A DNA stretch of 64,000 nucleotides, taken from positions 912,082 through 976,081 of the forward strand of contig NZ_JAPVBL010000001.1 in NCBI RefSeq assembly GCF_026967935.1. Direction: 5' to 3'. Positions 1 to 64,000 of the stretch are shown here, in pieces. Numbering within the stretch: the stretch's first letter is position 1; each line of letters starts with the position of its first letter. The stretch is from Modestobacter sp. VKM Ac-2982. Lineage in GTDB: Bacteria; Actinomycetota; Actinomycetes; Mycobacteriales; Geodermatophilaceae. Below the pieces are notes generated by a model, which did no database searches, was not told the DNA's origin, and saw nothing but the letters and a program-made list of their open reading frames with translations. The position numbers and the translations under genes are program-made.

Positions 1-252
1 GGCGACGCCGCCGATCACCCTGTCGGTGCGGCTGCGCCGCAGCGGCGGCCGGGCGACCGAGCCCGGTGGAGGAGGAGGCGGCCAGGAGCCCGGGGGAGGG
101 GGAGGCGGCCAGGAGCCCGGGGGAGGGGGAGGCGGCCAGGAGCCCGGGGGAGGGGGAGGCGGCCAGGAGCCCGGGGGAGGGGGAGGCGGCCAGGAGCCCG
201 GCGGCTGCTCGGCCGCCGGGGGCGGGGTGGAGGGAGGGACTGCTGAGGTCAT
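1..252 (-). CDS. PspC domain protein, N-terminal part only (runs off the window)
   Basis: Read on the minus strand from an ATG at 252, the first 84 codons are open to the window edge. After about 18 residues come five copies of the 9-residue unit GSWPPPPPP, then ARPPLRRSRTDRVIGGVA, the usual beginning of a PspC domain (phage-shock-protein C type, a membrane-associated stress domain). The reading frame explains the repeat, whereas the plus-strand frames over it give only Gly/Glu-rich strings. It is divergent from a PspC-containing histidine kinase, a common actinobacterial pairing. The start is provisional: no good Shine-Dalgarno sequence sits before it. The rest of the protein is outside the window, so membrane topology cannot be judged. 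Confidence 0.75.
   Translation of the reverse strand, partial: MTSAVPPSTPPPAAEQPPGSWPPPPPPGSWPPPPPPGSWPPPPPPGSWPPPPPPGSWPPPPPPGSVARPPLRRSRTDRVIGGVA
64..198 (-). repeat. Five tandem 27-bp repeats encoding GSWPPPPPP
   Basis: Five head-to-tail 27-bp units, nearly identical at the DNA level (the last differs at a few positions), encode a Pro-rich N-terminal linker with one Trp per unit in the PspC protein. The unit length is a multiple of three, so copy-number changes would keep the frame. Confidence 0.9.
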
Positions 253-386
253 GCCACGAGCCTGCCCACTCCGGGGGCCCAGCGGTATCAGGGAACCCCC
301 TGGACCGACCCTGATCCGTGCCGGCCGCCCCGCCTCCGGGTGATCACCGGTGTGCGCGGCGCGGGGACGGTGACACCATCGGGACC

Positions 387-1625
387 GTGACCACCAGCAC
401 CGCGCCGACGGCCGGGCAGCCCGCCCCGCCCGCGGCCCGGCTCCCCGACGGTCGCCCGGCCCGGCCCCCGCTGGCGCGGCCGGCCAGCGGCCGGCTGCTG
501 GCCGGGGTGGCCGCCGGGACGGCCGCGCATCTGCGCCTGGACCCGCTGGTGGTCCGGGTGGTCGTGATCGGCCTCGCGTTCACCGGGGTGGGCGTGGTCG
601 CCTACGCACTGCTGTGGCTGACCATGCCGGTCGCCGACCCGTCCGGGGACGGCGCCCCGAGCGCCGTCCTGAGCCAGCGCCCCAGCCGTCGCCAGCTGAT
701 CCTGCTGGCGCTGCTGTCCTTCGTCGTCTTCGGGCTGGTCTCCCAGCTGCTCACCTTCGGCGGCTACGACGTCGTCCTGCCGCTGGTGCTCGCCGGGATC
801 GGCCTGGCGGTGATCTGGCGGCAGACCGACACCGACGCCTCGCTCTCCCGCCGCACCAGCCGCTGGGCGCTGGCCGCCGGCGTCGTCGTCGGCGTGGTCG
901 GCGTGGTGCTGCTGCTGGCGACCACCGGCCAGCTGGCCAACGCCCGCAACGGCTTCACCGCCACCGTGGTGATCCTGGTCGGCCTTGCCTTGGCGACCGC
1001 CCCGCTGTGGCGCCGCCTGCTCGACCAGCGCGCGACCGAGCGGGCCGCCCGGATCCGGTCGGAGGAGCGCGCCGCGGTCGCCGCCCACCTGCACGACTCG
1101 GTGCTGCAGACCCTCGCGCTGATCCAGCGGCACGCGGCCGACCCCACGGTGGTGGGCCGGCTGGCCCGCAGCCAGGAGCGGGAACTGCGGGCGTGGCTGT
1201 ACGAGCCGACCGTCGCCACCGGCGGCACCTGGGCCGGGCTGGTCGCCCGGCTGGTGGCCGAGGTGGAGGCCGACCACGCCGTCACCGTCGAGCCGGTCGT
1301 CGTCGGGGACCTGCCCGTCGACGACGCGGTCGCCACCCTCGGCCAGGCCGCCCGGGAGGCGGTGGTCAACGCCGCGAAGCACTCCGGTGCGCCGTCCGTC
1401 TCGCTGTACAGCGAGGTGACGCCGGGCGCGGTGACGGTGTTCGTCCGGGACCGCGGCACCGGGTTCGACCCGGCCGCCGTGCCGGGCGACCGGCGCGGGC
1501 TGCGCGACTCGGTGGTGGGACGGCTGACCCGACTGGGCGGCACGGCGACGGTGCGATCCGCGCCGGGAGAGGGGACCGAGGTGGAGCTGTGCCTGCCGCG
1601 CGAGCGGACGGAGGCGCCGGCATGA
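387..1625 (+). CDS. PspC-domain sensor histidine kinase
   Basis: Membrane sensor kinase, partner of the LuxR-type regulator that overlaps its stop codon. An N-terminal PspC domain (about residues 28-90, LLAGVAAGTAAHLRLDP, with a membrane segment ending ALLWLTMP) is followed by three or four hydrophobic segments. A HisKA_3-type dimerisation and phosphoacceptor motif follows, AHLHDSVLQTLAL, with the likely phosphorylated His at residue 236. Then come an HATPase domain with N-box REAVVNAAKHSG and G-boxes DRGTGFD and GRRGL-like/APGEGTEVEL. I chose GTG 387 (VTTSTAPTAG) because a weak CACCAT box lies 7 nt before it; a longer in-frame GTG start at 318 is possible. The signal sensed is unknown; PspC suggests envelope stress. 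Confidence 0.88.
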   Translation: MTTSTAPTAGQPAPPAARLPDGRPARPPLARPASGRLLAGVAAGTAAHLRLDPLVVRVVVIGLAFTGVGVVAYALLWLTMPVADPSGDGAPSAVLSQRPSRRQLILLALLSFVVFGLVSQLLTFGGYDVVLPLVLAGIGLAVIWRQTDTDASLSRRTSRWALAAGVVVGVVGVVLLLATTGQLANARNGFTATVVILVGLALATAPLWRRLLDQRATERAARIRSEERAAVAAHLHDSVLQTLALIQRHAADPTVVGRLARSQERELRAWLYEPTVATGGTWAGLVARLVAEVEADHAVTVEPVVVGDLPVDDAVATLGQAAREAVVNAAKHSGAPSVSLYSEVTPGAVTVFVRDRGTGFDPAAVPGDRRGLRDSVVGRLTRLGGTATVRSAPGEGTEVELCLPRERTEAPA

Positions 1626-2290
1626 CGGCCACGGGGCGCACCCGGGTCTTCCTGGTCGACGACCACGCGATGGTCCGCGCCGGGGTGCGGGCCGAGCTGG
1701 GCGAGGAGGTCGAGGTGGTCGGCGAGGCGGCCGACGTCCCGACCGCGGTCGCCGGCATCCGGGCCAGCACGCCGGACGTCGTCCTGCTCGACGTGCACCT
1801 GCCCGGCGGCGGGGGCCACGCCGTCCTCGAGTCGCTGCGCACCGAGCTGCCCTCGACCCGCTGGCTGGCGCTGTCGGTCTCCGACGCCGCCGAGGACGTC
1901 ATAGCCGTCATCCGGGCCGGGGCCCGGGGGTACGTCACCAAGACGATCTCCGGCGCCGACCTGCGGGACGCCGTCCGCCGGGTCGCCGAGGACGACGTCG
2001 TGTTCAGCCCCCGGCTGGCCGGCTTCGTGCTCGACGCCTTCTCCGCGGGCCCCGCGGCCCCCGAGCCCCCCGACGACCCGGCCACCGACCCCGGCCTGGA
2101 CCTGCTGTCGGCCCGCGAGCGGGAGGTGATGCAGCTGCTGGCCCGCGGCTACACCTACCGGGAGATCGGTGGCCGGCTGTTCATCTCGGTGAAGACGGTG
2201 GAGTCCCACGCCTCCAACGTGCTGCGCAAGCTACAGCTGTCCAACCGCAACGAACTCACCCGCTGGGCGGCCACCAACCGGCTGCTGTGA
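1622..2290 (+). CDS. LuxR/NarL-family response regulator
   Basis: Two-domain transcriptional regulator of 222 residues, cognate to the upstream PspC kinase (ATGA overlap, so translation is probably coupled). The receiver domain has the acidic pair in FLVDDHAMVRAG and the phosphoacceptor Asp57 in DVVLLDVHLPGG. It ends with the conserved Ser and Lys regions (LALSVSD, GYVTKTISG). A roughly 35-residue linker leads to a C-terminal LuxR helix-turn-helix, LSAREREVMQLLARGYTYREIGGRLFIS split over the motif, with the recognition helix around SVKTVESHASNVLRKL. Length is typical for the family. The target regulon is unknown; the neighbouring PspC gene is the obvious candidate. Confidence 0.93.
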   Translation: MTATGRTRVFLVDDHAMVRAGVRAELGEEVEVVGEAADVPTAVAGIRASTPDVVLLDVHLPGGGGHAVLESLRTELPSTRWLALSVSDAAEDVIAVIRAGARGYVTKTISGADLRDAVRRVAEDDVVFSPRLAGFVLDAFSAGPAAPEPPDDPATDPGLDLLSAREREVMQLLARGYTYREIGGRLFISVKTVESHASNVLRKLQLSNRNELTRWAATNRLL

Positions 2291-2326
2291 TGCGGTGGCC
2301 GCGGGTGCCGTCCGGAGGCCGACGGG

Positions 2327-3064
2327 TCAACCGGTGTAGACGACGTGGAAGGCCTCGGCCAGTCGGCCCTCGGGCAGGCCGTGGGTGCGGGCGTTCTGCC
2401 GCATCCAGCCGGTCAGGAACTCCGCCACCTGGCCCTCGGGCCAGTGCGAGACCTGGCTGACGTGCGAGCCCAGCGCGGCGAGCTTGCGGTCGAGCACGTC
2501 GGTCACGTCCACGGCGTGGTCCGAGCGGGGGCCACCGCCCAGCCACACCTCCGACACCGTCCAGGCCTCCAGGCCCTCGTCGGCCAGCAGCTCGGGGAAG
2601 GCGAAGGGGTTGCGGGCGTCGGGGTACACCGCCCGCAACGTGGACTCGCCCACGGTCATGTGGTCGGGGTGGCTGGCGCCGATCCGCTCCCAGAACCGCT
2701 CGGGTGAGCTGGTCAGCACCCGCTGCGGGCGCACCTGCCGGATCACCCGGCTGATGTCTCGGCGCAGGTCCAGCGTCGGCTCCAGCCGCCCGTCCGGGTA
2801 CCCGAGGAACCGGACGTCGGTGACCCCGACCGCAGCCGCGGCGGCACGCTGTTCGGCCCGGCGCAGCGGCCCCATCTCCTCGCGCGGGGTCTCGTCGAAG
2901 CCACCGGCGTCCCCGTCGGTGATGATGCAGTAGGTGACCTCGGTGCCCGCCGCGGTCCAGCCGGCCACGGTGCCCGAGCTGCCGAAGTCGACGTCGTCGG
3001 GGTGGGCGAGCACGCAGAGGGCGCGCTCGACGAACGGGGCAGGGGCCTCGGGCAGCGGCATCAC
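2327..3064 (-). CDS. PIG-L family deacetylase (MshB/LmbE-like)
   Basis: Zinc-dependent N-acetyl-sugar deacetylase family protein, about 245 residues. The metal-binding signature AHPDD stands at residues 20-24 (VLAHPDDVDFGSSG), followed by YCIITDGDAGGF and a second His motif ASHPDHMTVGE. Members of this family deacetylate GlcNAc-inositol in mycothiol synthesis or act on mycothiol conjugates, but the substrate here cannot be read from sequence. Start: GTG 3064 lies 7 nt from a TAGGCT box, fitting the leaderless pattern of this genome; the following codon is ATG (3061), an equally possible start. It sits 10 nt after the sigJ stop on the same strand, so it may also be read through from that operon. 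Confidence 0.88.
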   Translation of the reverse strand: MMPLPEAPAPFVERALCVLAHPDDVDFGSSGTVAGWTAAGTEVTYCIITDGDAGGFDETPREEMGPLRRAEQRAAAAAVGVTDVRFLGYPDGRLEPTLDLRRDISRVIRQVRPQRVLTSSPERFWERIGASHPDHMTVGESTLRAVYPDARNPFAFPELLADEGLEAWTVSEVWLGGGPRSDHAVDVTDVLDRKLAALGSHVSQVSHWPEGQVAEFLTGWMRQNARTHGLPEGRLAEAFHVVYTG

Positions 3065-3071
3065 GCGGGCG

Positions 3072-3077
3072 AGCCTA
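3072..3077 (-). promoter_or_regulatory. Putative -10 box TAGGCT (leaderless promoter)
   Basis: Minus-strand TAGGCT, 7 nt before GTG 3064. Its TAG is also the stop codon of the upstream sigma-factor gene, so the box would be an internal promoter embedded in the end of that gene. Confidence 0.5.
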
Positions 3078-3989
3078 GGTCGCGGCGCGCGGGTGTCCGG
3101 CCAGGCCCCGCAGCTTGTCGGGGTTGCGGACGACCAGCACCTGTCCGATGCGCCCGTCGACGACGACCAGCGACATGGTCAGGAACGGCTCGGCACCGCT
3201 CCAGGCCACGATCGCCGCAGCGCCGTTGATCTCCACCACCTCGATCCGAAGGTCGGGCACGTCCGTGGCCTGGGCGGCGATCGCGACCAGGAACCGGGTG
3301 ACCCTCTCCGCGCCGGTGATCGGCCGCAGCGCCGCCTTCGCCTTGCCGCCGCCGTCGCTGACCAGCACCACGTCGGGCGCCAGCGCCGCCAGCAGCGCCT
3401 CGACGTCACCGCCTGCGCAGGCAGCCAGGAAGCGGTCGGTCACCTCCCGCTGGGCACGGCGGTCGGTGTCGAACCGGGGGCGGCGGGCTTGGACGTGTTC
3501 CCGTGCCCGGTGCGCCATCTGCCGGACTGCGGACTCGCTGCGGCCCAGCGCTGCTGCGACCTCGGCCACCGGCAGGGCGAAGACCTCGCGGAGCACGAAG
3601 ACCGCACGCTCGGCGGGGGAGAGGGTCTCCAGCACTACCAGCAGGGCCAGGGACACCGCCTCCCCGGTCTCCGCGACCTCGCTCGGGTCGGCCGGGCCTG
3701 GTGCCGCGGCGACCCGGTTCTCCCCGGTGAGCAGCGGCTCGGGCAGCCACGGCCCGACGTAGCTCTCCCGCCGGGCCCGGGCGGAACGCAGCCGGTCGAG
3801 CGCCAGCCGGGTGGTGACCTGCACCAGGTAGGCCCGCGGGTCGGTGACGTCGGCCCGGTCGGCCGCCGACCAGCGCAGCCAGGCGTCCTGCACGGCATCC
3901 TCGGCCTCGGCCACGCTGCCCAGCAACTGGTAGGCGACGGAGAAGAGCAGCCGGCGGTGGCCGGTGAACAGGTCGGCGGCGGCGGTCAC
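3075..3989 (-). CDS. sigJ: ECF41-type RNA polymerase sigma factor (SigJ-like)
   Basis: Extracytoplasmic-function sigma factor, 304 residues, longer than a plain ECF sigma because of a SnoaL/NTF2-like C-terminal extension. Sigma-2 region: FSVAYQLLGSVAEAEDAVQDAWLRW; sigma-4 region: LSPAERAVFVLREVFALPVAEVA with helix-turn-helix SESAVRQMAHRAREH. The hallmark ECF41 motifs are all present: WLPEPLL in the linker, DGGGK in the extension and NPDKL near the C-terminus. In this group the extension itself controls activity, without a classic anti-sigma factor. The GTG start at 3989 overlaps the stop of the upstream carboxymuconolactone-decarboxylase-like gene (GTGA), the standard ECF41 partner. That pairing and the promoter upstream of the partner make the assignment firm. 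Confidence 0.93.
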   Translation of the reverse strand: MTAAADLFTGHRRLLFSVAYQLLGSVAEAEDAVQDAWLRWSAADRADVTDPRAYLVQVTTRLALDRLRSARARRESYVGPWLPEPLLTGENRVAAAPGPADPSEVAETGEAVSLALLVVLETLSPAERAVFVLREVFALPVAEVAAALGRSESAVRQMAHRAREHVQARRPRFDTDRRAQREVTDRFLAACAGGDVEALLAALAPDVVLVSDGGGKAKAALRPITGAERVTRFLVAIAAQATDVPDLRIEVVEINGAAAIVAWSGAEPFLTMSLVVVDGRIGQVLVVRNPDKLRGLAGHPRAAT

Positions 3990-4549
3990 CGGCCCGGCAC
4001 CTCGCACCGGTCCCGGAAGCCCTGACTGGTCAGCCCGAGGGCGGCGTTGGTCCGGGAGCGGGAGTTCTCCACGGAGATCATCATGGTGAGCTCCACCAGT
4101 TGGGCGTCGTCCAGGTCTCGCCGCAGGTCCGCGACCATCTCATCGGTCACCTGCGGTGGGGTTACCGTCATGGCCTCTGCGTAGGCCATCACCCGTCGTT
4201 CCAGGTCGCTGTACACCGGGCTGTCCCGCCACCGCGGGACGTCGCCGAGCTTGGCCGGGTCCACCCCGCGCTGGCTGCTCTCCCAGAAGCCGAAGTCCAG
4301 GCACCAGGCACAGCCGATGGTGGTCGCCGAGGACATCACTGCCAGCGCCTTGAGCGTCGGGTCCAGCCGGCGCCACCGGGCCACGCTCTTCTCGAAGCGG
4401 ACCTGGCTGAGCAGCACGCGAGGGTGGTGCGCCATCGCCGCGCCCGGGTCGAGCACCGCCCCATAGGTACGGCGGGACCACCACTCCGCGGCCCGGGTCA
4501 GCAGGGTGCGGGGCGGGTCGAGCGAGATGCGGGCGGTGTCGGTGGTCAT
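3986..4549 (-). CDS. Carboxymuconolactone decarboxylase/AhpD-like protein, ECF41 partner
   Basis: 187-residue all-helical protein with a CxxC-type redox motif, SSATTIGCAWCLDFG, followed by a conserved acidic/His-like segment typical of the AhpD/CMD fold. Genes of this type (carboxymuconolactone decarboxylase, oxidoreductase or epimerase) almost always accompany ECF41 sigma factors and are their main targets. The start ATG 4549 has a Shine-Dalgarno sequence GGAGAGGA 8-9 nt upstream. The longer reading frame up to 4618 would run into the promoter and is rejected. The CxxC suggests a peroxide- or thiol-linked redox role, but the substrate is unknown. Confidence 0.88.
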   Translation of the reverse strand: MTTDTARISLDPPRTLLTRAAEWWSRRTYGAVLDPGAAMAHHPRVLLSQVRFEKSVARWRRLDPTLKALAVMSSATTIGCAWCLDFGFWESSQRGVDPAKLGDVPRWRDSPVYSDLERRVMAYAEAMTVTPPQVTDEMVADLRRDLDDAQLVELTMMISVENSRSRTNAALGLTSQGFRDRCEVPGR

Positions 4550-4584
4550 GTTCGTCGTCCTCTCCGTCGGCTGGTGCCCATGGA

Positions 4585-4611
4585 GACGGGACGGCGGCCC
4601 TGGACGTGACA
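4585..4611 (-). promoter_or_regulatory. ECF41 promoter, TGTCACG-N16-CGTC
   Basis: On the minus strand the -35 element TGTCACG (4611-4605) and the -10 element CGTC (4588-4585) are separated by exactly 16 nt. The published ECF41 consensus is TGTCACA-N16-CGTC. It lies about 35 nt before the start of the CMD-like gene, so the sigma factor probably drives its own operon. Confidence 0.85.
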
Positions 4612-4652
4612 TCCGCACGCGGCCGCACCAGGGCCGGCCGAGGAGGACGGCG

Positions 4653-4970
4653 TCAGAGCCGGCCGCGGCCCTGGCGCAGCAGCATCATCCCGAGCGTCGA
4701 GCCGTCCGGGCCGAGGGCGTCGCGGAAGCGGGAGAGCACCCGCTGCTCGCGGGACAGCGACAGCCGCATGCCACCACTCGCGGTGCGCAGCGAGCCGATC
4801 TCCTGCGAGATGGCCAGCCGGCGCCGGACGAGCGCGATGATCTCGGCGTCGCAGGCGTCGATCTCCCCGCGCAGCGCGTCGATCCGCGCCGCGGGGTCCG
4901 TCGCGGTGCCGGCGGCCGAGCTGCCGGTGCTGGGGGAGAGGGCGGTGCTGGTGGAGAGCGCGGTGCTCAT
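4653..4970 (-). CDS. aroQ: Chorismate mutase, AroQ-delta type
   Basis: Converts chorismate to prephenate, the first step toward Phe and Tyr. The 105-residue protein has an N-terminal Ser/Thr/Ala tail, then a chorismate mutase type II domain: RIDALRGEIDACDAEIIALVRRRLAIS, REQRVLSRFRDALGPDGSTLG and a C-terminal MLLRQGRGRL. The ending closely resembles Mycobacterium tuberculosis Rv0948c (LGRGRL), whose gene also lies beside uvrD1; that family is activated by complex formation with DAHP synthase. Start ATG 4970 is set by GGAGG 7 nt upstream. A long leader with a Phe-Tyr-Tyr peptide and an intrinsic terminator precedes it (see separate entries), pointing to attenuation. Confidence 0.92.
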   Translation of the reverse strand: MSTALSTSTALSPSTGSSAAGTATDPAARIDALRGEIDACDAEIIALVRRRLAISQEIGSLRTASGGMRLSLSREQRVLSRFRDALGPDGSTLGMMLLRQGRGRL

Positions 4971-5014
4971 CGGTTCCTCCGGGGTGCAGGAGGCCGTCGG
5001 GACCCCGGAGACGG

Positions 5015-5046
5015 AAAAACGCCCCGGGGCCGTGGGCCCGGGGCGT
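5015..5046 (-). terminator. Intrinsic terminator in the aroQ leader (attenuator)
   Basis: On the minus strand ACGCCCCGGG (5046-5037) pairs perfectly with CCCGGGGCGT (5028-5019) across an 8-nt loop and is followed by a run of T (5019-5015). It stands between the leader reading frame and the aroQ ribosome binding site, so it would stop transcription before the gene unless relieved. Confidence 0.85.
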
Positions 5047-5062
5047 CGTGTGCGGTGGCGGT

Positions 5063-5125
5063 TCAGCCAGCCGAGACGGACACCGGAACCCGGTGGCCGT
5101 AGTAAAACTCTCGGGGGCTGAGCAC
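5063..5125 (-). CDS. Putative 20-residue leader peptide with Phe-Tyr-Tyr (aroQ attenuation)
   Basis: A 20-codon frame from GTG 5125 to TGA 5063 reads VLSPREFYYGHRV... then stops. It contains TTT TAC TAC at 5107-5099; TTT is a very rare codon in DNA this GC-rich. A CACACT box 7 nt before the GTG matches the leaderless promoters seen elsewhere in the window, so the mRNA may begin at this start codon. A small hairpin (CACCGG/CCGGTG, 5095-5081) begins right after the Tyr codons, and the terminator follows the stop. The layout is that of an amino-acid attenuator sensing charged tRNA-Phe/Tyr, appropriate for chorismate mutase. Translation is inferred, not shown. Confidence 0.7.
   Translation of the reverse strand: MLSPREFYYGHRVPVSVSAG
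5081..5095 (-). promoter_or_regulatory. Small hairpin directly after the Phe-Tyr-Tyr codons
   Basis: CACCGG-GTT-CCGGTG on the minus strand, a perfect 6-bp stem with a 3-nt loop, beginning two codons after the Tyr codons of the leader peptide. A ribosome stalled there would cover it, so it is a candidate switch element of the attenuator. Confidence 0.55.
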
Positions 5126-5132
5126 GTCCAGA

Positions 5133-5138
5133 AGTGTG
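5133..5138 (-). promoter_or_regulatory. Putative -10 box CACACT for the aroQ leader transcript
   Basis: Minus-strand CACACT, 7 nt before the GTG of the leader peptide; same spacing as other YANNNT boxes in this window. Confidence 0.45.
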
Positions 5139-5215
5139 CCACAGCCCACGGTCTGGAGCCACCGCCGACCACCCCGCCGACACGCGGGCCGCCCGGAGCT
5201 GTCGGGGTCCCGGCT

Positions 5216-5221
5216 TAGAGT
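5216..5221 (+). promoter_or_regulatory. Putative -10 box TAGAGT of pcrA
   Basis: TAGAGT 9 nt before the ATG at 5231. No Shine-Dalgarno sequence precedes the start, so the transcript is probably leaderless. Confidence 0.55.
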
Positions 5222-5230
5222 GGCGGCGTC

Positions 5231-7522
5231 ATGAGCAGCCCCCAGCACACCCTCCCCGGCACCGCCGCGCTCCCCCGGCACACCTCCGGCCAGACCGGCC
5301 GCGAGCTGGACCGGATGCTCGCCGGCCTGAACGGCCCGCAGCGCGAGGCCACGATCCACGAGGGCAGCCCGCTGCTCATCGTCGCCGGGGCCGGCTCGGG
5401 CAAGACGCGGGTGCTCACCCACCGGATCGCCTACCTGCTCGGCGCCCGCGGCGTGCAGCCCGGCGAGATCATGGCGATCACCTTCACCAACAAGGCCGCC
5501 GGGGAGATGAAGGAGCGCGTCGCCGCGCTGGTCGGCCCACGGGCCCGGGCCATGTGGGTGTCCACGTTCCACTCGATGTGCGTGCGCATCCTGCGGGCCG
5601 AGGCCGGCAAGCTCGGCATGAAGAGCTCGTTCACCATCTACGACCAGGGCGACTCCGTCCGGCTGATGACGATGGTCGCCCGCGACCTGGATCTCGACGC
5701 CAAGCGGTATCCCGGCCGCAGCCTGGCCAACCAGGTGTCGAACCTGAAGAACGAGCTGGTCGACGAGGAGTCCTACGCCCCGCAGACGGCACCGGAGAAG
5801 GTGCTGAAGGAGGCGTACACCCTCTACCAGCGGCGGTTGCGCGAGGCGCACGCCATGGACTTCGACGACCTGATCATGACCACGGTGCACCTGCTCCAGG
5901 CCTTCCCCGATGTGGCCGAGCACTACCGCCGCCGGTTCCGGCACGTGCTGGTCGACGAGTACCAGGACACCAACCACGCCCAGTACGTGCTGGTCCGCGA
6001 GCTGGTCGGCACGCACGGCGGCCCGGTGCCGCCGGCCGAGCTGTGCGTCGTCGGCGATGCCGACCAGTCGATCTACGCCTTCCGCGGCGCGACGATCCGC
6101 AACATCGACGAGTTCGAGCGCGACTACCCCGACGCCACCACGATCGTGCTGGAGCAGAACTACCGCTCCACCCAGCGCATCCTGCGCGCGGCCAACCAGG
6201 TGATCGCCCGCAACACCGCCCGCCGGCCGAAGAACCTGTGGTCCGACGCCGGTGACGGCGAGCTGATCGAGGGCTACGTCGCCGACAACGAGCACGACGA
6301 GGCCGCCTGGGTCGCCGAGCAGATCGACGCGCTCACCGACGAGGGCAAGGCCCGGCCGGCCGACATCGCGATCTTCTACCGCACCAACAACGCCTCCCGC
6401 GTCTTCGAGGAGGTGTTCATCCGGGTCGGCATGCCCTACAAGGTTGTCGGCGGGGTGCGCTTCTACGAGCGGCGGGAGGTCCGGGACGCGGTCGCCTACC
6501 TGAAGGTGGTCGCCAACCCGGCCGACGTGGTGAGCCTGCGGCGGGTGCTGAACACGCCCAAGCGTGGGATCGGCGAGCGGGCCGAAGCGTGCGTCGAGCG
6601 GTTCGCCGACCGTGAGCGGATCCCGTTCGCCAGCGCGCTGCGCCGGTGCTCGGAGGTCGGTGACCTGGCCACCCGGTCGCTCAAGGCGATCCAGGAGTTC
6701 GTCGCCCTGCTGGAGGAGTTCGAGCAGCTGGTCGAGACCGGGTCGGGTCCGGCGGCCCTGCTGGAGAGCGTCCTGGACCGCACCGGCTACCTGGCCGAGC
6801 TCGAGGCCAGCACCGACCCCCAGGACGAGGGGCGGGTCGACAACCTCAACGAGCTGATCTCGGTGGCCGCCGAGTTCGAGGCTGCCAACCCCGGGGGCAC
6901 GGTCACCGAGTTCCTCGAGCAGGTCTCACTCGTCGCCGACGCCGACCAGATCCCGGTCAGCGGCGACGAGGCCGGCGTGGTGACCCTGATGACCCTGCAC
7001 ACCGCCAAGGGCCTGGAGTTCCCGGTGGTCTTCCTCACCGGCCTGGAGGACGGCGTCTTCCCGCACCTGCGGGCCCTCGGTGACCCGCGGGAACTGGAGG
7101 AGGAGCGCCGGCTGGCCTACGTGGGCATCACCCGGGCGCGCCAGCGGCTGTTCCTCTCCCGGGCCACCGTGCGCACCAACTGGGGGCAGCCGGCCTACAA
7201 CCCGCCGTCCCGGTTCCTCGACGAGCTGCCGGCCGACGCCGTCCACTGGGAGCGGCTGGAGCCGGCCCCCAGCAAGCCGATGAGCTCCGCGCAGGCGCGG
7301 GTCGCCTCGACCGGCCTGTCGACCGGGGGCCTCCGCGGTGGTGCGGGCAACCGGGCGGTGATCAGCGTCGACGTCGGCGACCGGGTCAGCCACGATGCTT
7401 TCGGGCTCGGCACGGTGGTCGAGATCAACGGCGCCGGCGACAAGGCGCAGGCCACGGTCGATTTCGGCTCCGGCGGCACCAAGCGCCTCGTGCTCCGCTA
7501 TGCGCCCCTCGTCAAGTTGTAG
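5231..7522 (+). CDS. pcrA: ATP-dependent DNA helicase PcrA/UvrD1
   Basis: Superfamily 1A 3'-5' DNA helicase, 763 residues, acting in repair and removal of proteins from DNA. Walker A GAGSGKT is at residues 53-59. Further motifs are Ia AITFTNKAAGEMKER, II VDEYQDTN, III GDADQSIYAFRGA, IV LEQNYRS, V LMTLHTAKGLEFPVVF and VI RRLAYVGITRARQRL. The C-terminal roughly 50 residues (VGDRVSHDAFGLGTVVEI...) form a Tudor-like domain that in PcrA/UvrD binds RNA polymerase. Full family length. The neighbours (chorismate mutase on one side, M23 peptidase on the other) match mycobacterial uvrD1 and streptomycete pcrA loci. The stop codon lies inside the first unit of a short tandem repeat. Confidence 0.97.
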   Translation: MSSPQHTLPGTAALPRHTSGQTGRELDRMLAGLNGPQREATIHEGSPLLIVAGAGSGKTRVLTHRIAYLLGARGVQPGEIMAITFTNKAAGEMKERVAALVGPRARAMWVSTFHSMCVRILRAEAGKLGMKSSFTIYDQGDSVRLMTMVARDLDLDAKRYPGRSLANQVSNLKNELVDEESYAPQTAPEKVLKEAYTLYQRRLREAHAMDFDDLIMTTVHLLQAFPDVAEHYRRRFRHVLVDEYQDTNHAQYVLVRELVGTHGGPVPPAELCVVGDADQSIYAFRGATIRNIDEFERDYPDATTIVLEQNYRSTQRILRAANQVIARNTARRPKNLWSDAGDGELIEGYVADNEHDEAAWVAEQIDALTDEGKARPADIAIFYRTNNASRVFEEVFIRVGMPYKVVGGVRFYERREVRDAVAYLKVVANPADVVSLRRVLNTPKRGIGERAEACVERFADRERIPFASALRRCSEVGDLATRSLKAIQEFVALLEEFEQLVETGSGPAALLESVLDRTGYLAELEASTDPQDEGRVDNLNELISVAAEFEAANPGGTVTEFLEQVSLVADADQIPVSGDEAGVVTLMTLHTAKGLEFPVVFLTGLEDGVFPHLRALGDPRELEEERRLAYVGITRARQRLFLSRATVRTNWGQPAYNPPSRFLDELPADAVHWERLEPAPSKPMSSAQARVASTGLSTGGLRGGAGNRAVISVDVGDRVSHDAFGLGTVVEINGAGDKAQATVDFGSGGTKRLVLRYAPLVKL

Positions 7523-7564
7523 GGCCCCTCGTCAAGCTGCAGGGCCCCACTGGTCGAGCTGTAG
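7502..7564 (+). repeat. Three degenerate tandem copies of the pcrA 3' end
   Basis: Three consecutive 20-22 bp units share the pattern GSCCCCTCGTCAAGYTGYAG (the third diverges to GGCCCCACTGGTCGAGCTGT). The first contains the last codons and TAG stop of pcrA; the other two lie in the gap before the M23 gene. This looks like a local duplication of the gene's last codons. Confidence 0.7.
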
Positions 7565-7573
7565 CGAGGCCGC

Positions 7574-8449
7574 TCAGCCGACGGACAGGCCGCGCTCGGC
7601 GAGCCACGCCTCCGGGTCGATCGGCTTGCCGTTCATCCCACCGCGGTGGATCTCGAAGTGCAGGTGCGGCCCCGTCGACTGACCCTGGTTGCCGACCTTG
7701 GCGATCTGCTGACCTGCCGAGACGACGTCGCCGGCGGACACGTCGTAGTAGCGCATGTGCCCGTAGATCTGGACGTTCCCGTCGGCGTCCTGGATGTAGA
7801 CGGCGTTGCCGTAGCCCGACGCGGGGCCGGCGCGCAGCACGACCCCGTCCGCCGCGGCGAAGATCGGCGTGCCGAGCGGGGCGGCGAGGTCGAGGCCCCA
7901 GTGCATGGTGCCCCAGCGCTGGCAGAAGCACGTGGTCAGCCGGCCGGCGGTGGGCACGACGAAGTCGGGCTCGCGCGCGGCCCGCGAGGCGGCGATCTCG
8001 CTCAGTCGGGCCTGGGCCTCCGCCTGACTGATCTCTCCGCGGACCCCCTCGACGTCCACGCCGCCGGCGAAGCTGGCATCGGCCAGGCCCAGCCCGTAGT
8101 CCACTCCAGAGGCCACCGGGGCGGGAGCGGGCTCGCCGAGGCCGCCCATCAGCGAGGTCGCCAGGGCGCCGACGACGGCGACGGCGAGCAGCACCGGCGC
8201 CCGGCGACGCGGCGGGCGGGGGACGCGGCGTCGCGGGGCCGCACCCGGTGAGCTCGGCGGCGTCTCCTCGGGTTCGGCCGGGGCGCCGGTGGCGGTGCTC
8301 GGGTCGGTCTCCTGGGTGGCCGCCCACTCGCGGTCCCAGTCCCAGTCGTCGTCGAACTGGTCGGTCCAGTCGCCGGACGCGCCGGCGAGGGGTGCGGCGG
8401 GGACGACTTCGGACTGCCTGCGGCCGACGAGTTCTCGCATACGGGACAA
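7574..8449 (-). CDS. M23 (LytM-type) cell-wall metallopeptidase, membrane anchored
   Basis: 291-residue envelope protein. The acidic N-terminal region (about residues 25-75, cytoplasmic) is followed by a basic stretch and one membrane segment (APVLLAVAVVGALATSLMGG), then an extracellular linker and a LytM/peptidase M23 domain. The zinc motifs are WGTMHWGLDLAAPLGTPI (HxxxD) and GPHLHFEIHRGG (HxH). It should cut peptidoglycan cross-bridges or activate another hydrolase. Ortholog position of Rv0950c and its Streptomyces counterpart. The start is TTG 8449, supported by GGAAGG 7 nt upstream; ATG 8440 is an in-frame alternative. About 120 nt of structured leader precede it. Confidence 0.9.
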   Translation of the reverse strand: MSRMRELVGRRQSEVVPAAPLAGASGDWTDQFDDDWDWDREWAATQETDPSTATGAPAEPEETPPSSPGAAPRRRVPRPPRRRAPVLLAVAVVGALATSLMGGLGEPAPAPVASGVDYGLGLADASFAGGVDVEGVRGEISQAEAQARLSEIAASRAAREPDFVVPTAGRLTTCFCQRWGTMHWGLDLAAPLGTPIFAAADGVVLRAGPASGYGNAVYIQDADGNVQIYGHMRYYDVSAGDVVSAGQQIAKVGNQGQSTGPHLHFEIHRGGMNGKPIDPEAWLAERGLSVG

Positions 8450-8572
8450 CGGGCACCTTCCCGGGCAGCACGCCGGGGTTGCCGGGCGTCGTCGGGCACC
8501 AGCCGGCCGCAGGGAGCGGCTGGTGCTGGCACTGCGGTCTCGGTGACGCCGACGGAAATCCCATCGGTGTCA
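8450..8572 (-). promoter_or_regulatory. Structured 5' leader of the M23 peptidase gene (unassigned cis-regulatory RNA?)
   Basis: Downstream of a TAGCGT box, the minus-strand leader has nested pairings. GTCTCG pairs with CGAGAC around an inner CCGATGG/CCGTCGG hairpin. Downstream, CCGCAG/CTGCGG and GCACCAGCCG/CGGCTGGTGC cross one another, so they form either a pseudoknot or two alternative folds. The ribosome binding site GGAAGG is at the end. Cell-wall hydrolase genes in actinobacteria are often riboswitch-controlled (c-di-AMP, ydaO class), but I do not see the CAGCTAAC core of that class. No known family assigned. Confidence 0.5.
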
Positions 8573-8578
8573 TTCGAG

Positions 8579-8584
8579 ACGCTA
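8579..8584 (-). promoter_or_regulatory. Putative -10 box TAGCGT of the M23 gene
   Basis: Minus-strand TAGCGT placed about 130 nt before the start codon, which would give a leader of roughly 120 nt. Confidence 0.4.
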
Positions 8585-8680
8585 CGGAGGGCGGCGGAGG
8601 CCACCAACGACCTGACTACGCGTGTCGTGAAGGAGAGCTATGAGTGATGACACCCGCAGTTGGCAGGTGTCGACATGTGG

Positions 8681-9586
8681 TCAGGCGGCAGCGACGGGAG
8701 CGTCGTCGATGCCGGTCCGCAGGCCGGCCAGGGTCGCGGCGACCTCGTCCACCACACCCCGGTGGATGGGCAGCGACATGTGGCCGACGCCGGGCACGAG
8801 GACGTTGCGGGCCTGGAGGTCGGGGTGGTCGCAGCGGCCGGCCGACGACGGCACGACCATCTGGTCCAGGTCGCTGTAGACCGCCGTCACCCGGGTCCGG
8901 CACTCCGGTGCCGGAGCGGCGAGCTCCTGGAACAGGGCCGACCCCGGGCGGAGCTGGCGCACCAGGCGGGTGGGCAGGACGTGCGCCCACCGGCTCCCAC
9001 CGTGCGGCGTCCCGAGGGTGACCAGCGACTCCACCCGTGCATCACCGCCCAGGCGCTGCACGAGGTACCGGGCGACGAGCCCGCCGAGGCTGTGGCCCAC
9101 CACGTGCACCCGGTCGTGACCGGTCGCCCGGCAGACCTCCTCGATGTGCTGGCCCAGGGCCTCGGCCGCGCTCTCCACATCGCGCAGCAGTGGGCTGTAG
9201 TTCCAGGTGCAGACCTGGGCGAAGCCGCGTCGGCGGAGGCCCCGGCGCATCACCGCGAACACCGACCGGTTGTCGACCAGCCCGTGGACCAGGACGACGG
9301 GGATGCGGGCGGCCAGGGGGTCGGCGGCGAACAGGGCCCGGACGGCGGCCGGCTGCGGGCTGGGTCGGTAGCTCCCGTCGGGACGCAGCCGCTCGGTGCG
9401 GGTGCCGAGGGGGTAGAGCAGCGTGTGTGCCCCCACCCAGGCCAGCTCGGTGAGGCTACCGGTGATCGCGGCCGGGGAGACCAGCCGCCGGAGGCCGGTG
9501 CGCCGAGGGGTCGCTGGGACGTCGCTCCCTGCTCCCCCGCGCGGGGCGTGCCAGGCTGGTGCGGAGGGCAGAACGGGTACCTGCAC
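8681..9586 (-). CDS. Alpha/beta-hydrolase, triacylglycerol-lipase/esterase type
   Basis: 301-residue serine hydrolase. The motifs in order are PVVLVHGLVDNRSVF (oxyanion region), the nucleophile elbow VVGHSLGGLVARY, LVTLGTPHGGSRW, and a late Asp/His region (YSDLDQMVVP ... VLVPGVGHMSLP) that completes a lipase-like triad. Such PGAP1/EstA-like proteins hydrolyse acylglycerols or other esters; the substrate is unknown. No clear signal peptide; one moderately hydrophobic stretch near residues 38-60 might bind membrane. GTG start with GGGAGGGAG upstream. It is divergent from the membrane protein at 9750, and a palindromic operator candidate lies between them. Confidence 0.85.
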   Translation of the reverse strand: MQVPVLPSAPAWHAPRGGAGSDVPATPRRTGLRRLVSPAAITGSLTELAWVGAHTLLYPLGTRTERLRPDGSYRPSPQPAAVRALFAADPLAARIPVVLVHGLVDNRSVFAVMRRGLRRRGFAQVCTWNYSPLLRDVESAAEALGQHIEEVCRATGHDRVHVVGHSLGGLVARYLVQRLGGDARVESLVTLGTPHGGSRWAHVLPTRLVRQLRPGSALFQELAAPAPECRTRVTAVYSDLDQMVVPSSAGRCDHPDLQARNVLVPGVGHMSLPIHRGVVDEVAATLAGLRTGIDDAPVAAA

Positions 9587-9674
9587 GCCGTTCTCCCTCC
9601 CGTCCGTCCCGGCACCGCGCCGGGCGGCGCGCCATGGGCAGTGGTGTGCTCAGTTTCGCGGACCGTAATGCCCC

Positions 9675-9707
9675 GTTGTGTTGAAAGTCATACAACCGAT
9701 ACACAAC
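9675..9707. promoter_or_regulatory. Palindromic operator candidate, GTTGTGT-N8-ATACAAC plus a third half-site
   Basis: GTTGTGT (9675-9681) and ATACAAC (9690-9696) form a near-perfect inverted repeat, and a further ACACAAC (9701-9707) repeats the half-site. This AT-richer stretch lies in the divergent gap between the lipase-like gene and the membrane-protein gene, so it may bind a dimeric repressor or activator controlling either. The regulator is unknown. Confidence 0.5.
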
Positions 9708-9749
9708 ACGCGCCCGTGGCCAGACAGCTCGATCCCGAGGAGACCCCCA

Positions 9750-10802
9750 GTGCCCGCCCGTGACCGCGCCCCCGCCCGCACCGGCACGCCCGGCCGGCCC
9801 GCGGCGCGCACCCCGGCGGCCCGCCGCATCGGAGGTCGCCGCGCCGGTGCAACCGCGCCGTCCGCCGTCGCCCCCGACCGGGTCGTCGTCGGGCCGGTCC
9901 CGGTGCTGGCCCGCGCCTGCGGGCTGCTCCTCCTGCTCGCCGGGCTGGCCGGCGCAGCGGCGGCCTTCCCGACCTACCTCGTGGTCGGCGGGACGGCGGT
10001 GAGCCCCGTCCAGGGAGCGCTGGACGCCGTCCTGACTCTCGTCGCGCCGGTCGCCTCGATCGCGGTCGGCGCCGGGCTGCTCCTCGGGCGGGTGCCGCGG
10101 TTCGGTCTGGCCTACGCGGCGGTCACCGGCGCGCTGGCGGTCGGCCGGCTCCTCATCGAGCTCCATCGCGGGCAGGGGTCGACCACCCGCCCGGCGGTCG
10201 AGGTGCTGGCCGGTGAACTGGTGCTGACCAGCTCGGTGGAGGTTGGTGCCGGCTGGGTGCTCGGTGTCGTCGCCCTGGGCCTCGCCGTCCTCGCCGGGGT
10301 GACCGCGTTCGCCGCCTGGGGTCGCACGGTGATGGAGGACGGTGGCGGGCTGGACCCGCTGCGTCCGGTGCTCGCCGGCGTGGCGGCGCTCCTCGGCGTG
10401 GCGGCGGTGCTCGCCCTCGCGCTGCCGGCGGCCGACGTCCCGGACGAGGTGGTGACCGACCCGCTGACCGGGCTGGAGGCCGTCGTGGAGCAGGAGGGGC
10501 CGCAGGCGCTGCTGGAGCGGCCCGGGCTGGCCCTGCTGGGCGGGCTGCTGCTGGCGGGCGCGCTCGTGTTCTCCGCCGTCGTCGCGCCGTCGCTGCGGCC
10601 CCGGCTCGCCGCCGTCGGGGGACTGCTCGCCGTCGCGGTCTTCCTGCTGGACACCGCCCTGTCCGGGCTCCGCGACGCGTGGTCCAGTCCGGACCTGGAG
10701 TGGACCGTGCCGGGGATCGGCCTGCTGGTGCTGGCCCTCGGGGCGGTCGGGCTCACGCTCCTCGCCTGGCGCTGGCGGCGCGGTTCACCCGCTCAGGGGT
10801 GA
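9750..10802 (+). CDS. Multi-pass membrane protein of unknown function
   Basis: 350 residues. A basic, Ala/Pro-rich cytoplasmic N-terminus (about 45 residues) is followed by around seven hydrophobic segments (for example [124 protein letters not shown]). Between them lies an acidic extracytoplasmic loop ([20 protein letters not shown]). I do not recognise a family. GTG 9750 is chosen because GAGGAG lies 8 nt upstream; the in-frame extension to 9678 would start inside the putative operator. It is in the same direction as icmB and sucCD but has its own upstream region. Confidence 0.75.
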
Positions 10803-10823
10803 CGTAGGACACCCTGCCGCCCC

Positions 10824-10829
10824 TAGAGT
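10824..10829 (+). promoter_or_regulatory. Putative -10 box TAGAGT of the IcmB-like gene
   Basis: TAGAGT 7 nt before GTG 10837; leaderless arrangement. Confidence 0.55.
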
Positions 10830-10836
10830 CGAGGCC

Positions 10837-11247
10837 GTGGCAGCTGAGCGCATTCGTGTCGTGATCGCCAAGCCGGGCCTCGACGGTCACGACCGCGGCG
10901 CCAAGATCGTCGCCCGCGCGCTCCGCGACGCGGGCATGGAGGTCGTCTACACCGGGCTGCACCAGACGCCCGAGCAGATCGTGGACACCGTCGTCCAGGA
11001 GGACGCCGACGCGGTCGGGCTCTCGGTGCTCTCCGGCGCCCACATGACGCTGTTCCGGCGGCTCGCCGAGCTGCTCCGCGAGCGGGAGGTCGACGACGTC
11101 GTCGTCTTCGGGGGCGGGATCATCCCCGAGGCCGACCTGCCCGAGCTGTCCCGGCTGGGCGTGGCCCGGGTCTTCACCCCCGGTGCGAGCACCGAGGAGA
11201 TCGTGGGCTGGGTCCGCGAACACGTGGGCGCCACCGCCGAGGCCTGA
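10837..11247 (+). CDS. icmB: Cobalamin-binding mutase small subunit (IcmB-like)
   Basis: Stand-alone 136-residue B12-binding domain of the acyl-CoA mutase family. The cobalamin signature DGHDRG holds the axial His18 ([18 protein letters not shown]), followed by SVLSGAH and [13 protein letters not shown]. Streptomyces icmB, the small subunit of isobutyryl-CoA mutase, sits at the same place between pcrA and sucC, so that assignment is favoured. No large subunit of ICM is in this window. It could alternatively serve another split mutase. The complete methylmalonyl-CoA mutase at 59.8-63.9 kb carries its own B12 domain and does not need it. Confidence 0.85.
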
Positions 11248-11337
11248 CCCCACATCCCGATCCCGCTGAGCGGAAGAGACGGGTGAGACGTCCCCCTCCG
11301 ACGGAGGGCAGGTGACGCGAGGCGGAACGGGGCGGGC

Positions 11338-11343
11338 TACGGT
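11338..11343 (+). promoter_or_regulatory. Putative -10 box TACGGT of sucCD
   Basis: TACGGT 8 nt before GTG 11352; no Shine-Dalgarno sequence in between. Confidence 0.5.
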
Positions 11344-11351
11344 CCTTGCTC

Positions 11352-12512
11352 GTGGATCTCTTCGAGTACCAGGCCCGTGACCTGTTGGCCTCGCACGGCG
11401 TGCCCGTGCTCCCCGGCGGCGTCGCCGAGACGCCCGAGCAGGCGGAGGCGATCGCCCGTGAGATCTCCGCCCCGGTCGTCGTGAAGGCGCAGGTGAAGGT
11501 CGGCGGCCGCGGCAAGGCCGGCGGCGTGAAGCTGGCCGACGACCCCGAGAGCGCCAAGGCGCGGGCCCAGGACATCCTCGGGCTGGACATCAAGGGGCAC
11601 ATCACCCACAAGGTGATGGTGGCCCAGGCCAGCGACATCGCCGAGGAGTACTACTTCTCCTACCTGCTCGACCGCTCCAACCGCACCTTCCTGGCCATGG
11701 CCTCGGTCGAGGGCGGCGTGGAGATCGAGACGCTCGCCGTCGAGCGCCCGGAGGCGCTGGCCCGCATCCCCGTCGACGCCTCGGTCGGCGTCGACGCGCA
11801 GAAGGCCGCCGAGATCGTCGACGCCGCCGGCTTCCCGGCCGAGGTCCGCGACCAGGTGATCGCCATCGCCGTGCAGCTGTGGGACGTCTTCAGCAAGGAG
11901 GACGCCACCCTGGTCGAGATCAACCCGCTGGCCAAGGCGCCCGACGGCACCGTGCTCGCCCTGGACGCCAAGGTGACCCTGGACGAGAACGCCGCCTTCC
12001 GGCACGGCGACCACGACGCCCTCGAGGACGTCGCCGCCGCCGACCCGCTCGAGGCGGCCGCGAAGGAGAAGGGCCTCAACTACGTCAAGCTGGAGGGCGA
12101 GGTCGGCATCATCGGCAACGGCGCCGGCCTGGTCATGAGCACGCTGGACGTCGTGGCCTACGCCGGCGAGGAGTTCGGTGGGGTCCGCCCGGCCAACTTC
12201 CTCGACATCGGCGGTGGCGCCTCCGCCCAGGTGATGGCCGACGGGCTGGGCGTCATCCTGTCCGACCCGTCCGTGAAGAGCGTGTTCGTCAACGTCTTCG
12301 GCGGGATCACCGCCTGCGACGCCGTGGCCGACGGCATCGTCTCGGCGCTGGGCCTGCTCGGCGACGAGGCCACCAAGCCGCTGGTCGTGCGGCTGGACGG
12401 CAACAACGTGGAGGAGGGCCGGCGGATCCTCGCCGAGGCCGCCCACCCCCTGGTGACCGTGGTCGACACCATGGACGGCGCCGCCCGCCGCGCCGCCGAA
12501 CTCGCCGCCTGA
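11352..12512 (+). CDS. sucC: Succinyl-CoA synthetase beta subunit (ADP-forming)
   Basis: TCA-cycle enzyme subunit, 386 residues: succinyl-CoA + ADP/GDP + Pi to succinate + ATP/GTP + CoA. The start [19 protein letters not shown] matches the family N-terminus; the longer TTG start at 11346 adds only two residues and is not preferred. It has an ATP-grasp domain ([19 protein letters not shown]), the Mg/ATP motif [22 protein letters not shown] and a C-terminal ligase domain ([14 protein letters not shown] ... LDIGGGA). Forms the alpha2beta2 or alphabeta enzyme with SucD, 34 nt downstream in the same operon. Confidence 0.97.
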
Positions 12513-12546
12513 TCGCCCCGGCACCCGAGAACAGGACACAGCAGAG

Positions 12547-13425
12547 ATGTCGATCTTCCTCACCGAGAACAGCAAGGTCATCGTCCAGGGCATCACCGGA
12601 TCCGAGGGCCGCAAGCACACTGCCCGGATGCTCGCCTCCGGCACCGCCGTCGTCGGTGGCGTGAACCCGAGCAAGGCCGGTCAGACCGTGGACTTCGACG
12701 GCACGTCCGTCCCCGTCTTCGGCACCGTCGCCGAGGCGATGAAGGAGACCGGGGCCGACGTCACCGTCGTCTTCGTGCCGCCGAAGTTCGCCAAGGGCGC
12801 CGTCCTCGAGGCCATCGACGCCCAGATCGGGATGGCCGTGGTCATCACCGAGGGCATCCCGGTGCACGACTCGACCTACTTCTGGGCGCACGCCCAGGGC
12901 GGCTCGACCCGGATCATCGGCCCGAACTGCCCCGGGCTGATCAGCCCCGGGCGGTCCAACGCCGGCATCATCCCGGCGAACATCACCCAGGCCGGCAAGA
13001 TCGGGCTGGTCAGCAAGTCCGGCACGCTGACCTACCAGATGATGTACGAGCTCCGGGACATCGGCTTCTCCACCGCCGTCGGCATCGGCGGCGACCCGGT
13101 CATCGGGACGACGCACATCGACTGCCTCCAGGCGTTCCAGGACGACCCGGAGACCGAGGCCATCGTGATGATCGGCGAGATCGGCGGCGACGCCGAGGAG
13201 CGCGCGGCGGACTTCATCAAGGCCAACGTGACCAAGCCGGTCGTCGGCTACGTCGCCGGCTTCACCGCCCCCGAGGGCAAGACGATGGGCCACGCCGGCG
13301 CCATCGTGTCCGGCTCGGCCGGCACCGCGCAGGCCAAGCAGGAGGCCCTCGAGGCCGCCGGGGTCAAGGTCGGCAAGACGCCGTCGGAGACCGCTCGCCT
13401 CATGCGGGAGATCGTCGGCGGCTGA
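12547..13425 (+). CDS. sucD: Succinyl-CoA synthetase alpha subunit
   Basis: CoA-binding, phosphohistidine-carrying subunit, 292 residues, full length. N-terminal CoA-binding Rossmann domain ([33 protein letters not shown]), [30 protein letters not shown], and the active-site His249 in [12 protein letters not shown], which is phosphorylated during catalysis. Completes the enzyme with SucC. A strong 17-bp hairpin follows the gene and probably ends the transcript. Confidence 0.97.
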
Positions 13426-13446
13426 CGCCACCGACCGCGTTCCACC

Positions 13447-13486
13447 GCCACTGCCCGGCGCCTCTCCGGAGGCGCCGGGCAGTGGC
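13447..13486 (+). terminator. Perfect 17-bp hairpin after sucD
   Basis: GCCACTGCCCGGCGCCT (13447-13463) pairs perfectly with 13470-13486 around a 6-nt loop CTCCGG. No U-tract follows, which is common for GC-rich actinobacterial terminators. Confidence 0.7.
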
Positions 13487-13563
13487 GTCCCCAGGGGTGC
13501 CTGCCGCGTGCCAGACGGCGGAGACTCACTGGTGCCCGTCCGCACGACGCCGAGGAGAGCACC

Positions 13564-14373
13564 ATGACGCCGAGTGGTCCGGCCCAGCCTCCGGCGGGGC
13601 CCCAGCAGCCGGGCGGTCCGCTGCCGGGTGCGCCGGCCGCGGGCCCCGGCTTCGACCGGAGCAGGCTCGGGACGGCCGACGTGCTGGTGGCCGGGGGAGC
13701 CCTCCTCTACGTGCTCGTCGGCTTCCTGCCGTGGGCCTCGGTCGACTTCGACTTCGTCGGCCGGATCACCGCCAGCGGGTACGAGTACTCCGGGCTGGTC
13801 GTGCTCGGCGCGCTGTTGCTGCTGGCCGCAGGAGCGTGGGCGGTGCTCCCCGCGGTCCGGCAGGACCGGGTCGGCCCCCTGCGCGCCGCGCCGACCGTCG
13901 TCCTGGCCGCGTTGGCGCTGCTCTGCACGCTCATCGCCTGGCTGCGGAGCGCCGACTACGGCTTCCAGCTCCCCGCCCTGCTGGGCGTCCTCCTCGCCGC
14001 CGCCGTGACCGTCCTGGCCGCGCTCTCCCTGCTGCCCGGGCTCCGCGACGCGTCGGTCCTCCGCAGTGGTCCGGTCGACCGCGGGGAGGGCGACGCTGGA
14101 GGACGGTCGCCGCAGCACCAGCCGGCGCCCGGGTACGGGCCGCCGGCGGCCCCCGAGCAGCCGCAGTACGGCCGCCTGCACTACGGGCAGCCGGTGGCCT
14201 TCGGGCAGTCGCAGTACGCGCAGCCGCAGCACGAGCCGCCGCAGTACGGGCGTCCGGAGTACGGGCAGCCGGAGACCCACTGGCAGCGGCCCACCCCGGC
14301 GCCGCCGGCCGGCGGGGCGACCGCCGAGCACCCGGCGGACCCGGACCGGCCACGCCCCGCTGCCGACCGCTGA
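13564..14373 (+). CDS. Four-helix membrane protein with QYG-rich tail (Rv0954/DUF5336-like)
   Basis: 269 residues. Pro/Gly-rich N-terminus (about 35), then four membrane segments (VLVAGGALLYVLVGFLPWAS, GLVVLGALLLLAAGAWAVL, TVVLAALALLCTLIAWL, PALLGVLLAAAVTVLAALSLL) and a roughly 95-residue cytoplasmic tail with repeated Q-P-Q-Y-G-type units (PEQPQYGRLHYGQP, QPQHEPPQYGRPEYGQP). Its place between sucD and the PerM-like gene matches mycobacterial Rv0954, a membrane protein reported in the cell-division complex. By position and architecture I infer a division or envelope role. Start ATG with GAGGAGAG upstream. Sequence similarity to DUF5336 is suspected, not proven. Confidence 0.8.
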   Translation: MTPSGPAQPPAGPQQPGGPLPGAPAAGPGFDRSRLGTADVLVAGGALLYVLVGFLPWASVDFDFVGRITASGYEYSGLVVLGALLLLAAGAWAVLPAVRQDRVGPLRAAPTVVLAALALLCTLIAWLRSADYGFQLPALLGVLLAAAVTVLAALSLLPGLRDASVLRSGPVDRGEGDAGGRSPQHQPAPGYGPPAAPEQPQYGRLHYGQPVAFGQSQYAQPQHEPPQYGRPEYGQPETHWQRPTPAPPAGGATAEHPADPDRPRPAADR

Positions 14374-14375
14374 CC

Positions 14376-14392
14376 CCCCGCCACGGGCGGGG
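14376..14392 (+). terminator. Short GC hairpin after the Rv0954-like gene
   Basis: CCCCGCC-ACG-GGCGGGG, a perfect 7-bp stem directly after the stop codon; weak without a T-run, but possibly a terminator. Confidence 0.45.
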
Positions 14393-14458
14393 CCGTGACT
14401 TGGGTCGCCCCGGCGCGTGCGCCACGCCGGGTCTCCTGCGCCTTGCGACAGTGAGGGG

Positions 14459-15646
14459 GTGACCTCCCTGCTGGCGCGTCTGCCCTCCGTCGGGTCGGGG
14501 GCGCGCCGCGGTCGGCTCACCGGCCTCCTGGCGGCGGCCGCCGCGCTGGCCGTGTCGGCGCTGGGCCTCGCCGGACTGACCCTTGCCGTCGTCGTCGTCC
14601 AGACGCTGGACCCCGACGGCGGGCTGCCCCTGACGTCCTCGGCGCGGGTGGCCGGCCAGCTGTGGTTGCTCGCGCAGGGCGCGGAGCTCGGGCTCTCCTC
14701 GGGCCCGGTGCGGCTCGCGCCGCTGGCCCTGACGGTGGCGATCGCCTGGGGGATCAGCCGGGCCGCCGGCTCGGTGGTGGCCCTCCGGCGGGTGCGCACC
14801 GGTGGTGGGGCGGCCGCGGTGCTGGCGCTCGTCGTCGCCGTCCACGTCGCCCTCGCCACCGGCCTGGCCCTGGCCCTGGACGCCCCGGGCGCCTCGGTCG
14901 CCCTGCCGCGTGCGGTGCTGGGCGCGGGCGTCGTCGCGCTCGTCGCCGGCGGGCTGGGGGTGCTGCGCGACTCGGGCCTGGGTGCGGAGCTGGTCGACCG
15001 GCTCCCCGGTCCCGGGCGGGTGGTGCTGCGCGCGGTGGCCGCCGGGACCCTGGCGCTGGCCGCCTGCTGCACCGCGGTGATCGCCGTGGCCCTCGTCGAC
15101 GACGTGGCCGGGCTCGGCCGGATCATCACCGGCCTCGGTGGCGCCGGTGCCGGAGCCGCCGGGCAGGTCGGGCTGAGCCTGCTCGTGCTGCCCAACGCCG
15201 TGGGCGCGGTGATGGGCCTGGCCGCCGGCCCCGGCTTCCTGGTGGGCACCGGGACCTTCGTGTCCACCAGCGGCGTCACGCTGGGCAGCGTGCCCGCGCT
15301 GCCGCTGCTGGCCGCGCTGCCCGACACGCAGGCGGTGCCGCTGCTGGCCTTCCTCTCCCAGGTCCTGCCCGCGGTGGCCGGCCTCGTCACGGGTGCGGTG
15401 CTCGGTCGCCGGCTCGGCGACGACGACGGCGGCACGGTGATCGCGGCCCTCTGGGGTGTGGTCGCCGGGCTGGGCGTCGGCGTCTGCGCCGGGCTGTGGG
15501 TGCTGGTCGCCGGCGGCCGGCTCGGCGACGCGGCGCTGGCCGAGGTGGGTGCTCCGGCGCTGGCCACCGGACTGGCGATCGCCGCGCAGGCGGCCCTCGC
15601 GGCCGCCGTGGCCGCCGCCGTCAGCCGCTGGCGCGCGCGGGGCTGA
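14459..15646 (+). CDS. DUF6350 membrane protein, PerM-like
   Basis: About 395 residues, strongly hydrophobic, with ten or so membrane segments and short polar loops, closing with a cytoplasmic SRWRARG end. The DUF6350-type features are LVQTLDP-like extracellular start (VVVVQTLDPDGG), PNAVGAVMGLAAGPGFLVGTGTFVSTSGVTLG split over two helices, and PLLAALPD. The M. tuberculosis family member at the same locus is PerM (Rv0955), needed for division under stress through the FtsB divisome protein. GTG 14459 is preferred: a GACAGT box lies 6 nt upstream, while the longer frame from 14417 is poorly supported. It precedes purN but probably has its own promoter. Confidence 0.85.
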   Translation: MTSLLARLPSVGSGARRGRLTGLLAAAAALAVSALGLAGLTLAVVVVQTLDPDGGLPLTSSARVAGQLWLLAQGAELGLSSGPVRLAPLALTVAIAWGISRAAGSVVALRRVRTGGGAAAVLALVVAVHVALATGLALALDAPGASVALPRAVLGAGVVALVAGGLGVLRDSGLGAELVDRLPGPGRVVLRAVAAGTLALAACCTAVIAVALVDDVAGLGRIITGLGGAGAGAAGQVGLSLLVLPNAVGAVMGLAAGPGFLVGTGTFVSTSGVTLGSVPALPLLAALPDTQAVPLLAFLSQVLPAVAGLVTGAVLGRRLGDDDGGTVIAALWGVVAGLGVGVCAGLWVLVAGGRLGDAALAEVGAPALATGLAIAAQAALAAAVAAAVSRWRARG

Positions 15647-15681
15647 CCCCGGCCGCGGTCGGCCCGGCCGGAGGTGACGGC

Positions 15682-15687
15682 TAGGGT
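15682..15687 (+). promoter_or_regulatory. Putative -10 box TAGGGT of the purN operon
   Basis: TAGGGT 8 nt before GTG 15696; leaderless arrangement. Confidence 0.55.
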
Positions 15688-15695
15688 TGGCGAAC

Positions 15696-16334
15696 GTGTC
15701 CGCCGACGCAGCCGTCCCGCGGTCCCGCGTCGTCGTCCTGTTGTCCGGGGCCGGCACGCTCTGCGCGGCGCTGCTGTCCGCCGCGGACTCGCCGGGCTAC
15801 CCCGCCGAGGTGGTCGCTGTCGGCTCCGACCGCGCGGACGCCCCCGGCCTGGCGCACGCGCGTGACGCCGGCGTCCGCACCTTCGTCACCGCCCTGCGGG
15901 ACGCCCCCGACCGGGCCGGCTGGGACGCCGCACTGGCCGCGGAACTGGCCCGGCACCGGCCCGACTGGGTCGTCTGCGCGGGCTTCATGAGGCTGCTGGG
16001 CCCGGCCGTCCTGGACGCGTTCGGTGGCCGGGTGCTCAACAGCCACCCGGCGCTGCTGCCGGCCTTCCCCGGCGCCCACGCCGTCCGGGACGCGTTGGCC
16101 GCCGGCGTCACCACGACCGGCGCGACCGTCCACCTCGTCGACGCCGGCCTCGACACCGGTCCGGTCCTGGCCCAGCGCCCGGTGCCGGTGCTGCCCGGGG
16201 ACGACGAGGAACGCCTGCACGAGCGGATCAAGACCGTGGAGCGGGAGCTCCTGGTGCAGACCCTGGCCGGCCTCGTGGTCCAGGCCGCCGGGCTGTCCCC
16301 GACCGACCCACCGACCCAGGAGAGCACCCGATGA
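15696..16334 (+). CDS. purN: Phosphoribosylglycinamide formyltransferase
   Basis: Third step of purine synthesis: GAR + 10-formyl-THF to FGAR. 212 residues with N-terminal substrate loop [17 protein letters not shown], folate-site [16 protein letters not shown], and catalytic Asn-His-Asp set in [17 protein letters not shown] and [18 protein letters not shown]. The first of an operon with purH (ATGA overlap) and the MfpA-like gene. GTG 15696 is chosen over an in-frame TTG at 15687, because that TTG overlaps the promoter box. Confidence 0.95.
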
Positions 16335-17881
16335 GCGACCGCACCCCCGTCCGCCGCGCCCTGCTCGGCGTCTACGACAAGAACGGCGTCGAGGAGCTGG
16401 CCCGTGGGCTGGTCGACGCCGGGGTGGAGCTGGTCAGCACCGGCGCCACCGCGGCCCGGATCGCCGCCGCCGGCCTGCCGGTCACCCCCGTCGAGCAGGT
16501 CACCGGCTTCCCCGAGTGCCTGGACGGCCGGGTCAAGACGCTGCACCCGGCGGTGCACGCCGGCATCCTCGCCGACCGGCGCCGGCCCGAGCACGTCGCC
16601 CAGCTCGACGAGCTGGGCATCGCCGCCTTCGACCTGGTCGTGGTGAACCTCTACCCGTTCAGCGACACGGTGGCCTCCGGCGCCTCGCCCGACGAGTGCA
16701 TCGAGCAGATCGACATCGGCGGCCCGGCGATGGTGCGCGCCGCGGCGAAGAACCACCCCTCGGTCGCCGTCGTCGTCGACCCGGCCCGCTACGACGAGGT
16801 CGTCGAGGCGGTCACGGCCGGCGGGTTCACCCTGGCCCAGCGCCGGGAGCTGGCGGCCGAGGCGTTCCGGCACACCGCCGCCTACGACGTCGCCGTCGCC
16901 TCCTGGATGGGGAACGTGCTGGCCCCGGACGACGCGAGCGGCTTCCCCGAGTGGGTCGGCGGGAGCTGGGAGCGCACCGACGTCCTGCGCTACGGCGAGA
17001 ACCCCCATCAGGGCGCGGCGCTGTACCGCAGCGGGCAGTCGGGTCTCGCGGACGCCGAGCAGTTGCACGGCAAGCAGATGTCCTACAACAACTACGTCGA
17101 CACCGACGCCGCCTGGCGGGCCGCCCACGACCACGCCGACCCCTGCGTGGCGATCATCAAGCACGCCAACCCCTGCGGCATCGCCGTCGGTGCCGACATC
17201 GCCGCCGCCCACCGCAAGGCGCACGCCTGCGACCCGGTCTCCGCGTTCGGTGGCGTGATCGCGGCCAACCGCGAGGTCGACCTGACCCTGGCCGAGCAGA
17301 TCGCCGAGGTCTTCACCGAGGTCGTCGTCGCCCCCTCGTTCACCCAGGACGCCCTCGGCGTGCTGACCGCGAAGAAGAACGTCCGGCTGCTGCGCATGCC
17401 GGAGGTGCCGCGGCTGTCGGTGGAGCTGCGCGCGATCAGCGGCGGGCTGCTGCTGCAGACCGCCGACCGGATCGACGCACCCGGCGACGACCCGACCAGC
17501 TGGACGCTGGCCGCAGGTGCACCGCTGGACGCCGCGGGGCTGGACGACCTGGTGTTCGCCTGGCGGTCGGTCCGCTCGGTGAAGAGCAACGCCATCCTGC
17601 TGGCGGCCGACAAGGCCACCGTCGGGGTCGGCATGGGGCAGGTCAACCGGGTCGACTCCGCCCGGCTCGCGGTGGCCCGGGCGGGGGAGCGGGCGACCGG
17701 CTCGGTGGCCGCCTCCGACGCGTTCTTCCCCTTCGCCGACGGGCTGCAGGTCCTGCTGGACGCCGGGGTGCGGGCCGTGGTGCAGCCGGGCGGGTCGGTG
17801 CGGGACGAGGAGGTCGTCGCCGCCGCGCAGGCCGCCGGGGTGACGCTGTACCTCACCGGCACCCGCCACTTCGCGCACTGA
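16331..17881 (+). CDS. purH: Bifunctional AICAR transformylase/IMP cyclohydrolase
   Basis: Final two steps to IMP, 516 residues, full family length. The N-terminal IMP cyclohydrolase (MGS-like) domain has [25 protein letters not shown], and [14 protein letters not shown]. The C-terminal AICAR transformylase has [13 protein letters not shown], the catalytic Lys/His region [27 protein letters not shown], and DAFFPFADG near the end. Its ATG overlaps the purN stop; its own stop TGA shares one base with the ATG of the pentapeptide-repeat gene. The 10-formyl-THF it needs could be supplied by FolD, encoded just downstream. Confidence 0.97.
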
Positions 17882-18501
17882 TGCGGGACCCGCAACCGCC
17901 GGCGCCGGGCACGGTCTGGGAGGGCGAGGACCTCGCCCGGGTCGACTGGGACTGGGCCCGGCTGGAGCAGGTCACGTTCATCGACTGCCGCTTCGACGAC
18001 GCCGACATGTCCGAGCTGGTCACCACGCGGTGCGTCTTCGAGCGCTGCGTGCTCACCGGGGCGGCGCTGTCGGGCTCCCGGCACGAGGGGACGGCGTTCC
18101 TCTCCTGCCGGTTCGACCGGGCGAAGCTGTCCAACGTGACCTGGAGCGGGTGCAAGCTCACCGGCTCGCAGTTCCCCGGCGCCACGCTGCGGCCGATGAC
18201 CTCCAGCGAGTGCGACTGGTCCTACGTGTCGCTGCGGGGCGTCGACCTCTCGGGTGTCGACCTCTCCGGCCAGAGGCTGACCGAGGCCGACCTCACCGAC
18301 ACCGTGCTGACCGACGCCGACCTGACCCGGGCCGACCTCCGGCGCGCCCGGCTGCAGTCCACCCAGCTGCGCGGGGCGGACCTGCGCGGTGCCCAGACCG
18401 ACGGCGTCAACTGGCGGGGGTTCGACCCCACCGGGGTGCGGCTGGACCTGGCGCAGGCCGTGCTGTTCACCAGCGCCCACGGCGCCCTGGTGGCCGGCTG
18501 A
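17881..18501 (+). CDS. mfpA: Pentapeptide-repeat protein, MfpA-like gyrase-binding protein
   Basis: 206 residues of A(D/N)LXX-type pentapeptide repeats, which fold as a right-handed four-sided helix resembling DNA. Examples are [42 protein letters not shown] and [13 protein letters not shown]. The C-terminus ([20 protein letters not shown] then SAHGALVAG) lines up with that of mycobacterial MfpA (LWRTASLVGARVDVDQAV...AAHGLCLAGG), including the break motif. MfpA binds DNA gyrase as a DNA mimic and modulates quinolone sensitivity. Its position, translationally coupled to purH (TGATG), is unusual; mycobacterial mfpA lies in a conservon operon. I infer gyrase binding by similarity; it is not proven. 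Confidence 0.78.
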
Positions 18502-18525
18502 GCGAGCCCGGCGGGGTGCGTCGGG

Positions 18526-18531
18526 CAGACT
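18526..18531 (+). promoter_or_regulatory. Putative -10 box CAGACT of folD
   Basis: CAGACT 7 nt before GTG 18539; the same hexamer and spacing appear before the YihY and second DUF805 genes. Confidence 0.5.
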
Positions 18532-18538
18532 GCACCCC

Positions 18539-19408
18539 GTGGTGGCGACGACTCTGGACGGCAAGGCGACCGCGGCGACGATCCGGGCGGAGCTGACCGA
18601 GCGGGTGGCGGCCCTCGCCGCGGCCGGACGGCGACCGGGCCTGGGCACCCTGCTGGTCGGCGACGACCCGGGCAGCCGCTGGTACGTCGGGGCCAAGCAC
18701 TCCGACTGCGCCCAGGTCGGCATCGCGAGCATCCAGCGGGAGCTGCCGGCCACCGCCGACCTCGCCGAGGTGCTCGCCGTCGTCGACGAGCTCAACGCCG
18801 ACCCGGCCTGCACCGGCTACATCGTGCAGCTGCCCCTGCCGCGCGGCATCGACGAGAGCGTCGTGCTCGAGCGGATCGACCCGGCCAAGGACGCCGACGG
18901 CCTGCACCCGGTCAACCTCGGCCGGCTGGTGCTCGGCGTCCCCGGGGCGCTGCCCTGCACGCCGGTCGGGATCGTCGAGCTGCTCCGCCGCTTCGACGTC
19001 CCGCTGGCCGGCGCGGAGGTGGTCGTGGTCGGCCGCGGCATCACCGTCGGCCGGCCGCTGGGCCTGCTGCTCACCCGGCGCACCGAGAACGCGACCGTGA
19101 CCCTCTGCCACACCGGCACCCGGGACCTGGCCGCGCACACCCGCGCGGCCGACGTCGTCGTCGCGGCGGCCGGCGTCCCGGGGCTGATCACCGCCGACAT
19201 GGTCAAGCCCGGTGCGGCCGTGCTCGACGTGGGGGTCAGCCGGGTGGACGGCAAGATCGCCGGCGACGTCGCCGCGGACGTGCGTGAGGTGGCCGGCTTC
19301 GTGGCCCCCAACCCCGGCGGGGTCGGCCCGATGACCCGGGCGATGCTGCTGGCCAACGTCGTCCTGGCCGCCGAGCAGGCGGCCGGGGTCGAGGCGCTGA
19401 CGGCATGA
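18539..19408 (+). CDS. folD: Methylenetetrahydrofolate dehydrogenase/cyclohydrolase
   Basis: Interconverts 5,10-methylene-, methenyl- and 10-formyl-THF, feeding purine synthesis just upstream. 289 residues. Motifs: [27 protein letters not shown] (the Tyr and catalytic Lys of the YxxxK signature), [28 protein letters not shown], the NADP-binding [18 protein letters not shown], and [17 protein letters not shown]. One of two tandem GTG codons (18539 or 18542) is the start; the first has the better box spacing. Its end overlaps the DUF3017 gene (ATGA). Confidence 0.95.
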
Positions 19409-19731
19409 CCCGGCCCGCCGGCGGGAGCCCACCGACCCGGCCGCCGCTCTACCTGCGCCGACCGCTGCTGGCCGGCTTCCTCCGGCAGTGGCCGCTGCTG
19501 GCCGTCATCGTCGTCGCCGGGGCCGGGCTGCTGCTCGTCGCGGCCGACCGGTGGCGATCGGGGCTGGTCGTGATGGGGGTCGCGCTGGTCGCCGCAGCCG
19601 CGCTGCGCCTGCTGCTCCCGTTGCGTCGCACCGGCTTCCTCGCCGTCCGCAGTCAGCGCATCGACGTCGCCCTGACGGGCTCCGCCGGCGTCGCGCTCGT
19701 GGTCCTGGCCCTGAGCATCCCGCCCACCTGA
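19405..19731 (+). CDS. DUF3017 small membrane protein
   Basis: 108 residues, three membrane segments ([50 protein letters not shown]), with a short Pro-rich N-terminus and a conserved middle ([18 protein letters not shown]). This matches the DUF3017 family, which in actinobacteria sits directly after folD as here (4-nt overlap). Function unknown; the coupling suggests co-expression rather than a folate role. Confidence 0.85.
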
Positions 19732-19777
19732 CCAGCCCGGTGCGGCCCCCGCATGGCCGGACGGCGCCGCTCGGGGC

Positions 19778-19783
19778 TAGGTT
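19778..19783 (+). promoter_or_regulatory. Putative -10 box TAGGTT of mdh
   Basis: TAGGTT 7 nt before ATG 19791; leaderless arrangement. Confidence 0.55.
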
Positions 19784-19790
19784 GGCGGGC

Positions 19791-20744
19791 ATGGCAGAGC
19801 GGGCCCGGAACGGCAAGGTCACCGTGGTCGGTGCCGGTTTCTACGGCTCGACCACCGCGTTGCGACTGGCGGAGTACGACCTGTTCGAGACGGTCGTGCT
19901 CACCGACATCGTGGAGGGAAAGCCCGAGGGGCTGGCGCTGGACATCAACCAGTCGCGCCCGATCGAGGGGTTCGAGACCCGGGTGGTGGGGGTCGGCGGC
20001 GGTTCGTACGCGGGCACCGAGGGCTCCGACGTCGTGGTCATCACCGCGGGGCTGCCCCGCAAGCCCGGCATGAGCCGGATGGACCTGATCGAGACCAACG
20101 CCGGCATCGTCCGCCAGGTCGCCGAGAACGTCGCGCAGACCTCCCCGGACGCCGTCGTCATCGTCGTCTCCAACCCGCTGGACGAGATGACCGCCCTGGC
20201 GCAGCTGGCCACCGGCTTCCCGAAGGCCCGCGTCATGGGCCAGGCCGGGATGCTGGACACCGCTCGCTTCAGCAACAACGTCGCCGAGGAGCTCGGCGTC
20301 CCGGTCGCCTCCGTGCGGACGCTGACCCTGGGCTCGCACGGCGACACGATGGTCCCGGTGCCGTCCCGCTGCACCGTCGACGGCAAGCCGCTGGCCGACG
20401 TGCTGCCCGCCGACCGCATCGCGCACCTGGTCGACCGGACCCGCAACGGCGGGGCCGAGGTCGTGGCGCTGCTGAAGACCGGGTCCGCCTACTACGCGCC
20501 GTCCGCGGCAGCCGCCCGGATGGCCCGCGCCGTGATCTCCGACAGCGGCGCCGTGATGCCGGTGTGCGCCTGGGTCGACGGCGAGTACGGGATCGCCGGG
20601 GTCTACCTGGGGGTCGAGGCCGAGATCGGCCGAGAAGGTGTCCGGAAGGTCGTCGAGGGCGACCTCTCCGACAGTGAGCTGGCCGGCCTGCGCGAGGCCG
20701 CCGAGGCGGTACGCGCCAAGCAGGCCGATGTAGTCGACCTCTGA
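19791..20744 (+). CDS. mdh: Malate dehydrogenase (LDH-like type)
   Basis: TCA-cycle oxidation of malate to oxaloacetate with NAD+. 317 residues with Rossmann motif [35 protein letters not shown] (Arg of the mobile loop), [20 protein letters not shown], and the catalytic His183 in [14 protein letters not shown]. The LDH-like MDH type uses Arg in the substrate loop, which fits RKPGMSR. Followed 37 nt later by icd, so two TCA enzymes are adjacent, and sucCD is close by. Confidence 0.94.
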
Positions 20745-20781
20745 CCGCGCTGGTCAGAGCAGCAGAGAGGGAACTGATTTC

Positions 20782-21996
20782 GTGAGCAAGATCAAGGTAG
20801 AGGGCAAGGTCGTCGAGCTCGACGGCGACGAGATGACCCGGATCATCTGGCAGTTCATCAAGGACCAGCTGATCCTCCCGTACCTGGACGTCGACCTCGA
20901 GTACTACGACCTCGGCATGGAGAACCGCGACGCGACCGACGACCAGGTCACCGTCGACGCGGCCAACGCCATCAAGCAGCACGGCGTGGGCGTCAAGTGC
21001 GCCACCATCACCCCGGACGAGGCGCGGGTCGAGGAGTTCGGCCTGAAGAAGATGTGGCGCTCCCCGAACGGGACGATCCGGAACATCCTCGGCGGCGTGA
21101 TCTTCCGCGAGCCGATCATCATGCAGAACGTGCCGCGGCTGGTGCCGGGCTGGACGAAGCCGATCATCATCGGCCGCCACGCCTACGGCGACCAGTACCG
21201 CGCCACCGACTTCACGTTCCCCTCCGCGGGCACCCTGAAGGTCGTCTTCACCCCCGAGGACGGCGGCGAGCCGATCGAGCGCGAGGTCTTCCAGGCCCCC
21301 GGCGCCGGCGTCTCGCTGTCGATGTACAACCTCGACGACTCGATCCGCGACTTCGCCCGGGCCTCGCTGAACTACGGGCTCAACCGCGGCTACCCGGTCT
21401 ACCTGTCCACGAAGAACACGATCCTGAAGGCCTACGACGGCCGGTTCAAGGACATCTTCGAGGAGGTCTTCCAGGCCGAGTTCAAGGAGCAGTTCGACGC
21501 GGCCGGGATCACCTACGAGCACCGCCTCATCGACGACATGGTCGCGGCGTCCCTCAAGTGGGAGGGCGGCTACGTCTGGGCGTGCAAGAACTACGACGGT
21601 GACGTCCAGTCCGACACCGTGGCCCAGGGCTTCGGCTCGCTCGGCCTGATGACGTCGGTGCTGGCCACCCCGGACGGCAAGACCGTCGAGGCCGAGGCCG
21701 CCCACGGCACGGTCACCCGGCACTACCGCCAGCACCAGCAGGGCAAGGAGACCTCGACGAACCCGATCGCGTCGATCTTCGCCTGGACCCGGGGCCTGGC
21801 CCACCGCGGCGTGCTCGACGGCACCCCCGAGGTGACCCGGTTCGCCGAGACCCTCGAGCGGGTCTGCATCGAGACCGTCGAGGGCGGTCAGATGACCAAG
21901 GACCTCGCACTGCTGATCTCCAAGGACAGCCCGTGGCTGACCACCCAGGACTTCCTGGCGGCGATCGACACCAACCTGCAGAAGGCGATGGCCTGA
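20782..21996 (+). CDS. icd: NADP-dependent isocitrate dehydrogenase
   Basis: Isocitrate to 2-oxoglutarate, 404 residues, of the homodimeric eukaryote-like class rather than the E. coli type. The motifs are [45 protein letters not shown] (isocitrate-binding), [44 protein letters not shown] (metal Asp), and [13 protein letters not shown] (NADP site). GTG start with a GAGGGAAC Shine-Dalgarno-like stretch about 8 nt upstream, so this gene is not leaderless. A bidirectional hairpin terminator separates it from the convergent CAP-domain gene. Confidence 0.97.
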
Positions 21997-22033
21997 CGAC
22001 AGCTGTCGTGATGATGGCCTGACAGTTGTAGTT

Positions 22034-22074
22034 CAGAACGACCCCCGCGACCTCTGGTCGCGGGGGCCGTTCTG
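22034..22074. terminator. Bidirectional hairpin terminator between icd and the CAP gene
   Basis: CAGAACG-A-CCCCCGCGACC pairs with GGTCGCGGGGG-C-CGTTCTG around the loop TCT, with one internal mismatch: about 18 bp. It lies between two convergent genes and can serve both. Confidence 0.75.
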
Positions 22075-22112
22075 CGTTGCGGGCGGGCCGAGATCGGGCT
22101 GGTGGTGGGGGC

Positions 22113-23012
22113 TCAGGCGCCGAAGAGCTGGGTCCACCACGGACCGCCGGCCCCGGTGGCCACCCCGACCCCCAGCGTGCGCAGATCGCAGTCGAGGATG
22201 TTCGCCCGGTGCCCGGGGCTGGTCATCCAGGCCGCCATCACCGCGGTCGCGTCGGGCTGGCCGGCGGCGATGTTCTCCGCCCGCGCGTGGCCCAGCCCGG
22301 CCGCGCGGGCGCGGGCGAAGGGGTCCAGCCCCTCGGGGTTGACGTGGGAGAAGTAGCCGCGGTCCCGCATGTCGGCGCTGTGCGCCCGGGCGACCGTCGC
22401 CAGGCCGGTGTCCGCGCTGACCGCGGCGCAGCCGGCGGCGGCCCGCTCGGCGTTCACCAGGCTCAGCACCTGCCCCTCGGGCCCGGGCGCCGCCGGTGCG
22501 GCCGCCGCTGCGGGCCGGGGGGCGGCCGCCGCGGCCGGCGGCGGTGCGGGCGCCGGCGCTGCTCTCGCGGACGGCGCAGGAGTCCGGGGCGCAGGCGCGG
22601 CTGCCTGCGGCGGAGGGGGCGGAGGCGGCGGCGGAGCGGGGGTCGGGCCCGGGGCAGGGGCAGGACCCGGAGCCGGTGGGGGCGGCGGCGGGACCGCGGT
22701 GGTGGTCGCGGCGGTCGGCTCTCCTGCACCGCCGGTCACCGGCGCAGGCGCAGTGCTGGACGGCGCAGGGTCGCTCGGGTCGGCGGGCGGTCCGGCGTCC
22801 GCCTGCTGCTCGACGTCCGGGGCCCGCTGCTCGACGTCCGTCGCGCGCTGCTCGACGTCCGTGGCCTGCGAGGCGTCGTCCAGCCCAGGCAGGAGTCGGC
22901 CGCCCAGCACGGTGGTCAGGGCGACCGCGGCGACGACGACGGCGATCAGCACGAGCGCCCACCGCGACCGGTGGCGTCCGGCCGAGAACGGCGGGGTGAG
23001 GCGGTGCGGCAC
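22113..23012 (-). CDS. Secreted or anchored CAP (SCP/PR-1) domain protein
   Basis: 299 residues. A basic N-terminus and one membrane segment (WALVLIAVVVAAVALTTVLGG) act as signal or anchor. Next are three near-perfect 7-residue repeats (ATDVEQR ATDVEQR APDVEQQ). A roughly 110-residue Pro/Ala linker follows, then a C-terminal CAP domain with LVNAERAAAGCAAV, ARAHSADMRDRGYFSHVNPEG (His/Glu cavity), AENIAAG, WMTSPGHRANILDCDLRTLGVG and WWTQLFG. Bacterial CAP proteins of this YkwD type are extracellular, of uncertain activity. The linker length and repeat are individual features. Start ATG 23012. Confidence 0.88.
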   Translation of the reverse strand: MPHRLTPPFSAGRHRSRWALVLIAVVVAAVALTTVLGGRLLPGLDDASQATDVEQRATDVEQRAPDVEQQADAGPPADPSDPAPSSTAPAPVTGGAGEPTAATTTAVPPPPPPAPGPAPAPGPTPAPPPPPPPPPQAAAPAPRTPAPSARAAPAPAPPPAAAAAPRPAAAAAPAAPGPEGQVLSLVNAERAAAGCAAVSADTGLATVARAHSADMRDRGYFSHVNPEGLDPFARARAAGLGHARAENIAAGQPDATAVMAAWMTSPGHRANILDCDLRTLGVGVATGAGGPWWTQLFGA

Positions 23013-23210
23013 GTCGGCGTCCTCACGGTGGGTTCAACTCGTTACCCAGGCGAGGGTAGCCGCATGCGGACGGTCACCGTGCCGGTCGCGGGCGGGGCTC
23101 CGCAGGGGTGGGCCCGGCAGGGAGGCGCGGCCCGCCCCTCGGTCCAGCCACTACCGTGGGCGACTCCGGGCGTTCCCGGCACACCCCACATCTGGAGGAG
23201 CACGCCGCTC

Positions 23211-24542
23211 GTGAGCGACGTCTGGCTCAACATCGTCATGGTCTTCGCCTTCGTGCTGGTCGGCGGTGCGTTCTCCGGCGCCGAGATCGCGCTGGTGTCC
23301 CTCCGCGAGTCCCAGGTCCGCGCCCTGGCCGAGACCGGCCGGCGCGGGCAGGCGCTGAACAAGCTGCTCGCCGACCCCAACCAGTTCCTCGCCTCCGTCC
23401 AGGTCGGCGTCACGCTGGCCGGCTTCTTCTCCGCCGCGTTCGGCGCCAGCACGCTGTCCGGGCCGCTCGGCGACGTCCTGATCCGTTGGGGGGTGCAGCC
23501 CGGTGTGGCCGACCCGCTGTCCTTCGTCGCCGTCACCATCGCGATCAGCTACCTGTCCCTGGTCGTCGGCGAACTGACCCCCAAGCGGCTGGCCCTGCAG
23601 CGGGCCGAGGGCTTCTCGCTGGTGGTCGCCGCCCCGCTCAACGCCATCGCCAAGCTGTTCCGGCCGATCATCTGGCTGCTGTCGAAGTCCACGAACGTGC
23701 TGGTCCGCCTGCTGGGCGGTGACCCGCGGGCGGGCGGGGAGTCGATCAGCCAGGAGGAGCTGCGTGACCTGGTCGCCGCGCACGAGTCGCTGTCCAGCGA
23801 CGAGCGCCGGCTGATCGACGAGGTGTTCCGGGCCGGGGACCGCGAGGTGCGAGAGGTGATGACTCCCCGCACCGAGGTCCACTTCCTGGAGGCCAGCATG
23901 ACCGCCAGCCGCGCGGCCAAGCAGGTCGCGGACTCCAACTGGTCCCGCTACCCGGTCGTGGGCCGGAACGAGGACGACGTCGTCGGCTTCGTGCACGTGC
24001 GCGACCTGTTCCTGCCCAGCCACCCGGCCGGGCGGGCGGCGACCGTGGGGGACCTCGCCCGCGAGATCAAGCAGCTGCCGGGCACGGCCGGCGTGCTCAC
24101 CGCCCTGTCCGGGATGCGCAAGGAGAACCGGCACTTCGCGATCGTGGTCGACGAGTACGGCGGCACCGACGGCATCGTCACCCTGGAGGACCTCATCGAG
24201 GAGGTCATCGGCGACATCTACGACGAGTACGACGAGGACGTCGCGCCCGAGTCCGAGGAGCCGGCCGAGGGGCCGCACGAGGTCGACGGTCTGCTCAACC
24301 TCGACGACTTCGCCGGGGCGACGGGGCTGCAGCTGCCGGAGGGCCCGTACGAGACGGTGGCCGGTTACGTGCTCGCCGAGCTGGGGCGCCTGCCGGTGGT
24401 CGGGGACACCGTGACGGTCGAGGAGCGCACCCTGACGGTGCTCGAGCTCGACGGACGGCGGATCGCCCGGATCAGCGTCAGCGCCGCCCCGCAGCAGGAC
24501 GGCGACGCCGCCGACACGGCCGCGGAGTCCACCGCAGGCTGA
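23211..24542 (+). CDS. CNNM/CBS-domain membrane transporter (hemolysin C-like)
   Basis: 443 residues. The N-terminal CNNM/DUF21 domain has three or four membrane segments (VMVFAFVLVGGAFSGAEIALVSLRESQV, SVQVGVTLAGFFSAAFGA, LSFVAVTIAISYLSLVVGELTPKRLALQ). Two CBS domains follow (DREVREVMTPRTEVHFLEA ... SRYPVVGRNEDDVVGFVHVRDLF and GVLTALSGMRKENRHFAIVVDEYGGTDGIVTLEDLIEEVIGDI), then a CorC/HlyC C-terminal domain. Homologs transport Mg2+/Co2+ or influence ion balance; the hemolysin label is historical. GTG 23211 is chosen with GGAGGAG about 10 nt upstream; the long frame extending back to 22077 is antisense to the CAP gene and is not real. Confidence 0.92.
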   Translation: MSDVWLNIVMVFAFVLVGGAFSGAEIALVSLRESQVRALAETGRRGQALNKLLADPNQFLASVQVGVTLAGFFSAAFGASTLSGPLGDVLIRWGVQPGVADPLSFVAVTIAISYLSLVVGELTPKRLALQRAEGFSLVVAAPLNAIAKLFRPIIWLLSKSTNVLVRLLGGDPRAGGESISQEELRDLVAAHESLSSDERRLIDEVFRAGDREVREVMTPRTEVHFLEASMTASRAAKQVADSNWSRYPVVGRNEDDVVGFVHVRDLFLPSHPAGRAATVGDLAREIKQLPGTAGVLTALSGMRKENRHFAIVVDEYGGTDGIVTLEDLIEEVIGDIYDEYDEDVAPESEEPAEGPHEVDGLLNLDDFAGATGLQLPEGPYETVAGYVLAELGRLPVVGDTVTVEERTLTVLELDGRRIARISVSAAPQQDGDAADTAAESTAG

Positions 24543-24554
24543 CGGCCGGCGTCC

Positions 24555-25511
24555 TCAGGCCCGGCTGTTCGTGAACGCCCAGGCGTCGGCGACGATCTCG
24601 CCGAGGTCGGTGTGCTGCGGTGCCCAGCCGAGCTCGTCCTGGATCCGGGCAGAGCTGGCCACCAGCCGGGCCGGGTCGCCGGGGCGGCGGTCGCCGACGA
24701 CGACCGGCAGCTCGTGCCCGGTGACCTCCCGGACCGCGTCGACCATCTGCTGCACGGAGAAGCCGGTGCCGCTGCCCAGGTTGTAGACCCGGTGCTCGCC
24801 CGGCGCCGGGGCCGGCAGCGCCAGCAGGTGGGCCGCGGCGAGGTCCTTGACGTGCACGTAGTCGCGGATGCAGGTGCCGTCGGGGGTGGGGTAGTCCGAG
24901 CCGTACACGGTGAGCGACTCGCGGGTGCCCGAGGCGACCTGCAGCGCGATCGGGATCAGGTGGGTCTCGGTGGCGTGCCGCTCGCCGACGCCGTAGGCCG
25001 CGCCGCCGACGTTGAAGTACCGCAGGCTGACCGCGGCGAAGGAGTGGGCCACCGCGTAGGAGGTCAGCATGGTGTCGACGGCGAGCTTGCTGGCGCCGTA
25101 GGTGTTGGTCGGCCGGGTCGGGGCGTCCTCGCGGATCGGCACCTCGTCGGGCTCGCCGTAGGTGGCCGCGGTCGAGGAGAACACGATCCGCCGGCAGTCG
25201 ACCGCACGCATCGCCTCCAGCAGCGCCAGCGAGCCGCCGACGTTGGAGTGCCAGTAGACCTCGGGCTCGACCTGGCTCTGCGCGACCAGGCTCTTGGCCG
25301 CGAAGTGCAGCACCGCCTCCGGCCGCACGTCGGCCAGCACCGGCGCGGAGTCGTGCAGCGACGCCCGGACGAACCGGGCCCCGGCGGGGACGGCGTCCTC
25401 GTGGCCGGTCGACAGGTCGTCGAGCACCGTGACCTCGTGGCCGGCCTCCAGCAGGGCCGCCGTGACTACGCTGCCGATGTAGCCGGCCCCACCGGTGACG
25501 AGTACGCGCAT
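24555..25511 (-). CDS. galE: UDP-glucose 4-epimerase
   Basis: Interconverts UDP-glucose and UDP-galactose, supplying galactose for cell-surface polymers. 318 residues, short-chain dehydrogenase fold: NAD motif [10 protein letters not shown], the loop [24 protein letters not shown] (catalytic Ser/Thr) and YGASKLAVD (YxxxK). [27 protein letters not shown] and the C-terminal [22 protein letters not shown] are diagnostic for GalE. The ATG lies 7 nt from a TAGGGT box. Divergent from the aminotransferase gene with only a 60-bp gap. Confidence 0.94.
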
Positions 25512-25518
25512 GCGCCCA

Positions 25519-25524
25519 ACCCTA
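25519..25524 (-). promoter_or_regulatory. Putative -10 box TAGGGT of galE
   Basis: Minus-strand TAGGGT 7 nt before ATG 25511; leaderless arrangement. Confidence 0.55.
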
Positions 25525-25570
25525 GTGAGTCGCCCGGATGAGCTCCGGCGCGACCGAGGAGGAGGATCCC

Positions 25571-26695
25571 GTGGTCAGCGCCCGCCCTGCCGTGGCCGCC
25601 ATGCCGGTCTACCGACCCGGCCGCAACCCCGCCGACCTGGCCCGCGAGATCGGTGTCGACCGCGCCGTGAAGCTGGCCAGCAACGAGGTCGCCTTCCCGC
25701 CGCTGCCGGCCGTCGTCCAGGCGATCGCCGCGACGGCGGGGGAGACGAACCGGTACCCGGACAACGGCGCTGTCGTCCTCACCCGGGCCCTGGCCGAGCG
25801 GTACGGCGTCGAGCCGGCGCAGGTGGCCACCGGCTGTGGCGCGGTCACCGTCTGCCAGCAGCTGGCCCAGGCCTACAACGACCCGGGCTCATCCATCGCG
25901 TTCGCCTGGCGCTCCTTCGAGATGTACCCGCTGCTCGCCCAGGTCGCCGGGGCCCGGGCCCAGCAGGTGCCGCTCGTCCCGGGCACCCCCGGCGGGGCCG
26001 CGGACACCCACGACCTGGACGGCCTGGCCGCGGTGATCGACGACACGACCCGGGTCGTCTTCGTCTGCAACCCGAACAACCCGACCGGGACGGCGGTGCG
26101 GCGCCCCGAGCTCGAGCGCTTCCTGGACGCCGTCCCGGCCCAGACGCTGGTCGTGCTGGACGAGGCCTACCGCGAGTTCGTCACCGACCCCGACGTCCCC
26201 GACGGGGTCGAGCTGATGCGCGGTCGGCCCAACGTCGCCGTGCTGCGGACGTTCTCCAAGGCCTGGGGCCTGGCCGGCCTGCGGGTGGGCTACCTCCTCG
26301 CCGAGGACCCGGCCGTGGCCGACGCCGTCCGTCGCACCCAGGTGCCGTTCAGCGTCTCCTCCCTCGCCCAGGCCGCGGCGGTCGCGGCGCTGGCCAGCGA
26401 GCCCGAGGTGCGCGAGCGCTGTGCCGCCGTCGTCACCGAACGCGCCCGGCTCACCGGGGCGCTGCGCGAGCGCGGGCTGCCGGTGGCCGACAGCCAGGCC
26501 AACTTCGTGTGGCTGCCGCTGGGGGAGCGCACCGCCGAGGTCGCCGCTGCGCTCGAGGCGCGCGCGGTGATCACCCGGCCGTTCGCCGGTGAGGGGATCC
26601 GGGTGACCGTCGGCACCCCCGAGGAGGACGACGTCTTCCTCGGCGCGCTGGACGACGTCCTGACCAGCGCACCGGCGGGTGCTGCCGGAGCCTGA
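25571..26695 (+). CDS. hisC: HisC-family (histidinol-phosphate/aromatic) aminotransferase
   Basis: PLP-dependent class-I aminotransferase of about 374 residues. Motifs: [45 protein letters not shown], the PLP phosphate and pyridine contacts [14 protein letters not shown] and [11 protein letters not shown], the Schiff-base Lys (about residue 230) in [16 protein letters not shown], and [17 protein letters not shown]. Being alone, away from his genes, it may be the aromatic aminotransferase (Pat/HisC2 type) used for Phe/Tyr; the two cannot be separated by eye. GTG 25571 is chosen for the strong GAGGAGGAGG upstream; ATG 25538 is an in-frame alternative that adds 11 residues. Confidence 0.87.
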
Positions 26696-28335
<1,640 letters not shown>

Positions 28336-28383
28336 CCCGCGTCCGCGTCGGGCCGCTGCTGCGCGGGACCGCCGGGGAGCGTC

Positions 28384-28389
28384 CAGACT
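28384..28389 (+). promoter_or_regulatory. Putative -10 box CAGACT of the YihY gene
   Basis: CAGACT 7 nt before ATG 28397; same box as folD. Confidence 0.5.
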
Positions 28390-28396
28390 GGCCACG

Positions 28397-29512
28397 ATGA
28401 CCAACCCCGTCACCCGCGCGGCCGGGGCGGCGGGCGGGTTCCTGCGCCGCCAGCGGGCCCGGCGCTCCTGGCTCGACCACCTGGTCCGTGCCGGCGGGCG
28501 CTACATCCGGGTGCACGCCACCCTGATGGCCTCCGGGGTCACCTACTACGTCTTCCTCGCGCTGGCGCCGGTGACCCTGCTGCTCGTCGCGGTCGCCGGG
28601 TTCGTCCTGCGTGGCGACCCGCTGCTGCAGGACGAGCTCCTCGGTGCCCTCCGGGACGCCGTGCCGGGGGAGACCGGGGACAGCCTGGCGCAGACGGTCA
28701 CCACGGCCGTCGAGAGCGCCACCACGTTCGGCCTGCTCGGTCTGCTGGGCGTGGTGTTCATCGGGCTGGCCGCGATGGACAAGCTGCGCATCGGCATGGA
28801 CATCGTCTGGCGGGGCCGGGCCGACCCGCCGGAGTTCCTGGCCGACCGGGCCCGGGACCTCGTCTCGCTGTTCGGGCTCGGCGTCGCGGGTGCCCTGAGC
28901 ATCGCGCTCACCGCCGGCGCGGCCACCGTCGCCGACCAGGTGCTCGGGCTCACCGAGGTCGACGAGGTGCCCGGGTTCTTCCTGGTCAGTCGTGCGCTGC
29001 CGATCGTGCTGGCGGTGGCCGGGGCCACCCTGCTGTTCCTGTGGTTGCTCAAGGGCGTGCCGGGCACCCCCTTCGGCTACCGGCAGGTGCTGCCCGGCGC
29101 CGTCTTCGGCGCCGTGGGCTTCGAGGCACTGAAGCTGGTCGGTGGGCTCTACCTGGCGGTCATCGGCGGCAACGTGACGGCCTCGACGTTCGGTGGCCTG
29201 GTCGGGCTGATCGTCTGGATCAACGTGGTGTGCCGGTTCGCCTTCTTCACCGCGTGCTGGACGGCGACCCTCCCCGCGATCGAGCACGCAGACACCCAGG
29301 TGCCGCACGGCCCGGCCGGGCCGACGCCGCTGCCGGAGATGGCGCGGGTCGACGAACGGGCCGCGAGCCCGGCCCCCGGCCGGCTCGCCCTCGGCCTGCT
29401 CGCGGTCGGTGCGCTCACCGGTGCCGCCGGAAGCCGGCTCATCGCCCGCCGCGGGGGTCGGAGGCGGCCTCGGACCCAGCGTCCCGGAGCACCGCCCGAC
29501 GGCGGCCGATGA
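28397..29512 (+). CDS. YihY/BrkB-family membrane protein
   Basis: 371 residues with about six membrane segments of the YihY/UPF0761 pattern: ASGVTYYVFLALAPVTLLLVAVAGFV, TTFGLLGLLGVVFIGLAAMDKL, FGLGVAGALSIALTAGAAT, LPIVLAVAGATLLFLWLLKGVPG, LPGAVFGAVGFEALKLVGGLYL and FGGLVGLIVWINVVCRFAFFTACWTAT. Often annotated ribonuclease BN by mistake; the true role is unknown. The C-terminal tail is basic ([11 protein letters not shown]). Its last 74 bp overlap the 3' end of the convergent carboxypeptidase gene. Confidence 0.88.
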   Translation: MTNPVTRAAGAAGGFLRRQRARRSWLDHLVRAGGRYIRVHATLMASGVTYYVFLALAPVTLLLVAVAGFVLRGDPLLQDELLGALRDAVPGETGDSLAQTVTTAVESATTFGLLGLLGVVFIGLAAMDKLRIGMDIVWRGRADPPEFLADRARDLVSLFGLGVAGALSIALTAGAATVADQVLGLTEVDEVPGFFLVSRALPIVLAVAGATLLFLWLLKGVPGTPFGYRQVLPGAVFGAVGFEALKLVGGLYLAVIGGNVTASTFGGLVGLIVWINVVCRFAFFTACWTATLPAIEHADTQVPHGPAGPTPLPEMARVDERAASPAPGRLALGLLAVGALTGAAGSRLIARRGGRRRPRTQRPGAPPDGGR

Positions 29513-30746
29513 CCGTGGCCGCCACGATCACCAGCGCACCGGCGGCCAGCCCGGCGGGCACGAGGGGGGAGGTGCCCGTCGCGGAGCCGGGAGCTGCCAC
29601 GGCGGCCGTACCGGCCGGCTCGGCCACGGTCGTGGCCTCGGCGGCCATCGACCCCGTCTTCTCGGCGGCCATCTGCTCGGCGACCTCCGCGGCCTCCATC
29701 GCAGCGGCGACCTCGCCCGGTTCGACCAGCCGGCCGACGGCCTCGGCGTCGGCGGGGACGGCGAAGCCCCAGTCCAGCAGCCGCCTGGCCTGCTCCAGCT
29801 CGTGCACCGGGCGGCGCTCGGCCTGCATGACGCTGACCACCAGGCGCCGGCCGTCGCGTTCGGCGGCCACGACGAAGGTGTGCCGGGCCGCGTCGGTGAA
29901 CCCCGTCTTGCCGCCGAGGGTGCCCGGGTAGTCGCTCAGCAGGGTGTTCTGGTTCTGGATCTGGTAGCCCTCGTAGCCGGCGACGGTCGGCATCTGCGCG
30001 ATGCGGGTCTGCAGCACGTCCAGGCTGTAGGGGTCGGTGACCAGCTGGCGCAGGATCAGGGCGAGGTCGTAGGGCGAGGAGGACTGCCCGGCCACGTCCA
30101 GCCCGGAGGGCGTGCCCGCGACGGTGTCGTACGCGCCCAGCTGCGCGGCGGTCTCGTTCATCGCGGCGAGCGTGCTCTCCACCCCGCCCGCGGCCCGGGC
30201 GAGGGCGTTGGCCACGTCGTTGCCCGACTGCATGACCAGGGCGCGGAGGAGCAGGTCGACCGGGTACTGGCCGCCGCGCACCAGACCCACCCGGCTGCCC
30301 TCGATCGCCTCGTCCTCGACCGTGCCCTCGACGACCAGCGCGGGGTCCAGCACCGGCGCGAGGGTGAGCAGCGTCAGCGCCTTGAGCGTGCTGGCCGGGT
30401 AGTAGCGGCCGTGCGGGTCCCGGGCCCCCAGCACCGCACCGGTGCCGGCGTCGGCGACCAGCCAGCCGCGGGCGTCGATGCCCTCGGGGAGCGGAGGTGC
30501 CCCGGGCGCGGTCACCTGGCCGCGGGTGTCCAGCCGCTCACCGCCGACGGTGCTGCCGTCGGGGGCGCTGCCCTGGGGTGGCCCGTTCGGGTACGGGCTG
30601 GTCGGGGTCGGGGCCGCCGGGTCGACGGTGGGCCGGGAGTTCTCGGCCAGGGCCGGGTCGGCGGGGGCCAGCAGGACCCCGATCACCAACAGCCCGGCCA
30701 CGAGCAGCACGGCGGTCAGCCGGCGCAGCGGCAGGGGTCGGCGCAT
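29439..30746 (-). CDS. dac: D-alanyl-D-alanine carboxypeptidase (penicillin-binding protein)
   Basis: Trims the terminal D-Ala of peptidoglycan stem peptides. 435 residues: signal or anchor segment at the N-terminus (LTAVLLVAGLLVIGVLLAPADPALA), Pro-rich linker, then a peptidase S11 domain with the three penicillin-binding motifs: YYPASTLKALTLL (SxxK), VMQSGNDVANALAR (SxN) and LGGKTGFTDAA (KTG). An Ala/Glu-rich stretch and a C-terminal membrane segment (LVPAGLAAGALVIVAATVIG) with basic tail follow, so it is probably tethered at both ends or secreted and anchored. ATG 30746 lies 5 nt from a TAGCGT box; the longer frame is rejected. Confidence 0.93.
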   Translation of the reverse strand: MRRPLPLRRLTAVLLVAGLLVIGVLLAPADPALAENSRPTVDPAAPTPTSPYPNGPPQGSAPDGSTVGGERLDTRGQVTAPGAPPLPEGIDARGWLVADAGTGAVLGARDPHGRYYPASTLKALTLLTLAPVLDPALVVEGTVEDEAIEGSRVGLVRGGQYPVDLLLRALVMQSGNDVANALARAAGGVESTLAAMNETAAQLGAYDTVAGTPSGLDVAGQSSSPYDLALILRQLVTDPYSLDVLQTRIAQMPTVAGYEGYQIQNQNTLLSDYPGTLGGKTGFTDAARHTFVVAAERDGRRLVVSVMQAERRPVHELEQARRLLDWGFAVPADAEAVGRLVEPGEVAAAMEAAEVAEQMAAEKTGSMAAEATTVAEPAGTAAVAAPGSATGTSPLVPAGLAAGALVIVAATVIGRRRAVLRDAGSEAASDPRGGR

Positions 30747-30751
30747 GCCCG

Positions 30752-30757
30752 ACGCTA
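30752..30757 (-). promoter_or_regulatory. Putative -10 box TAGCGT of the carboxypeptidase gene
   Basis: Minus-strand TAGCGT 5 nt before ATG 30746; leaderless arrangement. Confidence 0.5.
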
Positions 30758-30841
30758 ACCCGCGGTGGCCTGCCCGATCGAACAGCGGCCGGTCCACGGT
30801 GTGCCGGAGGTCTCTCGGAGGGCCCGCCGTGTGTGCCGGGT

Positions 30842-30857
30842 GTTGCCCATTGGCAAC
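30842..30857. promoter_or_regulatory. Perfect inverted repeat GTTGCC-CATT-GGCAAC
   Basis: Six-bp arms around CATT, about 50 nt upstream of the presumed rightward -10 box at 30909. A good size and place for a dimeric regulator of nucleoside uptake. Confidence 0.5.
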
Positions 30858-30908
30858 GATCGGGTCTCTATCCGTTCGCCTGGGGGTCCCCGGCGCCCGA
30901 GCCGCGGT

Positions 30909-30914
30909 TAGCGT
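30909..30914 (+). promoter_or_regulatory. Putative -10 box TAGCGT of the nucleoside-uptake operon
   Basis: TAGCGT 138 nt before the TTG start of the lipoprotein gene; the start itself has a Shine-Dalgarno sequence, so this transcript would have a leader. Confidence 0.4.
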
Positions 30915-30941
30915 GCGCACGTCGCCGTCGGAACCGCCTCG

Positions 30942-30969
30942 TACGTGCGAGCCGGTACGTGTGAGCCGA
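30942..30969 (+). repeat. Two tandem 14-bp repeats, TACGTGYGAGCCGR
   Basis: TACGTGCGAGCCGG is followed directly by TACGTGTGAGCCGA (12 of 14 identical) within the leader of the BMP operon, downstream of the TAGCGT box. Confidence 0.6.
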
Positions 30970-31051
30970 ACGGCGGAGCAGCCTGCAACACACCGCACCG
31001 GGGCTTCCTCCGACCACTGGTCGGCGGAGCCCTCTCAGAGAGGAGACCGTC

Positions 31052-32119
31052 TTGCGCCGAGTGCGTGGGATGAAGGCCGCAGCTCTGCTGCTGGCCGGCA
31101 GCATGGCCCTGGCGGCCTGCGCCAGTGACGAGACCGACACCGGTTCCGGCGACGGCGGCGGCGGCGGCGGCAGCGCCTCCGGCGAGGAGCTGATGGTCGG
31201 GCTCGCCTACGACACCGGCGGTCGCGGCGACAAGTCGTTCAACGACTCGGCCTACGCCGGTGTCGAGGCCGCCATCGAGGAGATGGGCGGCGATGTCCAG
31301 GAGCTCTCGCCCAACGACGACGGTTCCGACCGCGCGGAGCTGCTCACCCAGCTGGCCGAGCAGGGCTACGACCCGGTGATCGGAGTGGGCTTCGCCTACG
31401 GCGAGATCATCGGCGACATCGCCGCCGAGTACCCGGAGACCACCTTCGCCGTCGTCGACTCGTCGGTGGCCGAGATGGGCGCCGAGAACCTGACCGGCCT
31501 GCTCTTCGCCGAGGAGGAGGGGTCCTTCCTCGCCGGTGCGGCTGCGGCACTGAAGTCCGAGACCGGCCACATCGGCTTCGTCGGCGGCGTCGAGAACCCG
31601 CTGATCCAGAAGTTCGAGGCCGGCTACGTCGCGGGTGCCCAGGCGGTCAAGCCGGACATCATCATCGACACCCAGTACATCTCCCCGGCCGGTGACTTCT
31701 CCGGCTTCGGCGACCCGGCCCGCGGGCAGATCGTCGCCCAGGGCATGTTCGACGCCGGCGCCGACATCGTCTACCACGCGGCCGGCGGCTCCGGCCAGGG
31801 CGTCTTCGAGGCCGCTGCCGACTCCGGTGGCCGCGCGATCGGCGTCGACTCCGACCAGTACGAGACGGTCGGTGACCCGGCTCTGCAGGCGGTGATCATG
31901 ACGTCGATGCTGAAGCGGGTCGACAACGCGGTGGAGTCGTTCATCACCGACTACTCCGAGGGCGCTGTCGAGGGCGGCCAGGACATCATCAACGACCTGT
32001 CGACCGACGGCGTGGGCCTGTCCACCTCTGGTGGGCAGATCGACGACATCCAGACCCAGATCGACGAGTTCCGCCAGCAGATCATCGACGGCGAGATCGA
32101 GGTCCCGACGATCCCGTGA
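31052..32119 (+). CDS. BMP-family nucleoside-binding lipoprotein of an ABC importer
   Basis: 355-residue substrate-binding lipoprotein (PnrA/NupA/BmpA family). Signal peptide with lipobox LALAACASD (lipidated Cys around residue 23), Gly-rich spacer, then LMVGLAYDTGGRGDKSFNDSAYAGVE (the BMP signature), VVDSSV, GFVGGVENPLIQKFEAGYVAGA, YHAAGGSGQGVFEAA and IGVDSDQYE. These contact purine or pyrimidine nucleosides in studied homologs. The TTG start at 31052 has AGAGGAGA 7 nt upstream; ATG 31070 is an alternative. First gene of a transporter-salvage operon, followed by a terminator that may raise its dose over the membrane parts. Confidence 0.92.
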   Translation: MRRVRGMKAAALLLAGSMALAACASDETDTGSGDGGGGGGSASGEELMVGLAYDTGGRGDKSFNDSAYAGVEAAIEEMGGDVQELSPNDDGSDRAELLTQLAEQGYDPVIGVGFAYGEIIGDIAAEYPETTFAVVDSSVAEMGAENLTGLLFAEEEGSFLAGAAAALKSETGHIGFVGGVENPLIQKFEAGYVAGAQAVKPDIIIDTQYISPAGDFSGFGDPARGQIVAQGMFDAGADIVYHAAGGSGQGVFEAAADSGGRAIGVDSDQYETVGDPALQAVIMTSMLKRVDNAVESFITDYSEGAVEGGQDIINDLSTDGVGLSTSGGQIDDIQTQIDEFRQQIIDGEIEVPTIP

Positions 32120-32145
32120 CGCGCTCGTCCTGAGCAGCACGGACG

Positions 32146-32188
32146 CGGCGGGCCCGGGGGCGGTACACGCTCCCGGGCCCGCCGTTTT
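32146..32188 (+). terminator. Intrinsic terminator after the BMP lipoprotein gene
   Basis: CGGCGGGCCCGGG (32146-32158) pairs perfectly with CCCGGGCCCGCCG (32172-32184), followed by TTTT. A partial stop here would make more binding protein than transporter. Confidence 0.85.
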
Positions 32189-32280
32189 CCGTGTGTACCG
32201 TCTCCGCGTCGGACCGGACGTCGTCCGACGCGCTCACGACCGGAAGACCTCCGGTCTCCAGCCCCGGTCCAGCGCCCACC

Positions 32281-33840
32281 ATGGAGATCCCGTTGAACGA
32301 TTCGGCACCACTGGCGGTCGAGCTGCGCGGCATCACCAAGCGCTTCCCCGGCGTCGTGGCCAACAAGGACATCGAGCTGCGCGTCCGGCGCGGCGAGGTG
32401 CACGCCATCGTGGGGGAGAACGGCGCGGGCAAGTCCACGCTGATGAAGACCCTGTACGGCATGCACCGCCCGGACGAGGGGCAGATCCTGCTCGACGGGA
32501 AGCCGGCGACCTTCCGGAGCCCGGCGGACGCCATCGCCGCGGGCATCGGGATGGTCCACCAGCACTTCATGCTGGCCGACAACTTCACCGTGCTGGAGAA
32601 CGTCGTCCTCGGCAGCGAGCCGACCAAGGGCGCCCGGCTGGACCGCAGTGCCGCCCGCCGCCGGATCCAGGAGATCTCCGACAGCTACGCGCTGGGCCTG
32701 GACCCCGACAGCCTGGTCGAGGACCTCGGCGTCGGCGACCGGCAGCGCGTGGAGATCGCGAAGGTCCTCTACCGGGGCGCCACCACGCTGATCCTCGACG
32801 AGCCGACCGCCGTCCTGGTCCCGCAGGAGGTCGACGAGCTGTTCGGCAACCTGGCCGAGCTCAAGCGTGAGGGCCTCACCGTCATCTTCATCTCGCACAA
32901 GCTCGACGAGGTGCGCAAGGTCGCCGACTCGATCACCGTCATCCGCCGAGGCACGACCGTCGGCACCGCCGACCCGCGGACGACGTCGGCCAAGGAGCTG
33001 GCGGAGATGATGGTCGGCGCCGAGCTGCCCGTCGTGGCGACGCGGGAGTCCACGGTGCGCGAGGCCCCCGTCCTCCGGATGCGCGGGGTGACCGTCACCG
33101 CCGTCGCCGGCGGCCGGTCGGTCGTCGACGACGTGTCCCTCACCGTGCGCGAGGGGGAGGTCGTCGGCATCGCCGGTGTCGAGGGGAACGGCCAGGCCGA
33201 GCTCGTCGATGCGATCATGGGCCTGCGGCCGCTGGCTGCCGGTGAGCTCCGGCTCGGCGACGAGGACATCGCGCAGTGGAGCACCCGCCGACGCCGCGAG
33301 GGCGGCATCGGCTTCGTCCCGGAGGACCGGCACCGGCAGGGGATGCTGCTGGACGCGCCGCTGTGGGAGAACCGGATCCTCGGCCACCAGACCCGGCCGC
33401 CGGCGGTCAAGGGCTTCTTCATCGACCGGCGGTCGGCCCGGGCGGACACCGCCCGGATCATGCGCGAGTACGACGTCCGGGCACCGGGGCCGGACACCGC
33501 GGCGGTGGCGTTGTCCGGGGGCAACCAGCAGAAGCTGATCGTCGGTCGGGAGATGAGCGCGCACCCGCGACTGCTGGTCGCCGCCCACCCGACCCGCGGT
33601 GTCGACGTCGGCGCCCAGGCCGGCATCTGGGAGCTCCTCAAGGACGCCCGCGCGGAGGGGATGGGGATCCTGTTGGTCTCGGCCGACCTGGACGAGCTGA
33701 TCAGCCTGTCCGACACGCTGCACGTGATGCTCCGCGGCGCACTGGTCGCGACGCTGGACCCGAGACGGGTCACCCCGGAGGAGCTCGGTGGGCACATGAC
33801 CGGCGCCGCGCGCGGCGACGACTCGGTGGGTGCGGCGTGA
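32281..33840 (+). CDS. Nucleoside ABC importer, tandem ATPase subunit
   Basis: 519 residues, two fused nucleotide-binding domains as in NupB/YufO and sugar ABC ATPases. Domain 1: Walker A GENGAGKST, Q-loop MVHQHFM, signature VGDRQRVEIAK (degenerate), Walker B TLILDEPTAVL. Domain 2: degenerate Walker A GVEGNGQAEL, canonical signature LSGGNQQKLIVGREM, altered Walker B RLLVAAHPTRGVDVG. Such mixed intact and degenerate sites are normal for this class. ATG 32281 is used; TTG 32293 has GGAG 6 nt upstream and is a serious alternative. Overlaps the first permease by GTGA. Confidence 0.93.
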   Translation: MEIPLNDSAPLAVELRGITKRFPGVVANKDIELRVRRGEVHAIVGENGAGKSTLMKTLYGMHRPDEGQILLDGKPATFRSPADAIAAGIGMVHQHFMLADNFTVLENVVLGSEPTKGARLDRSAARRRIQEISDSYALGLDPDSLVEDLGVGDRQRVEIAKVLYRGATTLILDEPTAVLVPQEVDELFGNLAELKREGLTVIFISHKLDEVRKVADSITVIRRGTTVGTADPRTTSAKELAEMMVGAELPVVATRESTVREAPVLRMRGVTVTAVAGGRSVVDDVSLTVREGEVVGIAGVEGNGQAELVDAIMGLRPLAAGELRLGDEDIAQWSTRRRREGGIGFVPEDRHRQGMLLDAPLWENRILGHQTRPPAVKGFFIDRRSARADTARIMREYDVRAPGPDTAAVALSGGNQQKLIVGREMSAHPRLLVAAHPTRGVDVGAQAGIWELLKDARAEGMGILLVSADLDELISLSDTLHVMLRGALVATLDPRRVTPEELGGHMTGAARGDDSVGAA

Positions 33841-35093
33841 CCGCCCTCCGCCGGCTGGGCCTGTCCCTGATGGCCCCGGCCATCGCCGTGGTGGTGGCGC
33901 TCGTCCTGTCCGCGGCCGTCATCGCGCTGATCGGCCAGAACCCGGCCACCGCGGTCCGGGTCATGTTCGACTTCGGCGACTCGCCGGCCCAGCAGACCCA
34001 GGCGATCGTGGTGGTGCTCAATCGCGCGGTGCCGCTCTTCCTCGCCGGGCTGGCGGTCTCGGTGGCCTTCCGGATGGGCCTGTTCAACATCGGCGTTGAG
34101 GGCCAGTACCGGATCGCGACGGTGCTGGCCGCCGGCGCCGGGGCGGCAGTGGTCCTGCCCGGGCCGCTGCACCTGCTGTTCATCGTCGTCGTCGCGATGG
34201 TGGTCGGGGCCTTCTGGGCCGGCATCGTCGCCGTGCTGAAGGTGACCCGGGGCGTGAGCGAGGTGATCAGCTCGATCATGCTGAACTTCATCGCCCTGGG
34301 GTTGGCGTCCTACCTGCTCACCGGGCCGTTGCGGGGATCGCCCGAGGGCGCCTCGATCATCACCACCAGCCCGATCCCCGAGTCCGGTTGGTTCCCCGGT
34401 CTGAACGGTGTGCTCACCGGGCTGGGCCTGGCGGAACCGCGATCGGAGCTCTACGGCTTCCTGGTCGTGGCCGTGGTGGTCGGCACCGCCGTGGCCGTGC
34501 TGGTCAAGCGCACCCGCTTCGGCTTCGACCTGCGGGCCACCGGGATGTCGGCGTCCGCGGCGACCGCCAGCGGGGTGGACGCCCGCCGGATGGTGCTCAA
34601 GGCGATGCTCATCTCCGGCGCCATCGCCGGCCTGATCGGGATGCCCGACCTGCTCGGTGAGGCACGCAGCTACAACACCGAGTTCACCGCCGGCCTGGGC
34701 TTCCTGGGCATCGCCGTGGCCCTGCTGGGCCGGAACTCCCCGCTGGGGATCGCGTTCGGTGCGCTGCTGTTCGCCTTCCTCGACCGGGCCGCGATCCCCC
34801 TGCAGTTCGCCGACATCCCGGCCTCGGTCGTCACGATCATCCAGGGCACGATCGTGCTCGCCGTCGTCATCGCCAACGAGATCGCCCGCCGGGTGACCCG
34901 GCAGCAGGCCGAGCGCGGCAGCGCCGTCGCGCCGCCCACCACCGGTGACGGCAGCACCGGCGGCGAGCAGGGGCCCGGCGACGGACCGCCACCGGACGTC
35001 GGTCCCACGACCGGCACCGGCACCGGCGTCGGGGTCCGCAACGCGACCGGCGACGCCGGCCGCACCGACAGCCGTCAGGGAGCAGGAGCATGA
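33837..35093 (+). CDS. Nucleoside ABC importer permease 1 (NupP-like)
   Basis: 418 residues, around nine membrane segments of the BPD_transp_2 family: VVVALVLSAAVIALIG, PLFLAGLAVSVAFRMGLFNIGVEGQY (the FNIGxEGQ signature), LLFIVVVAMVVGAFWAG, SSIMLNFIALGLASYLL, GFLVVAVVVGTAVAVLV and AGLGFLGIAVALLGRNSPLGIAFGALLFAFL. The last roughly 60 residues are a Gly/Thr/Pro-rich cytoplasmic tail not needed for transport. Coupled to its neighbours by GTGA and ATGA overlaps. Confidence 0.92.
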   Translation: MTALRRLGLSLMAPAIAVVVALVLSAAVIALIGQNPATAVRVMFDFGDSPAQQTQAIVVVLNRAVPLFLAGLAVSVAFRMGLFNIGVEGQYRIATVLAAGAGAAVVLPGPLHLLFIVVVAMVVGAFWAGIVAVLKVTRGVSEVISSIMLNFIALGLASYLLTGPLRGSPEGASIITTSPIPESGWFPGLNGVLTGLGLAEPRSELYGFLVVAVVVGTAVAVLVKRTRFGFDLRATGMSASAATASGVDARRMVLKAMLISGAIAGLIGMPDLLGEARSYNTEFTAGLGFLGIAVALLGRNSPLGIAFGALLFAFLDRAAIPLQFADIPASVVTIIQGTIVLAVVIANEIARRVTRQQAERGSAVAPPTTGDGSTGGEQGPGDGPPPDVGPTTGTGTGVGVRNATGDAGRTDSRQGAGA

Positions 35094-36370
35094 GCACCGC
35101 GACCGCCGTACCCGGAGCCGGCACCGGCCGTGGGCCGGTGACCGAGCTGTTCCTCGGCGGTGGCCGGGCGCGCCGGGTGACCTGGCTGCTGGTCGCGCTG
35201 CTGGTGCTGTTCTCCGTCGTGCGGGTGATCTCGGGGCAGCAGGCGCTGACGTCGTCGTCCACCTTCGGTGCGGCACTGCTGCTCGCCGTACCGCTCCTGC
35301 TGGTCGCCCTCGGCGGCCTGTTCGCCGAGCGTGCGGGCGTGGTGAACATCGGCCTCGAGGGCATGATGATCCTGGGCACCTGGGGAGCCGGCTGGGCCGG
35401 CTACCAGTGGGGCTGGGTCGGCGCGCTGGTCGGGGGCGCGATCTGCGGTGCGCTCGGCGGTCTGCTGCACGCCGTCGCCACCGTCACCTTCGGCGTCGAC
35501 CACGTCGTCTCCGGCGTCGCGATCAACATCCTGGCCGCCGGCGTCGTCCGCTTCCTCTCCGAGCTGCTCTACACCGACAACCCCGCCGGGGGTGGTGTCA
35601 CCCAGTCGCCGTCGCTGTCCAGCCGCCCGCCGAGCTTCTCCCTGCCGGTGCTCTCCTCCGGCCCCGACCTGCTCGGTGACCTGGAGTCCCGGCACTGGTT
35701 CCTGGTCAGCGACCTCGCCGGCCTGCTCCGCGGGGTGAGCAGTGGGGTCGGCGTGCTCACCGTGCTGGCCGTGCTGATGGTCCCGGCGGCCTACCTGGTG
35801 CTCTGGCGGACGGCGTTCGGCCTGCGGCTGCGGTCCTGCGGGGAGAACCCGGCGGCCGCCGACTCCCTCGGCGTCCCGGTCTACCGGCTCAAGTACATCG
35901 CGGTGATCATCTCCGGCATGCTGGCCGGCCTGGGCGGGGTCTTCCTGGTCTTCATCGCCAACATCTACCGCGAGGGGCAGACCAACGGCCGCGGGTTCAT
36001 CGGCCTGGCCGCACTGATCTTCGGCAACTGGCGCCCGGGCGGCCTGGCCGCCGGTGCGGGCCTGTTCGGCTTCGCCGACGCGCTGCAGCTGCGCAGCCAG
36101 ACCGCGGTGGTGGCGTTGCTGCTGCTGGTGACCTTCCTGCTCGCCGGGGTGGCCGTGTGGCAGCTGTTCCGTGGCAAGCGGATGCAGGCGGTCATCGCGG
36201 CGGCCTTCGCGGCCGCCACGCTCGCCGCCTTCCTGACCATCGAGGAGCTGCCCGACGGCATCGTCTCCTTCACCCCGCACCTGACCACGCTGCTGGTCCT
36301 GTCGCTGGCCTCGCAACGGCTGCGGCCGCCGAAGGCCGACGGGCTGGTCTACCGACGAGGAGAGCACTAG
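35090..36370 (+). CDS. Nucleoside ABC importer permease 2 (NupQ-like)
   Basis: 426 residues, second BPD_transp_2 permease. ERAGVVNIGLEGMMILGTWGAG carries the NIGLEG signature; other membrane segments include LLVALLVLFSVVRVI, LLLAVPLLLVALGGLFA, VLTVLAVLMVPAAYLVLW, YIAVIISGMLAGLGGVFLVF, GRGFIGLAALIFGNWRPGG and VVALLLLVTFLLAGVAVW. Pairs with the preceding permease. Its TAG stop shares the last base with the GTG of cdd, placing transport and salvage enzymes in one transcript. Confidence 0.92.
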   Translation: MSTATAVPGAGTGRGPVTELFLGGGRARRVTWLLVALLVLFSVVRVISGQQALTSSSTFGAALLLAVPLLLVALGGLFAERAGVVNIGLEGMMILGTWGAGWAGYQWGWVGALVGGAICGALGGLLHAVATVTFGVDHVVSGVAINILAAGVVRFLSELLYTDNPAGGGVTQSPSLSSRPPSFSLPVLSSGPDLLGDLESRHWFLVSDLAGLLRGVSSGVGVLTVLAVLMVPAAYLVLWRTAFGLRLRSCGENPAAADSLGVPVYRLKYIAVIISGMLAGLGGVFLVFIANIYREGQTNGRGFIGLAALIFGNWRPGGLAAGAGLFGFADALQLRSQTAVVALLLLVTFLLAGVAVWQLFRGKRMQAVIAAAFAAATLAAFLTIEELPDGIVSFTPHLTTLLVLSLASQRLRPPKADGLVYRRGEH

Positions 36371-36782
36371 TGGACGTCGACTGGGACGCGCTGCGGACGT
36401 CCGCCCGGGAGGCGATGACCCACGCGTACGCCCCCTACTCGCAGTTCCCCGTGGGGGTGGCCGGCCTGGTCGACGACGGCCGCGTGGTCACCGGGTGCAA
36501 CGTGGAGAACGCCTCCTACGGGCTCGGCCTGTGCGCCGAGTGCGGCATGGTCAGCGACCTGGCCCGCTCCGGCGGTGGGCGGCTGGTCGCGGTGGCCTGC
36601 GTGGGCGGCGACGGTCAGCCGCTGATGCCCTGCGGTCGCTGCCGGCAGCTGCTGTGGGAGCACGGGGGAGCCGAGATGCTCATCGAGACGGTGTCGCTGG
36701 GGATCGTGCCGATGCGCGAGGTGCTGCCGGACGCCTTCGGTCCCGAGGACCTGGTGGCCGCGGCGGGACGGGGGCAGGGGGC

Positions 36783-36786
<4 letters not shown>
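36370..36786 (+). CDS. cdd: Cytidine deaminase
   Basis: Deaminates cytidine and deoxycytidine to uridine and deoxyuridine. 138 residues, tetrameric class, with YAPYSQFPVGVAGL (substrate), NVENASYGLGLCAECGMVSDL (first zinc Cys, catalytic Glu) and MPCGRCRQLLWE (two zinc Cys). GTG start at 36370 overlaps the permease stop by one base; the stop overlaps deoA by ATGA. Placement downstream of the importer implies that imported pyrimidine nucleosides are its substrate. Confidence 0.95.
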
Positions 36787-38066
<1,280 letters not shown>

Positions 38067-38085
38067 GCCCACCGGCTGCATCCGT

Positions 38086-38151
38086 GATCATGGAGCCGGC
38101 GTGGGGACGCGCCGCCGGGGATCGGCGAGTCGTCCCGCCGGCTCCATGATC
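38086..38151. repeat. REP-like long inverted repeat after deoA
   Basis: GATCATGGAGCCGGC (38086-38100) is perfectly repeated in inverse at 38137-38151, with further pairing inside (GGGAC/GTCCC beyond a 3-nt bulge). The arms carry the sequence CTCCATGATC. It is intergenic and could act as a terminator of the deoA operon or be a dispersed palindromic element. Confidence 0.65.
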
Positions 38152-38205
38152 GTCGGGGGGAGGGGTGGCGCGGCAGCACAGCCGGGGAGAGGACACTGAC
38201 CGTTC

Positions 38206-39108
38206 GTGACCCGAACGCCCGCCGCACCCGCGCCCGGAGCGGTCCAGCCCGCCGCCCCACTCGATCCGGATGCCGCGATCAGCATCCGCGGCCTGGTGAA
38301 GCGCTACGGCGACCGCAACGCGGTCGACGGCGTCGACCTGGACATCCGGCGTGGGGAGATCTTCGCCCTGCTCGGGCCCAACGGCGCGGGGAAGACCACC
38401 ACCGTCGAGGTGCTGGAGGGCTACCGCGCGCGGGACGGCGGCGAGGTCCGGGTGCTGGGCGTGGACCCGGCCGACGGCGGGCGGCGCTGGAAGGCCGAGC
38501 TCGGCATCGTGCTGCAGTCCGGCGCCGGGGACAGCCAGCTCACCTGCCTGGAGCTGCTGCGCGCCCAGGCCGCCTACTACCCCGCACCACGTGACCCGGC
38601 CGAGGTGCTGGAGCTGGTCGGGCTCACCGAGAAGGCCGGCTCCCGCGGGCGCACGCTCTCCGGCGGCCAGCGGCGCCGGCTGGACGTCGCGCTGGGCATC
38701 GTCGGCCGGCCGCGACTGCTCTTCCTGGACGAGCCCACCACCGGCTTCGACCCAGAGGCCCGCCGGCAGTTCTGGTCGCTGATCCGCTCGCTGCGCGACC
38801 TCGGCACCACGATGCTGCTGACCACGCACTACCTCGACGAGGCCGAGGAGCTCGCCGACCGGGTGGGTGTCATCACCCGGGGCCGGCTGGTCGAGGTGGC
38901 CGTCCCGTCCGTGCTGGGCGGGCGAGGGCAGGCCCCCGCCGTCGTCAGCTGGACCGAGCACGGCGTCCGGCGCACCGCGGAGACCGCCGCCCCGACGGCC
39001 TTCGTCGCGGAGCTGGCCACCCGCTTCCCCGGCGAGGTGCCCGACCTGGCCGTCGCCCGCCCGACCCTCGAGGACGTCTACCTGCGCATGATCGGTGACC
39101 CCGCATGA
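38206..39108 (+). CDS. ABC exporter ATP-binding protein (DrrA/YhaQ-like)
   Basis: 300 residues, one ABC domain of the drug/polymer exporter (ABC-2) type. Walker A GPNGAGKTTT, Q-loop VLQSGAG, signature LSGGQRRRLDVALG, Walker B LLFLDEPTTGFD, H-loop TTHYLDEAEEL, then a roughly 70-residue C-terminal DUF4162-like part. Partner of the permease whose start overlaps its stop (ATGA). GTG 38206 follows a GACACT box by 8 nt. Cargo unknown; it lies within the salvage region but may be unrelated to it. Confidence 0.9.
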   Translation: MTRTPAAPAPGAVQPAAPLDPDAAISIRGLVKRYGDRNAVDGVDLDIRRGEIFALLGPNGAGKTTTVEVLEGYRARDGGEVRVLGVDPADGGRRWKAELGIVLQSGAGDSQLTCLELLRAQAAYYPAPRDPAEVLELVGLTEKAGSRGRTLSGGQRRRLDVALGIVGRPRLLFLDEPTTGFDPEARRQFWSLIRSLRDLGTTMLLTTHYLDEAEELADRVGVITRGRLVEVAVPSVLGGRGQAPAVVSWTEHGVRRTAETAAPTAFVAELATRFPGEVPDLAVARPTLEDVYLRMIGDPA

Positions 39109-39920
39109 CGATGACCGAGGAACGCTCACTGCCGTCGATCGGCAGCGTCTGCCGGACCCGGGCCGGGGTGGAGCTCAAGGAGTTCTTCCGGCAGCGGGAG
39201 TCGGTCGTCTTCACGCTGATGTTCCCGGTGATCCTGCTGCTGGTGTTCGGCGCGGTGCTGGACTACGAGCTGGGCTCCGGGGTGAGCTTCACCCAGTACT
39301 TCATGGCCGGTGTGATCGCCGCGGGGATCCTCGGCGCCAGCCTGCAGAACATGGCCATCGGCATCGCGACCGAGCGCAGCGACGGCACCCTCAAGGGCCT
39401 GGCCGGCACGCCGATGCCCAAGAGCGCCTACTTCGTCGGGAAGGTCGTCCAGGTCCTGGTCGTCACCGTGGCGATCGTGGTGATCCTGCTGGTCATCGGC
39501 GTGGTGTTCTACGGCGTCGACCTCCCGTCGGGGACGGAGTGGCTGACCTTCGCCTGGGTGGCGGCACTGGGCTCGGCGGCCTGCACGCTGCTGGGCATCG
39601 CCGTCTCGAGCCTGGCCCGCAACGGGCGCTCCGCCTCGGCGACGGTCACCCCGGTGGCGCTGGTCCTGCAGTTCATCTCCGGGGTGTTCTTCCAGTTCAG
39701 CGAGGTCCCCACCTGGCTGCAGACGATCGCCGCGGTCTTCCCGCTGAAGTGGATGGCCCAGGGCCTGCGCTCGGTGTTCCTCCCCGACGCGCTGGCCGCG
39801 CAGGAGCCGGCCGGCAGCTGGGAGCTCGGCCGGGTGGCCCTGGTGCTGGGCATCTGGTGCGTCGTCGGCCTGGTCCTCTGCGTGCGCACCTTCCGCTGGC
39901 AGGACCGCGTCGACCGGTGA
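39105..39920 (+). CDS. ABC-2 type exporter permease
   Basis: 271 residues, six membrane segments: VVFTLMFPVILLLVFGAVL, YFMAGVIAAGILGASLQNMAIG, VVTVAIVVILLVIGVVFYG, WLTFAWVAALGSAACTLLGIAVSSLAR, SATVTPVALVLQFISGVFFQF and VALVLGIWCVVGLVLCVRTFRW. The conserved ABC-2 motif region ATERSDGTLKGLAGTPMPKSAYFVGK is present. Forms the exporter with the preceding ATPase. No dedicated substrate can be assigned. Confidence 0.9.
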   Translation: MTMTEERSLPSIGSVCRTRAGVELKEFFRQRESVVFTLMFPVILLLVFGAVLDYELGSGVSFTQYFMAGVIAAGILGASLQNMAIGIATERSDGTLKGLAGTPMPKSAYFVGKVVQVLVVTVAIVVILLVIGVVFYGVDLPSGTEWLTFAWVAALGSAACTLLGIAVSSLARNGRSASATVTPVALVLQFISGVFFQFSEVPTWLQTIAAVFPLKWMAQGLRSVFLPDALAAQEPAGSWELGRVALVLGIWCVVGLVLCVRTFRWQDRVDR

Positions 39921-39949
39921 CGCAGCGCAGGGTCCCCGGAACGCCTGGG

Positions 39950-39955
39950 TAACGT
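39950..39955 (+). promoter_or_regulatory. Putative -10 box TAACGT of add
   Basis: TAACGT 6 nt before ATG 39962; leaderless arrangement. Confidence 0.55.
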
Positions 39956-39961
39956 GCGGGG

Positions 39962-41041
39962 ATGCCCGCCGCGCCCCTGAACGCCGACAGTCTCGCCCGC
40001 GCGCCGAAGGTCCTGCTGCACGACCACCTGGACGGCGGGCTGCGGCCGCGGACGGTGCTGGAGCTGGCCGAGGAGGTCGGCTACCGCGACCTGCCCGCCG
40101 ACGAGCCGGAGGCGCTGGGCCGCTGGTTCCGCGAGTCCGCCGACTCCGGTTCGCTCGAGCGCTACCTGCTGACCTTCGCGCACACCGTGGCGGTGATGCA
40201 ACGCCCGGAGGCGGTGCAGCGGGTGGCCCGCGAGTGCGCGCTGGACCTGGCCGCCGACGGGGTCGTCTACGCCGAGGTGCGGATGGCGCCGGAGCTGCTG
40301 ACCGCCGGTGGGATGTCGCTGGACGACGCGGTCGAGGCGATGCTCGACGGCTACGCCCAGGGCAGCCGGGAGGCCGCGGCCGCCGGGCACCCGATCCTGG
40401 TCGGCGCGCTGCTGTGCGCGATGCGCCAGGCCGACCGCTGGGTCGAGGTCGCCGAGCAGGTCGTGCGGCACCGGGACGCCGGGGTGGTCGGCTTCGACCT
40501 GGCCGGGCCGGAGGACGGCTTCCCGCCGGACCGGATCCCGGCGGCGATCGAGCTGCTGGACCGGGCCGGTGCCCACCGCACCGTGCACGCGGGGGAGGCG
40601 GCCGGCATCGAGTCGATCCGGGCGGCGCTGGACGGCGCCGGCGCCGAGCGGCTCGGCCACGGGGTGCGGATCGCCGACGAGGTGCCGGCCGACGGCCCGC
40701 TGGGCGAGCTGGCCGAGCGGGTGCGCGAGGAGCAGGTGCCGCTGGAGGTCGCGCCGTCGTCCAACGTGCAGACCGGCGCCTACCCGACGCTGGCCGACCA
40801 CCCGGTCGACCGGCTGCACCGGGCCGGCTTCACGGTCACCCTCAACACCGACAACCGGCTGATGAGCGGGGTGTCGGCCACCAGCGAGCTGGCCGCGGTC
40901 GTGGACACCTTCGGCTGGGGGTGGGACGACGTGCAGACGGTGGCCGAGCGGGCGCTGCGCGGCGGTTTCGCCGACGACGCCGTGCGTGCCCGGGTGTTCA
41001 CCGAGGTGCTCCGACCGGGCTTCGAGGCACTGCGCTCCTGA
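39962..41041 (+). CDS. add: Adenosine deaminase
   Basis: Deaminates adenosine and deoxyadenosine to inosine and deoxyinosine, the substrates of the purine nucleoside phosphorylase encoded at 57 kb. 359 residues. Zinc ligands His20 and His22 in KVLLHDHLDGGLRPRTV, zinc His and catalytic Glu in HRTVHAGEAAG, LGHGVRI (catalytic His), SSNVQTGAYP and the late Asp pair in VTLNTDNRLMSG. The usual HxHLDG is here HDHLDGG, as in many actinobacterial enzymes. Monocistronic between the exporter and the helicase gene. Confidence 0.95.
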   Translation: MPAAPLNADSLARAPKVLLHDHLDGGLRPRTVLELAEEVGYRDLPADEPEALGRWFRESADSGSLERYLLTFAHTVAVMQRPEAVQRVARECALDLAADGVVYAEVRMAPELLTAGGMSLDDAVEAMLDGYAQGSREAAAAGHPILVGALLCAMRQADRWVEVAEQVVRHRDAGVVGFDLAGPEDGFPPDRIPAAIELLDRAGAHRTVHAGEAAGIESIRAALDGAGAERLGHGVRIADEVPADGPLGELAERVREEQVPLEVAPSSNVQTGAYPTLADHPVDRLHRAGFTVTLNTDNRLMSGVSATSELAAVVDTFGWGWDDVQTVAERALRGGFADDAVRARVFTEVLRPGFEALRS

Positions 41042-41094
41042 CTCGCGCGAGCAGGGTCACCCGCGCTCGGGAATCTTCTGGGCGTCGGCGCTGC

Positions 41095-41100
41095 TAACCT
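41095..41100 (+). promoter_or_regulatory. Putative -10 box TAACCT of the DEAD-box gene
   Basis: TAACCT about 170 nt upstream of the TTG start; would produce a long 5' leader. Confidence 0.4.
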
Positions 41101-41106
41101 GGACGT

Positions 41107-41269
41107 GCCGGTGAACGCCGGTCATCCTCCCGGGCGGTCCTGCCCGGGCACAGCGCATCCGTGCAGATCACGCGTCATAGCAGACGCCCCCGATCACCAG
41201 CGTGGACGCCGGGCATCCGGCGACCACCATCACCACGGGACGCGCGCCGATCTGTATCGGAGTCCCCGC
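41107..41269 (+). promoter_or_regulatory. Long 5' leader of the DEAD-box helicase gene
   Basis: About 160 nt between the likely transcription start and the start codon, with a perfect hairpin CCCGGGC-GGTCCT-GCCCGGG at 41129-41148 and the GGAG Shine-Dalgarno at 41259-41262. Bacterial RNA-helicase genes often have long autoregulated leaders; here that is inference. Confidence 0.45.
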
Positions 41270-42910
41270 TTGTCCTCGTTCGACTCTGTCGACGTCCAGA
41301 ACGCCCCCGCACTGCAGGACGCCGCGGCTGACGCCGCCGTCCTCGACACGCCCCCCACCGAGGCCCCCGTGGCCGAGGCGGCGCCCGAGCCCACCGGCCC
41401 GACCTTCGCCGAGCTGGGCCTGCCCCAGCCGCTGGTCACCGCGCTGGAGCGCAAGGGCATCCGTCACCCCTTCGCCATCCAGACCTCCGCCCTGCCGGAC
41501 GCCCTCGCCGGGCGCGACGTGCTCGGCAAGGCCGCCACCGGCTCGGGCAAGACGCTGGCCTTCGGCCTGCCGCTGCTGGCCCGGCTCGGTGCCGAGCCCG
41601 GTCAGGGTCGCCGCGCACCGCGTGGCCTGATCCTGGTGCCGACCCGCGAGCTGGCCCAGCAGGTGCACGACAACCTGGCTCCGCTGGGGCAGTCCAACGG
41701 CGTCCAGCTGGCCGCCGTCTACGGCGGTGCCTCGATGTACCGCCAGATCCAGCAGCTGCGTCGCGGTGTCGACGTGCTGATCGCCACCCCCGGGCGGCTC
41801 CAGGACCTGATCAACCAGGGCGAGGCCACCCTCGCCGAGGTGATCGTCTCCGTCATCGACGAGGCCGACTTCATGTCCGACCTCGGCTTCCTGCCGGTGG
41901 TCAAGGAACTGCTCGACCAGACCCGCCCCGACGGCCAGCGGCTGCTCTTCTCGGCCACGCTGGACGGCGAGGTCGACACCCTGGTGCGCCGCTACCTCAA
42001 GGACCCGGCCCGCCACGAGGTCGCCAAGGCCGAGGACAGCGGTCCGCAGGCCGAGCACCTGGCCTACAGCGTGTCCTTCCCGGACAAGCTGAAGATCGCC
42101 GAGGCGATGGCCGCCCGTCCGGGCCGGATCATCATCTTCGTGCGCACCCAGCACGGTGCCGACCGGCTGGCCGGCAACCTGCAGCAGGTCGGCATCGCGG
42201 CCGAGCCCATCCACGGTGGGCTCCCGCAGGCGGCCCGCCGCCGTGCGCTGGAGGCGTTCACCGACGCCCGCAGCCCGGTGCTGGTGGCCACCGACGTCGC
42301 CGCGCGTGGCATCCACGTCGACGACGTGTCGCTGGTCCTGCACTACGACCCGCCGGCAGACCACAAGACCTACCTGCACCGTTCCGGCCGCACCGCGCGC
42401 GCCGGTGCCGCGGGCGTCGTGGTCTCGCTGCTCCTGCCGGACCAGGTGGGCCAGGCCAAGCGCCGGTTCCGCCAGGCCAAGCTCGACCCGCAGGTGTCGC
42501 GGATCCGCCCGGGCGACGCCCCGATCACGGACCTCGTGGCCGGTGGCACGTTCGTCGAGCCGATCGTCCGCCCGGTGCGCGAGTCGCGCCGTCCGGCCGG
42601 CGGTTCCGGTGGGCGCCGTCCCTCCGGGGAGCGTCCGGGTGGCTACCGCGGTGGCCCGCGCCGTCCCTCCGGCGACCGCGAGCGCACGTACGGAGACCGC
42701 CCCTCGGGCGAGCGCTCCTACGGCGATCGGGATCGCAGCGCAGCTGGCCGTCCCTCCGGCGACCGCGACCGCTCGTACGGTGACCGCCCCTCGGGCGAGC
42801 GCTCCTACGGCGATCGGGATCGTTCCGGCGGCGGCGAGCGGCGCACCGGTGGCTACCGTGGCTCCAGCGACGGGCAGCGCCCCGGCGCCCGCCCGGCCCG
42901 CTCCTACTGA
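41270..42910 (+). CDS. DEAD-box ATP-dependent RNA helicase
   Basis: About 546 residues. RNA unwinding in ribosome assembly or mRNA turnover. Q motif (FAELGLPQPLVTALERKGIRHPFAIQ), Walker A KAATGSGKT, PTRELAQQ, TPGRLQDL, DEAD-like motif written DEADFM, SAT (LLFSATLDG), then helicase C with FVRTQHGADRLAG, ATDVAARGIHVDDVSLVLHYD and HRSGRTARAG. The C-terminal roughly 120 residues are Arg/Gly/Ser/Asp-rich, with two 29-residue tandem repeats. TTG 41270 is chosen because GGAG is 7 nt upstream; the frame extends to 41105, but that portion looks like leader. Two strong hairpins end the gene. Confidence 0.92.
   Translation: MSSFDSVDVQNAPALQDAAADAAVLDTPPTEAPVAEAAPEPTGPTFAELGLPQPLVTALERKGIRHPFAIQTSALPDALAGRDVLGKAATGSGKTLAFGLPLLARLGAEPGQGRRAPRGLILVPTRELAQQVHDNLAPLGQSNGVQLAAVYGGASMYRQIQQLRRGVDVLIATPGRLQDLINQGEATLAEVIVSVIDEADFMSDLGFLPVVKELLDQTRPDGQRLLFSATLDGEVDTLVRRYLKDPARHEVAKAEDSGPQAEHLAYSVSFPDKLKIAEAMAARPGRIIIFVRTQHGADRLAGNLQQVGIAAEPIHGGLPQAARRRALEAFTDARSPVLVATDVAARGIHVDDVSLVLHYDPPADHKTYLHRSGRTARAGAAGVVVSLLLPDQVGQAKRRFRQAKLDPQVSRIRPGDAPITDLVAGGTFVEPIVRPVRESRRPAGGSGGRRPSGERPGGYRGGPRRPSGDRERTYGDRPSGERSYGDRDRSAAGRPSGDRDRSYGDRPSGERSYGDRDRSGGGERRTGGYRGSSDGQRPGARPARSY
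42662..42835 (+). repeat. Two tandem 87-bp repeats in the helicase tail
   Basis: Period 87 bp (29 codons): each copy encodes RPSGDR-R-YGDRPSGERSYGDRDRS with slight variation. The DNA is nearly identical over most of the unit, so the duplication is recent or maintained. Confidence 0.85.
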
Positions 42911-42915
42911 GCAGG

Positions 42916-42941
42916 GGGCCCCGTCCGCGAGGACGGGGCCC
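42916..42941 (+). terminator. Hairpin 1 after the DEAD-box gene
   Basis: GGGCCCCGTCC-GCGA-GGACGGGGCCC, 11 perfect bp, directly after the stop codon. Confidence 0.75.
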
Positions 42942-42943
42942 GA

Positions 42944-42988
42944 ACGGCAACGGCCGGCTCCCGCATCGCGGGGGCCGGCCGTTGCCGT
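42944..42988. terminator. Hairpin 2, between convergent genes
   Basis: ACGGCAACGGCCGGC (42944-42958) pairs with 42974-42988 over 15 bp; an inner CCCGC-ATC-GCGGG extends it. It separates the helicase gene from the convergent acidic-protein gene and can stop both. Confidence 0.75.
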
Positions 42989-43002
42989 CTCGACGTGGTC
43001 AC

Positions 43003-44433
43003 TCAGTCGTTGCGGAAGACCAGCACGGTGCCGACGTCGGTGAGGACGTCGCCCCACGCCGACCCCAGCGCTGAGGCGTCCTCCGCGGACAGCGGAGCCG
43101 TCGGTTCGGCCTCGCTGCGGGCGACGGCCCGGCCGAGCGGTGCACCGGGGGCGAGCAGTTCCTGCACGCGCGCCAGGCCGGCGTACTCGGCGAGGTCGAG
43201 GGCGCCCTCGGCCGGCTGCGCCAGGGCCTGGTGGGTCACCAGCCCGCCGGCGCCCTCGGCCACCTCGCGGAGCACCTCGGCCAGCGCCACCAGGTCGTAG
43301 CGGTCCTCGTCGGCCGGCAACGGCATGGTGTCGGTGTCGGCCACCTCGGGCCACGAGGCGATCTCGGTGAGGTCGTGCTCTTCGTCGCCGGCGCAGAACC
43401 GGGCCAGCTCCACCGGGGTCGAGAATACGAAGACCTTCCCGTCGCGACCGAGGAAGCGCGCCCGGTCGTCGACGTAGCAGCGCAGGGTGATCCCCGCGCC
43501 CTCCGGCACGACCAGCTCCACCGGCAGGATGCCGACCGCCTCCCAGAACTCCTGGGCGGCGGCGACGGCCGCAGGGGTCGCGGTCAGCCCGCTGCCGCTG
43601 CGGATGGTCCGGATGCCGGCGGTGGACGCCTGGGCCGGGCTGGCCGCGGTGGAGCCGGCGGCGGGGCGGGCGGCCGGGGCAGCAACGTCGTCGTCCTCGT
43701 CGTCGTCGTCACCGGGCTCGGCGGCGCGCGCCTCGGCCTCCTCGGCGGCGGAGGGGTAGTCCTCCACGGCGACGGTGCCGGCACCGGTCCAGTCCAGGTG
43801 CTCGTCGAGCTCCTCGAGGACGTCCTCCCACAGCTCGTCGACGGCGGTGCCCAGCCGCGCCCAGCTCTCCTCGCCGCTCCGCCCGAGGAACGCCCCGACG
43901 CCCAGGCCGAGGGCGGCGACCTCGGGACGGGAGACCAGCTCGGCGACGGCCTCGAAGCTGGTCTCGTCGTCGTCCAGGTCCTCGTCGTCCTCGTCGCCGG
44001 TGGTGTCGCAGCACTCGGCCAGCCGACCGACGATGTCGACGTCGGCCGCCAGCTCCTCGACGGCCCAGCGGTCGGGGTTCTCCGCGACGATGTCGTAGAC
44101 GCCGTCGAGGTCGTAGCGGTGGTCCTCGTCGGGGGTGAGCTCGGCGGCGCCCAGCGTCGACACCGTCGGCCAGACCGGGTGGTCGGCCAGGTCGTGGTCG
44201 GTGCTCACCCGGCAGAACGCGGCGAGCGCGGCCGGCGAGGGGAACAGGTGGACGACGGCGGTGGGGCCGGGGGCCTCCGGGTCGTCGTCGTTGATGTCGG
44301 CCGGCACGTCGATCGTGCTGCCGAGGAACGCCTGCCACTCCTCGCCGTCCTCTTCCCACGGCGGCGCCCAGAGCGTGTAGCCCGTGCGGTCGTCGAGGGT
44401 CAGGGCGATGGGGACGATGCTGGGCCTGGGCAC
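43003..44433 (-). CDS. Acidic protein of unknown function with two similar halves
   Basis: 476 residues, strongly acidic, no membrane segment or known catalytic motif seen. Its two ends look alike: N-terminal VVHLFPSPAALAAFCRVSTDHDLADHPVWPTV and C-terminal VFVFSTPVELARFCAGDEEHDLTEIASWPEV share the order F-x-s-P-xx-LA-FC-x5-HDL-x4-WP-V, suggesting an internal duplication. The halves are joined by acidic and Ala-rich linkers (DEDDEDLDDDE, DDDDEDDDVAAP). Streptomyces homologs are sometimes named primosomal protein without evidence. GTG start with a CAGGAT box 6 nt upstream. Function not known. Confidence 0.75.
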   Translation of the reverse strand: MPRPSIVPIALTLDDRTGYTLWAPPWEEDGEEWQAFLGSTIDVPADINDDDPEAPGPTAVVHLFPSPAALAAFCRVSTDHDLADHPVWPTVSTLGAAELTPDEDHRYDLDGVYDIVAENPDRWAVEELAADVDIVGRLAECCDTTGDEDDEDLDDDETSFEAVAELVSRPEVAALGLGVGAFLGRSGEESWARLGTAVDELWEDVLEELDEHLDWTGAGTVAVEDYPSAAEEAEARAAEPGDDDDEDDDVAAPAARPAAGSTAASPAQASTAGIRTIRSGSGLTATPAAVAAAQEFWEAVGILPVELVVPEGAGITLRCYVDDRARFLGRDGKVFVFSTPVELARFCAGDEEHDLTEIASWPEVADTDTMPLPADEDRYDLVALAEVLREVAEGAGGLVTHQALAQPAEGALDLAEYAGLARVQELLAPGAPLGRAVARSEAEPTAPLSAEDASALGSAWGDVLTDVGTVLVFRND

Positions 44434-44499
44434 CCGTCCATCCTGCCCGGTGAGGCTGGGTCCTCGCAGGCCGGTATGGCTGTCTGCTGCCCGGTCCCG

Positions 44500-45366
44500 C
44501 TACACGCCGATCGGGTGCCAGACGGACTTGGTCTCCAGGAACGGCCGGAGCCGGGAGAGACCGGGGTCGGCGGTCCAGTCCGGCTCGTCGGTCGCGGCCC
44601 GCAGCACCCGCTTGATCGTCCCGGCGGCGGAGCGCTCCAGCTCCATCGCCAGCGGCGCCGGTGCGCCGGCCAGGTCGATCGCGTCGACGTCGGCGTGCTC
44701 GGCCAGCCAGGGGCCGATCTCCGCGGCGTCCCCGGTGAGCAGGTTGACCACGCCGCCCGGGACGTCGGAGGTGGCCAGCACCTCGCCGAGGGTGATCGCC
44801 GGCAGCGGGCGCTCCTTCGAGCTGACCACCACGGCGGTGTTGCCGGCGGCCAGCACCGGGGCCAGCACGCTGACCAGGCCGAGCAGGCTCGACCGCTGCG
44901 GGGCGAGGACGGCGACGACGCCGGTGGGCTCGGGGACGGAGAAGCCGAAGTACGGGCCGGCGACCGGGTTGGTGCTGCCCAGCACGGCGGCGAGCTTGTC
45001 GGTCCACCCGGCGTACCAGACCCAGCGGTCGATCGCGGCGTCGACGGCGGCGCGCGCCTTGGCGGTCGAGAGCCCCTCGCCGGCGGCGACCTCCTCGGTG
45101 AACTGGGCGGCGCGCCCCTCCATCACCTCGGCGACCCGGTACAGCACCTGGCCGCGGTTGTAGGCGGTGGCGCCCGACCACTTCCCGAACGCGGCGCGGG
45201 CGGCGACCACGGCGTCCCGGCCGTCCTTGCGGGAGGCCCAGGCGGCGTTGGCCAGGAAGTGGCCTCGGGTGTCGTGCACCTCGTAGGTGCGGCCGGACTC
45301 CGACCGGGGGAACGCCCCGCCCAGGTAGAGCTTGTAGGTCTTGCGCACGGTGAGCCGGTCGGACAT
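44500..45366 (-). CDS. Short aldehyde-dehydrogenase-like protein without the catalytic region
   Basis: 288 residues, only the NAD-binding part of the ALDH fold: VRKTYKLYLGGAFPRSESGRTYEV, ANAAWASRKDGRDAVVAARAAFGKW, GVVAVLAPQRSSLLGLVSVLAPVLAAGNTAVV, GEVLATSDVPGGVVNLLTG. The usual Glu (ELGGK) and nucleophile Cys (GQxC) are missing, and the protein ends before that domain. It is not obviously damaged: the start is coupled (TGATG) to the stop of a complete ALDH gene and the frame is intact. This resembles the non-catalytic second half of ALDH16 enzymes, here encoded separately. Confidence 0.85.
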   Translation of the reverse strand: MSDRLTVRKTYKLYLGGAFPRSESGRTYEVHDTRGHFLANAAWASRKDGRDAVVAARAAFGKWSGATAYNRGQVLYRVAEVMEGRAAQFTEEVAAGEGLSTAKARAAVDAAIDRWVWYAGWTDKLAAVLGSTNPVAGPYFGFSVPEPTGVVAVLAPQRSSLLGLVSVLAPVLAAGNTAVVVSSKERPLPAITLGEVLATSDVPGGVVNLLTGDAAEIGPWLAEHADVDAIDLAGAPAPLAMELERSAAGTIKRVLRAATDEPDWTADPGLSRLRPFLETKSVWHPIGV

Positions 45367-46808
45367 CAGGAGTCGCTCCTCAGGTAGGCGGCGAGGCCCT
45401 GCCGGCCGCCCTCGCGGCCGTAGCCGGACTGCTTGTAGCCGCCGAACGGCGAGGTGGGGTCGAACTCGTTGAAGGTGTTGGCCCACACCACGCCGGCGCG
45501 CAGCTGGTCGGTGACCTTCAGGATCCGGGAGCCCTTCTCCGACCAGATGCCGGCCGAGAGCCCGTAGGTGGTGTTGTTCGCCTTCGCGACCGCCTCGTCG
45601 GGGGTGCGGAAGGTCATCACCGAGAGCACCGGGCCGAACACCTCGTCGCGGGCGATCCGGTGGGCGGGGGAGACGTCGGTGAAGACGGTCGGCTTGAACC
45701 AGAAGCCGCGGTCGGGCAGGTCGCCGTCGGGCTGCCAGCAGGTCGCGCCCTCGGTCTCCCCGAAGGCGGTCAGCTCCCGGATGCGGGCCAACTGCTCGGC
45801 CGAGTTGATCGCCCCCAGGTCGGTGTTCTTGTCCATCGGGTCACCGACCCGCAGCGTGCCGATCCGGCGCTGCAGGGAGGCGACGACCTCGTCGTGCACC
45901 GACTCCTGCACCAGCAGGCGGGAGCCGGCGCAGCAGACGTGGCCCTGGTTGAAGAAGATGCCGCGGACGATGCCCTCGACGGCCTGGTCGATCGGGGCGT
46001 CGTCGAAGACGATGTTCGCCGCCTTGCCGCCCAGCTCCAGGGTGAGCCGCTTCTCGGTGCCGGCGACCGCGCGGGCGATGGAGCGGCCGACCTCGGTCGA
46101 GCCGGTGAACGCGACCTTGTCGACGTCCGGGTGGCTGATCACCGCGCGGCCGGTCTCCCCGGCGCCGGTCACGATGTTCACCACGCCCGGCGGCAGGTCG
46201 GCCTGCTGGCAGATCTCGGCGAACAGCAGTGCGGTCAGCGGGGTGGTCTCGGCCGGCTTGAGGACGACGGTGTTGCCGGTGGCCAGTGCCGGGGCGACCT
46301 TCCACGCCAGCATCAGCAGCGGGAAGTTCCACGGGATGACCTGGCCGGCGACACCCAGCGGACACGGGGCCGGGCCGAGGCCCGCGTGCTCGAGCTTGTC
46401 GGCCCAGCCTGCGTGGTAGAAGAAGTGCGCCGCGGCCAGCGGGACGTCGACGTCCCGGCTCTCCCGGATCGGCTTGCCGTTGTCCAGGGTCTCCAGGACG
46501 GCGAACTCCCGGGCCCGCTCCTGCAGCAGCCGGGCGATGCGGAACAGGTACTTGCCGCGGTCGGCCGGGCGCATCGGGCCCCAGGTCTTGACGAACGCCC
46601 GGCGGGCGGCCCGGACGGCGCGGTCGACGTCCTCCTCGCTGCCGGTCGCGACCTCACTGAGCACCTCCTCGGTGGCCGGGTTGACCGTCTTCAGCGGCGT
46701 GCCGGTGCCGTCGACGAACTCGCCGTCGACGAACAGCCCGTAGCTGGGCCGGATGTCGACGATCGACCGGGACTCGGGTGCGGGCGCGTACTCGAACAGG
46801 CTGGTCAT
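45366..46808 (-). CDS. Aldehyde dehydrogenase, catalytic
   Basis: 480 residues, NAD(P)-dependent. VIPWNFPLLMLAWKVAPALATGNTVVLKPAETTP (cofactor), VAFTGSTEVGRSI, the general-base Glu in LELGGKAANIVFDD, the nucleophile Cys in FNQGHVCCAGSRLLVQ, and DEVFGPVLSVMTF and FGGYKQSGYGREGG at the end. Coupled to deoC upstream (TGATG) and the short ALDH-like gene downstream. The deoC product acetaldehyde is the likely substrate, giving acetate. The acetylating type is unlikely from these motifs. Confidence 0.92.
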   Translation of the reverse strand: MTSLFEYAPAPESRSIVDIRPSYGLFVDGEFVDGTGTPLKTVNPATEEVLSEVATGSEEDVDRAVRAARRAFVKTWGPMRPADRGKYLFRIARLLQERAREFAVLETLDNGKPIRESRDVDVPLAAAHFFYHAGWADKLEHAGLGPAPCPLGVAGQVIPWNFPLLMLAWKVAPALATGNTVVLKPAETTPLTALLFAEICQQADLPPGVVNIVTGAGETGRAVISHPDVDKVAFTGSTEVGRSIARAVAGTEKRLTLELGGKAANIVFDDAPIDQAVEGIVRGIFFNQGHVCCAGSRLLVQESVHDEVVASLQRRIGTLRVGDPMDKNTDLGAINSAEQLARIRELTAFGETEGATCWQPDGDLPDRGFWFKPTVFTDVSPAHRIARDEVFGPVLSVMTFRTPDEAVAKANNTTYGLSAGIWSEKGSRILKVTDQLRAGVVWANTFNEFDPTSPFGGYKQSGYGREGGRQGLAAYLRSDS

Positions 46809-47803
46809 CAGTCCACGCTCACGTGGTCGGGGCCGGAGTAGTGGCCGGTGCGGAGCTTCTGGCGCTGCAGGAGCAGGTCGTTGAGCAGGCTGGAGGCGCC
46901 GAAGCGGAACCAGTCGGGGGACAGCCAGTCCGCGCCGACGGTCTCGTTGATCAGCACGAGGTGCTTGACGGCGTCCTTCGTCGTCCGGATGCCGCCGGCG
47001 GGCTTGACCCCGACCTGGCGGCCGGTGGCGGCGCGGAAGTCGCGGACGGCCTCCAGCATCACCAGGCAGACCGGCAGGGTGGCGGCGGGGGAGACCTTGC
47101 CGGTGGAGGTCTTGATGAAGTCGCCGCCGGCCAGCATCGCCAGCCAGGAGGCGCGGCGGACGGCGTCGAGGGTGACCAGCTCGCCGGTCTCCAGGATCAC
47201 CTTGAGGTGCGCCGACCCGCAGGCCTCCTTGACCGCGACGATCTCCTCGAAGACGTCGAGGTAGCGGCCGGTCAGGAAGGCGCCGCGGTCGATGACCATG
47301 TCGATCTCGTCGGCGCCGTTCGCGACGGCGTCCCGGACGTCGGCGAGCTTGACCTCCCGGCTGGCCCGGCCGCTGGGGAAGGCGGTGGCGACGGCGGCGA
47401 CGTTGATGCCGGTGCCGGCCAGCGCCTCCTTGGCGACGCCGGCCAGGTCGCCGTAGACGCAGACCGCGGCGACGGCCGGGCAGCTCGGGTCGGTCGGGTC
47501 GGGACGGCGGGCCTTGGCGGCCAGTGCGCGGACCTTGCCCGGGGTGTCCGAGCCCTCCAGCGTGGTCAGGTCGACCATGGAGATCGCCGTGTCGAGCGCC
47601 CACGCCTTGGCGGTCGTCTTGATCGACCGGGTGCCGAGCACCTTGGCCCGGGCCTCGGCCCCGACCTGGTCGACGCCGGGCAGGCCGTGCAGGAACGCGC
47701 GGAAGGCGTCGTTCGAGCGGGTGACGTCGGCGAACGGGTCGGGCAGGGTGCCCGTTCCGCCGCTGGTGTCGGCCAGCGCGTTCGGGTCCAGCACGTGGGT
47801 CAT
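46808..47803 (-). CDS. deoC: Deoxyribose-phosphate aldolase
   Basis: Cleaves 2-deoxyribose-5-phosphate to acetaldehyde and glyceraldehyde-3-phosphate. 331 residues, longer than the short bacterial type and of the eukaryote-like class. ISMVDLTTLEGSDTPGKV, VAAVCVYGDL, ATAFPSGRASREVKLADVRDAV, NGADEIDMVIDRG, LKVILETGEL, the Schiff-base Lys231 in GGDFIKTSTGKVSPAAT and VGVKPAGGIRTTKDA. ATG 47803 stands 6 nt from a GAGAAT box. Leads an operon with two ALDH genes, so product disposal is built in. Confidence 0.95.
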   Translation of the reverse strand: MTHVLDPNALADTSGGTGTLPDPFADVTRSNDAFRAFLHGLPGVDQVGAEARAKVLGTRSIKTTAKAWALDTAISMVDLTTLEGSDTPGKVRALAAKARRPDPTDPSCPAVAAVCVYGDLAGVAKEALAGTGINVAAVATAFPSGRASREVKLADVRDAVANGADEIDMVIDRGAFLTGRYLDVFEEIVAVKEACGSAHLKVILETGELVTLDAVRRASWLAMLAGGDFIKTSTGKVSPAATLPVCLVMLEAVRDFRAATGRQVGVKPAGGIRTTKDAVKHLVLINETVGADWLSPDWFRFGASSLLNDLLLQRQKLRTGHYSGPDHVSVD

Positions 47804-47959
47804 GCGCGCATTCTCCACTGCGGCTCCGACGGATCGGACACGGTGCGGCGCCCATCGCCCTTCTTGCGGCGCTGCTGGGTGGTCTGTCAAGGGGCTTGTC
47901 GCATCTGTGGACGGGCGTCTGACCTGGGCATTCGGCTTGCTCAGTGTCCTCCCCGGCGA

Positions 47960-47985
47960 TAAGGTTCGTACGCACGTTCGAACGT
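47960..47985 (+). promoter_or_regulatory. Promoter box TAAGGT with a 12-bp palindrome over the start site
   Basis: TAAGGT (47960-47965) is followed by the perfect palindrome ACGTTCGAACGT (47974-47985), placed where transcription should begin for the DUF222/HNH gene. A bound repressor there would block initiation. Confidence 0.5.
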
Positions 47986-47998
47986 TGCGGGAGGTGTC

Positions 47999-49201
47999 GT
48001 GAGCGAGTTGATGTCGGCTCTGGACGCCCTCGCGTCGGACGATCTGCACTCGCTCACCGACGGACAGGTGCTGGATCGGACGGCGTTGCTGGTGCAGCTC
48101 GGCAATCGTGTGGCGGCGGAGTTGACCCGCACGGTCCGCCGTGCGGACGTCATGCAGGCGGCGGAGCACGACGGGTTGAAGAGCATGCGGTCGTGGCTGA
48201 CCGGGCACACCCGACTGTCGGCGAGCGACGCGTCGCGGATCCTGCGGTCGGGGCGGGCGTTGCAGCGCTTCCCGGCGCTGTCGGCCGGCTTCGCCGACGG
48301 GCAGATCACCGCAGGGCAGGTGAACGTGGTGGCCGAGAAGGTGGGGGAGTCCGAGGTCGCCCGGGCGGCCGAGCAGGGCATCGACCTGGCTGCGTTCGAT
48401 CAGGTGTGGGCGCTGGTGGCGGCCGAGTCGCCGCACCAGTCGCTGGTGGCCGCGGTGCAGGCATTCGAGGACGCACTCGATCCCGACGGGCCGCAGCCGG
48501 ATCCGACGGAGGGGCGGCGGCTGACGATCGCCAAGCACGCCGACGGCAGCGTCACCGGCCGGTTCGACCTGGACGCGGTGGGTGGGGAGAAGGTGCAGGC
48601 GGCGATCGAGTCGATCGTGCAGGCCGACCGCCCGAAGGGTGATGCGCGGACCCGGGCTCAGCAGAACGCCGACGCCCTCGTCCAGCTCTGCGACAACCAG
48701 CTCGCGTCGGGCAGCCTGCCGATCCTGCGCACGGTGAAGCCGCACGTGGTGGTGGGCATCGACCTCGACGACCTGGTCGACCCGGCCACTGGTGCCGGGG
48801 CGGCGGGGATGGGCTTCGGGGCGACGATCTCCGCCGCGCGCGCCCGGTGGATGGCCTGCGACGCGAGCATCTCCCGCATCGTGATGGGCCCCGACGGCGT
48901 GCTCCTCGACCTCGGGCGGGACCACCGGGCGGTCACCCCCGGGCTCCGCAAGGCCGTCGAGCGGCGGGACAAGGGCTGCGTGTTCGCCGGCTGCGGGGCC
49001 CCGTCCTGGTGGTGCGACGTCCACCACCTCATCCATTGGCTGCACGGCGGTGAGACGTCGCTGCAGAACTCGGCGCTTCTCTGCGAACGCCACCACACCA
49101 AGGTCCACCACGGGTTCCGGGTCCAGCGAGATCCCGGCGGACGATGGCGCACCTACCGCCCCGACGACACCGAGATCCTCATCGGTCCACCGCTGACCTG
49201 A
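47999..49201 (+). CDS. DUF222/HNH endonuclease-domain protein (13E12-like)
   Basis: 400 residues. The N-terminal DUF222 region has RTALLVQLGNRVAAELTRTVRRADVMQAAEHDGLKSMRSWL and ITAGQVNVVAEKV. The C-terminal HNH nuclease motif is CVFAGCGAPSWWCDVHHLIHWLHGGETSLQNSALLCERHHTKVHH split over the site, with Cys and His ligands in place. This family is multicopy in actinobacteria and in M. tuberculosis is associated with the 13E12 repeat element, but no terminal repeats are visible here. GTG start with GGGAGG. The biological role is uncertain; DNA cleavage is a prediction. Confidence 0.9.
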   Translation: MSELMSALDALASDDLHSLTDGQVLDRTALLVQLGNRVAAELTRTVRRADVMQAAEHDGLKSMRSWLTGHTRLSASDASRILRSGRALQRFPALSAGFADGQITAGQVNVVAEKVGESEVARAAEQGIDLAAFDQVWALVAAESPHQSLVAAVQAFEDALDPDGPQPDPTEGRRLTIAKHADGSVTGRFDLDAVGGEKVQAAIESIVQADRPKGDARTRAQQNADALVQLCDNQLASGSLPILRTVKPHVVVGIDLDDLVDPATGAGAAGMGFGATISAARARWMACDASISRIVMGPDGVLLDLGRDHRAVTPGLRKAVERRDKGCVFAGCGAPSWWCDVHHLIHWLHGGETSLQNSALLCERHHTKVHHGFRVQRDPGGRWRTYRPDDTEILIGPPLT

Positions 49202-49329
49202 CGGCCTGGTCGGGCGTTCCACGACTCCTGGGCAGTCGACGACGCGTGCGCTCAGCCTGCTGCGGTGCGAGTCCGGCTCGGTCGGCAAATCCGTCGCGGT
49301 GGGTCTCCGCGCCGTGGTCGGATGCCCGG

Positions 49330-50199
49330 GTGGAGAGGATGGTCGAGGTCGCGCCGGACGTCCGGCTCTGGGTCGAGGAGACGGGCCGCGCGGACGGGTC
49401 GCCGCTGCTGCTGATCATGGGCGCCAATGCCTCGGGCCTCACGTGGCCGACCGGCCTCGTGCGCGCTCTCGGTGAGCGGCACCGCGTCATCCGCTACGAC
49501 CACCGCGACACGGGACGGTCGACCTGGGCCTTCGACGTCCAGCCGTACGCGCTGCGAGACCTCGCGGACGATGCGGTCGCCGTCCTGGACGCGCTCGGCA
49601 TCGCACGTTCCCACGTGGTCGGGATGTCGATGGGCGGCACGCTCGTCCAACTGCTGCTCCTCGACCACCCGGACCGTCTGCTCTCGGCCACCCTCTTCGC
49701 AACGGCGGCGTTGGAGGGCGCAGGCTCGGACGGCGCCCCTCCCGCAGCCTTCACCGACACCGATCCTCGGCTGCTGGAGCTGTGGCAGCACCTCGCGGAC
49801 CCACGTGACCGGGACGCCGAGGTCGCCTGGCGGGTGGAGCACTGGCGGCTGCTGAACGGCACAGGCGTTCCCTTCGACGCGGAGGAGTTCCGCCTCATGG
49901 AGGAACGGGTCATCGACCACGCCGGGCGGCACGACAACACGGCGGCGCACGCGCGAGCCGACCAGGCTGGGCTGGCCCGCGGCGCGGAACTCGCCCGGGT
50001 GACGGTCCCGACGTTGGTCATCGAGGCGCCGAACGACCCGATCAACCCGCCGCCAGCGGCCCATCGCGCCGCGGAGGCCGTCTCCGGCGCCACCGTCGCG
50101 ACCGTGCCGGGGATGGGGCACGCACTGCCATCCGCGGTGGTGGGGCCCCTGGCCGCCGCCGTGCTGGTCCACACCGGAGGCGTCGACGCCCAGCACTGA
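49330..50199 (+). CDS. Alpha/beta-fold hydrolase
   Basis: About 289 residues of the TAP/haloperoxidase-like hydrolase group. PLLLIMGANASGLTWP (oxyanion region), YDHRDTGRSTW, the nucleophile elbow VVGMSMGGTLVQLL with Ser, a C-terminal Asp (VIEAPNDPINPP) and a His (VPGMGHALPSAV). Substrate unknown. GTG 49330 is preferred because a TCGGAT box lies 6 nt upstream; ATG 49339 is possible but its GGAGAGG is too close. Upstream 128 bp hold nothing recognisable. Part of the accessory patch in this area. Confidence 0.85.
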   Translation: MERMVEVAPDVRLWVEETGRADGSPLLLIMGANASGLTWPTGLVRALGERHRVIRYDHRDTGRSTWAFDVQPYALRDLADDAVAVLDALGIARSHVVGMSMGGTLVQLLLLDHPDRLLSATLFATAALEGAGSDGAPPAAFTDTDPRLLELWQHLADPRDRDAEVAWRVEHWRLLNGTGVPFDAEEFRLMEERVIDHAGRHDNTAAHARADQAGLARGAELARVTVPTLVIEAPNDPINPPPAAHRAAEAVSGATVATVPGMGHALPSAVVGPLAAAVLVHTGGVDAQH

Positions 50200-50230
50200 A
50201 CGCGTCGGCCGACTCCACCTCCCGACGCGT
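50200..50230 (+). terminator. Hairpin after the alpha/beta hydrolase gene
   Basis: ACGCGTCGG (50200-50208) and CCGACGCGT (50222-50230), a perfect 9-bp stem with 13-nt loop directly after the stop codon. No T-run. The rest of the gap to 50355 shows nothing else. Confidence 0.5.
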
Positions 50231-50355
50231 CCACACCGAGCCGTGCATCCCTTCTCGGGCGGTTGGGCAGCCCGACAGGACGGTGCGTTCGCCGACTGTG
50301 GTGCCCGGCTGTCTGTCCCGGCCTGCGGTGGTAGCCGGTGGGGAGATGGCCCCGG

Positions 50356-50766
50356 TCAGCAGCCGTTGACAGGTGGGATGACGCCGAGGAGGTAGCGGTC
50401 GTCCTCGGGGACCACCTGCCACGCCAGACAGCTGTCGCTGCCTGCCGGCGCGCGCACCACGATGACGTCGCCTGGGCCGGAGTCCCGGACCACGGCCTCC
50501 AGATCGCCTCCCGTGGCGGGGAGCCCGGCGAGGAGCTCCTCGGCGTAGTCAGCTGGGGAGTCGTCCACCAGGAGAGCCTGCAACGCCTCGGCGTCTCGCT
50601 GGGTGAGGGACGACGCTGCCTGGGTGGCCAGTGCGTCCACCGTCGGTGCACCGGGCTCGGGCACGGTGGCGATCTCGATCACGATGAAGGCGACCCAGGC
50701 GGTCAAGGCGATCAGGCCGAGTGTCGCCAGTGCGCGGCCGGTGGGAGTGCGTGGTCCGCGAGCCAT
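50356..50766 (-). CDS. Small membrane-anchored protein of unknown function
   Basis: 136 residues. One N-terminal membrane segment (ALATLGLIALTAWVAFIVIEI), then an extracytoplasmic domain (APTVDALATQAASSLTQRDAEALQALLVDDSPADYAEELLAG split in sense) ending in SCLAWQVVPEDDRYLLGVIPPVNGC with two Cys that could pair. The layout resembles NTF2-like/Mce-associated extracytoplasmic proteins, but I cannot assign a family. ATG 50766 chosen: a CAGGCT box is 6 nt upstream; the longer frame to 50916 is not supported. Convergent with the hydrolase. Confidence 0.65.
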   Translation of the reverse strand: MARGPRTPTGRALATLGLIALTAWVAFIVIEIATVPEPGAPTVDALATQAASSLTQRDAEALQALLVDDSPADYAEELLAGLPATGGDLEAVVRDSGPGDVIVVRAPAGSDSCLAWQVVPEDDRYLLGVIPPVNGC

Positions 50767-50893
50767 GCCGTCAGCCTGCCCGCTCGGCGGGACCGAGTCG
50801 GACTGGAGGAGTGTGACGTCCGGGTGCGATGAGTTCCTGGTGGCACGGGAGTCCTCGAACCGACCGACGTCCACCGTCCCGTGTGAGGAACCC

Positions 50894-51538
50894 GTGCCCG
50901 AGCCCCGCGTCGCCATGCTCCCCGAGGTCGCTGCTCAGCGGCGGGTGCTCGCCGACCTGCTCGACACCCTTCAGGACCACGAGTGGACGACGGCCTCGCT
51001 CTGCGTCGGCTGGACGGTGCACGACGTGCTGGCCCACGTGACCCTCTCCACCCGGCAGTCCACCGCCGGCATGGTGCTGCGCATTCTGCGGGCCCGCGGC
51101 GACTTCGACCGGGCCGAGGCCCGCGCCGCCCGGGAACGCGCCGCTGCACACCCGCCGACCGTGCTCACCGCGCACTTGCGCGAGACCGCCGCGCTCGACC
51201 GCCGGGTCGGGATGTCCAGCCGCTGGGACCCGCTGGTCGACGTCCTCGTGCACAGCCAGGACATCGCCCGCCCACTCGGCCGCCGGCTGCCGACACCACC
51301 CGACCTCGCCGTCCCGGCGCTGGAGCACGTCTGGTCCAACGTCTTCTACGGCCGCCCGGCGCGGCGGATGAGCGGGCTCCGCTTCGTGGCCACCGACACC
51401 GCCTGGGTGGGAGGCGACGGACGCGAGGTGTGCGGCACCGCCGGGGACCTCCTGCTGCTGGCCACCGGGCGACCGGTCTCGGCGTGCGGGGTCACCGGGC
51501 CGGGGGTCGGGGAGGCCGCCGCCCGGCTCCGCTCCTGA
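50894..51538 (+). CDS. Maleylpyruvate isomerase/DinB-like family protein
   Basis: 214 residues of the mycothiol-dependent maleylpyruvate isomerase N-terminal (DinB-like, TIGR03083) type: [34 protein letters not shown], with the metal-binding His in DVLAHV, a second His region [13 protein letters not shown], and LLLATGRPV near the end. Members bind a divalent metal and often use mycothiol; the reaction here is unknown. GTG 50894 is set by GAGGA 5 nt upstream. Confidence 0.8.
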
Positions 51539-51556
51539 CCTGCAGCCGCAGGCCGA

Positions 51557-51562
51557 TACGGT
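51557..51562 (+). promoter_or_regulatory. Putative -10 box TACGGT of upp
   Basis: TACGGT 7 nt before GTG 51570; it decides that start over the in-frame GTG at 51561. Confidence 0.5.
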
Positions 51563-51569
51563 GTGCGCC

Positions 51570-52193
51570 GTGCAGCTGACCGTCGTCGACCACCCGATCG
51601 CCCGCGCCCGACTGTCGCGAATGCGCGACGAGCGCACCGACAACGCCGCCTTCCGGGCCGCGTTGCGGGAGCTCACCCAGATCCTGGTCTACGAGGCCAG
51701 CCGCGACCTCGCGGTCGCCGAGGAGCCGATCACCACCCCGGTGACTGACACCACCGGCTACCGGCTGGCCGCCCCGCCGCTGATCGTGCCGGTGCTGCGC
51801 GCGGGCCTCGGCATGGCCGACACCGCGCACGGGATGCTGCCGGAGTCGCAGATGGGCTTCGTCGGACTGGCCCGCAACGAGGTGACCTTCCAGCCTGAGG
51901 CCTACATGGCCTCGCTGCCCGAGTCGCTCGTCGGCCGGCAGGTCTTCGTCCTCGACCCCATGCTCGCCACCGGCGGCTCGCTGGTGCACTGCTGCTCGCT
52001 GCTCACCGACCGCGGCTGCACCGACATCACCGTGCTCTGCGCCCTCGCCGCCCCGGAGGGGCTGAAGCGGCTGGAGGAGAGCGGCCTGCCGCTGCGCGTC
52101 TTCACCGCCAGCATCGACGAGCGGCTCAACGAGGACGCCTACATCGTCCCCGGCCTCGGGGATGCGGGCGACCGCCAGTTCGGCGCGGTCTAG
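51570..52193 (+). CDS. upp: Uracil phosphoribosyltransferase
   Basis: Recovers uracil: uracil + PRPP to UMP + PPi. 207 residues, normal length, with [41 protein letters not shown], the PRPP loop [14 protein letters not shown] and [22 protein letters not shown] (written [12 protein letters not shown] in this protein), diagnostic for Upp. Fits the nucleoside-salvage context: uracil arises from DeoA action on uridine and deoxyuridine. Confidence 0.96.
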
Positions 52194-52197
52194 GGCC

Positions 52198-53085
52198 ATG
52201 CGGTTCGGGGTGCTCGGCACCGGCTTCTGGGCGACCGAGGTGCACGCCACCTCCTTGGCCGGGCACCCGGACGCCGAGCTGGTCGGCGTCTGGGGGCGGG
52301 ACCTGGCCAAGGCGAAGGCCGCGGGGGCGCAGTTCGACGTCCCGGGCACCGACGACGTCGACGCCCTGCTCGCCGACGTCGACGCGGTCAGCTTCGCGCT
52401 GCCCCCGGACGTGCAGGCGCCCCTCGCCGAACGGGCGGCCGCCGCGGGCAAGCACCTGCTGCTGGAGAAGCCGGTGGCGCTGTCGGTCGCCGCGGCCGAC
52501 CGGGTGGTCGACGCGGTGGAGGCGGCCGGCGTCGCCTCGGTGGTCTTCTTCACCAACCGCTTCCGGACGGCGACCTCCACCTGGCTCGAGCAGGCATCGC
52601 GGATCACCCTGGCCGGCGGGGCGGTCACCTGGCTGGGGCGGCTGGCCGGTTCGCCGTTCGAGACCCCGTGGCGGCTGGAGCACGGTGCGCTGTGGGACGT
52701 CGGACCGCACGCGCTCTCCCTGCTCGTCCCGGCGCTCGGACCGGTGAGCGCGGTACAGGCCGGCGCCGGGCTGGGCGACACCGTGCACCTGGTGCTCACC
52801 CACCCCGAGGGCCGCGCGAGCACGGTGACCGTCTCGGCGACCGTGGGAGAGCTGGCCACCGGCATCGACATCTGGGTGCACGGGGACGCCGGCCGGCTGG
52901 TGCTCCTGCCGGAGTCCGGCACGGCGGTCGAGGCCCATGCGGTCGCCGTCGACGAGCTGCAGGCGGCTGCGCTGACCGGCGGCGCGCACCCGTGCGACGT
53001 CAGGTTCGGGCGGGACGTCGTCCGGGTGCTGGAGGCCGCGCAGCGGTCGTTGCACACCGGCTGCCGGGAGACCGTCGGGGGATGA
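52198..53085 (+). CDS. Gfo/Idh/MocA-family oxidoreductase
   Basis: 295 residues. N-terminal Rossmann motif FGVLGTGFWATEVHATSLAG, EKPVALSVAAADRVVDAV (the conserved EKP with the catalytic Lys), then a C-terminal domain with WRLEHGALWDVGPHALSLL (D-x3-H). NAD(P)-dependent sugar or inositol-like dehydrogenase; the substrate cannot be told. It starts 4 nt after the upp stop, likely co-transcribed, and overlaps the following DUF805 gene by ATGA. Confidence 0.88.
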   Translation: MRFGVLGTGFWATEVHATSLAGHPDAELVGVWGRDLAKAKAAGAQFDVPGTDDVDALLADVDAVSFALPPDVQAPLAERAAAAGKHLLLEKPVALSVAAADRVVDAVEAAGVASVVFFTNRFRTATSTWLEQASRITLAGGAVTWLGRLAGSPFETPWRLEHGALWDVGPHALSLLVPALGPVSAVQAGAGLGDTVHLVLTHPEGRASTVTVSATVGELATGIDIWVHGDAGRLVLLPESGTAVEAHAVAVDELQAAALTGGAHPCDVRFGRDVVRVLEAAQRSLHTGCRETVGG

Positions 53086-53510
53086 GCGGGAACGACGGCC
53101 GCGGCGGCCTGCTCGGCTGGTACGTGCCCACCGGGCGGATCCGGCGCAGCGACTGGTGGCTGCGGTACGTGCTGCTCATCGGCCTGTTCGGGCTGATGGC
53201 CTCGGTGGTGGACGCGCAGTGGTTCCCGGACAGCCACCCGCGGTTCGAGGACCGGCCGGGCAGCGTCGACGTGGCCGACGTCCTCTGGTTCTTCCCCGAG
53301 GAGGGCGGCCCGGTGACCGCGCTCGTCGCCCTGGTGCTCGCCGTGCCGAACGTCGCGGCCACCGTCACCCGGCTGCACGACCGCGACCACTCCGCCTGGT
53401 GGCTGCTGTGGAGCCTGCTCCCGGGCATCGGCTGGTTGGTCCTGTTGATCACCTGCGGGTTCCTCGGGACCCAGCCGCACCCGAACCGGTACGGGCCACC
53501 TCCTCGCTGA
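53082..53510 (+). CDS. DUF805 membrane protein (first of a tandem pair)
   Basis: 142 residues with the DUF805 pattern: GWYVPTGRIRRSDWWLRYVLLIGLFGLMASVV, a charged extracellular loop, TALVALVLAVPNVAATVTRLHDRDHSAWWLLWSLLPGIGWLVLLITCGF split over two helices, and a closing PHPNRYGPPPR. Predicted four membrane segments. Function unknown for the family. Start overlaps the oxidoreductase stop. Confidence 0.85.
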   Translation: MSGNDGRGGLLGWYVPTGRIRRSDWWLRYVLLIGLFGLMASVVDAQWFPDSHPRFEDRPGSVDVADVLWFFPEEGGPVTALVALVLAVPNVAATVTRLHDRDHSAWWLLWSLLPGIGWLVLLITCGFLGTQPHPNRYGPPPR

Positions 53511-53526
53511 CGCGCACGGCGCGAGG

Positions 53527-53532
53527 CAGACT
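53527..53532 (+). promoter_or_regulatory. Putative -10 box CAGACT of the second DUF805 gene
   Basis: CAGACT 6 nt before GTG 53539. Confidence 0.45.
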
Positions 53533-53538
53533 GGGTGC

Positions 53539-53973
53539 GTGGACTTCTGGCAGTGGTACGTGCGCCGTGGCCGCATCGACCGGCGCACCTGGTGGTTGCA
53601 GTACGCCTTGCCGATCGGGGCGCTCAGCGTGCTGGCCCTGATGGCCGACGTGGCCCTGGGCAACAGCTCGCTGGAGAGCATCGCCATGGGCGAGACGGGC
53701 TACGGGCCGATCGTGACCACGATCGGGCTGCTGGCGATGCCGGCGTCGATCTCCAGCGGCGCGACCCGGCTGCACGACCGCGGCATGTCCGCGTGGTGGC
53801 TGCTGATCGGCCTGGTGCCGCTGTTCGGGCAGCTGGCGCTGCTGGTGATCACCGGCTTCCTGCCCGGCGACGGCGGCCCCAACCGGTACGGCCCGCCGCC
53901 GTCCGCGGCCCCGCTGGCGGCCCCGCAGCCCGAGCCGGCCCCCGAGCCGGAGCGGCCGCCCTACTGGGGCTGA
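53539..53973 (+). CDS. DUF805 membrane protein (second of a tandem pair)
   Basis: 144 residues: WYVRRGRIDRRTWWLQYALPIGALSVLALMADV, IGLLAMPASISSGATRLHDRGMSAWWLLIGLVPLFGQLALLVITGF and GPNRYGPPPS, then a Pro/Glu-rich tail absent from its neighbour. Clearly a paralog of the protein encoded 28 nt upstream (shared G-R-I-x-R-x-x-W-W, R-L-H-D-R, S-A-W-W-L-L, N-R-Y-G-P-P), though diverged, so an old tandem duplication. It has its own start-proximal box. Convergent with the mutase gene. Confidence 0.85.
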   Translation: MDFWQWYVRRGRIDRRTWWLQYALPIGALSVLALMADVALGNSSLESIAMGETGYGPIVTTIGLLAMPASISSGATRLHDRGMSAWWLLIGLVPLFGQLALLVITGFLPGDGGPNRYGPPPSAAPLAAPQPEPAPEPERPPYWG

Positions 53974-53983
53974 CGCCGGGCGG

Positions 53984-55612
53984 TCACAGCCCGAGCGCGG
54001 CGGCCATCTCCGCACGGAGCCGGTCCAGCTCGTCCGCGCCCCGGCTGCGGGCGGCCGGCAGCCCGTCGCCCTCGGGCACCGGGACGACGGTCTCCAGGTA
54101 GGCCTTGAGCTTCGGCTCGGTCCCGCTGGGGCGCACGATCACCCGCACGCCCTCGCCGGTCAGCCGGACCGCGTCCAGCGGCGGGGTGGCCTGGGCCAGG
54201 TCGACCACCTCGACCGGCCGCCCCAGCAGCTGGGCCGGCGGCTGGGCGCGCAGCCGGGCCATCGCGCCGGTGATGAGCGTGAGGTCCTCGACCCGCACCG
54301 AGTACTGGCCGGTGGCGTACAGGCCGTGCTCGACCGCCAGCTCGTCGAGCCGGTCGGTCAGCGTGCGTCCCTCGACCGCCAGCTCGGCGGCGAGCAGGGC
54401 GACCGCCAGGGCCGCGGAGACGCCGTCCTTGTCGTGCGCCACCGACGGGGACACCGCGTACCCCAGCGCCTCCTCGTAGCCGAAGACCAGGGGCGCTGCT
54501 GCCGACCCCGCCCGGATGATCCACTTGAAGCCGGTCGGGGTCTGCTCGAACGGCACGCCGTGCGCGCGGGCGAGCGTGCCCAGCAGCGAACCGCTCACCA
54601 GCGAGTTCGCGTAGGTGCCGCGCACCCCGCGGCGGAGCAGCCAGTCGCCCAGCAGCACGCCCACCTCGTCGCCGGTCAGCTGGCGCCCGCCCGCCACCAC
54701 CGAGCAGCGGTCGGCGTCCGGGTCCTCGGCGATCGCGACGTCGGCGCCGGTGCGGTCGGCCAGCGCGGTCAGCAGGTCGACCGCACCCGGCTCCTCCGGG
54801 TTGGGGAAGGCGACGGTCGGGAACGCCGGGTCGGGCCGGTCCTGCTCCGCGACGCAGTGCAGCGCGGCGAAGCCGGCGGCCTCGAACACCTGCTGGGTGG
54901 TCGCCGAGCCGACGCCGTGCATGGCGGTGTAGGCGACCACGAGACGCCGGCGGGCCGCGGCGTCCACCCGGTCGGGCTCCAGGGCGCGCACCACCGCGGC
55001 GACGTAGTCGGCCTCGACGTCGTCGCCGAGGGTGGTCCACTCGTCCCCGAGCGGGATGTCGCGGGCCGGTCCGGTGGCCGCGATGGCGGCCTCGATCTCC
55101 CGGTCGGCCGGCGGCACGAGCTGCGCACCGTCGGCGAGGTAGACCTTGTAGCCGTTGTCCTGCGGCGGGTTGTGGCTGGCGGTGACCATCACCCCGGCGA
55201 CCGCGCCCAGGTGCCGGACGGCGTAGGACAGCACCGGCGTGGGCAGCGGCCGGGGCAGCACGGAGACGGCGAACCCGGCGCCGGAGAGCACGGCGGCGGA
55301 GACGCGCGCGAACTCGTCGGAGCGGTGCCGGGCGTCGTAGCCGATCACCACGCCGCGACCGCCCTGGCCCATGTCGCTGAGGTACCGGGCCAGCCCGGCG
55401 GCCGCGCGACTGACCACGGCGGCGTTCATCCCGGCCGGGCCGGCGCGCAGCGGGCCGCGCAGCCCGGCGGTGCCGAAGGTCAGCGGGCCGGTGAACCGGC
55501 GGGCCAGCTCGGCCTCGTCCCCCGCGGCGACGAGCGCCTCCACCTCGGCGCGGTCACCGGCGTGCGGGTCGGCGGCCGCCCAGGCGCGGGCGGTGGTCAG
55601 CAGGTCGGTCAT
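53984..55612 (-). CDS. Phosphohexomutase/phosphopentomutase (PgcA/PmmB type)
   Basis: 542 residues, alpha-D-phosphohexomutase superfamily. FGTAGLRGPLRAGPAGMN, the phosphoserine loop VMVTASHNPPQDNGYKVY, metal loop AIAEDPDADRCSVV, sugar-binding GYEEALGYAVSPS, and phosphate-binding IVRPSGTEPKLKAYLE. In this PGM2-like subgroup members act on phosphopentoses. Coupled by ATGA overlaps behind PNP and a dehydrogenase, it most likely turns (deoxy)ribose-1-P into the 5-P for DeoC. Same order as mycobacterial deoD-pmmB. The ATG at 55612 is preferred over longer frames. Confidence 0.92.
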   Translation of the reverse strand: MTDLLTTARAWAAADPHAGDRAEVEALVAAGDEAELARRFTGPLTFGTAGLRGPLRAGPAGMNAAVVSRAAAGLARYLSDMGQGGRGVVIGYDARHRSDEFARVSAAVLSGAGFAVSVLPRPLPTPVLSYAVRHLGAVAGVMVTASHNPPQDNGYKVYLADGAQLVPPADREIEAAIAATGPARDIPLGDEWTTLGDDVEADYVAAVVRALEPDRVDAAARRRLVVAYTAMHGVGSATTQQVFEAAGFAALHCVAEQDRPDPAFPTVAFPNPEEPGAVDLLTALADRTGADVAIAEDPDADRCSVVAGGRQLTGDEVGVLLGDWLLRRGVRGTYANSLVSGSLLGTLARAHGVPFEQTPTGFKWIIRAGSAAAPLVFGYEEALGYAVSPSVAHDKDGVSAALAVALLAAELAVEGRTLTDRLDELAVEHGLYATGQYSVRVEDLTLITGAMARLRAQPPAQLLGRPVEVVDLAQATPPLDAVRLTGEGVRVIVRPSGTEPKLKAYLETVVPVPEGDGLPAARSRGADELDRLRAEMAAALGL

Positions 55613-56463
55613 CGTGGGCCTCCACTCGGCTGGACCGGGCCCTGCGCGGCCTCGACCACGTCGACGTCCACGCCGGGCAGCGTGTACTCCCCGCCGACCC
55701 GGGCGTGCACCGGGTCGGCCGGGTCCGCCTCGCCCTGGGCGGCGATCAGCTCGGCGGCGTACGCCTCGGCGTCGTCGGCCGGCTCGTAGCCCAGCGCACG
55801 GGCGGCGGTGAGGTCCCACCAGCCGCGGGTGTTCGCCGAGACGCCCCAGACCACCCGGAAGCCGGGCGAGGGGGTGCGCAGCGCCGCGTCGACCAGCCGA
55901 ACGGTGTCGCCGGGGGAGAGCCAGGTGGCCAGCTGGCGGACCGTCGTCGGCCGGGGGAAGGCGCTGCCGATCCGCAGGCAGACGACGTCCAGGCCGTACC
56001 GGTCGGCGTACAGCGAGCCGAGCGCCTCCATCGTCACCTTGGCCACGCCGTAGTAGGTGTCCGGACGCGGCGGCGCGTCGGCCTCGGTGAGCAGGCCGGA
56101 GGCCGGCCGGGAGGTGAAGCCGCTCGCGTGGTTGCTGCTGGCCAGCACCACCCGGGGGACGCCGGCCTTCCGGGCGGCCTCCAGCGTGGTGCGGGTGGTC
56201 TCGATGTGCGAGCGCACGATGGCCGGCCAGGTGGCCTCGCCGAGGATCCCGGCCAGGTGCACCACCGCGGCCGCGCCCTGCGCCGCCCCGGTCATCGCGG
56301 GCAGGTCGGCGGCGTCGGCCACCAGGTGCTCCTCGCCCGGGCGCGGGTCCTGGATCGGCGCCACGTCCAGGCTGCGCACCGCCCAGCCGCGCTCCGGCAG
56401 CCCCCCGCGCAGCGCCGTCCCGAGCCCGCCGGCCGCCCCGGTGACCAGCACCGGGCCGCTCAT
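55609..56463 (-). CDS. NAD(P)-dependent SDR, uronate-dehydrogenase-like
   Basis: 284 residues, extended short-chain dehydrogenase: [43 protein letters not shown], catalytic YxxxK in [14 protein letters not shown], and [17 protein letters not shown]. The SSNH and YYGVAK motifs resemble uronate (hexuronate) dehydrogenases, so a sugar or sugar-acid substrate is likely, but the exact one is not fixed. Sits between PNP and the mutase with 4-nt overlaps on both sides, suggesting a link to pentose handling. Confidence 0.83.
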
Positions 56464-57278
56464 GGCATGCGCCCGATCAGCTCGACCAGGAAGGCGCCCA
56501 GCCGGCCGGCCGCGGCCTTGCCGGCCTCCAGCACCTCGAGGTGGTCCAGCGCCTCGCCGGTGATGCCGGCGGCGGCGTTGGTGACCATCGACAGGCCGAA
56601 CACCTCCATCCCGGCCGCCCGGGCGGCGATCGCCTCCAGTGCGGTGGACATGCCGACCAGGTCCGCGCCGAGCGTGGTGAGCATCCGGATCTCGGCCGGG
56701 GTCTCGAAGTGCGGGCCGGGCAGCGCCGCGTAGACGCCCTCGGTCAGCGACGGGTCGATCTCCTTGGCCAGGGTCCGCAGCCGGGCGGAGTACAGGTCGG
56801 TGAGGTCGACGAAGGTCGCGCCCACCAGCGGCGAGCGGGCGGTCATGTTCAGGTGGTCGCTGATCAGCACGGCCTGCCCGACCCGGTGGTCCGGGCGCAG
56901 TCCGCCGGCGGCGTTGGTGAGGACGACGGTGCGCACCCCGGCCGCGGCAGCGGTGCGGATGCCGTGAACCACCGGCTCGACCCCGCGGCCCTCGTACAGG
57001 TGCGTGCGGCCCAGGAAGAGCAGCACCTTGTGCGCACCGACCTGGACCGAGCGGATCTCCCCGCCGTGCCCGGTGACGGTCGGGGCGGCGAACCCGGACA
57101 GGTCGCCGATGGCGACGCTGGCCAGCGTCTCGCCGAAGGCGTCGGCAGCCGGGGCCCACCCCGAGCCCATCACCACCGCGACGTCGTGGCCGCCGCCCAG
57201 GGCGGCGGTGAGCTGCTCGGCCGCCGAGGCGGCGAGGGCGACGGGGTCGGCAGGGTGCGCGGAGGTCGGCTGGCTCAC
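56460..57278 (-). CDS. deoD: Purine-nucleoside phosphorylase
   Basis: Phosphorolysis of inosine, guanosine and deoxy forms. 272 residues, trimeric (class NP-II/PunA) type by motifs: [97 protein letters not shown] and [13 protein letters not shown] 57278 lies 6 nt from a TATGCT box. First gene of the PNP, dehydrogenase and mutase operon. Ortholog of Rv3307; the product of Add upstream in the region is its substrate. Confidence 0.95.
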
Positions 57279-57284
57279 CCCGTG

Positions 57285-57290
57285 AGCATA
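57285..57290 (-). promoter_or_regulatory. Putative -10 box TATGCT of the PNP operon
   Basis: Minus-strand TATGCT 6 nt before GTG 57278; leaderless arrangement. Confidence 0.55.
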
Positions 57291-57340
57291 GGAACGACGG
57301 CCGGGCGGTCCATCGCCCGGCGGGTGTCCGTCGCCGTCTC

Positions 57341-57346
57341 TAGACT
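57341..57346 (+). promoter_or_regulatory. Putative -10 box TAGACT of the YbdK-like gene
   Basis: TAGACT 6 nt before GTG 57353; leaderless arrangement. Confidence 0.55.
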
Positions 57347-57352
57347 CGCGGG

Positions 57353-58501
57353 GTGCAGATCCCCTTCCACTCGTCCGAGCGCGCCAGCCTGGGAGTGGAG
57401 TGGGAGCTGCAGCTCATCGACCCGCAGACCCGCGAGCTGACCTCCGGCGCGATCGAGATCCTCGCCGAGCTCACCCCCGACGGCCTGGACGAGCACCCCA
57501 AGGCCAAGCACGAGCTGCTGCAGTCGACGATCGAGATCATCACCGGCATCTGCACCACCGTCGCCGAGGCGAAGGCCGACCTGGCGGGCACCCTGGCCGA
57601 GGTGGTCGGCGCCGCCGAGCGGCGCGGCCTGGGCGTGATGTGCGCCGGCAGCCACCCCTTCACCCGGTGGGACAGCCAGGAGATCTCGCCGAAGGAGCGC
57701 TACGCGGAGCTCGTCGAGCGGATGCAGTGGCCGGCCCGGCGCCTGCAGATCTTCGGTGTGCACGTGCACGTCGGCGTCCGCTCGCCCGACAAGATCATGC
57801 CGATCGTGAACGCGCTCACCCAGTACGTGCCGCACTTCCTGGCGCTGTCGGCGTCCTCGCCCTACTGGTCCGGCTGCGACACCGGGCTGGCGTCGGCCCG
57901 CACCAAGGTCTTCGAGGCGATGCCGACCGCCGGGCTGCCCTACCAGTTGGCCGACTGGTCGGAGTTCGAGGAGTACATGGGCACGCTGATCGACGCCGGC
58001 GCCATCGAGAGCGTCCGCGAGGTGTGGTGGGACATCCGCCCGCACCCGGACTTCGGCACGGTCGAGCTGCGGATCTGCGACGGCCTGCCCACCCTCGACG
58101 AGATCGGCGCGGTCGCCGCGCTCGCCCAGTGCCTGGTCGAGCAGTTCGACACCCAACTCGACCGCGGCTACACCCTGCCCTCACCGGCGGACTGGATCGT
58201 GCGGGAGAACAAGTGGCGGGCGGTGCGCTACGGGCTGGACGCCGAGATCGTCGTCGACGAGCAGGGCACCGTTCGCCCGGTGCGCGAGGCGATCTCCGAC
58301 CTGGTCGAGGAGCTGCTGCCGACCGCCCGCAAGCTCGGCTGCGAGGCCGAGCTGGTCGACGCCCGGCGGGTCCTGGACGCCGGTGCGTCCTACCAGCGCC
58401 AGCGCGCCGTGGCCGCCGCACACGACGGTGCGCTGGCCCCGGTGGTCGACAGCCTGCTCGCCGAGCTCCGTGACGGGCTGCCGGCGACGGGAGCGGCGTG
58501 A
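57353..58501 (+). CDS. Glutamate-cysteine ligase-type carboxylate-amine ligase (YbdK/GCS2)
   Basis: 382 residues, GCS2 family. [21 protein letters not shown] (metal Glu), [85 protein letters not shown] and [16 protein letters not shown]. Homologs make gamma-glutamylcysteine weakly; in actinobacteria EgtA of this type supplies ergothioneine synthesis, but no egt genes are here. Actinobacteria rely on mycothiol rather than glutathione, so the physiological product is uncertain. Overlaps the M20 gene (GTGA). Confidence 0.9.
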
Positions 58502-59742
58502 GCGGCGGGGAGGCGACCAGCGCGGCAGAGGTCCTCGGCCGGGCCGTCGACGCCTGGTCGGAGGCGCACCAGCCCGAGCTGGTCGCCGTCCGCCGGCACC
58601 TGCACGCCCACCCTGAGCTCGGGTTCGCCGAGCACGAGACGACCGCCTTCCTGGAGCAGCGGCTCACCGCGGCGGGCCTGGCGCCCCGCCGGCTGAAGTC
58701 CGGCACCGGGCTGGTCTGCGACGTCGGGGGCGACCCGGACGCCGGGCCGGTCGTCGTGCTGCGCGCCGACATCGACGCGCTGCCGCTGGCCGACCTCAAG
58801 GACGTCCCGTACGCCTCCACCCGCGAGGGGCTATGCCACGCCTGCGGCCACGACGTGCACACCACGGTGCTGCTCGGGGTCGCGCTGGCGCTGGCCTCGC
58901 TGGACGACCTGCCGGGCACCGTGCGGTGCGTCTTCCAGCCCGCCGAGGAGCAGGTGCCCGGCGGTGGGCTGGAGGTCGTCGACGAGGGCGTGCTGGCCGG
59001 TGCGACCCGGGCGTTCGCGCTGCACTGCGACCCGTCGCTGACGGCCGGTTCGGTCGGGCTGCGCACCGGGGCGATCACCGCGGCCTGCGACCGGGTGGAG
59101 GTGACGCTCACCGGGCCCGGCGGGCACACCGCCCGCCCGCAGCTGACCGTCGACCTGGTGCACGCGATGGGCCAGGTGGTCACCGAGGTCCCCGGGCTGC
59201 TGTCCCGGCTGGTCGACCCGCGCGCCGGCGTCTCCCTGGTGTGGGGCGCGATCAGCGCCGGCGTCGCGGCCAACACCATCCCGGAGACCGGGCAGCTGCG
59301 CGGCACGCTCCGGGTGCTCGACCGCGCGGTGTGGAGCGAGGCCGAGGACCTGGTGCGCCGGCTGGTCACCGAGGTCGCCACGGCGTCGGGGGCCCGGGTG
59401 GCGATCGACTACGTGCGCGGGGTGCCGCCGGTGGTCAACGACCCGCGCAGCGTGGCCCTGCTCCGCTCCGCGGCGTTGGAGACGGTGGGCAGCGACGGCG
59501 TGGCGCTGTCCCCGCAGAGCATGGGCGGGGAGGACTTCGGCTGGTTCGCCGAGGTGCTGCCGATCGCCCTCGCCCGGCTGGGCACGCACGGCAGCGGCGA
59601 GACGTTGGACCTGCACCGCGGCACCTTCGACGTCGACGAGCGGGCGATCGGGGTCGGGGTGCGGTTGCTGGCCCGCACGGCGCTGCACGCGCTGGCGGCC
59701 GACGCCGTACCCGCTGGTACGCCCGTCGGTCCGGCCCTGTAG
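58498..59742 (+). CDS. M20-family amidohydrolase/metallopeptidase
   Basis: 414 residues, amidohydrolase of the HipO/AmiB type. Metal site residues in VVLRADIDALPL, CHACGHDVHTTVLLGVA and VFQPAEEQVPGGGLEVVDEG, a dimerisation domain with VEVTLTGPGGHTARP, and late SMGGEDFGWFAEVLP and HRGTFDVDERAI. Cleaves N-acyl amino acids or related amides. In mycobacteria amiA1/amiB1 lie next to deoD-pmmB, as here. It is co-translated with the ligase gene, which hints at a shared gamma-glutamyl or peptide substrate; that is speculation. Confidence 0.9.
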   Translation: MSGGEATSAAEVLGRAVDAWSEAHQPELVAVRRHLHAHPELGFAEHETTAFLEQRLTAAGLAPRRLKSGTGLVCDVGGDPDAGPVVVLRADIDALPLADLKDVPYASTREGLCHACGHDVHTTVLLGVALALASLDDLPGTVRCVFQPAEEQVPGGGLEVVDEGVLAGATRAFALHCDPSLTAGSVGLRTGAITAACDRVEVTLTGPGGHTARPQLTVDLVHAMGQVVTEVPGLLSRLVDPRAGVSLVWGAISAGVAANTIPETGQLRGTLRVLDRAVWSEAEDLVRRLVTEVATASGARVAIDYVRGVPPVVNDPRSVALLRSAALETVGSDGVALSPQSMGGEDFGWFAEVLPIALARLGTHGSGETLDLHRGTFDVDERAIGVGVRLLARTALHALAADAVPAGTPVGPAL

Positions 59743-59792
59743 ACCTCTTCCGACGCACTTCCCTCAGGCACCTGAGAGGCGGGGACCCGACG

Positions 59793-61721
59793 ATGAGCTT
59801 CACCGACCAGCAGGGCGCACGGCCGCCGGCCGAGCCGGCCGCGCCCGACCTGCTGACTCTCGCCGGGGAGTTCCCCGCCGCCAGCCGGGACCAGTGGCGT
59901 GAACTCGTCGCGGGGGTGCTGCGCAAATCCGGCCGGGACGAGCTGCCCGACCCGGTGGAGGAGGCGCTGGTCCGCACCGTCGCCACCGGGGTGACCGTTG
60001 CCCCGCTCTACACCGCCGAGGACGCCGGGGACCTGCCCGCGCTGGCCGGCGTGCCCGGGCTGCCGCCGTTCGTTCGTGGTTCGCGGGTCGGTGCCGCGGG
60101 GGTGACCGCGGCCGGTGGTGCGGACTCCGACGTCCCCGGGGGCTGGGACGTGCGGCAGCGGCACGCCGACCCCGACGTGGCGCGCACCCGGGAGGCGATC
60201 GCCGCAGACCTGGAGAACGGCGTCTCCTCGCTGTGGCTGGTGGTCGGCGACGGCGCGGTGCCGGCCGGCGCGCTGGGCGAGGTGCTCGCCGACGTCCTGC
60301 TGGACCTGGCGCCGGTGACGCTGCAGGGCGGGCCGGCCGCCGCGGACGCGTTCCTGGCGCTGGTCGAGGGGCGCTCCGACCTGGCGCCGGGCGGCTGCCT
60401 GGGGCTGGACCCGCTGAGCGTGCAGGTGGCGACGGGGGAGCCGCAGGACCTCACCGGCCTGGCCGACCTCGCCCGCCGCGCCCCGGCGGGCTGGCGCACC
60501 GTCGTCGCCGACGGGACGGTGTTCGCCGACGCCGGTGGCTCGGTGGTGGAGGAGCTCGGCTGCGCGGTCGCCGCCGGGGTGGCCTACCTGCGGGCGCTCA
60601 CCGAGGGCGGGCTGGCCGTCTCCGACGCCTTCGGCCAGCTGGAGTTCCGGCTGTCGGCCGGCGCCGACCAGTTCACGACGATCGCCGCGCTGCGCGCCGC
60701 ACGGCGGCTGTGGGACCGGGTGGGCGAGGCGAGCGGCGTCCCCCCGGAGGGCCGGGCGATGCGCCAGCACGCGGTCACCTCGAACGTGATGGTCACCCGG
60801 CACGACCCGTGGGTGAACATGCTGCGGACCACGGTGGCCTGCTTCGCCGCCGGTGTCGGGGGAGCCGACGTGGTCACGGTGCAGCCCTTCGACGCGGCAC
60901 TCGGGCTGCCCGACGCCTTCGCCCGGCGGATCGCCCGCAACACCCAGAGCCTGCTGGTCGAGGAGGGGCACCTCGCGCGGGTGCTCGACCCGGCCGGTGG
61001 CTCCTGGTACGTCGAGTCGCTGACCGAGTCCCTCGCCCAGGCCGCCTGGGCGTGGTTCACCGAGATCGAGCGGGCCGGCGGGCTGGCGGCGGCGCTGACG
61101 TCCGGACTGGTCGCCGACCGGATCGGCGCCGCGTGGGCCGAGCGGCAGGAGCGGATCGCGCACCGCACCGATGCGATCACCGGTGTCACCGAGTTCCCGA
61201 ACCCGACCGAGGTGCTGCCCGTCCGTCGTCCGGCCGCGGAGGCGCTGCCGCCGGCCCCGGGTGGGCTGCCGCGGGTGCGGGCCGCGCAGGCGTTCGAGCA
61301 GCTGCGCGACCGGGTCGAGTCCGTCGATCCCCGACCGCGGGTGCACCTGGCCACGATCGGGCTGGTCGCCCGGCACACCGCCCGGGCCACCTTCGCGGCC
61401 AACCTCTTCGGGGCCGGGGGGCTGGCGGCGCCGACCGGGGACGGGGTGGACGGCCTCGCCGGGACGACGGTGGCCTGCATCTGCGGCAGCGACCGGGACT
61501 ACGCCGACTCCGCTGCCCCGCTCGCCGCCGAGCTGCGGGCCGCCGGTGCCACCCAGGTCTGGCTGGCCGGGCCGCCGTCCCTGGCGGTGGACGGCGTCGA
61601 CGGGTACCTGTACGCCGGGTGCGACGCCCTGGACGTCCTGGGGAAGGTCGTGGCTCAGTTGCTCCCGAGGGGCCAAAGTCGCGACTTTGGCCCTACAGAC
61701 GGCCAGGAGGTGTCGGCATGA
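59793..61721 (+). CDS. mutA: Methylmalonyl-CoA mutase small (beta) subunit
   Basis: 642 residues. Non-catalytic partner of MutB in converting succinyl-CoA and methylmalonyl-CoA. TIM-barrel part with [92 protein letters not shown] spread over motifs, and a degenerate C-terminal B12-like domain without the DxHxxG His. The last residues, [16 protein letters not shown], are encoded by an inserted palindrome (61670-61693), so this tail is probably an acquired extension. ATG 59793; the upstream 50 nt hold a small CTCAG-GCAC-CTGAG hairpin. Stop overlaps mutB by ATGA. Confidence 0.93.
61670..61693. repeat. 24-bp perfect palindrome inside the end of mutA
   Basis: Perfect palindrome with core CCAAAGTCGCGACTTTGG, extended by GGG/CCC, inside the mutA reading frame (encodes GQSRDFGP) and just before the mutB ribosome binding site. 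The same core occurs at 63929-63960. Confidence 0.9.
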
Positions 61722-63928
61722 GCGCGATCCCCGACTTCGGTGGCATGGAGCTGGGCCGCCCGCAGCCGACGGCCACACCGGACGACTGGGCGAAGGCCTA
61801 CGCCGACGCCACCGGCCGGGACGTCGGCGAGGCGACCTGGCAGACGCCGGAGGGGATCGCCGTCCCGCCGCTGTTCACCGCCGCCGACCTGGCCGACGTC
61901 GACTTCCTGGACACCCTCCCGGGCATCGCGCCCTACCTGCGCGGGCCCTATCCGACGATGTACACGACCCAGCCGTGGACGGTGCGGCAGTACGCCGGGT
62001 TCTCCACCGCCTCGGAGTCCAACGCCTTCTACCGGCGCAACCTGGCCGCCGGGCAGAAGGGGCTCTCGGTCGCCTTCGACCTGCCCACCCACCGGGGCTA
62101 CGACTCCGACCACCCGCGGGTGCCCGGCGACGTCGGGATGGCCGGGGTGGCGATCGACTCGATCCTGGACATGCGGCAGCTCTTCGACGGCATCCCGCTG
62201 GACAAGATGAGCGTGTCGATGACGATGAACGGCGCCGTCCTGCCGGTGCTGGCGCTCTACGTGGTCGCCGCCGAGGAGCAGGGGGTGAAGCCGGACCAGC
62301 TCACGGGGACGATCCAGAACGACATCCTCAAGGAGTTCATGGTCCGCAACACCTACATCTACCCGCCGAAGCCCTCGATGCAGATCATCAGCGACATCTT
62401 CCGGTTCACCTCCACGCAGATGCCGCGGTACAACTCGATCTCCATCTCCGGCTACCACATCCAGGAGGCCGGGGCGACGGCCGACCTGGAGCTGGCCTAC
62501 ACCCTCGCCGACGGGGTGGAGTACCTGCAGGCGGGCAAGGCGGCGGGCCTGGACGTCGACGTCTTCGCCCCCCGGCTGAGCTTCTTCTGGGGCATCGGCA
62601 TGAACTTCTTCATGGAGGTCGCCAAGCTGCGGGCCGGCCGGCTGCTGTGGGCGAAGCTGGTGAAGGAGGCGGGGGCGACCAAGGACAAGTCGATGTCGCT
62701 GCGCACCCACTGCCAGACGTCGGGCTGGTCGCTGACCGCGCAGGACGTCTACAACAACGTCGTCCGCACCTGCCTGGAGGCGATGGCGGCCACCCAGGGG
62801 CACACCCAGTCGCTCCACACCAACGCCCTGGACGAGGCGCTCGCGCTCCCCACCGACTTCTCCGCCCGGATCGCCCGCAACACCCAGTTGCTGCTGCAGC
62901 AGGAGTCCGGGACGACGCGGGTCATCGACCCGTGGGGCGGGTCGGCGTACGTGGAGAAGCTGACCTACGACCTGGCCCGCCGGGCGTGGGCGCACATCCA
63001 GGAGGTCGCCGAGCACGGGGGCATGGCGCAGGCGATCGACGACGGCATCCCGAAGCTGCGGATCGAGGAGGCTGCGGCCCGCACCCAGGCGCGGATCGAC
63101 TCCGGCCGCCAGCCGGTGATCGGGGTGAACAAGTACCGGGTCGACGCCGACGAGGCGGTCGACGTCCTCCGGGTCGACAACGCCGACGTGCTCGCCCAGC
63201 AGAAGGCGAAGCTGGCCGAGCTGCGCGCCTCCCGGGACGGCGCCGCGGTGACCGAGGCGCTGGGCCGGCTGACCGACGCCGCCCGCGCCGCCGCAGAGGG
63301 ACGGCGCGGGGACGAGCTTTCGTCGAACCTGCTCGCGCTGGCCGTCGACGCCGCGCGGGCGAAGGCGACGGTGGGGGAGATCTCCGACGCGCTGGAGGTC
63401 GTCCACGGCCGGCACTCCGGTCAGGTGCGCACCATCTCCGGTGTGTACCGCGACGAGGCAGGGGGAGCGGGCCCGGTGGACGAGACCCGTGCGCTGGCGG
63501 CGGCGTTCGCGGACGCAGAGGGTCGTCGTCCGCGGATCCTGGTGGCCAAGATGGGCCAGGACGGGCACGACCGTGGGCAGAAGGTGATCGCCACCGCCTT
63601 CGCCGACCTCGGGTTCGACGTCGACGTCGGCCCGCTGTTCCAGACGCCGGAGGAGGTCGCCCGGCAGGCGGTGGAGGCCGATGTGCACGTGGTCGGCGTC
63701 TCCTCCCTCGCCGCCGGCCACCTCACCCTGGTGCCGGCGCTGCGCGACGCGCTCGCCGAGCTCGGGGCCGAGGACGTGCTGGTCGTGGTGGGCGGGGTCA
63801 TCCCGCCCGACGACGTCCCGACGCTGAAGGAGATGGGCGCGGCCGCGGTCTTCCCGCCCGGCACGGTGATCGCCGAGGCCGCGCAGGACCTGCTCCGCAC
63901 CCTGTCCACCCGGCTCGGCCACGCGTGA
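61718..63928 (+). CDS. mutB: Methylmalonyl-CoA mutase large (catalytic) subunit
   Basis: 736 residues, full length. Adenosylcobalamin-dependent isomerase of methylmalonyl-CoA and succinyl-CoA, linking propionate and branched-chain catabolism to the TCA cycle. Substrate domain: [91 protein letters not shown]. The B12 domain at the C-terminus has [25 protein letters not shown] with axial His617, [12 protein letters not shown] and [17 protein letters not shown] 7 nt upstream plus the ATGA overlap with mutA set the start. A GTGA overlap suggests a coupled downstream gene. Confidence 0.97.
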
Positions 63929-64000
63929 CGGGGGGCCAAAGTCGCGACTTTGGCCCCCCGGTCGGCCGGACCGTCGACGTCCCCGGGCTGACCGAGGGGG
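63925..64000 (+). CDS. Start of a gene resembling MeaB, the mutase-associated GTPase (partial)
   Basis: GTG 63925 overlaps the mutB stop (GTGA) and opens a frame to the window end: [25 protein letters not shown]. The final part, [11 protein letters not shown], resembles the N-terminus of MeaB chaperone GTPases, which commonly follow mutB and protect the B12 cofactor. The first roughly 12 codons are the palindromic element, so the natural start may instead be beyond it or the element may have lengthened the protein. Only 25 codons are visible; the GTPase domain is outside the window. Confidence 0.6.
63929..63960. repeat. 32-bp perfect palindrome at the mutB/meaB-like junction
   Basis: Same core CCAAAGTCGCGACTTTGG as at 61670, extended by longer G/C arms to 32 bp, beginning one base after the mutB stop codon. 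It encodes [10 protein letters not shown] in the frame of the next gene and could also act as a hairpin in mRNA. Confidence 0.9.

What the first reader, a model, noticed from the sequence alone, without database searches (positions are those of the whole stretch)
5015..5138. Phe-Tyr-Tyr leader peptide plus terminator: an attenuator for chorismate mutase
Seen: upstream of aroQ on the minus strand a 20-codon frame carries TTT TAC TAC, with TTT rare in such DNA. A small hairpin starts just after these codons, then come a stop codon, a perfect 10-bp stem with a T-run, and finally GGAGG-ATG of aroQ. A -10-like box 7 nt before the leader GTG suggests the mRNA begins at the leader start. Known: classic attenuation couples ribosome stalling at scarce amino-acid codons to termination; chorismate mutase is the branch to Phe and Tyr. 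Inference: starvation for Phe/Tyr turns aroQ on. I know of trp, ilv and leu leaders in actinobacteria, but I do not recall one described for an AroQ-delta chorismate mutase.
Basis: partly seen in the sequence, partly recalled or inferred. Interest (0 to 1): 0.85.

Follow-up and report, generated by a model that had tools for sequence, protein, structure and literature searches.

The report
Phe/Tyr attenuator of chorismate mutase
Just before a gene that starts the making of two amino acids, phenylalanine and tyrosine, lies a tiny gene and an RNA switch that most likely turn the big gene on only when those two amino acids run short; the same switch recurs in many actinobacteria, where we found no earlier description of it.

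Summary
On the minus strand, between a -10-like box and aroQ (monofunctional chorismate mutase), lies a 20-codon leader (GTG 5125, TGA 5063) with TTT TAC TAC, a hairpin whose 5' arm begins in the last Tyr codon, and a terminator hairpin (-25.8 kcal/mol). An F-(x)-Y leader precedes chorismate mutase in 108 of 108 family loci, 80 of 80 named loci, and 55 of the 69 next-best class loci; shuffles give 5 of 1440. TTT, absent from 72 Phe codons nearby, is in 220 of 224 leaders. Hairpin letters differ between clades but still pair. With a ribosome stalled at Phe or Tyr, an antiterminator is predicted; at the stop codon the footprint leaves almost no room for it. Best reading: ribosome-mediated transcription attenuation by Phe/Tyr supply, probably on a leaderless leader mRNA. 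It works like E. coli pheL and C. glutamicum aroR. Rfam has no match, a 2005 actinobacterial survey reported no Phe/Tyr structure, and ten library searches showed no report for this gene (three relevant papers unread). In another class a similar leader precedes DAHP synthase. No experiment was possible: termination, translation and the Phe/Tyr response are inferred.

The parts
5133..5138 (-). -10-like box CACACT, 7 nt before the leader start; mRNA would begin at or next to the leader GTG (leaderless)
   Evidence: a very loosely defined -10-like box lies just upstream of an in-frame start in 220 of 224 relatives (no shuffled control for this item)
5063..5125 (-). leader ORF, GTG to TGA, 20 codons, MLSPREFYYGHRVPVSVSAG
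   Evidence: F-(x)-Y leaders in 108 of 108 family loci
5099..5107 (-). control codons TTT TAC TAC (Phe Tyr Tyr)
   Evidence: an F-(x)-Y leader in 224 of 238 upstream regions; TTT in the motif or the two codons before it in 220 of these 224; TTT 0 of 72 in nearby ORFs
5076..5100 (-). hairpin 1: ACGG-C-CACCGG / loop GTT / CCGGTG-T-CCGT, inside the leader ORF
   Evidence: compensatory changes between clades
5079..5086 (-). left arm of the predicted antiterminator (CCGGTGTC), shared with the 3' arm of hairpin 1
5038..5047 (-). right arm of the predicted antiterminator (GACGCC, bulge CC, GG), shared with the 5' arm of the terminator
5015..5047 (-). intrinsic terminator: stem 5046-5037 / 5028-5019 and T-run
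   Evidence: -25.8 kcal/mol, z -3.56; not flagged by the pattern scan
4976..4980 (-). Shine-Dalgarno GGAGG of aroQ
4653..4970 (-). aroQ, monofunctional chorismate mutase type II, 105 aa
   Evidence: PF01817, E 6.2e-10

Best explanation
A ribosome-mediated (trp-type) transcription attenuator that senses charged Phe- and Tyr-tRNA and controls aroQ. The mRNA most likely starts at the leader GTG. Without translation, hairpin 1 forms, blocks the antiterminator, and transcription ends before aroQ. With enough Phe and Tyr, the ribosome runs to the stop codon and its footprint covers most of the RNA between leader and terminator, so the terminator forms. When Phe or Tyr is short, the ribosome waits at TTT or TAC; since hairpin 1 starts in the last Tyr codon it cannot form, the antiterminator pairs with the 5' arm of the terminator, and RNA polymerase reads into aroQ. 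Shown: anatomy, conservation, covariation of hairpin 1, predicted mutually exclusive folds. Inferred: start of the mRNA, translation, termination, stalling, and the response to Phe/Tyr.
For: Leader, codons, hairpin and terminator read directly. An F-(x)-Y leader before chorismate mutase in 108 of 108 family loci, 80 of 80 named loci (the best 80 of 116 found) and 55 of the 69 next-best loci of the class sample. Chance control 5 of 1440. TTT in 220 of 224 leaders, 0 of 72 Phe codons in window ORFs. The stop codon lies 12 codons after the Tyr codon in 105 of 105 and 66 of 66 leaders of two families, though the part before the motif varies in length. Hairpin 1 starts within 0-3 nt of the first base of the Tyr codon in 88 of 89 distinct sequences, folded from that codon on. 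Over 51 sequences, 49 of them from four clades, it shows 57 double-change cells against 21.3 shuffled, 0 of 500 shuffles as high. Fold model: probability that the terminator 5' arm pairs upstream is, in the home family (n 89), 0.40 free, 0.80 stalled at Phe, 0.65 at Tyr, 0.03 at the stop codon; Tyr exceeds stop by more than 0.1 in 186 of 192 sequences (recounted). pcrA is divergent, so the terminator serves no upstream gene. In the same genome no F/Y leader was seen before either DAHP synthase or prephenate dehydratase.
Against: No experiment. The low value at the stop codon is largely geometry: the assumed footprint leaves a median of only 4 nt (home family), 1, 5 and 10 nt (f2, f3, f21) free before the terminator arm, so it is not an independent test. 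Stalling beats the free RNA by more than 0.1 in only 132 of 192 (Tyr) and 156 of 192 (Phe). GC-rich spacers pair easily: shuffled spacers give 0.53 in the home family; the real value is above the shuffle mean in 181 of 192, related sequences and not independent. At equilibrium the terminator wins even in the stalled state, so the switch depends on folding order. For f20 and f16 the model mostly fails (stalled exceeds stop in 0 of 2 and 1 of 3) and terminators are weak. Mycobacteria-like tails are only loosely T-rich (4-6 T in 10 nt), and their terminator arms were set by a text pattern. Hairpin 1: two of the covariation measures are no better than shuffles (pairs with double change 4 against 3.7, pair types 12 against 11.6). 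Antiterminator: those two measures are reached by 65 of 500 shuffles, though cells paired, double-change cells and covariation score by 0 of 500. The pattern scan flagged neither promoter nor terminator.
Confidence: 0.87

Rival explanations
1. The leader senses slow translation in general (for example ribosome-targeting antibiotics, as the whiB7 uORF does), and Phe/Tyr codons are only one way to stall.
For: Such uORF control exists in actinobacteria (PMC13236596, passages). The geometry (hairpin inside the leader, terminator before the gene) would serve equally.
Against: Phe and Tyr stay while the codon between them varies (Tyr, Ser, Pro, Ala, Thr or none), the downstream gene makes prephenate for Phe and Tyr, and outside the class a similar leader precedes DAHP synthase.
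Confidence: 0.06
2. The conserved leader peptide acts as a sequence (arrest peptide or trans-acting small protein), not through charged tRNA.
For: The peptide core Phe-x-Tyr-Gly is conserved.
Against: The conserved stretch after Tyr is the hairpin: L008 changes two residues (His to Arg, Val to Ala) by paired DNA changes that keep the stem; between clades the residues change with the stem, and family f16 has YALTGVR in place of YGHRVPV.
Confidence: 0.03
3. A constitutive premature terminator: the hairpins only lower expression and sense nothing.
For: No measurement of regulation exists; the terminator is the most stable fold in the free and in both stalled states.
Against: A pure terminator needs no leader frame, rare TTT, fixed Tyr-to-stop distance or hairpin anchored on the Tyr codon.
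Confidence: 0.03
4. Chance occurrence in GC-rich DNA.
For: GC-rich DNA makes hairpins easily (shuffled spacers pair at 0.53).
Against: 5 of 1440 shuffles and 1 of 224 reverse complements meet the leader rule, against 224 of 238 real regions.
Confidence: 0.01

Closest known systems
C. glutamicum aroR leader upstream of aroF (DAHP synthase), Neshat et al. 2014 (original not held; seen as passages of the review PMC11802643, and a mention in PMC3890552)
   Same: Actinobacterial Phe/Tyr leader peptide (Phe-Tyr-Phe) before an aromatic-pathway gene; attenuation by ribosome stalling.
   Different: Target is DAHP synthase, not chorismate mutase; reported to respond to Phe limitation but not to Tyr; no chorismate mutase attenuator is mentioned in the passages read.
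E. coli pheL-pheA attenuator (passage of PMC11802643; sequence details recalled)
   Same: Leader peptide and Phe-tRNA supply control a gene with chorismate mutase activity.
   Different: pheA is the bifunctional chorismate mutase-prephenate dehydratase; its leader has a normal 5' UTR and Phe control codons only (recalled). No Rfam family matches the present leader.
Actinobacterial trp, ilvB, leuA, leuS, trpS, cys leaders (Seliverstov 2005, PMC1262725, passages; S. lividans list, PMC8079986, passages)
   Same: Short leader peptides, often leaderless, with control codons, some with terminators.
   Different: Other amino acids; the 2005 survey states that nothing conserved was seen before phenylalanine and tyrosine operons, and the S. 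lividans list of eight leaders has no Phe/Tyr one.
Mtb ilvB1 attenuator (PMC13236596, passages)
   Same: uORF with control codons, antiterminator/terminator exchange, in an actinobacterium.
   Different: Branched-chain amino acids; neither 'chorismate' nor 'Rv0948c' occurs in its main text.

Membership tests
Ribosome-mediated (trp-type) transcription attenuator | short leader ORF before the gene with codons of the pathway's amino acids | tested here: met
Ribosome-mediated (trp-type) transcription attenuator | hairpin overlapping the leader ORF that a ribosome waiting at the control codons would block | tested here: met
Ribosome-mediated (trp-type) transcription attenuator | antiterminator exclusive with both hairpin 1 and terminator | tested here: met
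   By fold prediction only; excess over shuffled spacers modest, families f20 and f16 mostly do not show it, covariation weak
Ribosome-mediated (trp-type) transcription attenuator | intrinsic terminator between leader and gene | tested here: met
   not flagged by the pattern scan
Ribosome-mediated (trp-type) transcription attenuator | leader translated, and read-through depends on charged tRNA | not testable with these tools
   needs reporters or ribosome profiling
Homologue of C. glutamicum aroR | common descent of the leader sequence | not tested
In four genomes of genera g14 and g16, without a chorismate mutase leader, YFWF leaders precede a type I DAHP synthase; I did not align these to the F-x-Y-G leader
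T-box or other known Rfam leader | match above a family's gathering score | tested here: not met
   0 matches in the window and in 12 loci
Nascent-chain arrest leader | peptide sequence itself conserved, beyond codons and RNA fold | tested here: inconclusive
   residues after Tyr change in step with the RNA stem, but Phe, Tyr and mostly Gly stay

The most novel reading that the evidence does not exclude
One old family of Phe/Tyr attenuators, present before the classes of Actinomycetota parted, governs entry into Phe/Tyr synthesis by ribosome stalling, and has moved between targets: chorismate mutase in the ten families of the class whose best matches I examined, DAHP synthase in another class (leader RYFFYGGDDPA and kin before PF00793 in 5 of 5 genomes examined there, all chosen because the RNA model hit them) and in some order-mates without the chorismate mutase leader. 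The exchange is not strict: one genome (G430) has both.
Probability: 0.45. Interest if true: 0.75.

Novelty: new member of a known kind. Interest (0 to 1): 0.62.

Why it matters
Chorismate mutase is the branch point to Phe and Tyr. In these bacteria I knew it (recall; for C. glutamicum also the review passage) as controlled at enzyme level through its complex with DAHP synthase. A class-wide attenuator would supply gene-level control, in antibiotic producers such as Micromonospora and probably Streptomyces, where aromatic precursors feed many products. It also gives a clean test case for attenuation on leaderless mRNA and for leader elements that change target gene while keeping their codons.

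Tried and rejected
Rfam: nothing in the window or in 12 loci. Pattern scan for promoter and terminator: nothing flagged. Other copies in the same genome: the RNA model finds only this locus convincingly (E 3.1e-33; two weak hits are its own other strand; next independent hit 0.24); both DAHP synthases and prephenate dehydratase show no F/Y leader.

The idea that chorismate mutase leader and DAHP synthase leader exclude each other was tested on small samples and holds only in part. g14 and g16 (2 of 2 each) and 1 of 3 of g17 have an aromatic leader before type I DAHP synthase and no chorismate mutase leader; the single g13 and f3 genomes tested have none at DAHP synthase. But G430 has both; G408 and G420 have only the chorismate mutase leader; G438 has a DAHP synthase leader and no chorismate mutase match; G451 shows neither; G456, G440 and G468 have no chorismate mutase match and no DAHP synthase leader; G411 has an F/Y-rich leader at chorismate mutase; G414 only a Tyr-Phe one; G415 is unclear. 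L318-L320 and L330 were not looked at. G748, hit by the model, has no PF00793 match and was not followed.

Misses in the leader count: 14 of 238: L113, L116, L120, L122, L125, L129, L130, L134 (no leader seen), L117 (Phe-Ile-Tyr leader kept, but its stop codon and the terminator are gone), L162 and L170 (weaker second matches in Streptomyces-like genomes whose best match has the leader), L172 (upstream cut by contig end), L173 and L174 (Phe/Tyr codons near, but no leader that meets the rule). In the fold model L124, L176, L177 were left out for want of a clear terminator, and identical sequences were counted once. The hairpin alignment left out families f16, f20, f34 and f24 and took at most 14 sequences a clade. 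Class matches below the best 70 were not examined. R1 hits in the order (127 of 150 genomes at E 0.01) and phylum (54 of 296 at E 0.001) include weak and partial matches; I did not check each for its downstream gene.

Papers: Neshat 2014, D'Halluin 2023 (PMC10122055) and Lopatovskaya 2010 are not held, so a mention there cannot be excluded. Ten searches listed no attenuator at an actinobacterial chorismate mutase; three listings were cut (20 of 1255, 20 of 22, 15 of 21). I opened ten papers, as passages only; the other listed papers I know by title and start of abstract.

Full report
What is there. On the minus strand between the divergent helicase gene pcrA (5231-7522, plus strand) and aroQ (4970-4653; PF01817 chorismate mutase type II, E 6.2e-10) the sequence reads CACACT, 7 nt, then a 20-codon frame GTG...TGA (5125-5063) translated MLSPREFYYGHRVPVSVSAG, then a perfect 10-bp GC-rich stem with a T-run (5046-5015), then GGAGG and the ATG of aroQ. 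The terminator folds at -25.8 kcal/mol, z -3.56. Because pcrA is divergent, the terminator ends no other gene's transcript. A crude pattern scan flagged neither promoter nor terminator.

Whose it is. Family f3 is Micromonosporaceae (its protein is 97-99 % identical to the top Micromonospora records). The labels Mycobacteriaceae for f2 and Streptomyces-like for f21 are recalled from protein and genome size, not from a record.

Conservation in the family. Chorismate mutase was found in 109 of 112 genomes; 108 loci with upstream DNA were fetched (one match lies at a contig end), and 108 of 108 carry a leader with Phe, at most one codon, then Tyr (105, three). In the 105, the codon between is Tyr 53, Ser 20, Ala 6, Pro 5 or none 21. 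TTT stands in the motif or the two codons before it in 101 of 105, although it is 0 of 72 Phe codons in eight window ORFs. The stop codon lies 12 codons after the Tyr codon in 105 of 105, while the part before the motif varies.

Conservation beyond. A protein search of named genomes kept the best 80 of 116 loci: 64 almost all Micromonosporaceae and 16 of the home family. All 80 have the leader: in Micromonospora typically VFDQRFYFYYGTGSPAAVGRA after GGCATACT, with four or five aromatic codons in a row. Among the 69 next-best loci of the class sample (296 genomes, 120 with a match), 55 meet the leader rule: mycobacteria-like genomes with for example VLSWQRRFFYGYRSAVPVGI, Streptomyces-like ones with for example MLTQTTFLFTYGNRPTGCHGRAA, and smaller families with RFFYGGRARSPLCR or RFFYALTGVRSGLGC. 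The 14 misses are itemised in Tried and rejected. Under the same rule 5 of 1440 dinucleotide shuffles and 1 of 224 reverse complements pass. The RNA model built from 47 family sequences matches 127 of 150 genomes of the order at E 0.01 or better; these hits were not all checked for their downstream gene.

The RNA. Hairpin 1 begins within 0-3 nt of the first base of the Tyr codon in 88 of 89 distinct sequences folded from that codon on; with three more bases given, several folds reach one to three nt further upstream. Its letters differ between clades yet pair: over 51 sequences, 49 of four clades, 57 cells carry changes on both sides against 21.3 in shuffles (0 of 500), and sliding the partners by 1 to 3 columns drops pairing from 87.5 % to 30-43 %; two coarser measures (pairs with double change, number of pair types) do not exceed shuffles. 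In the home family hairpin 1 and terminator together pair in 98.0 % of cells with four pairs changed on both sides, three of them in the terminator. A telling case is L008, where His and Val become Arg and Ala by two paired DNA changes that keep the stem.

The switch. With the RNA masked up to a ribosome at Phe or Tyr, and ended before the terminator's 3' arm, the window sequence folds with an antiterminator GGUGUC / GACGCC, at -28.5 or -22.8 kcal/mol. Over 192 distinct sequences, the chance that the terminator's 5' arm is held upstream is higher by more than 0.1 with the ribosome at Tyr than at the stop codon in 186, than in free RNA in 132; at Phe than in free RNA in 156. Means free, Phe, Tyr, stop: home family 0.40, 0.80, 0.65, 0.03; mycobacteria-like 0.34, 0.77, 0.82, 0.00; Micromonosporaceae 0.35, 0.69, 0.58, 0.03; Streptomyces-like 0.49, 0.87, 0.71, 0.08. 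Limits: the stop-codon value is low mainly because the assumed footprint leaves a median of 1 to 10 nt before the arm in these four clades; shuffled spacers reach 0.53 in the home family; the complete stalled RNA still prefers the terminator at equilibrium, so the model relies on the antiterminator forming first; families f20 and f16 mostly do not fit; antiterminator covariation is weak.

Scope in the cell. The RNA model finds no second convincing copy in the home genome. Type II and type I DAHP synthase and prephenate dehydratase there show no F/Y leader. Other aromatic genes were not looked at.

Other targets. In family f66 of another class, five genomes chosen because the model hit them carry the leader (MRRFFGGRYFFYGGDDPA, MKAFGGVRFFYGGWSPA and kin) and a terminator-like hairpin before a PF00793 DAHP synthase. 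Of order-mates without a chorismate mutase leader, g14 and g16 (2 of 2 each) have YFWF leaders before DAHP synthase and one of three of g17 has a YWRFF leader. In genomes that the model missed, three f49 members still have FFY leaders at chorismate mutase, and G430 has leaders at both genes. So target change is likely but not a strict exchange.

What is known. Seliverstov 2005 (passages) looked for RNA regulation of amino acid genes in Actinobacteria and states that no conserved structure was seen before phenylalanine and tyrosine operons. The S. lividans reannotation lists eight leader peptides, none for Phe or Tyr (passages). The nearest known system, C. glutamicum aroR before aroF, has Phe-Tyr-Phe and answers to Phe but not Tyr (review passage). 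E. coli pheL controls a bifunctional chorismate mutase (same review). Ten library searches listed no attenuator at an actinobacterial chorismate mutase; the library holds only openly licensed papers, and three relevant ones are not held, so 'not in print' is not proven.

Verdict. The kind is known; the member is, to my searches, new, found in each of ten families of the class whose best matches I examined, and not reported by the survey of 2005. Confidence in Phe/Tyr-dependent transcription attenuation is 0.87; it rests on comparative evidence and fold prediction alone.

Noticed in passing
L304, L305, L307, L308, L310 (family f66, another class): A Phe/Tyr leader with terminator-like hairpin stands before a type I DAHP synthase instead of chorismate mutase in all five genomes examined, which were chosen because the RNA model hit them.
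   Followed up: partly
L300, L302, L303, L309 (genera g14, g16): Leaders with YFWF (aromatic run including Trp) before type I DAHP synthase in genomes without a chorismate mutase leader; resembles the reported C. glutamicum aroR.
   Followed up: partly
L117, minus strand around 1438: Leader with Phe-Ile-Tyr and hairpin kept, but leader stop codon and terminator gone: a natural loss of the attenuator's end.
   Followed up: no
window 3075-4618, minus strand: Downstream of aroQ, after 34 nt, lie a carboxymuconolactone decarboxylase-family ORF (PF02627) and another minus-strand ORF (3075-4007) that looks like an ECF sigma factor by recall; perhaps one transcript.
   Followed up: no
window 59-201: A 27-bp unit repeated 5.3 times at 98 % match, glycine-rich in one translation.
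   Followed up: no
window 42660-42822: An 87-bp unit repeated 1.9 times at 96 % match.
   Followed up: no
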